This document shows, in pieces, positions 1 through 34,979 of a stretch of 34,979 nucleotides of DNA. This DNA comes from a virus. The DNA lies in the IMG/VR virus record IMGVR_UViG_3300021959_000171, positions 1 through 34,979 of that record, one strand, 5' to 3'. Both the position numbers and the translations under genes were made by a program. Numbering within the stretch: position 1 is the stretch's first letter; the number at the start of each line of letters is the position of its first letter. The notes under the pieces are model-generated. The model ran no database searches. It was not told the origin of the DNA and saw nothing but the letters and a program-made list of their open reading frames with translations.

Positions 1-3
1 CTA

Positions 4-150
4 TTATTTTTTAAATATATTTTGATTTAATACTTGACAAGCCACCCCCAGAGACCCCACCCCATTTCTGAAAAAATTAGTTAGCGTTTGCGTAGCATAA
101 TCGCGGGGGGAGTCCGACTTCAATTTCTCAATGGCCAAACCCCCACCCAT
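4..150 (-). CDS. possible 48-residue hypothetical protein
   Basis: A short open frame on the minus strand runs from an ATG at 150 to a double stop (TAA then TAG). The protein would begin MGGGLAIEKL and end NQNIFKK. It is Gly-rich because the coding strand holds several G tracts. I see no Shine-Dalgarno sequence and no copy of the recurring GTGTAA element before it, and I do not recognise the product. The double stop and reasonable composition are the only points in favour. The stretch could equally be non-coding. Confidence 0.2.
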   Translation of the reverse strand: MGGGLAIEKLKSDSPRDYATQTLTNFFRNGVGSLGVACQVLNQNIFKK

Positions 151-206
151 TATTGGACCAGTCGCTGACGTTTTTATTATTGATAATAGCTATTTAAAAA
201 AAAATA

Positions 207-232
207 CACCCCCCTATAATTATAACGGGGTG
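207..232 (-). terminator. GC-stem hairpin followed by a T-run on the minus strand
   Basis: CACCCC at 207-212 pairs with GGGGTG at 227-232 around an AT-rich loop that contains the palindrome TATAATTATA. Read on the minus strand, the stem is followed by TATTTTTTTTT, the layout of a rho-independent terminator. Read on the plus strand there is no T-run. No minus-strand gene ends just upstream of it in this window, so its job is unclear. It may block antisense transcription, or simply be structure before the gene at 256. Confidence 0.4.
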
Positions 233-239
233 CAAAATT

Positions 240-248
240 AGTGTAATA
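240..248 (+). promoter_or_regulatory. AGTGTAA leader element before the tail protein at 256
   Basis: AGTGTAATA lies 9 bases before the ATG at 256. The same short element precedes many other starts in this window. There is no Shine-Dalgarno sequence between it and the start. It may be the -10 box of a phage promoter. Confidence 0.45.
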
Positions 249-255
249 ACAACAA

Positions 256-1116
256 ATGAGTCTATCATACAGTGAATTTCCAGTTTACATAGGTCAAGTC
301 GGTGTTGGATCGAGTGCGCCGAATGAAGTAAACGACTATGTTCCAGCTACACAATTGAATGTTAGCTATAGCACTTCGTCTAGTGCTAGACGTAAATTGG
401 GTAAGAGTGTTGATGCTTCTGATCAGTTTACATTTGATAGTGCATTATCTGCTGATATATCGGTTAGTTGTTTATTGCAGTCGGGAATGGTTTCGGGGTT
501 GGATTTTTTATTGGATGCTAATCAAGATGATTTTGTTAATATTAAGTTGGGGAGTGGTATATACAACCAGTGTTATGTTAAAGATGTGTCGTTGAGCATA
601 AGTCCATTTGAGCCAGTGGTTTTGAGTGCTAATTTCGTTTCATTAGATCCTGCTGTGGGAGGTACTATAACTGGTGACGGTAATGCGTATGGAGGTCAGG
701 AGCCGCCATTAGATAGTGATATTATTGTTTATGGTCATACGTGTGTTGTTAATGATAGCGCAGATGTGTTGGGTCAGGTGCAATCTCAAATAAATTTCAA
801 TAGAACATACAACCGCACCCCAATTTACGGTTTAGGTTCTGTGAATGCGTCTTCTATGTTACTAGATGGAGTTGAAGAGGAGATATCTATATCGTCCACA
901 GGTTTAAACACTTTAATAGGATTTAGTGGGGAAAAGTTAACTAGCCTTTTGCAGGTTGATTTAAAAATGCAGGGGGGCGTTGGCATAGGGACGCAAAGTC
1001 CTATTGTTAATTTAATTAAATTCCCCGCTGGTGCGAGGGTCTTGACCGAATCGTATTCAGCTCAAGGAGGAGAGGTAATCCAAACAACTGCGACAATTAA
1101 ACAGGTAAAACTGTAA
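256..1116 (+). CDS. tail-tube-like structural protein (paralogue 1 of 4)
   Basis: This 286-residue protein is Ser/Gly/Val-rich with alternating hydrophobic residues, as expected of a beta-sandwich virion protein. It has no signal peptide, membrane segment or coiled coil. It shares a pattern with the proteins at 14036-15187, 25553-26362 and 27317-28414: an N-terminal segment like LNVSYSTSSS, a middle segment YVKDVSLSISPFEPVVLSAN (others read YSVxxxVGSxPxVNTS), and a later segment RTPIYGLGS (others read RTPIDRLGS or IPYYTIGS). Two of those paralogues directly follow the tape-measure gene and one closes the neck cassette, so a tail-tube or tube-associated role is inferred. The ATG is chosen because a GTGTAATA element precedes it by 9 bases. 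Confidence 0.55.
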   Translation: MSLSYSEFPVYIGQVGVGSSAPNEVNDYVPATQLNVSYSTSSSARRKLGKSVDASDQFTFDSALSADISVSCLLQSGMVSGLDFLLDANQDDFVNIKLGSGIYNQCYVKDVSLSISPFEPVVLSANFVSLDPAVGGTITGDGNAYGGQEPPLDSDIIVYGHTCVVNDSADVLGQVQSQINFNRTYNRTPIYGLGSVNASSMLLDGVEEEISISSTGLNTLIGFSGEKLTSLLQVDLKMQGGVGIGTQSPIVNLIKFPAGARVLTESYSAQGGEVIQTTATIKQVKL

Positions 1117-1120
1117 ATTC

Positions 1121-1129
1121 AGTGTAATG
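1121..1129 (+). promoter_or_regulatory. AGTGTAA leader element before phoH
   Basis: AGTGTAATG lies 12 bases before the PhoH ATG, in the 23-base gap after the preceding gene. It is followed by the palindrome ATGTATATTACAT-like sequence and has no Shine-Dalgarno motif nearby. Confidence 0.45.
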
Positions 1130-1139
1130 TATATTACAT

Positions 1140-1856
1140 ATGGGAGTTAAGAAACTGTCTAATATTCAGTTGGAGCCTCACAACTTTTTTTCAATAAAGT
1201 TTAAAGAGAGGAAATTTAAATTTACCGCAAATCAACGGAAATTTCTAGATACACTACTAGATCCAGAGGTTAAAATTATGTTCGTATCTGGACCAGCTGG
1301 TTCTAGTAAAACTTACATGTCTTTATATGGCTGTCTGAGATTAATGTCTGAAGATGCAGATAAAGATCTATTATACATTCGTAGTATCGTAGAAAGCGCT
1401 GATAAAGGTCTAGGTAGTCTTCCTGGAGATATGTCTGAGAAATTCAACCCTTTTACGTTGCCTCTATACGATAAACTTGAAGAAATCATACATGAGGGCG
1501 ATACAGCCTACCTGAAACAGAAAGAGCGTGTAAATGCTATACCTATAAACTTTTTGAGGGGTGCAAACTGGGAAAATAAGTTCATTGTCGCTGATGAAGC
1601 GCAAAACTTTACATTTAAGGAGTTGACGACTTTGATTACTCGTATTGGTGAAAATACTAAGTTAATTATCTGCGGAGACTTTATGCAAAGTGATATTGAT
1701 GGTAAGACAGGCTTTAAAAACATGGTTGATATATTTTCAGACGAAGATTCTAAAGCTAACGGTATTGATACCTTTCAATTCACCAATAAAGATATTGTTA
1801 GGAGCAAAATTTTAAAATTCATCATTTCTAAGTTAGAAAATTGGAAGAAAGTGTAA
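1140..1856 (+). CDS. phoH: PhoH-like P-loop ATPase
   Basis: This 238-residue protein is a single PhoH-type P-loop domain. A Walker A motif, GPAGSSKT, is at residues 51-58, and a Walker B segment, FIVADEAQN, is at 148-156 with D152 and E153 as the likely Mg/ATP residues. The segment ELTTLITRIGENTKLIICGD is typical of the family, which is related to the NTPase half of RNA helicases. PhoH homologues are very common in marine phages, but their role in infection is unsettled (RNA metabolism or phosphate stress have been proposed). The gene stands alone with its own leader element and is not overlapped by neighbours. Length is normal for the phage form. Confidence 0.92.
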   Translation: MGVKKLSNIQLEPHNFFSIKFKERKFKFTANQRKFLDTLLDPEVKIMFVSGPAGSSKTYMSLYGCLRLMSEDADKDLLYIRSIVESADKGLGSLPGDMSEKFNPFTLPLYDKLEEIIHEGDTAYLKQKERVNAIPINFLRGANWENKFIVADEAQNFTFKELTTLITRIGENTKLIICGDFMQSDIDGKTGFKNMVDIFSDEDSKANGIDTFQFTNKDIVRSKILKFIISKLENWKKV

Positions 1857-1864
1857 TAATAATA

Positions 1865-1972
1865 TATAAACAGGAAAATGCGTCAACGCGAAAGCGGCGA
1901 ACAGCTTATAAACAAAAGGATGCATCAAAACTTGTTTTTTTTGAAAATTAATTCATAAACAGTAAAATATAT
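1865..1972 (+). repeat. three degenerate ATAAACA repeats in the gap after phoH
   Basis: ATAAACA occurs at 1866, 1908 and 1955 (spacing 42 and 47). The first two extend into a shared pattern ATAAACARRAARRATGCRTCAA in which all differences are A/G transitions. Both are preceded by T, giving TATAAACA, which resembles the T4 late promoter box TATAAATA. They sit in the 119-base gap before the zinc-ribbon and sigma genes, so a promoter or operator role is plausible but unproven. Confidence 0.3.
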
Positions 1973-1975
1973 AGT

Positions 1976-2320
1976 ATGGCTCACATATTTTGTCAAAGTT
2001 GCGGAACTAAAATTTCTTACGCTAATGCAAAGCCCAACTTCTGCACGAAGTGCGGTCAGCCTTTGAATTCTAAAGCTTCTACTGTTTCGACGAACACTTC
2101 TGTTACAGAGACAACAAAATCTTCAGTTATCTCGTCTGACGAGACAGATGCTGAGTTTGTTCCTGAGATTACTGATTTTCAAGTAGATTTCGAAGTCTCT
2201 AATATTTCTAGTAGAACACTAGGGTCATTGATAGGTGAGCCAACTCCTAACACTACGAGTAGGAGGCGTGAACCTAAATCTGTTAATGACTTTATTGATG
2301 AAAAGAAAAAAGGGAAGTAA
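1976..2320 (+). CDS. zinc-ribbon protein
   Basis: The 114-residue product starts MAHIFCQSCGTKISYANAKP and carries a four-cysteine zinc ribbon: C6, C9, C23 and C26 (CxxC-x13-CxxC). The rest is Ser/Thr-rich, acidic and probably disordered, ending in a Lys-rich tail, so the fold is limited to the N-terminal 30 residues. The 3' end overlaps the start of the sigma-like gene by 23 bases, which suggests translational coupling. Short zinc-ribbon proteins of this kind often bind nucleic acid or RNA polymerase. Given its neighbour, a transcription accessory role is possible, but that is inference. Confidence 0.75.
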   Translation: MAHIFCQSCGTKISYANAKPNFCTKCGQPLNSKASTVSTNTSVTETTKSSVISSDETDAEFVPEITDFQVDFEVSNISSRTLGSLIGEPTPNTTSRRREPKSVNDFIDEKKKGK

Positions 2321-2972
2321 TTATACATATGAAGACTTCTCTGAAGTAATTGATCTAGCAATAAAGAAACAGCAATATAAATGGCGGCTGAATGCTGTCA
2401 GGTGGTTTGACTTCGAAGATGTAGAGCAAATCATAAAAGTCCACATTGCTAAGAAGTGGGACATGTGGGATCAAGAGCGGCCTCTTGAACCGTGGATAGG
2501 GAGGATCATATCAAATCAGATAAGAAACCTAGTAAGGAATCACTACGGGAATTATGTTAACCCTTGTCCAAATCATCAAGAGCCATCTCACGACTCATCA
2601 AACTGTCCTATTTGTCGAAAGTGGGAAAAATCTAAAAAAGCAGGTTTAGAATTAAAAATTCCGCTTTCTACTGAAGATTTTATAAAAGAAGTAACCAATA
2701 AACAATATTTAGACTTCGACTTCTCATCATCGCTTGAAAAGCTAAATTTCGAAATGGAAGCTCGTCTAAAAGGTAATCATTACATAGCTTATCGGATGTT
2801 ATATTTTGAAAGTAGTAGCGAGGAAGATGTTGCTAAATTTATGGGATATAAGATCTCCCCGCAAAAGAGAAAGCTTGGTTATAGGCAAGTGAAGAATCTT
2901 AAGAAGAAATTCCTACAAGTAGCTATAGAGATACTAAAGGAGCAAGATATTATAAGTGATGGAGCTGAATAA
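2298..2972 (+). CDS. sigma-70-like RNA polymerase sigma factor with zinc-knuckle insertion
   Basis: The start is set at the ATG at 2298 (MKRKKGSNYTYEDF, 224 residues). The frame is open further upstream, but the extra residues lie inside the zinc-ribbon gene and read as out-of-frame sequence. Residues about 30-85 look like sigma region 2: FDFEDVEQIIKVHIAKKW, then EPWIGRIISNQIRNLVRNHY, which matches the region 2.2-2.4 pattern of acidic patch, aromatic residues and basic helix. A CxxH...CxxC set (C90, H93, C103, C106) follows directly and could hold a metal. The C-terminal third is rich in Lys and could be a degenerate region 4. By analogy with T4 gp55 it may direct late transcription. It sits in a coupled run with the gene before and the gene after. 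Confidence 0.7.
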   Translation: MKRKKGSNYTYEDFSEVIDLAIKKQQYKWRLNAVRWFDFEDVEQIIKVHIAKKWDMWDQERPLEPWIGRIISNQIRNLVRNHYGNYVNPCPNHQEPSHDSSNCPICRKWEKSKKAGLELKIPLSTEDFIKEVTNKQYLDFDFSSSLEKLNFEMEARLKGNHYIAYRMLYFESSSEEDVAKFMGYKISPQKRKLGYRQVKNLKKKFLQVAIEILKEQDIISDGAE

Positions 2973-4008
2973 AGATCAAAAAGAGTTTTTAAGAGTTAAT
3001 TCTCAAGACATGCCAGATCTTATTGATTTGACCAAAAAATGCTTTGCCGATGAGTCTTTAGACGGCAGATCTAAAGAAGGTCGCGCTGTTCGTAAGTTTC
3101 TAGTAGAGAATTCTATCAAATTCAAAACAACAAGTAGAATACCTGCTGAAGTTATAAATTTAACAAAAGAGCAAGGAGAATTCATTTTGCAGCAAGCGGA
3201 AGAGGGGCTGTCTTCATTGGAGATAGCTAAGATAGTTTTCCCGTCTAGGAACGTGAAACCTCTGAGTTCTGAGCAACGTGTAGTTCTGGAAAAAATTAGA
3301 GAGGTTAACCCAGATATTTTACCGTCTCAAGATTCTGGAGCTTTAAATTCTTATATTTCTCCGAAATCTCCTTCGCGAATCATAAAAAAAATAAATGATG
3401 CTACAGGGCTAGTATTAAACGAGCAGAAGCTCAATAGGCAGAAACAAATTTGTATAGATAGGTTAAAAATAAACCTTTCTAACTCTAGATTTCTAAAAAT
3501 TATCAACAATTTTCTGAATGAAGAGGATAGGGTGTTGTTCGAACATGAATTTGTGAGACTAACATGGGATAAACCCGACTTAACCGCTGACGAATTAAAT
3601 CTTTATCTAAACGTCTGCAAAGAAGTTATAAATTTAGAAGTCATTAGCGCTCATCTTAATAAATTGAACAGCATGTTCGATGAGGCAGACGAGCAGCAAG
3701 AAATGTCTATCCGCTTAGCGGAAATCATCAAGACAAAGAGTAGCGAGTATCATCAGTGTGAAACCCGCATTGAGAACCTCACAAAGAAGCTTCAAGGCGA
3801 CAGGGGAGAGCGCATGAAGAAAATGCATAAGGAAAACGCATCTTTCCTGTCTATTGTCCAATTATTCCAAGAACAGGAAGAAAGAGAGACAATGGTCCGA
3901 ATAGCTGAGATGCAAAAAGAATCAATCAAAGAAGAAGCTGAAAGGCTTGAAGGAATGGCGGAATGGAAAGCTAGAGTTTTAGGAATAAGTCAAGAAGATG
4001 CAATTTAA
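2959..4008 (+). CDS. hypothetical protein, possible terminase small subunit
   Basis: I do not recognise this 349-residue protein by sequence. The ATG at 2959 is preferred to the GTG directly before it. The start overlaps the sigma-like gene by 14 bases and the end overlaps the nuclease gene by 11, so the run is translationally coupled. The N-terminal part has short helical segments that could include a helix-turn-helix (EEGLSSLEIAKIVFPSRNVK, residues about 80-100). Residues about 230-335 are charged and Glu/Lys/Gln-rich, with strong coiled-coil character. A DNA-binding N-terminus plus an oligomerising helical region just upstream of the large terminase would fit a small terminase subunit. That assignment rests on position and general architecture only. 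Confidence 0.45.
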   Translation: MELNKDQKEFLRVNSQDMPDLIDLTKKCFADESLDGRSKEGRAVRKFLVENSIKFKTTSRIPAEVINLTKEQGEFILQQAEEGLSSLEIAKIVFPSRNVKPLSSEQRVVLEKIREVNPDILPSQDSGALNSYISPKSPSRIIKKINDATGLVLNEQKLNRQKQICIDRLKINLSNSRFLKIINNFLNEEDRVLFEHEFVRLTWDKPDLTADELNLYLNVCKEVINLEVISAHLNKLNSMFDEADEQQEMSIRLAEIIKTKSSEYHQCETRIENLTKKLQGDRGERMKKMHKENASFLSIVQLFQEQEERETMVRIAEMQKESIKEEAERLEGMAEWKARVLGISQEDAI

Positions 4009-5014
4009 ATGTAAAGAGTGCGGTAGGGATTTTAAAAGCCGAAGAAGTTTGCATACTCATGTAAAAGCTCATGATTTATTTGTGGGAGACTATTATGTAA
4101 AATATTACCCACGTTTTGATAAGTTAACTCATCAAGCGATAGAGTATAAAAATTACGATCAGTATTTCGCTACTGACTTCATCAATATATCTAATATGAA
4201 AAAGTGGTGCGATCAGGCTCCGCGAGAAGAGGTTAGAGAATTTATAAAAAAGTCTTTAAAAGAAAAGCTGGGAGCCAAGGGCATTCAAGCAGGTCCACCG
4301 TCCACTTACCTACTAACGGGTGGTCTGCCCGATATTGACATCTGTAAACAGATGTTCGGCAGTTATCGTGAAACCTGTCAGCATATCGATATGCTCCCCA
4401 TGCTATCAGCGTCTTTACCAAAAGATTTTCAAAAAGATTATAGTGATACACCTATACTAATTGACACTAGGGAACAACAGCCATTATCTTTTATCAATTC
4501 TGACTCGTTGAAATTGGATGTGGGTGACTATGCCGTAGGGGGTGATCTATATGACTATACATTTGTGGATAGGAAGTCTTACCAGGATTTTTGCTCTACT
4601 ATTACAAATGGCTATTCGCGTTTTATAAAAGAGTTAGAAAGGTGCAGATCTATTGGTTGTTATCTTTATATAGTTACAGAAACAGCCTTCGATGATATGT
4701 GGGCCACCAATAAAAAAGGCTTCAAGAAGTTTAAACTAGATTATGTTTATCATCAGATGCGTTCTATACAATCTGAGTATACTGATTGCTGTCAATTTGT
4801 GTTTAGTGGTTCTAGAGAGAAAAGCGAGGAGCTTATACCCAAAATCCTTGTTTTAGGAAAGAAGCTCTGGGAAGTAGACCTTCAATATTTTTGGGACAAA
4901 GAAATTAAAAAAGATGGCTTGGGAAACAGGAAAACAGAAGCTCCACAGAGAGTACAAGGATATAAACAAACTCATTCTAGAAAAAGAGGGGTATTTAGAA
5001 GAAGCGGAAGCTAA
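3998..5014 (+). CDS. C2H2 zinc finger-ERCC4-type nuclease
   Basis: The 338-residue protein begins with a classic C2H2 finger (C5, C8, H21, H25: FKCKECGRDFKSRRSLHTHV). A linker of about 120 residues follows, then an ERCC4/XPF-family nuclease core. Its motifs are IDTREQQP (D156, R158, E159), DVGDY (D177) and FVDRK (D191, K193); the usual ERK triplet is replaced by DRK, which still keeps the acid and the lysine. XPF-type nucleases cut branched or structured DNA, so a role in resolving DNA before packaging, recombination or repair is plausible. The 3' end overlaps the large-terminase gene by 101 bases. The last 35 or so residues are therefore constrained by the other frame and read as basic, low-order sequence. 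Confidence 0.8.
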   Translation: MQFKCKECGRDFKSRRSLHTHVKAHDLFVGDYYVKYYPRFDKLTHQAIEYKNYDQYFATDFINISNMKKWCDQAPREEVREFIKKSLKEKLGAKGIQAGPPSTYLLTGGLPDIDICKQMFGSYRETCQHIDMLPMLSASLPKDFQKDYSDTPILIDTREQQPLSFINSDSLKLDVGDYAVGGDLYDYTFVDRKSYQDFCSTITNGYSRFIKELERCRSIGCYLYIVTETAFDDMWATNKKGFKKFKLDYVYHQMRSIQSEYTDCCQFVFSGSREKSEELIPKILVLGKKLWEVDLQYFWDKEIKKDGLGNRKTEAPQRVQGYKQTHSRKRGVFRRSGS

Positions 5015-6779
5015 GATACTTCTTTATAAATTTTTTAGAGAGAATCCTTCTTTTGCTTGTGAATTGCTTACAGGGGTAAAATTATTCCCTTTCCAGCATA
5101 TGGCTATCAAGTCCATGATGGAGTCCGATTACTTTTTGGGGATCTGGAGTCGCGGAATGTCCAAAAGCTTCTCTACAGGCGTTTTCGCGCTCTTAGACGC
5201 TATTTTTAATCAAGGTGTTCAGATAGGTATCATCTCGAAGTCTTTTCGACAGTCTAAAATGATTTTTAAAAAGATCGAAGATATCGCAAAAAACCCTAAA
5301 GCCGCATTCTTCTCTCAGTGTATAACTCGCACATCTAAGATGAATGACGAATGGGTTATGGAGATAGGGAGAAGCAGCATAAGAGCGTTACCCTTGGGTG
5401 ATGGAGAGAAGTTGAGGGGTTTCCGTTTTCAACGGATGATTATTGATGAATTATTGCTGATGCCCGAAAAGATTTACAACGAGGTTATTATCCCCTTCTT
5501 GTCTGTTGTGGAGAATCCTACTGAAAGACAGGAAGTCTACGATCTAGAGACTAAGATGATAGAGCAGGGGAAAATGAAGGAAGAAGAAAGAAAACGGTGG
5601 CCAAACAACAAAATTATTGGTTTATCTTCTGCCTCTTATAAATTTGAATATCTTTATAAAATATATCAAAAATACGAATCTTTAATATTAAATGAGAACA
5701 ATCAAGATGGAGCGCATAGAACGATAATGCATTTTAGTTATGATTGTGCGCCAGAACAACTTTATGATCAAAGCTTAATCAACCAATCTAAATCAACAAT
5801 GAGCCAATCTCAGTTTGACCGAGAGTTTGGAGCTATTTTCACTGATGACAGTTCTGGATACTTTAAGGTTAGTAAGATGGCGGCTTGCACGGTCCCAGAT
5901 GGAGAAGGGCAATCTGTAGAAGTAGTGGGTAATCCTAAAGACGAATACATCTTGGCTTTCGACCCATCGTGGTCTGAAAGTGAAAGCTCTGATGATTTTG
6001 CGATGATGCTTATAAAAATAAACAAGCAAACTAGGAAAGGGACGATAGTTCACAGCTACGCTTTATCAGGAGCCAGCCTTAAAACTCATATAAAATATAT
6101 GGCTTATGTACTTACACACTTCAATATATCAGCTGTGGTAGGAGATTACAACGGTGGAGTACAATTTATCAACTCTTGTAATGAAAGTGAGATATTCAAA
6201 AGGAAGAATTTGAATGTAGGAGTAATAGAGGCTGATTTAGACAAATCAAAAGATTACAATAAGAACTTAAGAAGGCTTAAAAATCAATATAATAAATCAG
6301 ATAAAAAGTTTGTTTTCTTGAGGAAGCCTACATCTGCTTGGATTAGGTTAGCTAATGAATCCCTACAATCAGCTTTTGACCACAAACGTATATTCTTCGC
6401 TGGTGCAGCAATGAATGATGACTACAACAATCAAAGAAAGTCTAGAGTCCCAATCGATCAATTAAAATTTATAAGAAACGATACAAATGAAAAAGGACCA
6501 AAAGGTGCTAGGATGATCGACTTCGTAGAGCATCAAAGGGATATGATGGATTTAATAAAAGTTCAGTGCGCTATGGTTCAAATTACGACTTCTGCACAAG
6601 GGACGCAGAGCTTCGACCTACCCCCTAACCTAAGAAAGCAGACTGGTGCAGATAAAGCCCGTAAAGATTCTTATTCCGCCTTAGTTCTAGGTAACTGGAT
6701 GATGAATGTCGTTTTCGATATGGAATCTGATGACATATCAGACCAACAGAACACCTTCACTCCAATGTTTATTTCTTAA
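4914..6779 (+). CDS. terL: terminase large subunit
   Basis: This 621-residue protein is the DNA-packaging motor. The ATPase half has an adenine-binding region FPFQHMAIKSM, a variant Walker A, SRGMSKS (residues 79-85), and a Walker B, RMIIDEL (D178, with E179 as the likely catalytic acid). The RNase H-like nuclease half has acids at D350 (ILAFDPSW), D411 (VVGDYNGG) and about D536 (RMIDFVEHQRD). Length and order fit phage large terminases. It docks on the portal, cuts concatemeric DNA and pumps it into the prohead. The long 5' overlap with the nuclease gene implies translation coupled to it, and the portal gene follows after a short gap. Confidence 0.93.
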   Translation: MAWETGKQKLHREYKDINKLILEKEGYLEEAEAKILLYKFFRENPSFACELLTGVKLFPFQHMAIKSMMESDYFLGIWSRGMSKSFSTGVFALLDAIFNQGVQIGIISKSFRQSKMIFKKIEDIAKNPKAAFFSQCITRTSKMNDEWVMEIGRSSIRALPLGDGEKLRGFRFQRMIIDELLLMPEKIYNEVIIPFLSVVENPTERQEVYDLETKMIEQGKMKEEERKRWPNNKIIGLSSASYKFEYLYKIYQKYESLILNENNQDGAHRTIMHFSYDCAPEQLYDQSLINQSKSTMSQSQFDREFGAIFTDDSSGYFKVSKMAACTVPDGEGQSVEVVGNPKDEYILAFDPSWSESESSDDFAMMLIKINKQTRKGTIVHSYALSGASLKTHIKYMAYVLTHFNISAVVGDYNGGVQFINSCNESEIFKRKNLNVGVIEADLDKSKDYNKNLRRLKNQYNKSDKKFVFLRKPTSAWIRLANESLQSAFDHKRIFFAGAAMNDDYNNQRKSRVPIDQLKFIRNDTNEKGPKGARMIDFVEHQRDMMDLIKVQCAMVQITTSAQGTQSFDLPPNLRKQTGADKARKDSYSALVLGNWMMNVVFDMESDDISDQQNTFTPMFIS

Positions 6780-6804
6780 CTTTTAAAAGTTGAAAGTTAA
6801 CTTT
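6778..6804. repeat. two adjacent perfect palindromes between terL and portal
   Basis: AACTTTTAAAAGTT (6778-6791, overlapping the terL stop codon) and AAAGTTAACTTT (6793-6804) are each perfect palindromes. They share the AAAGTT half-site. They precede the leader element of the portal gene and could be an operator or a weak RNA hairpin. Both are AT-rich, so chance is not excluded. Confidence 0.3.
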
Positions 6805-6806
6805 GA

Positions 6807-6815
6807 GGTGTAAGA
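6807..6815 (+). promoter_or_regulatory. GGTGTAA leader element before the portal gene
   Basis: GGTGTAAGA ends its core 15 bases before the ATG at 6829. It supports that ATG over the in-frame TTG at 6820. Confidence 0.4.
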
Positions 6816-6828
6816 TAATTTGTATCTC

Positions 6829-8799
6829 ATGTCTAAAAGAAAATATACTAAGCGCTCAGAATATTGGAAAAAATTCAATATTTCAGATCATCCTTCACAA
6901 GCTAGTGATAATACAGAAGAGGCTTCCCCTGAATTACTAGGCGAGCCGTTTTACACTTCAGATGCTTCTTATAGTAATACATCTGAGGCTAGACGACAAG
7001 GGGCATCAACTAGCGGCTTCTCAGGCTCTAGGACTAATCGTGCCGCTTATACTAATTTGCATAATCGATATTCAAGTATCCGTTCAGGGTTACTACCTTA
7101 CGAATACTCTTCTGAAGGAGTTACCTGTAGAGATGCTATAGAACTTTGTCAAAAAGCTTATTGCAACGTAGCTGTATTCCGAAACGCAATAGATATTATG
7201 TCAGAGTTCACCAACACTGATATCTACTTAGAAGGTGGCTCTAAAAAAAGCAGAGAGTTCTTTTACGAATGGTTTAAAAAAATTAACATTATAGCCCTCA
7301 AAGATCAATATTTTAGAGAGTATTATCGTAGTGGTAATGTTTTTCTTTACCGTGTAGACGGAAAATTTAAAGCTGATGATTATGCTAGACTTATTAATCA
7401 AGTAGGGACGATTGGGACTTCTACTAATAAAATCCCTTTGAAATATATTTTGCTCAATCCATATGATGTCATAGCTAAGAGAGCAACGACTTTTACTTAT
7501 GGAGGAGTATATCAGAAGGTCTTATCTGAATATGAGCTTGCTCGACTAGCCAATCCACAAACAGAAGAGGATATAGATATATTTAACGCTTTAGATGATG
7601 AAATAAAAGAGTCTATTAGGACAGGCTCCTTTAACAACAACGGTATTAGCATAGACCTAGATCCTCAGAGACTTTCTTTCTCTTTCTACAAGAAACAAGA
7701 TTATGAGCCTTTTGCCATACCATTTGGATTCCCTGTGCTAGACGATATTAATGCAAAGCTTGAATTGAAGAAAATGGATCAATCCATTACTCGCACAGTA
7801 GAGAATGTTATTCTGCTTATTACTATGGGCGCAGATCCAGAAAAGGGAGGGGTTAACCCAAACAACATGGCTGCTATGCAAAACCTATTCAAAAATGAAA
7901 GTGTAGGTAGGGTTTTAGTTTCTGACTATACCACAAAAGCTGAATTTATTATCCCTGAGTTAAACTTAGTTCTCGGCCCTGAGAAGTATCAGATTCTCAA
8001 TGAGGATATTAAACAAGGTCTGCAAAATATTGTAGTTGGAGAAGAGAAGTTCAATGCTACCCAAGTAAAAGCTCAAATATTTATTGATAGGCTACAGGAG
8101 TCGCGTCATGGATTTTTAAATGATTTCTTAAACAAAGAGATAAAAAGGATCGCTAAAGATTTAGGTTTCCGCTCTTGGCCTGAAGCTAAAATGAAAGATA
8201 TCGATATGAGGGACGAAGTGCAACTAATGAGGGCTTCTACTCGGCTTATGGAGCTGGGCATCATTACTCCTAAACAAGGGATGGAAATGTTCCACAATGG
8301 AAAGTTCCCAGACCCCGATAAATTAGAGCCAGCTCAAAAAGAATTCCTTGAAGAGCGTGAAAAGGGTCACTTTAACCCTTTAGTCGGTGGAGTTCCTGTA
8401 TTCGACCCTTCAGGCAGTTCATCAAGCCCAAGAAAAGAAAGCGGTAGGCCAGAGGGGACCACTGGTATTCCTCTAGCTAACGCTACTTACTCTAGGGCTA
8501 ATATTCAAGATACAATCTATTCTATAGATAGTTTCATACATGACTCTAAGGCAAAAATGTCTTCTCATTTAAAAGTCGAAGAGCTTAGCCAAGCTCAAGA
8601 AGAGATGCTCTCTAACCTCTGCGAATCTATAGTTTGTTCACAGAATAAAGAATCTTGGGACGAAACCCTTGAATCATGTGTAAAAGATTTTAATAAAATA
8701 GAGGATTTAGATACTTTAAGGGAGGTTTTAGATATATCATCTGAACATTCATTAGAGACTTATCCAGCAGCAATTCTATATCATAGCCATGAAAAATAA
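6829..8799 (+). CDS. portal protein
   Basis: The start is taken at the ATG at 6829 (MSKRKYTKRSEYW), giving 656 residues; an in-frame TTG nine bases upstream is less likely. The protein has the layout of phage portals: a disordered Ser-rich N-terminus, a mixed core with DQYFREYYRSGNVFLYRVDG, LKYILLNPYDV and SFSFYKKQDYEPFAIPFGFP, and a long helical part (residues about 310-500) with SITRTVENVILLITMG, a likely tunnel loop and crown helices. It forms the dodecameric channel at one capsid vertex, the docking site for the terminase and later the neck. It directly follows terL, as expected. The last 100 residues are acidic and helical and probably variable. The end overlaps the next gene by 11 bases. 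Confidence 0.85.
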   Translation: MSKRKYTKRSEYWKKFNISDHPSQASDNTEEASPELLGEPFYTSDASYSNTSEARRQGASTSGFSGSRTNRAAYTNLHNRYSSIRSGLLPYEYSSEGVTCRDAIELCQKAYCNVAVFRNAIDIMSEFTNTDIYLEGGSKKSREFFYEWFKKINIIALKDQYFREYYRSGNVFLYRVDGKFKADDYARLINQVGTIGTSTNKIPLKYILLNPYDVIAKRATTFTYGGVYQKVLSEYELARLANPQTEEDIDIFNALDDEIKESIRTGSFNNNGISIDLDPQRLSFSFYKKQDYEPFAIPFGFPVLDDINAKLELKKMDQSITRTVENVILLITMGADPEKGGVNPNNMAAMQNLFKNESVGRVLVSDYTTKAEFIIPELNLVLGPEKYQILNEDIKQGLQNIVVGEEKFNATQVKAQIFIDRLQESRHGFLNDFLNKEIKRIAKDLGFRSWPEAKMKDIDMRDEVQLMRASTRLMELGIITPKQGMEMFHNGKFPDPDKLEPAQKEFLEEREKGHFNPLVGGVPVFDPSGSSSSPRKESGRPEGTTGIPLANATYSRANIQDTIYSIDSFIHDSKAKMSSHLKVEELSQAQEEMLSNLCESIVCSQNKESWDETLESCVKDFNKIEDLDTLREVLDISSEHSLETYPAAILYHSHEK

Positions 8800-9268
8800 T
8801 TTTGAGTATACAGAAAACGGTATCGAAGTTGATATCTCTGAAGCAATGCATTGCGGAGATAAAGACAAAGAAAGTCAATCTAAAAAAAAGAAATATTCTA
8901 GTTATGGTTCTCCAGATGTCGATAAACACTATTTTGATTCTAAGGACAAGGCTTTGGCTGATGCTAAGAAAATGGGGCTTACTGGCGTTCACTCGCATAA
9001 AGGGAAAGATGGAAAAGTTGTTTATATGGCTGGTCCCGATCACGCATCGTTTATGAAGAAGCATAAAGAGATGGTAAAAGAGACTGAAGCCGCCATGTCT
9101 CCAAAACAAAAAGCGGCTTTAGATAAAAATAAAGATGGTAAGGTAACTAAGGAGGATTTTAAACTTCTACGTAAAAAAGGTAAAAAGTCAGAGAGTAAAG
9201 AGGATAAATCTAAAAAAAGCTACGCTAACCTCTTAACTGATATAGCTAACAAAAAAGACTCTGAGTAA
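8789..9268 (+). CDS. small charged protein with an EF-hand-like loop
   Basis: This 159-residue protein lies between portal and prohead protease and overlaps the portal gene by 11 bases. A middle segment, MGLTGVHSHKGKDGKVVYMA, followed by GPDHASFMKKHKEM, looks like a small folded unit seen in other phage proteins. It is followed by DKNKDGKVTKED, which matches the calcium-binding EF-hand loop at positions 1, 3, 5 and 6 (D, N, D, G) with D at position 12 instead of the usual E. The rest is very Lys-rich. A head-assembly role is inferred from position. I do not know the family. Confidence 0.6.
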   Translation: MKNNFEYTENGIEVDISEAMHCGDKDKESQSKKKKYSSYGSPDVDKHYFDSKDKALADAKKMGLTGVHSHKGKDGKVVYMAGPDHASFMKKHKEMVKETEAAMSPKQKAALDKNKDGKVTKEDFKLLRKKGKKSESKEDKSKKSYANLLTDIANKKDSE

Positions 9269-9270
9269 AT

Positions 9271-10761
9271 ATGGATTACAAATATACCGCGACTTTTGAA
9301 GCTCCGTTGTTGTCTTGTGAGATAAACAAAGCTTCGTTGATATCAGAAGCTTCTCTAAAAAACTTAGAACCTCTTATACCAAAAGAAATAGACTACAATG
9401 AGAATGTAGATCTTATGGGTGTAGCTTTTAATGCTGCCGTCATAAATCAATTCAATAAGAATGGTGATGGTATGGATGCGGAAACTGCTGTCAAATACAC
9501 TAATAAGTTTATTCATAAGCCAACCAATATTGAACATGATAAACAAAAAGTTGTAGGACACATTGTTTCAGCTGGTTACAGTGACTACAAATCTAGCGAA
9601 CTTATAGAAGAAGAAACTGCGGCTTCTATGAAAGAGCCTTTCAATATAGCTTTGGGAGCTGTTTTATATAAGACTATAAACTCTAGTTTCACTAACTTAG
9701 TAGAGAAATCACTAGACGAGAATAGCAAACAATTCCAAAAAGTCTCAGCGAGCTGGGAAGTCGGATTTAATGATTATGTCTTAGCTGTTGGAAGTGATGA
9801 ATTGAGCAAAGCTAGGATAGTTTCTGACCCTGAAGAAATAGCGGAAATGCAGGGATTTTTGAGGAGCTATGGGGGGAACGGAAAAACTGATAAGGGCGAG
9901 ACTATCAATAGACTTATCAAGGGTGACATTTACCCACTAGGTATAGCTTACACCTTGAATCCAGCCGCAGATGTTAAGGGGTTATACTCTTCTCACAAGG
10001 AAACTAAAAAAGTTTTTATATCTGATAAAAGGGATAAAATTTCACAAAACAGTAATTTAAATGTAAACAACGAAAAGAACATTATTAATATGGAACTTGA
10101 AAAAACTCTAAACGAACTAAAGGATCTTCTTGGTGAGAAGAAATTCTCCAAAGAAGCGGTAGCTTCTATGACCGATACCTTTGCTGATGCAATCCGTCAA
10201 CGGGACGAACAATACCGTAAGGATCTTGAAGCAGAGAAATTGGAGAAGGAAGAAAAAATCAAAGAATATGAAGACCTCAAAGCTTCGGTTGCAGAACTTG
10301 AAGCTAAATTTGGTGAAGCCAGTGAGCGTATCGTTTCCTTTGAGAATGAAAAGAAAGCTGAAGAAGCTGTTGCTTCGTTCAATACTCGTATGGATCAGAT
10401 TGATGAGAAATTCGAACTTGATGACCAAGATCGTGAATTCCTCGCTTCTGAGCTTAAGGGTCTTGGAGATGAAGCTTCTTATGAGGCATTCGCTTCCAAA
10501 CTCGATATTCTTTGGAAAACCAAAAATAAAGAGGTCCAAGAAGAGTTCAACTCTCAAATTCAAGCTCGTATTGATGAAGAAGTCGCTAAAAAACTTTCAA
10601 CCGCTTCAACTGAAGAGGTTAAAATCGAAGACGCTCTCGACGCTGCTGAAGTTGTTGATGCAGAAGTATCCAACGCTAATGAAGCTGTAGCTTCCCAAGA
10701 GCCTTCACTGCGCGATAAGTTCGCATCAGCTTTCTCTCGCGAGAATATTCAAATTTCTTAG
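9271..10761 (+). CDS. prohead protease fused to scaffold protein
   Basis: This 496-residue protein has two parts. Residues 1 to about 230 look like a prohead maturation protease. A His-rich segment, FIHKPTNIEHDKQKVVGHI (H82, H89, H97), is followed by QKVSASWEVGF (S159 and S161, E163), which resembles the catalytic His and Ser-x-E regions of phage prohead serine proteases. Residues about 275-460 are a long Glu/Lys/Leu-rich helical coiled coil typical of capsid scaffolds, ending in an acidic tail. The fusion would place the protease inside the prohead, where it cleaves scaffold and itself. The arginine codons seen before residue 274 are all AGA/AGG, and after it all CGN, so the second half is probably also made separately from an internal start. 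The capsid gene lies two genes downstream. Confidence 0.8.
   Translation: MDYKYTATFEAPLLSCEINKASLISEASLKNLEPLIPKEIDYNENVDLMGVAFNAAVINQFNKNGDGMDAETAVKYTNKFIHKPTNIEHDKQKVVGHIVSAGYSDYKSSELIEEETAASMKEPFNIALGAVLYKTINSSFTNLVEKSLDENSKQFQKVSASWEVGFNDYVLAVGSDELSKARIVSDPEEIAEMQGFLRSYGGNGKTDKGETINRLIKGDIYPLGIAYTLNPAADVKGLYSSHKETKKVFISDKRDKISQNSNLNVNNEKNIINMELEKTLNELKDLLGEKKFSKEAVASMTDTFADAIRQRDEQYRKDLEAEKLEKEEKIKEYEDLKASVAELEAKFGEASERIVSFENEKKAEEAVASFNTRMDQIDEKFELDDQDREFLASELKGLGDEASYEAFASKLDILWKTKNKEVQEEFNSQIQARIDEEVAKKLSTASTEEVKIEDALDAAEVVDAEVSNANEAVASQEPSLRDKFASAFSRENIQIS
10060..10068 (+). promoter_or_regulatory. TGTAAACAA leader-like element inside the protease ORF
   Basis: AATGTAAACAA begins at 10060, 30 bases before the internal ATG at 10090, and is followed by AAAAGAAC and TTATTAAT. 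The leader of the tail-tube gene at 15187 on the other strand reads almost the same (ACTGTAAACAA, AAAGAATC, TTTAATT). The resemblance of a coding stretch to a real leader suggests an internal expression signal. Confidence 0.4.
10090..10761 (+). CDS. nested scaffold protein from an internal start
   Basis: The ATG at codon 274 of the protease ORF would give a 223-residue, almost wholly helical, acidic scaffold protein (MELEKTLNELKDLLGEKKFS). Nested scaffold genes inside protease genes are well known, for example lambda Nu3 inside C. Three signs support it here. The arginine codons switch from AGR (four of four upstream) to CGN (nine of nine downstream) at this point. The codon style then matches the capsid gene that follows. 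A leader-like TGTAAACAA element sits upstream, inside the coding frame. No Shine-Dalgarno sequence is visible, which is normal for this genome. Confidence 0.5.
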   Translation: MELEKTLNELKDLLGEKKFSKEAVASMTDTFADAIRQRDEQYRKDLEAEKLEKEEKIKEYEDLKASVAELEAKFGEASERIVSFENEKKAEEAVASFNTRMDQIDEKFELDDQDREFLASELKGLGDEASYEAFASKLDILWKTKNKEVQEEFNSQIQARIDEEVAKKLSTASTEEVKIEDALDAAEVVDAEVSNANEAVASQEPSLRDKFASAFSRENIQIS

Positions 10762-10782
10762 AAAACAAACAAAAAATAGATT

Positions 10783-11418
10783 ATGGCATTACGAATTCTA
10801 CCATTCAGACAATATTCTGACCACGATGTTGTGAACATGTACTCTGTCATCGGCAGTGATGTTCTCACAAGCACTACTGACACAGGCGCTGGCGATGCTG
10901 GCGTTTTTGTGAAGGTATCAGACGGTAACTTTGATAACGATCCTGTAACGTACCAGACGAACAGCTACTTGGGTAAAACCGATTATCCTTTCGTTGGTAC
11001 TACAGATATGTATCCTGAAGTTAATCTCAAGATTACAGGTTCTACCTCTGGGGATGTCCCCTTGGGTTTGACATTGTATCAAACTGCAAAAAATGATGAG
11101 AACGGCGAGAAGCTGCTCTACAATCCACAGAAACAAGAAGAACTACAAGCTATGCTCCCAGGACAAGCTGTTCCAGTTGCTACTAAAGGAATTTTCACAC
11201 TAGCAGCTTCTGCTTTTGATGGAACTGCTGCTAGCTACGCTCCAGGAACTGCTATCATCGCTTCTAATAACACTGATGGAAAAGTCACTGGTGCTGCTCG
11301 CGGTGCTGCTAAAGCTTTTGGACATGTTCTTGGAACAGGAAGCCGTTCTAGCGTTGGGCCTACTACAGACCAATTCGTTGGAGATTACATCGTTGTATCT
11401 TTTGATTGTAACCGATAA
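10783..11418 (+). CDS. capsid decoration or head-stabilising protein candidate
   Basis: This 211-residue protein lies between scaffold and major capsid protein, where lambda gpD-like decoration proteins usually sit. It is rich in Gly, Ala, Thr and Val with no Cys-rich or membrane segments. Stretches such as GVFVKVSDGNFDNDPVTYQT and AVPVATKGIFTLAASAFDG suggest a beta-rich fold. Its codon use (CGN for arginine, many C-ending codons) is like that of the capsid gene, so high expression is likely. I recognise no specific family motif, so the call rests on position, composition and codon use. Confidence 0.6.
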   Translation: MALRILPFRQYSDHDVVNMYSVIGSDVLTSTTDTGAGDAGVFVKVSDGNFDNDPVTYQTNSYLGKTDYPFVGTTDMYPEVNLKITGSTSGDVPLGLTLYQTAKNDENGEKLLYNPQKQEELQAMLPGQAVPVATKGIFTLAASAFDGTAASYAPGTAIIASNNTDGKVTGAARGAAKAFGHVLGTGSRSSVGPTTDQFVGDYIVVSFDCNR

Positions 11419-11438
11419 ATAGAAAGAATTTTATTATT

Positions 11439-12596
11439 ATGAAAATCACTTTAAAACGTACCCCAGAACAAGTCGAGCTTGTGAAAGCTATGGCTTCCCG
11501 CAACCGCACTGTTGCACATGAGGCTCAAGTAGCTCTTGCTGATTTCATCGGACCAGTTTTGGCCGAGGTTCTCAACAATGCTCCTACTATCAGCACTCTC
11601 TTCCAGTCGCTTCAATTTGACGCTGACGACAATCCTAGCATCCCGCTTGACCTTTACTACGACATCTCTGATGAAGATTATGTCAAAGTATGGAGCCAAA
11701 GCCATGCTGGTGGACTTCCAAGTAACCAAGTGCTTCCTACAGCTTCCGAGCTGAAGCTTGCCACTTACACTCTTGATTCTGCTGTTGACTTTGATCGTCG
11801 TTACGCCGCTAAAAGCCGCATGGATGTTATTGGTAAGACTTTCTCCCGTGTTGCACAGGAGATTCTTCTTAAGCAGGAGCGCACTTCCGCTTCACTTGTC
11901 ATGACTTCGCTTGCTAACGCAACCATCAATACATCTCCACTTGCTGGTGATGCTCAGGTTTTCCGTTCTGCTCTTGCTGGTTCATTCCTTATTGATGACC
12001 TCAATAAGCTTATGACTCTTGCTAAGCGTATCAATACTTCATGGATCGGTGGAACTCCTACCTCTCGCACTCGCGGTATTACTGACCTTATCGTTTCCCC
12101 AGAGATTATCGGTAGCATTCGCTCTATGGCTTATAACCCTGTTAACACTCGCGGCGGTGACGGCGCAGGTTCAGCTGGTGATGCTTCTTCAGCTAATCCA
12201 ATTGCAGCTCCAGAATCACTTCGTGAAGATCTCTTCCGCAATGCTGGACTTGATAGCTTCATGGGTCTTAACATTCTTGAGTTTAACGAGATGGGTAAAG
12301 GACAGAAGTTCAACACTATCTTTGATACTGCTGCAGGGAATACCTCCTTCGCTGAGTTCGATGGAAGCAACACAGCTGTATTTGACGGTGCTGCTAGTGA
12401 GATCGTCGTTGGAGTTGATCGCACTCGCGATTCCCTCATGCGCGTTGTTGCTACTGATCCAGATAGCAACAGTGAGATGAACTTGATTGCAGATGACCAA
12501 TACAGTGTTCGTCAGAACAAGATTGGTTACTACGGTCAAATCGAAGAAGGTCGTGTTGTCCTTGACAACCGTGTCCTCCTTGGATGTATCGTCTAA
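11439..12596 (+). CDS. major capsid protein (HK97-fold type)
   Basis: This 385-residue protein is in the canonical place after protease, scaffold and decoration genes, and directly before a strong terminator. The N-terminal 100 residues are helical and then turn to beta (PSIPLDLYYDISDEDYVKVW). The centre has the spine-helix style segment AQEILLKQERTSASLVMTSLAN, and RGITDLIVSPEIIGSIRSMAY matches the P-domain/A-domain segments of HK97-fold capsids. The C-terminal part has IADDQYSVRQNKIGYYGQIEEGRVVLDN. Codon use is biased toward CGY arginine and C-ending codons, as in highly expressed genes. The leader holds TGTAACC and AAAGAATT, like those of the scaffold and tail-tube genes. The exact cleavage site cannot be read. 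Confidence 0.85.
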   Translation: MKITLKRTPEQVELVKAMASRNRTVAHEAQVALADFIGPVLAEVLNNAPTISTLFQSLQFDADDNPSIPLDLYYDISDEDYVKVWSQSHAGGLPSNQVLPTASELKLATYTLDSAVDFDRRYAAKSRMDVIGKTFSRVAQEILLKQERTSASLVMTSLANATINTSPLAGDAQVFRSALAGSFLIDDLNKLMTLAKRINTSWIGGTPTSRTRGITDLIVSPEIIGSIRSMAYNPVNTRGGDGAGSAGDASSANPIAAPESLREDLFRNAGLDSFMGLNILEFNEMGKGQKFNTIFDTAAGNTSFAEFDGSNTAVFDGAASEIVVGVDRTRDSLMRVVATDPDSNSEMNLIADDQYSVRQNKIGYYGQIEEGRVVLDNRVLLGCIV

Positions 12597-12620
12597 GCTA
12601 GACTTAACACTTATAAAGAG

Positions 12621-12649
12621 AGCCACTCCTTCGGGGGTGGCTTTTTTTT
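12621..12649 (+). terminator. rho-independent terminator after the capsid gene
   Basis: AGCCACTCC and GGGGTGGCT form a 9-bp stem (one G-U pair) closed by a TTCG tetraloop and followed by a run of T. It lies 25 bases after the capsid stop codon. It is the clearest terminator in the window and probably ends the highly expressed head transcript. Confidence 0.92.
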
Positions 12650-12663
12650 GTAATTTTTTTATT

Positions 12664-12672
12664 TAGTGTATA
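12664..12672 (+). promoter_or_regulatory. AGTGTAT leader element after the capsid terminator
   Basis: AGTGTATAT lies 11-12 bases before the ATG at 12682 and just after the terminator, a position where a new promoter would be needed. Confidence 0.45.
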
Positions 12673-12681
12673 TAATACTGT

Positions 12682-13131
12682 ATGGCTGACGAAGAAAACA
12701 AAGAAGAGAATGGAATGCCTTTCAATGAGGTGACTACTGGGCAAGAGATTCCCCCTAAGAAGGGTTTGTTGGAGGAGTTAGATGAGCTTAGGGCGAATGG
12801 CCAGACTAGCACAGCTAGATATCAAGAGGTAATGAAAGAGGTGGAAGTTATCTTTGGGACAGGGGAGACCAATAGTTTTGGCACTAATGATATTAATATT
12901 CTTAAAGAGAAGCTAAACAAAATGAGCAAGGCAGATCTCCAAGCTTTCTCTCGTAAGGTAGGAGTCAATCCATACTACGAAAAAGGCGCTGTCCATGACA
13001 ATATTATCAAGGAGTTCAATAGGTATAATAGTAGAGGGAATATCGCTACTGCTCCCCAACCAGTCCCAGCTATGGAACTAGACCCTAATGATCCTAAACA
13101 TAAAGAAGTTCTTGATTGGTTAAATCAATAA
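12682..13131 (+). CDS. hypothetical protein of the head/neck region
   Basis: This 149-residue acidic protein is not recognised. The first 45 residues are charged and probably disordered. Residues about 70-115 form a small helical unit (INILKEKLNKMSKADLQAFS, then KVGVNPYYEKGAVHDNIIKE) that resembles SAP/Rho-N style helix-extended-loop-helix folds which bind nucleic acid. The end is Pro-rich and then helical (KEVLDWLNQ). It opens a new transcript after the capsid terminator, and codon use returns to AGA/AGG for arginine. Its place between capsid and neck genes makes a head-completion role possible. Confidence 0.55.
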   Translation: MADEENKEENGMPFNEVTTGQEIPPKKGLLEELDELRANGQTSTARYQEVMKEVEVIFGTGETNSFGTNDINILKEKLNKMSKADLQAFSRKVGVNPYYEKGAVHDNIIKEFNRYNSRGNIATAPQPVPAMELDPNDPKHKEVLDWLNQ

Positions 13132-13135
13132 AGAT

Positions 13136-13144
13136 GGTGTAATA
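13136..13144 (+). promoter_or_regulatory. GGTGTAA leader element before 13151
   Basis: GGTGTAATA has its core ending 8 bases before the ATG at 13151, in a 19-base gap. There is no Shine-Dalgarno sequence, so a transcript starting here would be almost leaderless. Confidence 0.45.
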
Positions 13145-13150
13145 CACTAT

Positions 13151-13636
13151 ATGCCAAATGTATTAGAAGACCTCGCTTCAGGGATTGTCACCACGGAATT
13201 TGATGGTGATACAGGGATAGCTACAGTCGCTAGTGTTAGCGGGTGGCTTTATGAGAACTTAGGACAAGTCAATTCTTACCTCTATACAAACTTTAGTGGA
13301 GATAACGCCACAGGGACATATGGATTTATGGATATTGAAGCTCAGAACGTCCTCAAAGAGCTATACCTTTCTAATTACTACAATAAAGAGGCTAGGAACG
13401 CCCTCAGAGGCATTACTAAGTCATCTGTGAGTGGAGACAACGTTTTGTCCCTAAGAGACGGTGAGAGCGCTGTGACGTTCATTAACCGTAATGAGGTATC
13501 TAAAGTCTATCGAGGGTTAGCTAACGACTGTATGGATAAGGTCACTCAAATGGCAGCTCAATACAACATCTACCAAGCCCAACCTAGACAGTTGGGTGGT
13601 ATAGATGCTAGTGGAATAGGTGTGGTTTACACCTAG
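13151..13636 (+). CDS. putative head-tail adaptor protein
   Basis: This 161-residue protein lies at the end of the plus-strand head module. It is mostly helical: SVSGWLYENLGQVNSYLYTN, then DIEAQNVLKELYLSNYYNKEA and EVSKVYRGLANDCMDKVTQM. Small helical proteins following the capsid gene are usually connectors that sit under the portal, such as HK97 gp6-like adaptors. I infer that role from size, helix content and position, without a diagnostic motif. It ends one base before the stop codon of the convergent gene at 13638, and no terminator separates the two. Confidence 0.5.
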   Translation: MPNVLEDLASGIVTTEFDGDTGIATVASVSGWLYENLGQVNSYLYTNFSGDNATGTYGFMDIEAQNVLKELYLSNYYNKEARNALRGITKSSVSGDNVLSLRDGESAVTFINRNEVSKVYRGLANDCMDKVTQMAAQYNIYQAQPRQLGGIDASGIGVVYT

Positions 13637-13637
13637 A

Positions 13638-13847
13638 TTACTTACCTTGTAGGATAGCCTTCTGCTTAAGGTATTCGGCACGAATAGCATCATCCTGTTC
13701 GGGATGAGCTTTACGGGCTGCTACAAACTCCTTCTTAAGATCGCCGAGAGTCTTAGCCGTAGATTTAGGAGCTTCCGCTTTTTTAGGGGCTTCTGCCTTT
13801 TTCTCTACAGTCTTCTTTGGGACCGCTTTCTTTTTTGAATCACTCAT
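13638..13847 (-). CDS. small Lys/Ala-rich protein
   Basis: The start is set at the ATG at 13847 (MSDSKKKAVPKK), giving 69 residues. The frame continues 15 codons upstream, but those lie in the preceding gene. The N-terminal half is low complexity with a repeated EAPKKAEAPK unit. The C-terminal half (LGDLKKEFVAARKAHPEQDD, then AIRAEYLKQKAIL) is a plausible helix. It looks histone-tail-like and may bind DNA or an acidic virion surface, but that is speculation. It is the last gene of the minus-strand neck cassette and meets the plus-strand gene end with one base between stops. Confidence 0.6.
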   Translation of the reverse strand: MSDSKKKAVPKKTVEKKAEAPKKAEAPKSTAKTLGDLKKEFVAARKAHPEQDDAIRAEYLKQKAILQGK

Positions 13848-13851
13848 TTTA

Positions 13852-14034
13852 TTATGCGTCTGGATGTGTATCAAACCAATCTTTACCGTCATTCAACACC
13901 CTATTTTTACGCCTCATCGGGACATTAGGGTCATTCAATTTACCAGTAAATGGTTTATCCTTTTTCTCAGTTACTTTCTCCTCCTCAAAAGAGGAGAAAA
14001 ATTTCTTTTCTGTTTTTTTATCTTTATCAGACAT
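13852..14034 (-). CDS. small Lys-rich hypothetical protein
   Basis: This 60-residue protein (MSDKDKKTEKKFFSSFEEEK, ending GKDWFDTHPDA) sits between the tail-tube-like gene and the 69-residue Lys-rich gene, separated by one base and four bases. It starts MSD plus Lys-rich like its neighbour, but the rest does not match. It is highly charged and probably disordered apart from the C-terminal WFDTHPDA. The tight packing in the cassette supports a real gene. I do not recognise a family. Confidence 0.55.
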   Translation of the reverse strand: MSDKDKKTEKKFFSSFEEEKVTEKKDKPFTGKLNDPNVPMRRKNRVLNDGKDWFDTHPDA

Positions 14035-14035
14035 A

Positions 14036-15187
14036 CTACGATGTAAACACGGGGTTAAATCCAGCTCCGCTCATGAATACTCCATTGGATTGGTCATTAG
14101 GCCCACCAATTTGAGTTGAGAAAGTAATGTCTACAGTCTTGTTAGACCCAATACTAGAAGAGAAAGATTGGCTGTCAATTTTCAGACCTTTCATTTTGTA
14201 TTGTATAGCTTCATCTCCTGCAGTATCGTTTACTGTAATTGTAGCCTCTTGAACACCAGAGTTAAGGATGTCAGCTAAGTTTGCGGCTTGAGTATTAGCT
14301 ACAATGGCGCTAATGTTAAGTGTCGCATTAACAGGGAAATCAACCTCTCTGGCAAATGGGAATCGGCTACCAAGTCTATCAATAGGAGTCCTTGAAAGGG
14401 GGAGGGAGATAGAAGCGCTTTGGACATGAGCGCCGTCTGTGCCAGAAAGTATTACTAGAGATTCTCCGTCAACGTTACCGAGTCCTAGAGTAACATCTCC
14501 TGGACGCAATGCCGTAATAGGACCGCCTTTAGAATCGATCCCTCCGTCTTGAGTTGGGTTTGGAAGCACAATAACATTAGTGAGAGAATCCCCATTTTCC
14601 TGATTAACTGCTGGGCTAGCAAAACCACTTCCGCTTGTAGAAGACAACATGTTAGCTCCCTCTACTGTGACATTGACTGTGGGTAGAGAACCAACAGAAA
14701 GATCGACGCTATAATCACTAACGTAACAGTTACCTACACCAATAACGGTATCATTTGTGTCAAGTTTTTGAGATGGATCTTTGTTCAAGTCTTCTCCATC
14801 AGGAGAAGTTGTGATGAAAAAGTTCGCCCCAGAACTAGAAGTCAAGTGACCAGAAGCGAAGTTTCCACTACTTAATTCTGCAGAATTAGCGAATCTTTGG
14901 CTGCTTGTTGCTGTACCAGTATGCTGAACAAAAAAGCCTAGCGCCCTTTCGTTAAATCCATCTGTCAGGTAATAACTAAAGTCAAGGCTAACAGTAGGTG
15001 GATCAAGAACCAAGGAGTCAATCCTTGCTAAGTCTCCAAATTGATTAACATCTTGACGATTAATAGTGAAGCTATAGTTAGCACTCTGAACACGGTTTAG
15101 CTGTTCGTGAGATGCTGCGCTTCCCGAAGAGGCTACATTACTAACATATAAGCCTTCTGATTGGTAAATTACTCTGTTTCTTGCCAT
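14036..15187 (-). CDS. tail-tube-like protein (paralogue 2 of 4), likely main tail tube
   Basis: This 383-residue protein is Ser/Thr/Gly/Val-rich and beta-rich. It shares segments with three other proteins here: QSANYSFTINRQDVNQFG near the N-terminus, PPTVSLDFSYYLTDGFNERA next, NCYVSDYSVDLSVGSLPTVN in the middle, and SLPLSRTPIDRLGS before the C-terminal third. It follows three neck-type genes in the same transcript, the usual place for the tail-tube gene, so among the four it is the best candidate for the main tube subunit. Its leader resembles those of scaffold and capsid, suggesting high expression. There is no membrane segment or signal peptide. Confidence 0.6.
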   Translation of the reverse strand: MARNRVIYQSEGLYVSNVASSGSAASHEQLNRVQSANYSFTINRQDVNQFGDLARIDSLVLDPPTVSLDFSYYLTDGFNERALGFFVQHTGTATSSQRFANSAELSSGNFASGHLTSSSGANFFITTSPDGEDLNKDPSQKLDTNDTVIGVGNCYVSDYSVDLSVGSLPTVNVTVEGANMLSSTSGSGFASPAVNQENGDSLTNVIVLPNPTQDGGIDSKGGPITALRPGDVTLGLGNVDGESLVILSGTDGAHVQSASISLPLSRTPIDRLGSRFPFAREVDFPVNATLNISAIVANTQAANLADILNSGVQEATITVNDTAGDEAIQYKMKGLKIDSQSFSSSIGSNKTVDITFSTQIGGPNDQSNGVFMSGAGFNPVFTS

Positions 15188-15207
15188 AATTAAAGATTCT
15201 TTATTTT

Positions 15208-15216
15208 GTTTACAGT
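15208..15216 (-). promoter_or_regulatory. ACTGTAAAC leader element before the tail-tube-like gene
   Basis: Read on the minus strand, ACTGTAAACAA lies 22 bases before the ATG at 15187 and is followed by AAAGAATC and TTTAATT. The same order of blocks precedes the internal scaffold ATG at 10090, and a looser form precedes the capsid ATG. Confidence 0.35.
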
Positions 15217-15237
15217 TTTAATATTAAAATATGAAAT

Positions 15238-16089
15238 TTATTGGAAGCGATATCTATATTGTTCTATGTCAAAATCTACAAATCCGACATAAAGCTCATT
15301 CGCAAGGACATTCCTAGTCCTATCTGTTAATTTTGAGGTTTTTACTTTCTCTATACAGAACTTAGTTTCCCCTTGGTAGTCTTCTGCTAGACCTGTATAA
15401 TTAAAGCTCCCTCCTTTTAGATCTCCAAGTTCTGTGATTGGGTAGCCTGACATTGGTATAGCCGCAATCACTTCATCTACTGAATCCATAAAGATAGACA
15501 TGACTCCATCTAATTGGTATGTGTCCTCTGCGAGAACAACAGCTTTAGCTTGGACTTTTGTTTCTTGCATACCTCCAAGAGCAAATGGGCTATTCTCTGC
15601 TTGAGAAACAGACAGGAAAATAGCAGGTACTACGTCATCATAAGGCTCAATATACGTAAGTGGGCCAGACGGAAGTCTTGAATTAACAGTGTATTTGTTT
15701 TCTACTATTAAGTCATCTTCTGTATCATTGGTCAGATAAATATTAAAATCTTTTACCGCGAACTCCCCTGTGACAGTCATACTTGTATCACTACCAGAAA
15801 ATAAAGCTCTGCCATTTTCGAAATCAAAAACCACGCCGTTATCTCGACCTGATGTACCAGCCCCCACCACTGAAACCCCTGTAGGTATAACAGCTCCAGA
15901 AATTGATGAATCTGTTACCCATTGTTTATAAGGGCTTCCATAAGCCACATATCTAGAATCTAATCTGGGGTCAGCATAATTAAATAGCTCCCCAGTCTTA
16001 TTACTGTAAGCTTCACCTTTCTTAAGTAAGAAATTATCAAACCACAAAAAGAAAGATGAGGTTAGTTTATGTTGGAATTGTTCAATCAT
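15238..16089 (-). CDS. putative tail completion/terminator protein
   Basis: This 283-residue protein begins MIEQFQHKLTSSFFLWFDNF and is otherwise a beta-rich, Gly/Asp/Val-rich virion-type protein without cysteine clusters or catalytic motifs. Its ATG overlaps the stop of the gp10-like gene as ATGA, a sign of translational coupling. In the canonical order (head closure, neck, tail completion, tube) it stands just before the tail-tube candidate, so a role in terminating or joining the tail tube is inferred from position. I see no family motif. It is larger than typical tail terminators, so it may carry an extra domain. Confidence 0.5.
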   Translation of the reverse strand: MIEQFQHKLTSSFFLWFDNFLLKKGEAYSNKTGELFNYADPRLDSRYVAYGSPYKQWVTDSSISGAVIPTGVSVVGAGTSGRDNGVVFDFENGRALFSGSDTSMTVTGEFAVKDFNIYLTNDTEDDLIVENKYTVNSRLPSGPLTYIEPYDDVVPAIFLSVSQAENSPFALGGMQETKVQAKAVVLAEDTYQLDGVMSIFMDSVDEVIAAIPMSGYPITELGDLKGGSFNYTGLAEDYQGETKFCIEKVKTSKLTDRTRNVLANELYVGFVDFDIEQYRYRFQ

Positions 16090-16670
16090 TTCAAGTCTTC
16101 AAATCTTTTTCGGTATTTTCTTATTAAAGCAGATATATAAGGTCTGTTTTGGAATCTACCGCTTCTTACTTTGTTTACACGACTTTGGACTGCAGCTCCC
16201 GATCTTCCTCCACTTTTCCTTAATAAGTAACCTAAACCTGATAATCCTCTTTCTATACCTTCAGCCCAACTTCTTCCAGAAGCCCAAGGCAATGGCGTGA
16301 CTGCGAATATATCTTGTGCAGTCGGTAGAGATACATCAAATTCTACGCCTATTTCTGTTTTTCTGACCTCTTGTTTATAATTTATCTGTGTTCCTTCTAA
16401 TAATTGTAATATAGGTGTTATTGGTTGTTCACCCGAATCAAACCCTATAAATGCAAATAAATTACTAACCCCGCCCAAAGTGCCACTTATATTTGTAGCT
16501 CCCGATCCCTCTAAAAGCTCCAGAGTGACTGAATCAGTCAAAAACTCTTTAAGCATCTCATCTTTGATTTTTTTAAACTCTTTACGGACTTCTTTTTCAA
16601 AGTCTCTACGTACAGCTTTTGGGAGCTGCCTTTTTAAAGCATTCTGAACATCTATAGGTAGTTTAGCCAT
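16086..16670 (-). CDS. HK97 gp10-like neck/tail completion protein
   Basis: The 194-residue protein has a strongly basic, amphipathic N-terminal helix region (RQLPKAVRRDFEKEVRKEFK), a central beta-rich part with Gly-rich turns, and a basic C-terminus (PYISALIRKYRKRFEDLK). This plan, including a C-terminal NRPYISALIRK-type segment (compare the common RPFLRPA motif), is typical of HK97 gp10-like neck proteins. It lies between two other neck-type genes, directly after its upstream neighbour with no gap and overlapping the downstream start by four bases. It probably joins head and tail. Confidence 0.55.
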   Translation of the reverse strand: MAKLPIDVQNALKRQLPKAVRRDFEKEVRKEFKKIKDEMLKEFLTDSVTLELLEGSGATNISGTLGGVSNLFAFIGFDSGEQPITPILQLLEGTQINYKQEVRKTEIGVEFDVSLPTAQDIFAVTPLPWASGRSWAEGIERGLSGLGYLLRKSGGRSGAAVQSRVNKVRSGRFQNRPYISALIRKYRKRFEDLK

Positions 16671-17138
16671 TTATTCTGTTGGGCTAAGGACGAAAGTATA
16701 GAACTGGTTAGAGGTGAAACCTCTAGGTTTACCATCGCTTTCTATTATAAACATTGTTCCATCGAACTCAACCCTACGTGCCTCGTTCAGATAGTTATAT
16801 CCATCTACTTTGACTACTATTCTAACTGTACCATCAGATACTACCACTTTGTTTTGAGTGCCAGCTTGATCTGCTGGGCCATCATCTGTCAGATACGATG
16901 TATCCATGTCATCATAATATATACGAGCTTGAAACGTTTGGGATTCTGTAGTATATTCTACTGAGCTATCAGAGCCAGTATTAGTCCTTCCATACAAAGA
17001 GTTCCAAGAACTATTAGACGCTATGAGAGTTTTCTTAGCATTCTTATAAACTGTTATAGTTCGCGCAAATGTAGTATGCAAAGTGTCAGCTAAGTTCTGA
17101 ACTTTTGTTATTTGATCGCTTGATAAAAAACCTGCCAT
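16671..17138 (-). CDS. putative head-closure (neck) protein
   Basis: This 155-residue protein opens the minus-strand cassette. An N-terminal helix (LSSDQITKVQNLADTLHTTF) is followed by a beta-rich body: TITVYKNAKKTLIASNSSWN, QTFQARIYYDD, VVVSDGTVRIVVKVDG and RRVEFDGTMFIIESDGKPRG. The pattern matches small beta-barrel head-closure proteins of siphoviruses, which seal the portal after packaging. The call rests on fold style, length and place before a gp10-like gene. An AGTGTAAAA element and a TATAAATA sequence lie just upstream, so transcription of the cassette probably starts here. Confidence 0.5.
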   Translation of the reverse strand: MAGFLSSDQITKVQNLADTLHTTFARTITVYKNAKKTLIASNSSWNSLYGRTNTGSDSSVEYTTESQTFQARIYYDDMDTSYLTDDGPADQAGTQNKVVVSDGTVRIVVKVDGYNYLNEARRVEFDGTMFIIESDGKPRGFTSNQFYTFVLSPTE

Positions 17139-17144
17139 GTTGAT

Positions 17145-17163
17145 TTTTACACTATTATTTATA
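17145..17163 (-). promoter_or_regulatory. candidate promoter of the minus-strand neck cassette
   Basis: On the minus strand TATAAATA (17163-17156), identical to the T4 late promoter box, is followed immediately by the AGTGTAAAA element (17153-17145; they share bases 17156-17153 only by adjacency), whose core ends 8 bases before the ATG at 17138. The divergent plus-strand gene starts at 17183, so this 44-base gap must serve both directions. Confidence 0.5.
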
Positions 17164-17182
17164 TAATAAGATAGGTTTAAGG

Positions 17183-17470
17183 ATGAACGCTAAAAAAAAT
17201 TTGGAAAAGTTGTCTAATGATGAGATTTCTAGGCTTTTCAAGATGATGCTAATGTTGGTTGAAGATATGAAGAAAGACCATGATTTTCATTATGAGAAGC
17301 TTTATAAAAATATCCCAAAGAAGTATCATCCAATTATAGATACCGCAGATCACTTTACCCCTGATAAGGCTGATTGGATTCGAAAAAGAATTTTAGATTG
17401 CGGCAATGAATCTATTAGAAATTTGTGTTCTAGAATCGATAATTATCAGGTAAGTTTTACATTTAAATAA
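17183..17470 (+). CDS. hypothetical protein opening the tail module
   Basis: This 95-residue protein is helical and charged (LSNDEISRLFKMMLMLVEDM, then DHDFHYEKLYKNIPKKYHPI). It has two cysteines but no zinc-binding arrangement. It starts 45 bases from the divergent neck cassette and is followed after 11 bases by the chaperone-like gene. AAGG sits a few bases before the ATG, one of the few near-Shine-Dalgarno sequences here. I do not recognise it. Its place suggests either a tail assembly factor or a small regulatory protein. Confidence 0.55.
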   Translation: MNAKKNLEKLSNDEISRLFKMMLMLVEDMKKDHDFHYEKLYKNIPKKYHPIIDTADHFTPDKADWIRKRILDCGNESIRNLCSRIDNYQVSFTFK

Positions 17471-17481
17471 GGAAAAAGGTT

Positions 17482-18237
17482 ATGGCATTTAAAGAATTAT
17501 ACTCATTCACAATCGACGAAGAAAAGGAAGTCGATAAAGTAACTAAGAGGAAAAACAAAAAAACTGGTGAAGAGACTACTGTTACTAAAAAAGTAAAAAA
17601 GAAAGTCCCTGTTCAAGTTAAACTTAAACGTCCTTCTCGTAGAGATCTTGAAGAAGCTGAGCTTGAATACTCGGTGGAAATGAGCCGCTGTGTAAAAAAA
17701 GGCATTTTAACCAAAGCTATGCTTTACAAAAAGTATAGCGATACTGGTGGAGTTTGGAGTGAAGACGATGCGAAAGATTACGGCATACTCTATAAAGATA
17801 TATTCGATATCCAAAACGAATATGTGAGACTTGAGACTATCGAGGAAAAAACAGACAAACAGAAGGAAAGAATTGAGGCTCTAAAAGAAGAGCTGGCGAC
17901 AAAGAAAAGGAAGATTGTTGATTCTGAGACTTCCATGCAGTCTTTGTTTGATCATACTGCGGATACTAAAGCTCAAAACCGTTTGCTTTTGTGGTATACC
18001 CTCATGCTAACTCATGTTCAATATGAAGATGATGAAAATCCAAAACCTTATTTTATAGGTGATGATTTTGAGAAAAAAATAGATGATTACTACCTTAAGG
18101 AAGATGAGTCTTCTGATTTCTATGGTTTGCTAGTTAAAAAAGTTACTACAATTCTAGCATTTTGGTTCTTTAACCAAGCTTCTACTCCTGAAGAGTTCAA
18201 TCAACTCATTGAAGATGTTGAAAATGGTGAGGTTTGA
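17482..18237 (+). CDS. tail assembly chaperone-like protein (first of pair)
   Basis: This 251-residue protein lies two genes before the tape measure, where tail assembly chaperones are found. It begins with a basic region (TKRKNKKTGEETTVTKKVKK) followed by a helical body with a coiled-coil stretch (IEEKTDKQKERIEALKEELA) and ends in an acidic tail, EDVENGEV. The gene ends in TGA overlapped by the TTG start of the next gene. Chaperone pairs are often linked by -1 frameshifting. Here no classical slippery heptamer is present, and a stop two codons before the TTG closes the downstream frame, so stop-start coupling is more likely. Confidence 0.5.
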   Translation: MAFKELYSFTIDEEKEVDKVTKRKNKKTGEETTVTKKVKKKVPVQVKLKRPSRRDLEEAELEYSVEMSRCVKKGILTKAMLYKKYSDTGGVWSEDDAKDYGILYKDIFDIQNEYVRLETIEEKTDKQKERIEALKEELATKKRKIVDSETSMQSLFDHTADTKAQNRLLLWYTLMLTHVQYEDDENPKPYFIGDDFEKKIDDYYLKEDESSDFYGLLVKKVTTILAFWFFNQASTPEEFNQLIEDVENGEV

Positions 18238-19211
18238 AAGAAGAGTTCTATATCTCTTTAGTTGGTGAAGCTTTCGATGGTTATACGGAAGCTTTATTCA
18301 ATGATTCTTATATTTATATAAAACATATAAGTATAAGGGATCAGAGGTATTTGCATAAATATTACGAAAAGTATAAAGAGCTGGCTTTATCTAGAGGTTT
18401 AGAATTAGAAAAAGACAGAATTTCTTATGTATTAGAAGAAGAAATATGGGACGCAGAAAGTGATTTAAAAATAGCTTCTTTAGAAAAAGAGGTAGAGAAT
18501 TTAAAAATAAGCGTAAAACATTTAAATTTAAGATCCCAAAGAGAACAATTAGAGAAGACTATTTTCGAAAGATCTCAAGAATTATATAAGCTAAAATCTG
18601 ACAGGAGTGAAGTAATAGGTCAAACTGCCGAAGACTATGCTACCTCAAGAAGCAGCGATGAAATATTAAGATTTTTAATCTTTAAAAATAAAGAACTTAC
18701 TGAACACTTGTATTCTGAAGAGGAATTCGGTGAACTAGAGACTTGGGAAATTTTAAAGCTTACCCAGTTACAAAATGATATCACAGAACGTATTTCTGAT
18801 GACAATCTCCAGAAAGCCGTTCTAAGACCTTTCTTTAGTATGTATCTTTCTCTGTGTGAAGATTGTGGATCGTTTTACAGGAAGCCTATTACTGAATTAA
18901 CCATCTACCAATTAAGGGTCACTTTGTTTGGTAGGATGTTTCATAATATTTTTCAGTATACAGAAGATATACCAGATGATTATCGTCAAGATCCTGAGAA
19001 GTTAATAGCTTATTCTTCTTCAAAGAATCAGAGTTCAAGTTCAACTGGAATAAGGGATGATGCATCAGGTTCAGTTTTGTTTGGGGCTACTAAAGAAGAT
19101 GTAGAAGATATAGGTGGAGTTCAAGGCGTTTCTCTGGCAGAAGAAGCTAAAAAGCACGGTGGTCAACTAGATATGACACAAATGATGCGATTAGCTGGGC
19201 ATGATGTGTAA
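18234..19211 (+). CDS. tail assembly chaperone-like protein (second of pair), TTG start
   Basis: This 325-residue protein lies directly before the tape measure. No ATG is available near the N-terminus; the start is TTG at 18234, which overlaps the previous stop as TTTGA. It has a helical N-terminal half with a coiled coil (IASLEKEVENLKISVKHLNL) and a compact middle (PFFSMYLSLCEDCGSFYRKP, then TELTIYQLRVTLFGRMFHNI). The C-terminus is Ser-rich and likely disordered, ending LDMTQMMRLAGHDV. Role as a chaperone that keeps the long tape measure soluble is inferred from position. Confidence 0.5.
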   Translation: MKEEFYISLVGEAFDGYTEALFNDSYIYIKHISIRDQRYLHKYYEKYKELALSRGLELEKDRISYVLEEEIWDAESDLKIASLEKEVENLKISVKHLNLRSQREQLEKTIFERSQELYKLKSDRSEVIGQTAEDYATSRSSDEILRFLIFKNKELTEHLYSEEEFGELETWEILKLTQLQNDITERISDDNLQKAVLRPFFSMYLSLCEDCGSFYRKPITELTIYQLRVTLFGRMFHNIFQYTEDIPDDYRQDPEKLIAYSSSKNQSSSSTGIRDDASGSVLFGATKEDVEDIGGVQGVSLAEEAKKHGGQLDMTQMMRLAGHDV

Positions 19212-19216
19212 ATCTT

Positions 19217-19225
19217 TGTGTAAAT
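19217..19225 (+). promoter_or_regulatory. TGTGTAAAT leader element before the tape-measure gene
   Basis: TGTGTAAATA has its GTGTAA core ending 21 bases before the ATG at 19245. TGTAAATA differs from the T4 late promoter box at one base. Confidence 0.4.
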
Positions 19226-19244
19226 ACATTAAAGGTTCACGGAT

Positions 19245-22200
19245 ATGCCAATAAAAATACCAGTAGTACAAACAGGATTAGAAGCCAGCATTCAGGCAGC
19301 AGCTCAAAAAGCTGGGAAAAGCCTAAAGATTAATATGGGCAGTGGGGCCAAAAGTATTGAGGGACTATCTCAACCTTTGGGCCGTATTACAGGTAAGGCT
19401 GATCAGTTTACTAAATCTATGGAAGCTGCTAATGCTCGCGTGTTAGCATTTGGAGCTTCTGTTGGTGTACTTTCTGCAGTTACCAGAGGATTTCAAAATT
19501 TAGTTGTAACTACAATAGAGGTGGAAAAATCTCTAGCCAGTATTAATTCAATTTTAGGAACTAGTGACAAACAATTAAAGGATTTCGGTAAAACTATTTT
19601 TGATGTTGCCAAGAATACTGAACAATCATTCGATACAGTTGCAAATGCTGCTTTAGAGCTTAGCCGTCAAGGTTTGTCTGCTGAAGAAGTTCAAAAAAGA
19701 CTAAGTGACTCTTTAATATTAACCCGATTATCTGGTTTGGGTGCATCTGAAGCTGTTGCTGGATTAACTGCAGCTATTAACTCTTTTAACAAAGAGGGTC
19801 TTAGTAGTGCAGAAGTATTAAATAAATTATCTGCTGCTGCTGTATCTGCCGCTGTATCTGAAAGAGACTTGATTGAAGGTATTAAACGATCAGGTTCTGT
19901 TGCTGTTCAAGCTGGAGTTTCATTTGATGAATTGATCGGAGTTATAACAGCAGTTCAGAAAACAACAGCGCGAGGTGGCGCTGTTATTGGTAACTCTTTC
20001 AAAACTATATTTACTCGTATTCAGAGTATAGAAAAGTTGGAAACAATGCAGAATTTGGGAGTCCAAGTAACTGATGCTAGTGGACAAGTTTTAGGAGCTA
20101 CAAAGCTCATTCAAAATCTAGCTAAAGTTTTAGGAGACTTACCTGATGCAAAGAAACTACAAATCGCGGAAGGTTTAGTTGGTAAATTCCAAATTGCCCC
20201 TTTCTTAGCTATTTTAGAAGATTACAATAAAGAAACCTCCACAGCCATAGAAGTAACAAAAACGGCTTCTTCTGCTTTTAATGAAGCTTATTCTCGGAAT
20301 ATAGCTTTAAATGACACACTATCTGCTTCTATAAATAAAGCTACAGTAAACTTAAAAGAATTAGCTAATACTTTAGGTGAAATAGGAGTTACTGATAGTC
20401 TTAAAAATCTTTTAGGATTTTTTAATAGCTTAGTTGGTGACATTAAAGAAGTATTAGATGGAGAGGGTGTTGGTGGTGATATGGCTAGAGGGATAGTCAA
20501 AGGTATAAGCTCTGTTATTAGCGGTCCTGGGTTAGCTATATTTGGAGCTATCATTCTTAAACTTACCGCTGATCTTGCTAGATTCGGTGTTGGGTCTTTA
20601 AAAACATTTTTTGGTTTAAATAAAGCCGCACAACAACAAGCTACATTACAAGGCCAGATAGCTTCTACCCTACTGGGTAATGAAGGTATTCAAAAAGCGA
20701 TTTTAAATATAGAAAATCAACAAATAAGTGCTGAACAGAAGAAAGTATTACAGACTAAATTCTTTACTACAGCTTTAAATGAGCAATTGTCAGTAATGAC
20801 TAAGATGCAGTCTATTGCCACTAGAGTAGCTCCTGGGGTCATGCGTGGTACTAGAGGAGGTAGAGGTCGCGCTGCTGGAGGATTTATTCCTAATTACAAT
20901 GCTGTAGCTGGTTATGGATCAGAAAGATCAGATATCAGTAAAGGCGTAGGAGGCGCTCCTTCTTCAGCTAGACCAGTCACTATACCAAACTTTAATTTTG
21001 GAGGTGGACAAAAAGGGACAATGGTCGCTAACAGCAGCGAATATATAGTTCCAAACTTTGCAGGAGGTGACGGATCTGCAATTTTTAATCAAAATATGGT
21101 TTCCTCTATGGGCCTTCCCGCAGGAGCTAGGAAAATTGGAGCGGCTGGAGGCTATATACCTAATTTTGCTAAGACTGATCCTAAGTCTAAGTTCATAGAT
21201 TTTGCCGCTATGATCGTACCTCAAAAAAGAGGTAGAACTACTGCTAAAGGGAAATTTGGAGCAAATACATTTGAATTCCCAGTCTATGGTATAGATGCCG
21301 CAGGAGAAAAAGCTAGAGAAGAAAAAGAATTAAAAAATAGGATAGGTAAATATGCTATAAGCTTATCAAAATCTGAGGCTAAAAGTATGACGGGTGGTAA
21401 ACCTACATCTGGGAAAATTAATAAATTAGGTAACCAAGGCGCAATCGGTAGTTTAGCAGGTGCGGTTTTCGAAACCGCACTTAGTGCATTACTTAAAAGC
21501 CCAGACTTTGATTTCGGAGAAACAGGGACTTTTGATTATGTAGGTCGTAAAGCTGTAGATAACATATCGCAAATATCGCCATCTTTAAAAGGGTCCAAAG
21601 TTAATTATTTAGAAGCTAAAATAGGGTCTAACTATAAAAGTAATAATAGTATGGCCAAAAAAATTGTTGCTTTTTTTGGTAATAATCCTACAGGGAAAAA
21701 AGTTACTAGCCCAGCTCTTCAACAATTAACGGCAGGAGCAAACAAAGCGCAAGGAGGGCTTTCAGGCGCTAGCAGTGTGAAATCTAGCTTAGGTTTGTCT
21801 ACACGGGGTAGAACACCGACTTCAGCTGCAGGTTATATCCCTAATTTCGCTGGTGGATTAGGAGATGCAATAGCTAGAGAGTCTGCTGCAGGATTGCCAA
21901 TCAACCAGATTAGGATTAATCAAGACTCTAGTTTAAAGAACGCTGGTAACCCAATGGGGTTAGCTATCACTAACACTAGAGACGAACCTACTGGAGCTAT
22001 ACCAAACTTTGCTGATGGCATGAAGATAGGCGGAAGCGGATTTGCAGCGTCAGGAGTCGGACCCCGAACACCTGATCCTCCTAAACTCGCAGGATCGCTT
22101 TCGAATTTAACAAAATCTGTTAACCAATCTACAAAATCTATTAAAGCTACAACTCAAGCTAATAACAATAATGTAAAAGGCCAAAGAGATATGCTTGGTG

Positions 22201-25200
22201 GTATTTTTGCGACTCAAATTGCCTTTTCTGCTTTAAGCGGTGCTACTTCTGAAGTGCAAGAAGGATTTGGAAGATTTGTAAATAGATTTGCTAGTTTTGG
22301 CAGCTCTCTTACAACTGCAGCTTTCGCAGGTAGTGCTATAAATGATTTTGGAAACTCGATAGGAGGCAAAACAGGTGGTATCATAAGTAAATTAGGCCTT
22401 TTCGGAGCAGCGCTTGGAGGTATTACCGCTGCTGTCAAATTTGGGTCAAGCGTTTACGAGGATATGTCGGGTATAACTGATAATACCAAGACAGGAATAG
22501 CTGCGTTAGGTGATGCTTCAGCGTCAGCAGCTAGGAAACTTCAGAGCTTAAGTCAAATAGAACAAAAACAACTGACAGACGAGGCTAATAGGTTAGTGGG
22601 TAGTACCAAAGGTGCTAAAGTTATGGCAGATTTAATATCTAAAATACAAAGCCCAGGCGCGATGGTTGAAAAACAGTTTCTTGAGGGTGATTATGCTCCT
22701 TACGGTGGAGGAAGGCGAAGGAGAGTCACTAGAAACGTTCTTGAGAAACAAAATCTTTCTTTTGAAGGCTCTCAGACAAAGGATATATTATCAGGAGCTA
22801 TCGCTGAAGCGAGAGCTGGTGGAAGAACTATCGAGTCGATAGAAGAAGAACTTGCTCGTTTAGGAATGAGGCAAAAAGGAGGGGAGGATATAAAAGAAGG
22901 AGAAGAAGGCTTTAGATTCAGAATAGATTCTGAAGAGTTGGCATTATTCGCTGAATTTTTAAAAGAAACCAATGGTTTATTGCCGAAATTAAGAACTCAA
23001 TTAAAAGATGTAGACTTAACATTTGGATTGGGTCCAAATTTACAAGGGCCACCAGACCAAAGAAAAATGGATGAATTTGTAAAAAACAAAGCTAAAAAAC
23101 TTAATATAGACGAAGATGCAGCTAGGGCTGTTATATTAGAAGAACAAGCATTACAAATCAAAGAGGGTGCATTAAAGGTAACAAAACAAGAGGAGACGCT
23201 AGAAAGAGCAATAGCTTCTATTGCAAAAGAAAAAATAAAAGATGCTGTAGAAAGAGTAAAAGCTGAAACTGGGGTCTTGGACGCTATAGATACTCAAATC
23301 TTAGCTGCTGAAACTAGAGGTGATTTGACAAAAACTGAATTAAATTCTCTTAGAGAACAAAGAGTAGAGATAGATGCAAACTTAAAGAATAGGAACGCTA
23401 CTGTTAATGCTGTTGGTCAAATAGTTGATAAGAGTAGAGAATTAACTTTTATAGAAGGAATTAGCAACGGATTACAGGAAAAGTTAAATCAGATAGTCCA
23501 ATCAGGAACAGCCACAGAAGAAGACAGAGTTAAAGTCCTTGAGATGGCTAATAAACTTTTAGAAGAAAATGATGAATCAGTGAAAGCGGCTCTGGTTCCA
23601 ATTATTAATGCACTTGATCGAGAAAAAGATAGGGTAGATGCAGCAAAAAAACTACTGGATGTAAATAGAGATATCACTTTTGAAATCACGCAGCAAAAAG
23701 CGGCTATGGATGCCGCCCTTATTAGGTCAGGGACTGCTGATGAAAATGCTAGCGTTAGCAGGGAGATTTTATTGTCTAAAAAAATAGCAAGAGGACAATT
23801 AGCTATAGCTCAAGGGTCTAATGACCCTTTAAATATAAATGAAACTAGAGGGAGAGCTGTTTCAAATGCTATTTCAGAAAGAGGTATTGCTTCTCTAGAG
23901 AATGAGAGAGATACCATTACAAGAGAAAGAAATCAAAGAGAACAATTCAGAAGTCTTTTGGAAAATCCTATAATAAAAGGACAAATGTCTAAATTAGGAG
24001 ATTCTGACGTTAATGAAATCATGGAATCAATAAACGGATTGAAAGGAGGCGATATAATTGCCGAATTCAAAAAATTGTCTAAAAATTTAGCTGAATTTGG
24101 TGAAAGGAAGGGGGACAAAACATTCAATCTGTTAGCTGCAGAAGTAGAAAAAACTACATCACAACTTATTAATAATAACAGTATAGCCAAACAAGCTGCT
24201 GACGCTAATCTAGAATTAGCGGATGCTGCGATAAAAGCTGCTGGCAAACTTGGGGATTTAAGCTTTGATCAACTTGTGGGAGATATGGTCACTAACCTGA
24301 CATCTCCCCAAAATATTGCTCAAGCAAGAATAGACGCTTTAACCTCTACTGATCCTACAGCTAGAGCTAAATTTAACATATCAGAAGGAAATAGAGCTGC
24401 GAAGGCAACGGCTTTAGGTAAAAAAACCGATCAGGGGTTAATGGAATTTGCTGATATCGTAAGAGAAGAAGAATTTTCAGCTCAGTTAATAGATGCATCA
24501 GCTCAGTTTGCTCAGAATATAGGAAATGCAATGACTCAAGCTATTGCTAATGGTGAGAATCTTAAAGATTTACTTTTAGGTGCAGCTTCGGGCTTCTTCA
24601 ATACTCTATCTCAAGCTTTTATGCAGAAAGCTGTAAATAATATAGTATCTGGATTCAATGCTGGAGGAAAAGTAAGAGGTGGTTCTGGTAATCGAGATGA
24701 CGTGCCAGCGTTACTGACTGGCGGAGAATTCGTAATGAAGAAGAGTTCTGTTAATAAATACGGATCTTCTTTCATGGCGGCTTTGAATTCAGGTGCTGTT
24801 CCTACAATGCAAAGAGGAGGGTTATTCACCCCAGGAACCTACGGACAAGGGGCAATGAAAGGTAAAGATAATTTACTAGATTTTGCCACTCAAGGTTTTA
24901 CTACTGGTAACTTTGATAAAACAAGAGGAGGTTCAGGATTTGCTTCTGTAAACTTAGCTCCTCAAAGTGCAGCACTAACTATGTTTGGGCGGAGGAATAG
25001 CCCAGCATTCCAGAGGGAGCAAGCTTCTAAGGAGGCAGCGTTTGGTTTGTTCACTCAGCAAGCTAATAAAGAGGCAGAACTTAAAGAGCGAAATGCTATG
25101 GCAAAAAAAGGTCTGCTAGCATCTTTAGGTTCAGCTTTATTCTCTTTTGGATTTAACAGCCTTACTGATCTATTCTCCAAGAAAGCTACAGGCGGTTCTA

Positions 25201-25553
25201 TACCTTATACTTCTGGAGTAGACACAGTGCCAACAATGTTGTCTGGCGGTGAGTTCGTCATGAACGCTGCTGCGACCCAGAGAATTGGTAGAGGTAATTT
25301 AAACGCTCTTAACTCAGGGGGTGGTGGAGGATCTGGAGACGTAGTAGGTAAACTTGATGAACTTATTTCTGTTTCTGATAACTCTGGAGAAACCATAATT
25401 AATATCACCGTCAACTCTGATGGGTCATCCAACTCTCAAGGTAACGGAGACGATCAACAGAATTCATTGGCGACTAAGATAAAAGATGTGGTTAGACAAG
25501 TAATAGATGACGAGAAAAGACTAGGAGGATCACTAAGACAAGCTAGAGCATAA
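19245..25553 (+). CDS. tape measure protein with IPNF repeats and an embedded nuclease-like domain
   Basis: At 2102 residues this is by far the longest gene and has tape-measure layout. Residues about 40-400 match the conserved N-terminal region of phage tape measures (KSLASINSILGTSD, DVAKNTEQSFDTVANAALEL, ARGGAVIGNSFKTIFTRIQS). Hydrophobic segments lie near 427-445 and 1043-1068. Residues about 1080-1790 are long charged helices. The C-terminus has two copies of a motif common in tape measures: VPALLTGGEFVM at 1820 and VPTMLSGGEFVM at 1995. Unusual is residues 543-925: six I/V-P-N-F/Y motifs at 548, 580, 602, 638, 865 and 919, with a PD-(D/E)XK-like domain between the fourth and fifth (E743, D764, E790, K792). 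Tape measures set tail length, and this one would suggest a tail of roughly 300 nm if fully helical, though the inserted domain lowers that. It ends in TAATG, overlapping the next start. Confidence 0.9.
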   Translation: MPIKIPVVQTGLEASIQAAAQKAGKSLKINMGSGAKSIEGLSQPLGRITGKADQFTKSMEAANARVLAFGASVGVLSAVTRGFQNLVVTTIEVEKSLASINSILGTSDKQLKDFGKTIFDVAKNTEQSFDTVANAALELSRQGLSAEEVQKRLSDSLILTRLSGLGASEAVAGLTAAINSFNKEGLSSAEVLNKLSAAAVSAAVSERDLIEGIKRSGSVAVQAGVSFDELIGVITAVQKTTARGGAVIGNSFKTIFTRIQSIEKLETMQNLGVQVTDASGQVLGATKLIQNLAKVLGDLPDAKKLQIAEGLVGKFQIAPFLAILEDYNKETSTAIEVTKTASSAFNEAYSRNIALNDTLSASINKATVNLKELANTLGEIGVTDSLKNLLGFFNSLVGDIKEVLDGEGVGGDMARGIVKGISSVISGPGLAIFGAIILKLTADLARFGVGSLKTFFGLNKAAQQQATLQGQIASTLLGNEGIQKAILNIENQQISAEQKKVLQTKFFTTALNEQLSVMTKMQSIATRVAPGVMRGTRGGRGRAAGGFIPNYNAVAGYGSERSDISKGVGGAPSSARPVTIPNFNFGGGQKGTMVANSSEYIVPNFAGGDGSAIFNQNMVSSMGLPAGARKIGAAGGYIPNFAKTDPKSKFIDFAAMIVPQKRGRTTAKGKFGANTFEFPVYGIDAAGEKAREEKELKNRIGKYAISLSKSEAKSMTGGKPTSGKINKLGNQGAIGSLAGAVFETALSALLKSPDFDFGETGTFDYVGRKAVDNISQISPSLKGSKVNYLEAKIGSNYKSNNSMAKKIVAFFGNNPTGKKVTSPALQQLTAGANKAQGGLSGASSVKSSLGLSTRGRTPTSAAGYIPNFAGGLGDAIARESAAGLPINQIRINQDSSLKNAGNPMGLAITNTRDEPTGAIPNFADGMKIGGSGFAASGVGPRTPDPPKLAGSLSNLTKSVNQSTKSIKATTQANNNNVKGQRDMLGGIFATQIAFSALSGATSEVQEGFGRFVNRFASFGSSLTTAAFAGSAINDFGNSIGGKTGGIISKLGLFGAALGGITAAVKFGSSVYEDMSGITDNTKTGIAALGDASASAARKLQSLSQIEQKQLTDEANRLVGSTKGAKVMADLISKIQSPGAMVEKQFLEGDYAPYGGGRRRRVTRNVLEKQNLSFEGSQTKDILSGAIAEARAGGRTIESIEEELARLGMRQKGGEDIKEGEEGFRFRIDSEELALFAEFLKETNGLLPKLRTQLKDVDLTFGLGPNLQGPPDQRKMDEFVKNKAKKLNIDEDAARAVILEEQALQIKEGALKVTKQEETLERAIASIAKEKIKDAVERVKAETGVLDAIDTQILAAETRGDLTKTELNSLREQRVEIDANLKNRNATVNAVGQIVDKSRELTFIEGISNGLQEKLNQIVQSGTATEEDRVKVLEMANKLLEENDESVKAALVPIINALDREKDRVDAAKKLLDVNRDITFEITQQKAAMDAALIRSGTADENASVSREILLSKKIARGQLAIAQGSNDPLNINETRGRAVSNAISERGIASLENERDTITRERNQREQFRSLLENPIIKGQMSKLGDSDVNEIMESINGLKGGDIIAEFKKLSKNLAEFGERKGDKTFNLLAAEVEKTTSQLINNNSIAKQAADANLELADAAIKAAGKLGDLSFDQLVGDMVTNLTSPQNIAQARIDALTSTDPTARAKFNISEGNRAAKATALGKKTDQGLMEFADIVREEEFSAQLIDASAQFAQNIGNAMTQAIANGENLKDLLLGAASGFFNTLSQAFMQKAVNNIVSGFNAGGKVRGGSGNRDDVPALLTGGEFVMKKSSVNKYGSSFMAALNSGAVPTMQRGGLFTPGTYGQGAMKGKDNLLDFATQGFTTGNFDKTRGGSGFASVNLAPQSAALTMFGRRNSPAFQREQASKEAAFGLFTQQANKEAELKERNAMAKKGLLASLGSALFSFGFNSLTDLFSKKATGGSIPYTSGVDTVPTMLSGGEFVMNAAATQRIGRGNLNALNSGGGGGSGDVVGKLDELISVSDNSGETIINITVNSDGSSNSQGNGDDQQNSLATKIKDVVRQVIDDEKRLGGSLRQARA
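21424..21680 (+). other. putative PD-(D/E)XK nuclease-like domain inside the tape measure
   Basis: Residues about 727-812 read as an alpha-beta-beta-beta unit with the spacing of a restriction-endonuclease-like core. A helix, SLAGAVFETALSALLK, carries E743. A strand, GTFDYVGR, carries D764. A second strand, KVNYLEAKIGS, carries E790-A-K792, the E-x-K signature. A Lys/Ser/Asn-rich helix follows. Flanking sequence is Gly/Ala-rich linker with IPNF motifs, so the unit looks like a discrete cargo domain. This is motif reading by eye. A fold comparison would be needed to confirm it. Confidence 0.5.
21460..21480. repeat. perfect 9-bp inverted repeat inside the tape-measure gene
   Basis: GTGCGGTTT, a TCG centre, and AAACCGCAC form a perfect GC-rich hairpin. 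It encodes part of the helix that carries E743. No T-run follows on either strand, so it is not a terminator. It is unusually stable for this AT-rich genome, but may be chance. Confidence 0.5.
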
Positions 25554-26362
25554 TGTACGGAACAACACTAAATTACGATTGCCACTTCTTTATAGCAGGG
25601 GCAGATGGAAGCCCTAGCGCAAGAGAGCTTTCGGGAGTGCAGAGTCTCGATATGGGCTATTCTAACAGTAGTAATATTGCGAAGCCTTTGGGTTCAGTAC
25701 GTGGTGTAACTACAGTAGGAGGAGCTACAAGTCAAACGGTTTCTTTTTCGAGGAATCTCATATATGAAGACCCTATCCTAGATTTCACGGGAGAATCTGA
25801 GGCTATGAAGGGCAGTTTTAATTATAAAAATAATACTTCTTATGGATTTAATAGTGGGTATTTAACTTCTTATTCTGTTAACTGCGCTGTCGGCTCTATA
25901 CCTAAAGTTAATACATCTTTTGTTGTTTACGATGAAATGAAGAGTGGCATTAATGCTACTGGCTCAGTTCCTACTCCTATTTATATTCCAAGCCAAGGAT
26001 CTATAAGTGCTACTTGTGATAATAGTACTAGTAATAGGATTATTGGATTTGATTATTCTTTGACGATGAATAAAATACCTTATTACACTATAGGTTCTGA
26101 AACCCCAGTGGAAGTGAAGCATGTAAATCCTATTGAATATTCCGCTTCGGTACAAATGGAAGTTGACGACACTTTCCTGAAGAGTGGCTTAAATTTCTTA
26201 GATGCGCGAGAAGATAAAACTGTCAGTTTTTTATTATCATCTAAAGAGGGAGATGGAATTCAACAACTATCAATACCTAACGCATCTCTTGTTTCTGAAC
26301 AATTAAGTAGTAGTTCAGATGGATCTGTGAGATTAACCCTTAACTATATTGGACACTCATGA
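25553..26362 (+). CDS. tail-tube-like protein (paralogue 3 of 4)
   Basis: This 269-residue protein starts inside the tape-measure stop (TAATG) and ends overlapping the next ATG (ATGA), so it is coupled on both sides. It shares the family pattern: GVQSLDMGYSNSSNIAKPLG at the N-terminus, GYLTSYSVNCAVGSIPKVNT in the middle and MNKIPYYTIGSETPVEVKHV towards the end. It is shorter than the copies at 14036 and 27317 but similar to the one at 256. A place directly after the tape measure is typical of distal tail proteins, so this copy may be a distal or tip form of the tube fold. Role inferred from homology within the window and position. Confidence 0.6.
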   Translation: MYGTTLNYDCHFFIAGADGSPSARELSGVQSLDMGYSNSSNIAKPLGSVRGVTTVGGATSQTVSFSRNLIYEDPILDFTGESEAMKGSFNYKNNTSYGFNSGYLTSYSVNCAVGSIPKVNTSFVVYDEMKSGINATGSVPTPIYIPSQGSISATCDNSTSNRIIGFDYSLTMNKIPYYTIGSETPVEVKHVNPIEYSASVQMEVDDTFLKSGLNFLDAREDKTVSFLLSSKEGDGIQQLSIPNASLVSEQLSSSSDGSVRLTLNYIGHS

Positions 26363-27315
26363 GTGAAGACTTATTTTACAACAGAGATCGCAACATAAGC
26401 GGTATAGCTGCACCTTCAGAACTCGCGGGTCTTTATCTTACACCAGTTTATGGATCTACTGTAGAGTTCGAAGCTAAGAATCATAGTTATGTCACTGATG
26501 ATTTTTATTATAATTTAATACCTCTTTCTGTCGATAGTTTAGTGGCGAGGTTTTCCTTAAAGTATCAAGTCAATGAGACTAATGCTAGAAAGCTAGCTAA
26601 CTTTTTCGAAGCTCAATCTGGGTATCTACCTATAGAATTTAAACCCGACAACTTGGGTATTTACAAAACTGTTTCGGGGTTCTGCGATAATTATGCTATT
26701 AATTTTATTAATAATCAACACTTCGAAGTAGCAACTAGTTTAACGGTTGATCATGCCCCTACTTTATTGAAGTGGTCTGGTATGGGCTGCTTCCCGAACT
26801 TAGCATTTGATGATTATAATTATTCTGAGTCTTATGAAGAATACGATATCGTTTATACAGGTGTGAACCAAAACAAGTTGGATAACTTTTATTACTGCAC
26901 AGGAGATCATACATCTACGCAATCTAACTCTCCAACAGGAGCTACCTCAATGTGGACGCAAGATTTCTTTTTTGAGCCTGATATAGGCACTCAAAACAAT
27001 GTTGAAATTAAAGCTGACAAACTAGAATACAAAAACTCTTTCACTCAGAGATTAAAGACTAACGATAATATCGCTACATTCGATATGAATTATAGTTTTA
27101 ATAATATCTCTGACAAACAATTAAAAACAATGCTCCACTTCTTAGAGAATAAAGGTGGTTACCGTAGATTTAAACATCAAATCCCTTCTGTTTATAACAG
27201 GCCGAAAGTCTATTATAGCCCTAAGTGGACTCATACGTGGAACTATGTTAATTCTAATACGTTAAGTGTAGAACTAAAAGAAGACCCTATGGGTGTAATT
27301 CCAACAGGAACTTAA
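26359..27315 (+). CDS. minor tail protein with an internal duplication
   Basis: This 318-residue protein lies between two tail-tube-like paralogues. Two halves resemble each other. Residues from about 60 read ARFSLKYQVNETNARKLANF followed by FEAQSGYLPIEFK; residues from about 238 read ATFDMNYSFNNISDKQLKTM followed by LHFLENKGGYRRFKHQ. Each ends in a strand-rich stretch, FEVATSLTVDHAP and LSVELKEDP. The style (strand, helix, GGYxxF, strand) is like the lambda gpM group of minor tail proteins, which sit at the tail tip. An Asn/Ser/Tyr-rich linker separates the halves. Translation is coupled to the gene before by an ATGA overlap. The next gene follows after one base. Confidence 0.6.
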   Translation: MSEDLFYNRDRNISGIAAPSELAGLYLTPVYGSTVEFEAKNHSYVTDDFYYNLIPLSVDSLVARFSLKYQVNETNARKLANFFEAQSGYLPIEFKPDNLGIYKTVSGFCDNYAINFINNQHFEVATSLTVDHAPTLLKWSGMGCFPNLAFDDYNYSESYEEYDIVYTGVNQNKLDNFYYCTGDHTSTQSNSPTGATSMWTQDFFFEPDIGTQNNVEIKADKLEYKNSFTQRLKTNDNIATFDMNYSFNNISDKQLKTMLHFLENKGGYRRFKHQIPSVYNRPKVYYSPKWTHTWNYVNSNTLSVELKEDPMGVIPTGT

Positions 27316-27316
27316 T

Positions 27317-28414
27317 ATGTCTAGAAATATAATAAGAAGTAATAACGCAATTGTAGCGGCTCAAAATTCTACTACGGCTTTTTCTACTTCTAATAAAAGT
27401 TTAAAGTATCATAAGTTAGCTCAAACTTTTGATTATTCTATTGGGTATTCTAGGCAGAAATCCAAACAAATAGGTTCTCAAGATCTATCTACTGACGATA
27501 TATATAATCAGCCAGATGTATCTTTAAATATTAGTTATATACCTGAACCTAATTTCTCTAATGAAGTACAAGGTAGATTTTTGAACTCTACTCCAGAAGA
27601 TGAATTTAAGAATATGTTCGATTCTAGTGACACAGAAGATTCTACTAACTTTTATATCTTAGTGTCTGAAAATCAAGAAGATTCTTTTGTGGACTCGATT
27701 CCTTTTGATACTTCAGCGAATCTTGATGGGGATGATTCTATTGCTTTCGGTAATTGTTTCCCAGAGTCTTATAATTTAAGCTATGCTGTAGGCACTCTAC
27801 CAATAGTAAACACTTCTTATATATGCTCTAATGTAGTATTCGACCATTTGACAGGAACTTCTATGGAAATGCCTTCTATAAATTTGACAGGTGGTAATAA
27901 TGATAATGTGGGTAGATGTCTATTTGGTTTTGTTAGAGATTTGTCTACAGCCGATCTAGAAAAATCTCCACCTATAGTTAATCCTACAAATGCTGGGAGT
28001 GATGTTACGTTACAAAATTTACAGGTTGGAGGTCAGAAAATATCTGGGAAACATTTAGTGCAATCTGTAAATATGAGCGTATCTATACCAAGAGTATCAG
28101 CTTATGGATTAGGGAATGATTACGCATTTGGCAGGAAGAGGCAATTCCCAGCAAATGGTTCATTTGCTGTTTCTTCTCAAGTCTCTGGATTTGAGAGCGG
28201 AGCCATGACTGGTGTTTTAGATTCAGACCAGTTATACCAGTTCGATCTTACTCTAGAAGCTAGTGGCAAAACAATGATATACAGAATAGAGGACGCTAAA
28301 TTAGCATCTTACAATTACTCAATGGACATAAATGGGCGAATGAATTTTGATGCAAGTTACACTTTCGAAGTAACTCAAGAAAGAGGTTTAAAATTAAGTG
28401 GGACTGCTTACTAA
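27317..28414 (+). CDS. tail-tube-like protein (paralogue 4 of 4)
   Basis: This 365-residue protein closes the plus-strand tail module. It carries the family segments AQTFDYSIGYSRQKSKQIGS, QPDVSLNISYIPEPNFSNEV, GNCFPESYNLSYAVGTLPIV and SVSIPRVSAYGLGNDYAFGR, and is closest in length and layout to the protein at 14036-15187 (383 residues). The N-terminal 40 residues are Ser/Asn-rich. Its stop overlaps the stop region of the convergent FmdB-like gene by four bases, and no terminator is visible. Its role is probably as a second tube-type or tail-tip protein, inferred from family and position. Confidence 0.6.
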   Translation: MSRNIIRSNNAIVAAQNSTTAFSTSNKSLKYHKLAQTFDYSIGYSRQKSKQIGSQDLSTDDIYNQPDVSLNISYIPEPNFSNEVQGRFLNSTPEDEFKNMFDSSDTEDSTNFYILVSENQEDSFVDSIPFDTSANLDGDDSIAFGNCFPESYNLSYAVGTLPIVNTSYICSNVVFDHLTGTSMEMPSINLTGGNNDNVGRCLFGFVRDLSTADLEKSPPIVNPTNAGSDVTLQNLQVGGQKISGKHLVQSVNMSVSIPRVSAYGLGNDYAFGRKRQFPANGSFAVSSQVSGFESGAMTGVLDSDQLYQFDLTLEASGKTMIYRIEDAKLASYNYSMDINGRMNFDASYTFEVTQERGLKLSGTAY

Positions 28415-28800
28415 TCGTAATCCACTTTAATTTGTTTACTCTCGTAACCCTTTTCTTTAATCCTATTTGGATGCTCTGTCCCATTACGCTCTTTAGCGTA
28501 ATTATTGTAGAATTTTTCTTTAACAGGATCTAAACCTCCAGCTTTCTCTGCCCTCTGTGCGCTGAGTTCTGCCGAGTAGTCCATCATGTTGCCCACAGTG
28601 CCTTTTTTATTATAAGTAGCATCGATGTATTGCTGCTTACTAAAAGGGTCTATACAGCTATCTATGGAAGCGTGAGGGACGGTCCAAACCCTCCCCCACT
28701 GTAAACCAAATTCGTCTATATATATATGTTCGTCATTCATCCCTTGAATTACCTCGCGGTGTTCATCTGTATCGGGATGTTTGTAAACATATATAGCCAT
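28411..28800 (-). CDS. FmdB-like small protein lacking zinc cysteines
   Basis: The 129-residue product begins MAIYVYKHPDTDEHREVIQG followed by MNDEH, which follows the FmdB/regulatory zinc-ribbon family pattern (MPxYEYxCxxCGxxFE-xxQxMxD). The two cysteine pairs are replaced: the first CxxC position reads HPDT. If the homology is right, zinc binding is lost. The rest (WGRVWTVPHASIDSCIDPFS, DYSAELSAQRAEKAGGLDPV, KEKFYNNYAKERNG) matches the helical C-terminal part seen in phage versions, as I remember them. The function in phages is unknown. It is the last gene of the minus-strand operon and its start adjoins the Hsp20 stop. Confidence 0.65.
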   Translation of the reverse strand: MAIYVYKHPDTDEHREVIQGMNDEHIYIDEFGLQWGRVWTVPHASIDSCIDPFSKQQYIDATYNKKGTVGNMMDYSAELSAQRAEKAGGLDPVKEKFYNNYAKERNGTEHPNRIKEKGYESKQIKVDYD

Positions 28801-29123
28801 TATTTTATATCTATTTTTTTAGCGCCTTTAACAGCTTTCTTAGGTAAGGTCAAATAAAGCATCCCATTCTTCAGAGAAGCTGAAATGTGTTCTTCAGATA
28901 CTAAATCATATAAATATAATTCATAGTTTCTAGATCTGTCTTCATTTTTAGCCGATACAGTTAGGACATTATCAATAACACTAAGAGTTACATCTTTTTT
29001 AGAAAAGCCAGCTAATTCAAATTCTGCAGAATAAACATCTCCAGAATCTTTAATTCTATCATAGGCTTTCTGTTTAGGGTAACTAGTAATGTCGTTAAGT
29101 AGGTTGTTAATTAATGTATTCAT
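28800..29123 (-). CDS. hsp20: small heat-shock protein (Hsp20/alpha-crystallin)
   Basis: The start is set at the ATG at 29123; a GTG six bases upstream is also in frame. The 107-residue protein is a compact alpha-crystallin domain. YSAEFELAGFSKKDVTLSVI and DNVLTVSAKNEDRSR match the conserved beta-strand core, and ISASLKNGMLYLTLPKKA contains the signature (A/S)xxxNGxLxLxLPK. The usual N-terminal arm is short and the C-terminal I-x-I anchor appears as KKIDIK. Such proteins hold unfolded proteins in an ATP-independent way and occur in many marine phages, where help with virion assembly is suspected. An AGTGTTA element lies 14 bases before the ATG. Confidence 0.88.
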   Translation of the reverse strand: MNTLINNLLNDITSYPKQKAYDRIKDSGDVYSAEFELAGFSKKDVTLSVIDNVLTVSAKNEDRSRNYELYLYDLVSEEHISASLKNGMLYLTLPKKAVKGAKKIDIK

Positions 29124-29135
29124 AATCACAATATA

Positions 29136-29144
29136 TATAACACT
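29136..29144 (-). promoter_or_regulatory. AGTGTTA leader element before hsp20
   Basis: On the minus strand AGTGTTATA lies 14 bases before the ATG at 29123. It is a one-base variant of the recurring AGTGTAA element and lies in the 33-base gap after the glycosyltransferase gene. Confidence 0.35.
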
Positions 29145-29156
29145 ACTTGTGCCAAA

Positions 29157-30245
29157 TCATTTTTCCTTGTAGATAAGGGATAAAATAGCTTCAGCCGTCT
29201 TCTTGTAAGTCATAGTGTCTCCTAATTTGACTCCCTCTGCGTTAATTTGTCCCACTTTAGTCTCAGCCTCTTCCATAGCTTTAATGACAGTTTCTTCATC
29301 CCAGTCATAGAAGTCTCCTTGATTATAATCGCCACCTTTCGTGAAAAACATCCCATCTGCACTAGGCACAGTTCTTCCTGTAGATTCTACTAGGATAGAA
29401 TTATCTTTTGTAGCCCAATCTTTATGAGAAGTTTCATTTAGGACTATACTCCATTTACCCAAACAAGTAGCATTGAATGCAGGTAAGTTCCAACCTTCTC
29501 CTCCAGACAAACCAGTGAGGTCGATATCTATAGCGTTAAGGAGTTCGTTTACTTCTGCATTCTTAGCGAGATGGGGAATAATGTTAAGATTGTTATAGTT
29601 CTCGCCTTTAGTAATCTCTTGCCAAACACCATGCATTTGTTCGGGTTTAAAGAATGGATTGTTGATGCAGCAAGACAATTGATACTTAGGATCATTACCG
29701 TATTTAGATAACCAAGTTTGGATAATCTTTTTTGTATGTTTCCTGTTTTCAAATTTGCCCATTAGTCCAAAATGAACGATATCTTTTAGATATTCCCTGT
29801 CAGTCCTTTTGAACTCCTCGTCAAAACCTAAAGGTATAAAATGGGTATTATCACAACCTTCCTCCTCAAACATATCTTTTGCATATGTAGAGGAAAAAAT
29901 TGTGGAGTCTTGAACCGCGCAAGTAGCCTTCTCGATTTTAGTAGGCTCACTACACTCATAGAAAGTAAACAGATGCTGATCTTTATTCTTTCTATTCTCA
30001 GATCCATTAAAATGCCAAAGCTTCAAAGATGGAATCTCCTTATCAACAAAACTCCATCTTTCGTTTACAGCATTCTGAATATATTCTTTTAAATCTTCAC
30101 TAACATCAAATGCATTAAGATCCACTTTACCCCCCGTTGGAAATAATCCCAACTCGACATCTAGCCTATGAAATTCCTTGATAATGTTATAAGAAACATT
30201 ACCGAAACTAAGGCTATTGAGAGGCGCTTCTAAAAGAAGTTTCAT
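29157..30245 (-). CDS. glycosyltransferase (GT-B type, family 4-like)
   Basis: This 362-residue protein shows the C-terminal half of a GT-B enzyme. HFGLMGKFENRKHTKKIIQT is the usual start of the donor-binding domain, and SGGEGWNLPAFNATCLGKWS is the E-x7-E-like nucleotide-sugar region (residues about 250-275). The N-terminal half begins MKLLLEAPLNSLSFGNVSYN, typical of the acceptor domain with its Gly-rich first loop. No membrane segments are seen. The enzyme would transfer a sugar from an activated donor. In phages the target may be phage DNA, virion proteins or the host surface. It follows SSB directly, with no gap, in the minus operon. Confidence 0.8.
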   Translation of the reverse strand: MKLLLEAPLNSLSFGNVSYNIIKEFHRLDVELGLFPTGGKVDLNAFDVSEDLKEYIQNAVNERWSFVDKEIPSLKLWHFNGSENRKNKDQHLFTFYECSEPTKIEKATCAVQDSTIFSSTYAKDMFEEEGCDNTHFIPLGFDEEFKRTDREYLKDIVHFGLMGKFENRKHTKKIIQTWLSKYGNDPKYQLSCCINNPFFKPEQMHGVWQEITKGENYNNLNIIPHLAKNAEVNELLNAIDIDLTGLSGGEGWNLPAFNATCLGKWSIVLNETSHKDWATKDNSILVESTGRTVPSADGMFFTKGGDYNQGDFYDWDEETVIKAMEEAETKVGQINAEGVKLGDTMTYKKTAEAILSLIYKEK

Positions 30246-30611
30246 TTAAAATGGAACATCATCGCTATCTCCTCCACCTGATCCTGAATTAGAATCACCG
30301 TCTTCAGACTTCTTTGAGCCTAGAAACTGGAGGTCTTTTCCGCGAATGAAGTATTTGCTGAATTGCTTACCATCTTTTTCCCAAGATGACATACAAAGCT
30401 CTCCATTTACAATAAATTCTCTACCCTTGGAGAGATATTTTTCAGCGATTTCTGCTGTCTTGTCCCAATACTCAATATCGACAAAACACTTAGTCTTTGC
30501 ATTTGATGTTGAGATTCCAGCGCGAAGGCTGACTACTTTCTTACCGTTGCTGGTATTACGAACTACTGGGTCTTTAACCAAATAGGCTGCTGCTGTTACT
30601 GAATTATACAT
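30246..30611 (-). CDS. ssb: single-stranded DNA-binding protein
   Basis: The 121-residue protein is a bacterial-type SSB with one OB fold: YNSVTAAAYLVKDPVVRNTS, KKVVSLRAGISTSNAKTKCF, VDIEYWDKTAEIAEKYLSKG, REFIVNGELCMSSWEKDGKQ. A Gly/Ser/Asp-rich linker leads to the acidic tip DSDDVPF, the usual protein-interaction tail (DDDIPF in E. coli). It coats single-stranded DNA during replication and recruits partner proteins through the tail. Its start overlaps the stop of the upstream sigma-like gene by eight bases, so the two are probably coupled. Confidence 0.95.
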   Translation of the reverse strand: MYNSVTAAAYLVKDPVVRNTSNGKKVVSLRAGISTSNAKTKCFVDIEYWDKTAEIAEKYLSKGREFIVNGELCMSSWEKDGKQFSKYFIRGKDLQFLGSKKSEDGDSNSGSGGGDSDDVPF

Positions 30612-31188
30612 AATTTATTTCGCTCTTTACTTTGTTTATAAACTTATTGTGGATGTTTATACACCCCTGAATGCTAAGGTCAAGATTATCTGCAATAGCT
30701 CTCCAAGGAGTGAGCTTATTATTAGACGAACCGTATCGCATGTCAACTATTTTTTTTACTCTATCGTCAGATTCCTTTTCTAAACACTCTTGGAACAAGA
30801 TCATCGCTTCGTCTTTATTGATATCTGGAATAAAAGATTCGCAGTGAGGCTCTACATAGCTATTCTCATCGTCAATAAAATACTCTTTACATTTTCGTTT
30901 TTTATTTAGCGCGTTTAGACACTTCCATTTAGTCTGGTTAGCTAAGTGCGTAGAAAATTTAGTGTTGCGATCAGGATCGTAGTTCAGAGCAGAATCGTAA
31001 ATAGTTAGATCCTTTTCGCATACAATCTGATTTTTGTCCAATGTGAAATTTGGGTGAGACATGTAGTGATTTACCATTGTGTGAAATATCCCAGAATGCC
31101 TGTCAATCAGAGCCATGAGGCTACCCTCATCAAAATGATTTTCTTGAATTTTAGAAATTAATGTCAGATCGCTGTCCACTTCCACCAT
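30604..31188 (-). CDS. sigma-70 family RNA polymerase sigma factor
   Basis: The start is taken at the ATG at 31188 (MVEVDSDLTLISKIQ, 194 residues). An upstream in-frame ATG at 31272 would add 28 low-complexity residues and is less likely, because an ACTGTAA element sits seven bases before the chosen start. Region 2 is clear: SLMALIDRHSGIFHTMVNHY (regions 1.2-2.1) and ALNYDPDRNTKFSTHLANQT followed by KWKCLNALNKKRK (regions 2.2-2.4). The C-terminal part has LTPWRAIADNLDLSIQGCIN, which resembles a region 4 helix-turn-helix. It probably redirects host RNA polymerase to phage promoters. It heads the minus operon with SSB and lies across a regulated-looking gap from NrdB. Confidence 0.85.
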   Translation of the reverse strand: MVEVDSDLTLISKIQENHFDEGSLMALIDRHSGIFHTMVNHYMSHPNFTLDKNQIVCEKDLTIYDSALNYDPDRNTKFSTHLANQTKWKCLNALNKKRKCKEYFIDDENSYVEPHCESFIPDINKDEAMILFQECLEKESDDRVKKIVDMRYGSSNNKLTPWRAIADNLDLSIQGCINIHNKFINKVKSEINYV

Positions 31189-31193
31189 TTTAG

Positions 31194-31202
31194 GCTTACA
31201 GT
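31194..31202 (-). promoter_or_regulatory. ACTGTAA leader element before the sigma gene
   Basis: On the minus strand ACTGTAAGC has its core ending 7 bases before the ATG at 31188. A TATAAATA box lies further upstream on the same strand at 31260-31253. Confidence 0.35.
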
Positions 31203-31261
31203 TTGATTTTTCTACTTTTTTCTTCAAAAAAAAATCATTATATTTTATAATATATTTATAA

Positions 31262-31342
31262 AACGTAATCAATATAGAATAACGTATACTTTATCTATAA
31301 CGTAAAAGGTATAAATTACGTGTAGCCCGTTTCACGGTAATT
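31262..31342. promoter_or_regulatory. ACGT-core repeats and hairpin between divergent operons
   Basis: AACGTA occurs at 31262, 31281 and 31299, with TTACGT (the reverse orientation, ACGTAA) at 31316. The palindromic ACGT cores start at 31263, 31282, 31300 and 31318, spacing 19, 18 and 18. The last copy is part of an imperfect inverted repeat, AATTACGTG (31314-31322) against CACGGTAATT (31333-31342). Regular spacing between divergent promoters suggests a multi-site operator, or iterons. The remainder of the 240-base gap (31189-31428) is AT-rich with a 9-A run and holds no gene I can support. Confidence 0.5.
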
Positions 31343-31410
31343 ATGAAAACAAAATCCTTTTTGTCAAGAAAAAAAAATTGTGAAAATACTCTTGCCTCTG
31401 AGCAGTGCTG

Positions 31411-31419
31411 AGTGTAAAA
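31411..31419 (+). promoter_or_regulatory. AGTGTAA leader element before nrdB
   Basis: AGTGTAAAA has its core ending 11 bases before the ATG at 31429, which it supports over the GTG at 31405. Confidence 0.5.
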
Positions 31420-31428
31420 TTCTTTAAC

Positions 31429-32454
31429 ATGATTGCTGAAGAAAAAACAGATGAGATGGCTACGGGAAATACAAATAAAAAACTCATTTTTGAAGAGCAG
31501 TTATCTAGAAAACCTGACCAATTTCCTTGGGCGCAAGACTTTATTGACGCTATGCATCAGGGGTTCTGGACAGATAAAGAATTTAGCTTCAGCAGTGACA
31601 TCCAAGACTTCAATGTCAATTTAAATCCTACAGAAAAAGAAATCATCGTAAGGACTCTTTCGGCTATTGGCCAGATCGAAGTGGCTGTTAAGAAGTTTTG
31701 GAGTAAGCTGGGAGACAATTTACCTCACCCTAGCCTTACCGATCTCGGATATGTCATGGCAAACACAGAAGTTATCCACAACAATGCCTACGAGAGGCTG
31801 TTGACGGTTCTAGGTTTAGAAGAAGTCTTTGAAGAGAATCTTAAACTTGATTTCATAGAAGGTCGTGTAAAATACCTCAGAAAATACAACCATAAGTTCT
31901 ACAAAGATTCTAAAAAACAATATGTTTATGCCTTAACCCTATTCACTCTTTTTGTTGAGAACGTGTCGCTTTTTTCCCAATTTTACATCATTAATTGGTT
32001 CAATCGTAACCGAAATGTTTTAAAGGATACTGGTCAGCAAGTCAAATATACTCGTAATGAGGAAAACATTCACGCTTTGGCTGGGATTAAAATCATTAAC
32101 ACTATTCGCAGCCAATATCCTGAGTTGTTTGATGATGAGCTTGAAGAGCGTATTCTTTCTGAGGCTCAAGCGGCTTTTACCGCAGAGAGTAATATAGTAG
32201 ATTGGATGATAAATGGATTTGATAAAAAAGGATTGAATGCTGATATACTCAAGGAATTCATAAAAAACAGGATTAATGATTCCTTGGGAAAAATCGGCTT
32301 TCATTCTGCGTTTGAAGTTGACACTTCTTTGCTTAAAGATACAATGTGGTTCGAAGAAGAATTGATTGGTAATAATGCCACAGATTTCTTTCATTCGCGC
32401 CCTGTGGAATACTCTAAAAATTCACAGACCTTTAACGCAGACGAATTATTTTAA
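31429..32454 (+). CDS. nrdB: class I ribonucleotide reductase small subunit
   Basis: The start is the ATG at 31429 (MIAEEKTDEM, 341 residues); an in-frame GTG eight codons upstream overlaps the leader element. The ferritin-like diiron site is visible: E114 and H117 in TEVIHNNAY, E177 in LFVENVSLF, and E212 and H215 in EENIH. The radical tyrosine is Y121, at the same spacing from the H as in E. coli (H118/Y122). The first carboxylate seems to be E84 (SAIGQIEVAV) instead of the usual Asp. The C-terminal tail QTFNADELF is the normal NrdA-docking peptide. With NrdA it makes dNTPs for phage replication. The stop overlaps the NrdA start as TAATG. Confidence 0.95.
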   Translation: MIAEEKTDEMATGNTNKKLIFEEQLSRKPDQFPWAQDFIDAMHQGFWTDKEFSFSSDIQDFNVNLNPTEKEIIVRTLSAIGQIEVAVKKFWSKLGDNLPHPSLTDLGYVMANTEVIHNNAYERLLTVLGLEEVFEENLKLDFIEGRVKYLRKYNHKFYKDSKKQYVYALTLFTLFVENVSLFSQFYIINWFNRNRNVLKDTGQQVKYTRNEENIHALAGIKIINTIRSQYPELFDDELEERILSEAQAAFTAESNIVDWMINGFDKKGLNADILKEFIKNRINDSLGKIGFHSAFEVDTSLLKDTMWFEEELIGNNATDFFHSRPVEYSKNSQTFNADELF

Positions 32455-34097
32455 TGACTGATTACTATTGGCTAAATGAGGACTCAAGGATCTTTCTTGA
32501 GAGAGGTTATTTAAAAGGGGAGTCTCCAGAGCAGAGGGTCAAAGATATAGCTGATACTGCTGAAGGTTATCTAGGTATCTCTGGTTTCTCGGATAAATTT
32601 GTGGGTTATATGAAGCAGGGGTTTTACTCTCTAGCTTCTCCTGTATGGTCTAATTTTGGTCGTAAGAGAGGATTGCCTATTTCTTGTAACGGGGTATACG
32701 TCCCTGATAGAATGGATGGAATCCTCGCTAAACAAAGCGAAGTCGGTATGCAAACCAAACACGGTTCTGGAACTTCAGCTTACTTTGGAGAACTTCGCGG
32801 GAGAGGGGCTAAAATTAATTCAGGCGGAGAGTCTTCTGGTGCTGTCCATTTTATGGAGTTATTTGATAAGGTAGCCTCTGTTGTTTCTCAGGGCAATGTG
32901 AGAAGGGGATCGTTTGCTGCGTATCTTCCTATTGAACATCCTGACGTAAAAGAGTTTTTGCGTATTCGTAGTGAGGGTAATGCTATTCAAGAAATGTCTT
33001 TTGCAGTTACCGTAACTGATTCTTGGATGCAAGAAATGATTGATGGTGATAAAGATAAACGGGAACTCTGGATGAATGTGATCAAAAAGAGATATGAGAC
33101 TGGATACCCCTACATCTTTTTCCAAGATAACGCTAATAATCAAGCTCCAGATTGCTATAAAGATAAAGGGATGAAGATCTATGCTTCTAATCTGTGCAAT
33201 GAAATCAGCTTGCCATCTAAAGAAGATGAATCATTTGTTTGTTGTTTATCATCCCTAAACCTAGTTCAGTGGGACGAAATAGTAAAAACAGATGCTATAG
33301 AAACTCTTACAATGTTTCTCGATGCTGTTATGGAAGAGTATATTCAGAAGACTCAATGTATTCCATTTATGGAAGCTTCCCATAATTTTGCTAAACGCCA
33401 TAGGGCTATTGGTATGGGAGTTTTGGGTTGGCATTCTTATTTGCAGAGCAACATGATTAGTTTTGAAAGTATGGAGGCTAAACTACTAAATAGTTCAATC
33501 TTTAAGAGGATCAGAAAATCTAGTGATCGGGCTACAGAAGATCTAGCTAATCTTTTAGGCGAGCCATTGCATTGTCAAGGTTATGGCCGCAGGAATACTA
33601 CTACTTTAGCTATTGCCCCTACAACGAGTAGTTCATTTATTCTTGGGCAAGCTTCCCCTTCTATCGAACCTTTAAATGGCAATTACTTCACCAAAGATCT
33701 AGCCAAAGGCAAATTTCCTTATCGGAATCCTTACTTGAAGGCTTTGTTGGCTGAGAAAGGAAAGGATACAGATGACGTTTGGATTAGTATTTTAAATTCT
33801 GGTGGTTCAGTACAAAGACTCCCTTTTTTAAGTGAAGAAGAAAAAGACGTATTTAAAACTTTTGGAGAAATATCTCAAAAAGAAATTGTTATTCAAGCTG
33901 CTCAGAGGCAAAAATTCATAGACCAAGGTCAATCCCTTAATATAATGGTTCCACCAGAAACCCCTTTTAAAGAGGTTAATCAATTGATGATCTATGCTTG
34001 GGAAAATGGAGTAAAAGGTCTGTATTACCAAAGAAGTGCTAATCCTAGTCAAGAATTAGCGAGATCTATACTAAATTGCTCATCTTGCGAAGGTTAA
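32454..34097 (+). CDS. nrdA: class I ribonucleotide reductase large subunit, short form
   Basis: At 547 residues this is about 200 shorter than E. coli NrdA, and lacks the N-terminal ATP cone that senses dATP. The catalytic barrel is intact: C78 (PISCNG) and C263 or C264 (VCCLSSLNL) form the redox pair, and NLCNE (C248, E250) holds the radical cysteine and catalytic Glu. YYQRS near the C-terminus is the Tyr-Tyr radical-transfer pair. The tail ends CSSCEG, the shuttle cysteines reduced by thioredoxin or glutaredoxin. Specificity-loop sequence (GNVRRGSFAAYLPIEHPD) is present. Loss of the cone should remove dATP inhibition, which would suit a phage. It is coupled to NrdB by a one-base overlap. 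Confidence 0.95.
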   Translation: MTDYYWLNEDSRIFLERGYLKGESPEQRVKDIADTAEGYLGISGFSDKFVGYMKQGFYSLASPVWSNFGRKRGLPISCNGVYVPDRMDGILAKQSEVGMQTKHGSGTSAYFGELRGRGAKINSGGESSGAVHFMELFDKVASVVSQGNVRRGSFAAYLPIEHPDVKEFLRIRSEGNAIQEMSFAVTVTDSWMQEMIDGDKDKRELWMNVIKKRYETGYPYIFFQDNANNQAPDCYKDKGMKIYASNLCNEISLPSKEDESFVCCLSSLNLVQWDEIVKTDAIETLTMFLDAVMEEYIQKTQCIPFMEASHNFAKRHRAIGMGVLGWHSYLQSNMISFESMEAKLLNSSIFKRIRKSSDRATEDLANLLGEPLHCQGYGRRNTTTLAIAPTTSSSFILGQASPSIEPLNGNYFTKDLAKGKFPYRNPYLKALLAEKGKDTDDVWISILNSGGSVQRLPFLSEEEKDVFKTFGEISQKEIVIQAAQRQKFIDQGQSLNIMVPPETPFKEVNQLMIYAWENGVKGLYYQRSANPSQELARSILNCSSCEG

Positions 34098-34119
34098 TCG
34101 TTCATTTTTAATACTTAAA

Positions 34120-34128
34120 AGTGTAAAA
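34120..34128 (+). promoter_or_regulatory. AGTGTAA leader element after nrdA
   Basis: AGTGTAAAA has its core ending 11 bases before the ATG at 34138, the same spacing as before nrdB. Confidence 0.5.
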
Positions 34129-34137
34129 GTTTTCTAG

Positions 34138-34979
34138 ATGGAATACGATTTTTCAGATAAAGCAAAGGACTTTTTGGAGAGCCAGAGTGCTAAACGCTCT
34201 GGTCCAAAAGGATCGGCTCAAACACCTGCCAAGCCCTCTGAGAAAAAGAAGGGGTCTTCGAAGAATAAAAAAGGATCTGCTGGTGGAGATAAAAAAGCCC
34301 CAGCTATTACTTTTTCAGATAAAGTCGTAACTTCTCTGAAGAATAAAGTAAAAGAGCATAATGAAAAGTCTTCAAAAAAAGTAAGTCTAAGTCAGCTCAA
34401 AAAAGTCTATCGTAGAGGTTCGGGAGCTTTTTCAAGTAGCCACCGTCCTGGGAAAAGTAGGGGCCAGTGGGCTATGGCTCGCGTAAATACATTTCTTAAA
34501 ATGGTCCGAGGTGGAAAAGTAAAAGAGTCTTATCGTGCTGCAGATGGGGACATAGCTAGAGGTAGTGAAGATTACTATGTAGAGGAGAATGGTTTTGCTT
34601 TTATCGATTTTGATGAATTGGAGTTTGGTCTAGCTAAGATCGATCTTTTGAAAGCGGGCATTTCTGAATTGGATATGGATCAAGATATCGAAGATATCGA
34701 TTATTCAGAAGCTGAAAAGAAAACTCTCAATAAGCCTTTTAGATTAAAAGGTGGCAAAAAGAAATTTGGGGTATATGTGAAAAGCCCGAAAACTGGTAAT
34801 ACTATTATGGTCAAATTTGGTGATCCTAATATGGAAATCAAAAGAGATGATCCTGATAGAAGGCGCAGTTTTAGAGCTAGGCACAAATGTGATACAGCCA
34901 AAGATAAAACCACTCCTCGCTATTGGAGTTGTAAATTCTGGTCTAAAAAACCTGTAAGCTCAATGGCTTCAGAAGAGGC
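34138..34979 (+). CDS. phage protein with DUF5824-like and conserved C-terminal domains (partial)
   Basis: The frame is open from the ATG at 34138 to the end of the window (280 codons plus two bases), so the C-terminus is missing. It begins MEYDFSDKAKDFLESQ and continues with a Lys/Ser-rich disordered region. Residues about 85-135 (LKKVYRRGSGAFSSSHRPGK, then GQWAMARVNTFLKMV) match the DUF5824-type segment of phage proteins as I remember it. Near the end KKKFGVYVKSPKTGNTIMVK, then FGDPNMEIKRDDPDRRRSFR and ARHKCDTAKDK...RYWSCKFW, form a unit I know from many aquatic phage genomes, with two Cys and one His that might bind metal. Function is unknown; in other genomes I recall it near head genes. 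Confidence 0.75.
   Translation, partial: MEYDFSDKAKDFLESQSAKRSGPKGSAQTPAKPSEKKKGSSKNKKGSAGGDKKAPAITFSDKVVTSLKNKVKEHNEKSSKKVSLSQLKKVYRRGSGAFSSSHRPGKSRGQWAMARVNTFLKMVRGGKVKESYRAADGDIARGSEDYYVEENGFAFIDFDELEFGLAKIDLLKAGISELDMDQDIEDIDYSEAEKKTLNKPFRLKGGKKKFGVYVKSPKTGNTIMVKFGDPNMEIKRDDPDRRRSFRARHKCDTAKDKTTPRYWSCKFWSKKPVSSMASEE

What the first reader, a model, noticed from the sequence alone, without database searches (positions are those of the whole stretch)
20871..22010. Tape measure with IPNF repeats flanking an apparent PD-(D/E)XK nuclease domain
The sequence shows six (I/V)PN(F/Y) motifs at residues 548, 580, 602, 638, 865 and 919. Between the fourth and fifth lies a discrete alpha/beta unit with E743, D764 and E790-A-K792, spaced as in PD-(D/E)XK nucleases. 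Tape measures are ejected ahead of phage DNA, so a nuclease carried in one could reach the host cytoplasm at the first moment of infection. It could cut host DNA, defend against competing elements or process phage ends. The IPNF motifs may be docking or cleavage sites that hold or release the cargo. The delivery idea is inference.
Basis: partly seen in the sequence, partly recalled or inferred. Interest (0 to 1): 0.88.

Follow-up and report, generated by a model that had tools for sequence, protein, structure and literature searches.

The report
Swappable nuclease-like cassette in tape measure
A marine phage's tail tape-measure protein, which the virus pushes into the host ahead of its DNA, carries an interchangeable, probably DNA- or RNA-cutting domain between two short repeated motifs, hinting that phages use this ruler protein to deliver enzymes at the first moment of infection.

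Summary
In detail: the 2102-aa tape measure protein (TMP, window 19245-25553) has six (I/V)PN(F/Y) motifs, with E743, D764, E790 and K792 between the fourth and fifth. In 79 non-redundant homologous cassettes, D764, K792 and an acidic residue at 790 are invariant. Position 743 is E in 75 (E/D in 78). The rest of the cassette has only about 21% median identity to the window, against 74-77% in the flanks. That is the residue signature of a PD-(D/E)XK nuclease. The fold is not confirmed: a good AlphaFold2 model (pLDDT 85) matches nothing in the PDB.

The cassette is an exchangeable unit. Phages with 93%/98% identical flanks carry cassettes only 10% identical, and DNA homology stops at the motif codons. 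IPNF638 and IPNF865 lie in predicted flexible linkers. One relative, L065, lacks both cassette and border motifs. Distant relatives carry other IPNF-delimited segments, including a CCA-adding-type enzyme inside one TMP.

Best reading: an ejected effector, most likely a nuclease, carried as modular TMP cargo. Delivery, activity and target are inferred. Known relatives in kind are TMP-related contractile-injection effectors (Tme, Sle1) and polyvalent proteins. I found no report of this in phage TMPs.

The parts
19245..25553 (+). Tape measure protein gene, 2102 aa, no Cys and no His
   Evidence: ORF; PF10145 PhageMin_Tail; PHROG tape measure families; composition
19596..20183 (+). PhageMin_Tail domain, TMP aa 118-313
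   Evidence: Pfam PF10145, E 1.2e-27
20502..20570 (+). Most hydrophobic stretch, aa 420-442, possible membrane segment
   Evidence: Kyte-Doolittle scan, mean 1.85 over 19 aa; membrane role inferred
20850..21155 (+). Conserved module before the cassette, aa 536-637, holding IPNY548, IPNF580, VPNF602
   Evidence: median 74% identity to 48 relatives; separate beta-rich module in AF2
20886..20897 (+). IPNY motif aa 548-551
20982..20993 (+). IPNF motif aa 580-583
   Evidence: inside a predicted beta strand
21048..21059 (+). VPNF motif aa 602-605
   Evidence: partly in a predicted beta strand
21156..21167 (+). IPNF motif aa 638-641, left border of the cassette
   Evidence: disordered linker in AF2; in relatives DNA homology ends here
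21168..21830 (+). Exchangeable nuclease-like cassette, aa 642-862
   Evidence: median 20.8% identity to relatives versus 74-77% in flanks; discrete domain, pLDDT 85
21459..21461 (+). G739, conserved Gly before E743
   Evidence: 78 of 79 cassettes
21471..21473 (+). E743, first acidic residue of the putative active site
   Evidence: E in 75, D in 3, Q in 1 of 79
21534..21536 (+). D764, putative metal ligand
   Evidence: 79 of 79
21612..21614 (+). E790 of the (D/E)xK motif
   Evidence: E 47, D 32 of 79
21618..21620 (+). K792 of the (D/E)xK motif
   Evidence: 79 of 79
21660..21662 (+). K806, conserved Lys on the following helix
   Evidence: 77 of 79
21837..21848 (+). IPNF motif aa 865-868, right border of the cassette
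   Evidence: disordered linker in AF2; in relatives DNA homology resumes just before it
21837..22019 (+). Conserved module after the cassette, aa 865-925, ending in IPNF919
   Evidence: median 77% identity; IPNF919

Best explanation
The segment between IPNF638 and IPNF865 is a self-contained cargo domain, most likely a Mg2+-dependent nuclease of PD-(D/E)XK type, built into the tape measure protein. SHOWN by sequence: a discrete domain, near-invariant E-D-(D/E)xK residues under extreme divergence elsewhere, exchange of whole cassettes between related phages at the IPNF codons, purifying selection within cassette types, and IPNF borders in predicted flexible linkers. INFERRED: the TMP packs in the tail tube with the cassette held between flexible linkers, inactive there or protected by tail-assembly chaperones. 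On infection the TMP leaves through the tail tip and crosses the envelope, so the cassette reaches the inner membrane or cytoplasm at the start of DNA entry. It then cuts host nucleic acid, or the DNA or RNA of resident elements or a defence system. Its surface diversifies and is swapped because a variable host inhibitor or target selects for change.
For: D764 and K792 are invariant and position 790 acidic in 79 of 79 cassettes, with E743 in 75. Mean column identity is only 18% in a 67-sequence alignment, and regex enrichment is 74/79 against 1.1 in shuffles. The domain model has pLDDT 85.3 and pTM 0.78, with IPNF638 and IPNF865 in segments below pLDDT 50. Identity to the window is 74% before, 20.8% within and 77% after the cassette. 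Of 123 pairs with at least 80% identity before the cassette, 74 have under 30% within it. L032 and L070 are 93/10/98% identical; blastn homology ends at 2717/9883, within 3 nt of the IPNF codons, and resumes about 25 nt before the next ones. dN/dS within cassette types is 0.16-0.66. 40 of 42 TMPs found by their N-terminus carry the domain, and L065 lacks both cassette and border motifs. A CCA-adding-type enzyme lies between IPNF motifs in the L124 TMP. Precedent: Tme, a TMP-related contractile-injection effector with a proven nuclease domain (PMC11126660).
Against: No PDB or BFVD structure matches the confident model (best Foldseek E 0.29; VIA Z at most 3.0). Predicted strand order (three N-terminal strands, then helices, a short strand at D764, a helix and the ExK strand) is not the textbook order. 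The D to ExK spacing of 25 is long. No Pfam, PHROG or PADLOC match to a nuclease was found, and profile comparison with a second, more canonical PD-(D/E)XK-like TMP segment was not significant. No immunity or target gene was identified. All relatives come from metagenome contigs or metagenome-assembled genomes, so there is no virion proteomics or activity data.
Confidence: 0.58

Rival explanations
1. The cassette is an enzyme, but not a PD-(D/E)XK nuclease: an undescribed alpha/beta fold with a convergent acidic/Lys metal site, which could act on nucleotides, proteins or membranes. It would still be TMP cargo.
For: Confident AF2 model without any PDB or BFVD match; no nuclease family hit.
Against: The E-D-(D/E)xK set with a hydrophobic strand before ExK and a following helix with Lys is the nuclease signature and is the only near-invariant set in the domain. 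PD-(D/E)XK folds are known to escape sequence and structure searches (general knowledge).
Confidence: 0.22
2. The cassette is a non-catalytic specificity domain that fits the TMP to a host inner-membrane protein used for DNA entry, as lambda gpH does with ManYZ; its variability reflects different host proteins.
For: TMP regions set the inner-membrane requirement in lambda-like phages and are recognised by the host nuclease SNIPE (PMC13190303). Cassettes are swapped between close relatives.
Against: A binding domain would not keep D764, K792 and an acidic 790 in 79 of 79 cassettes while everything else changes. L065 lacks the segment altogether.
Confidence: 0.1
3. The cassette is a selfish, homing-type nuclease living in frame in the TMP gene, which spreads its own coding DNA by cutting other TMP alleles during co-infection.
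For: Whole cassettes are exchanged with borders at conserved DNA. Homing endonuclease genes often interrupt TMP genes, e.g. in ICP1 (PMC10448857).
Against: It is in frame and present in 40 of 42 TMPs, not patchy. There is no Cys or HN(C/S/T) anywhere in the TMP, so no intein junction, and no Rfam intron. Dissimilar alleles replace each other instead of filling empty sites.
Confidence: 0.06
4. The motif conservation is an alignment effect and the segment is an ordinary fast-evolving part of the tape measure.
For: TMPs evolve fast and align poorly; mosaic signals in TMPs have been suspected to be artefacts (PMC10684548).
Against: Regex counts need no alignment (74/79 versus 1.1 in shuffles). Flanks are highly conserved, the domain is predicted with confidence, and borders are sharp at DNA level.
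Confidence: 0.04

Closest known systems
Tme, TMP-related effector of the Streptomyces davawensis contractile injection system (PMC11126660)
   Same: TMP-like protein with a fused nuclease domain, carried by a tail-like machine; nuclease activity shown there.
   Different: Not a phage; C-terminal EndA/DRGH-type nuclease. Here the domain is internal, has no DRGH motif and no His at all, and carries E-D-ExK residues instead.
Sle1-type reconfigurable TMP-related effectors of actinobacterial contractile systems (PMC13277306)
   Same: TMP-related carrier with diverse, exchangeable functional domains.
   Different: A host-encoded contractile system rather than an infecting phage virion; C-terminal functional domain (Sle1-C); no IPNF-bordered internal site described in the parts read.
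Polyvalent proteins of phages and conjugative elements (Iyer et al. 2017, PMC5512222)
   Same: Large multidomain proteins thought to be injected with the DNA, with domains such as ART, GNAT and kinase; distant TMP relatives here look similar in kind.
   Different: Described for head-packaged and conjugation proteins; the word 'tape' does not occur in the paper. The window TMP has only one such domain.
TMPs with peptidoglycan hydrolase domains (e.g. SPbeta YomI, annotated as transglycosylase in some records)
   Same: An enzyme domain inside a phage TMP.
   Different: Those act on the cell wall during penetration; this domain carries nucleic-acid-hydrolysis residues.
SNIPE, a host membrane nuclease that associates with phage TMPs (PMC13190303)
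   Same: A nuclease placed at the site of DNA entry through TMP contact.
   Different: A bacterial defence protein that cuts phage DNA; here the nuclease-like domain is part of the phage TMP.

Membership tests
Tape measure proteins of tailed phages | TMP core domain, largest tail gene, upstream of minor tail genes | tested here: met
   PF10145 E 1.2e-27; PHROG TMP families; minor tail PF05939 two genes downstream, just under its cutoff
PD-(D/E)XK nucleases | Acidic residue on the first helix (E743) | tested here: met
   E/D in 78 of 79, in helix 94-112 of the model
PD-(D/E)XK nucleases | Asp at the start of a strand (D764) | tested here: met
   79 of 79; just before a short strand
PD-(D/E)XK nucleases | (D/E)xK on a strand (E790, K792) | tested here: met
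   79 of 79; strand 151-154 of the model
PD-(D/E)XK nucleases | alpha-beta-beta-beta-alpha-beta core fold | tested here: inconclusive
   Foldseek and VIA give no PDB match; predicted element order differs; coordinates not available for superposition
PD-(D/E)XK nucleases | Match to a named nuclease family profile | tested here: inconclusive
   No nuclease match in Pfam, PHROGs or PADLOC; this superfamily is often missed by profiles
PD-(D/E)XK nucleases | Metal-dependent hydrolysis of DNA or RNA | not testable with these tools
   needs purified protein
Tme-type effectors of contractile injection systems | EndA-like nuclease with DRGH motif | tested here: not met
   no DRGH and no His in the whole TMP
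Polyvalent proteins | Several disparate effector domains in one injected polypeptide | tested here: not met
   one recognised cargo domain in the window TMP; distant relatives have several IPNF-delimited segments
Inteins or homing endonucleases in TMP genes | Splice junction residues or intron RNA, patchy presence | tested here: not met
   no Cys, no HN(C/S/T), no Rfam hit, 40 of 42 TMPs carry the domain

The most novel reading that the evidence does not exclude
Phage tape measure proteins of this group are general cargo carriers. IPNF-bordered sites in the TMP accept interchangeable enzyme domains (nuclease-like, CCA-adding-type nucleotidyltransferase, P-loop and others) that are ejected with the TMP as the first effectors of infection, and phages swap these cassettes at the IPNF codons as hosts counter them.
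Probability: 0.42. Interest if true: 0.92.

Novelty: new variant of a known kind. Interest (0 to 1): 0.8.

Why it matters
If true, the tape measure, present in long-tailed phages and already thought to leave the virion before or with the DNA, is also a delivery vehicle for enzymes, so the phage could act on the host before any of its genes are expressed. It would explain part of the fast, mosaic evolution of TMPs: Smug et al. 2023 reported that they could not confirm genuine recent mosaicism in TMPs (PMC10684548), and L031/L032 versus L070 are such cases. It would also suggest an evolutionary path from phage TMPs to the TMP-related effectors of contractile injection systems, and a modular site for protein delivery studies in laboratory phages.

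Tried and rejected
Single-sequence searches with the cassette found only one near-identical contig in IMG/VR and none in 50,697 phage records; the profile and the flanking modules were needed. phmmer and profile searches of PDB sequences gave only chance hits. Foldseek against PDB and BFVD and VIA-align listed only weak GTPase-like and other unrelated chains; no PD-(D/E)XK enzyme was among the rows shown. Profile comparison of the cassette with a second nuclease-like TMP segment (A4, motif G..GE/FD/ExK/LKK) aligned the E and D motifs but scored like one of 20 decoys. An intron or intein explanation was rejected. Searches of phage records with the conserved modules alone found nothing. A co-exchanged immunity gene next to the cassette was considered; within the parts of L032 and L070 held, the neighbouring downstream DNA is homologous in both, so none was seen, but whole genomes were not compared. 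Weak looks of ART, GNAT and kinase domains in distant TMPs were noted by eye; Pfam supports them weakly or not at all and they are not claimed.

Full report
WHAT IS THERE. The window is an IMG/VR virus record of 34,979 bases. Its largest gene (19245-25553) encodes a 2102-aa tape measure protein: PF10145 at aa 118-313, E 1.2e-27, and several PHROG tape-measure families. A gene with a PF05939 minor-tail match just under its cutoff lies two genes downstream. Composition predicts 0.019 such motifs in the protein.

RELATIVES. A scan of IMG/VR with TMP residues 1-505 gave 73 loci. A scan with a 9-sequence cassette profile gave 54 loci, and a scan with the conserved modules around the cassette gave 235 relatives, 80 of them kept. 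Among near relatives the IPNF motifs recur at nearly the same residues, about 548, 580, 602, 638, then after 220-300 aa again, and about 55 aa later. No cultured phage in a set of 50,697 records carries the cassette or the modules at detectable similarity.

THE CASSETTE. Across 48 relatives, median identity to the window is 74% before the cassette, 20.8% inside it and 77% after it. The most conserved cassette positions are D764, G739, G732, K806, K792 and E743. In 79 cassettes at or below 90% identity: D764 79/79, K792 79/79, E or D at 790 79/79, E743 75/79 (E/D 78/79), K806 77/79, G739 78/79. A regular expression for G-x(2,3)-(F/Y)E ... D ... (D/E)xK, which needs no alignment, matches 74 of 79; shuffled cassettes give 1.1 on average. 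The cassette HMM built from near relatives also finds the domain in TMPs outside its training set, for example E 9.5e-25 in L048 and 5.4e-23 in L053. In all, 40 of 42 TMPs found by their N-terminus carry it. The exceptions are informative. L065 keeps the preceding module, but both the cassette and the bordering IPNF motifs are missing. L071 has other IPNF-delimited segments. Within cassette types dN/dS is 0.16-0.66: usually faster than the flanks, but under purifying selection.

STRUCTURE. AlphaFold2 with a 67-sequence alignment gives pLDDT 85.3 and pTM 0.78 for the cassette. Order: three strands, helices 56-79, 85-91 and 94-112 (E743 in the last), D764 before a short strand, a helix, strand 151-154 with E790 and K792 at or next to it, and helix 160-174 with K806. 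A second model of aa 536-940 keeps this domain. It places IPNF638 and IPNF865 in segments with pLDDT below 50, while IPNF580 and VPNF602 belong to a separate beta-rich module. The bordering motifs are therefore linkers, not part of the domain. No PDB or BFVD structure matches, so the PD-(D/E)XK fold is not confirmed. The residue signature is that of the superfamily; the fold test is inconclusive.

EXCHANGE. Of 123 pairs of TMPs at least 80% identical before the cassette, 74 are under 30% identical within it; conversely, pairs 63-68% identical before it share cassettes at 52-60%. L032 and L070 are 93% identical before, 10% within and 98% after the cassette. At DNA level their homology ends at 2717/9883, within 3 nt of the IPNF codons, and resumes about 25 nt before the next IPNF codons; L031 against L070 shows the same. 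The cassette is exchanged as a unit. A 2023 survey of phage protein mosaicism flagged TMPs by sequence but could not confirm a genuine recent case (PMC10684548).

OTHER CARGO. Distant TMPs of about 2500-4000 aa have several IPNF-delimited segments. In L124, a TMP by 33.5% identity over 865 aa, one such segment is a CCA-adding enzyme/poly(A) polymerase (PF01743 E 9.8e-15; PDB poly(A) polymerase and CCA-adding enzymes E 2e-15 to 4e-15). In L108 and L113 one segment looks like a P-loop protein, only weakly supported. Some TMPs carry a second nuclease-like segment with G..GE, FD, ExK and LKK motifs. The 29 near TMPs contain no Cys at all, and the L124 TMP with its CCA-type domain none in 3513 aa, against 0.88% in other window proteins. 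This suggests cargo and carrier share one constraint, perhaps threading through the tube or envelope (inference).

MECHANISM. Shown: a discrete, exchangeable, catalytic-looking domain in a TMP with flexible borders. Established elsewhere: TMPs leave the virion and reach the inner membrane during DNA entry; lambda gpH is labelled there (PMC13190303). Inferred: the cassette goes along and acts on nucleic acid in the new host; the target is unknown. Overall confidence in 'ejected nuclease' is 0.58.

KNOWN OR NEW. Tme (PMC11126660) and Sle1 (PMC13277306) show that TMP-related proteins of contractile injection systems can carry nucleases or exchangeable effectors. Polyvalent proteins (PMC5512222) are the head- or conjugation-borne parallel. 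No paper in the library holds both 'tape measure protein' and 'IPNF', and I found none describing such cassettes in phage TMPs. The library covers only open-licence papers, so prior work elsewhere is possible.

Noticed in passing
window 19245-25553 and 29 near TMPs: The TMP has no Cys and no His in 2102 aa; near TMPs have zero Cys (other window proteins 0.88%) and very little His or Trp.
   Followed up: partly
L124:9294-10730: A CCA-adding/poly(A) polymerase-type enzyme between two VPNF motifs inside a 3513-aa TMP; only one example found.
   Followed up: partly
L108:7509-8012, L113:3319-3816: An IPNF-delimited segment with a P-loop-like motif (GPAGSGKST in L108) just before the nuclease-like cassette.
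   Followed up: partly
L048:9915-10784, L051:9921-10748 and relatives: A second TMP segment with G..GE, FD, ExK and LKK motifs, closer to textbook PD-(D/E)XK spacing.
   Followed up: partly
L065: A 2166-aa TMP of the same family without the cassette and without the bordering IPNF motifs; a natural empty form.
   Followed up: partly
window 3998-5014: ERCC4/XPF-type nuclease domain fused to a C2H2 zinc finger, overlapping the start of the terminase ORF.
   Followed up: no
window 31405-34097 and 1140-1856: Ribonucleotide reductase small and large subunits and a PhoH-like gene in the same contig.
   Followed up: no
L127, L128: The cassette family also occurs on contigs binned into Flavobacteriaceae and Verrucomicrobiales metagenome-assembled genomes; a weak hint about hosts.
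   Followed up: no
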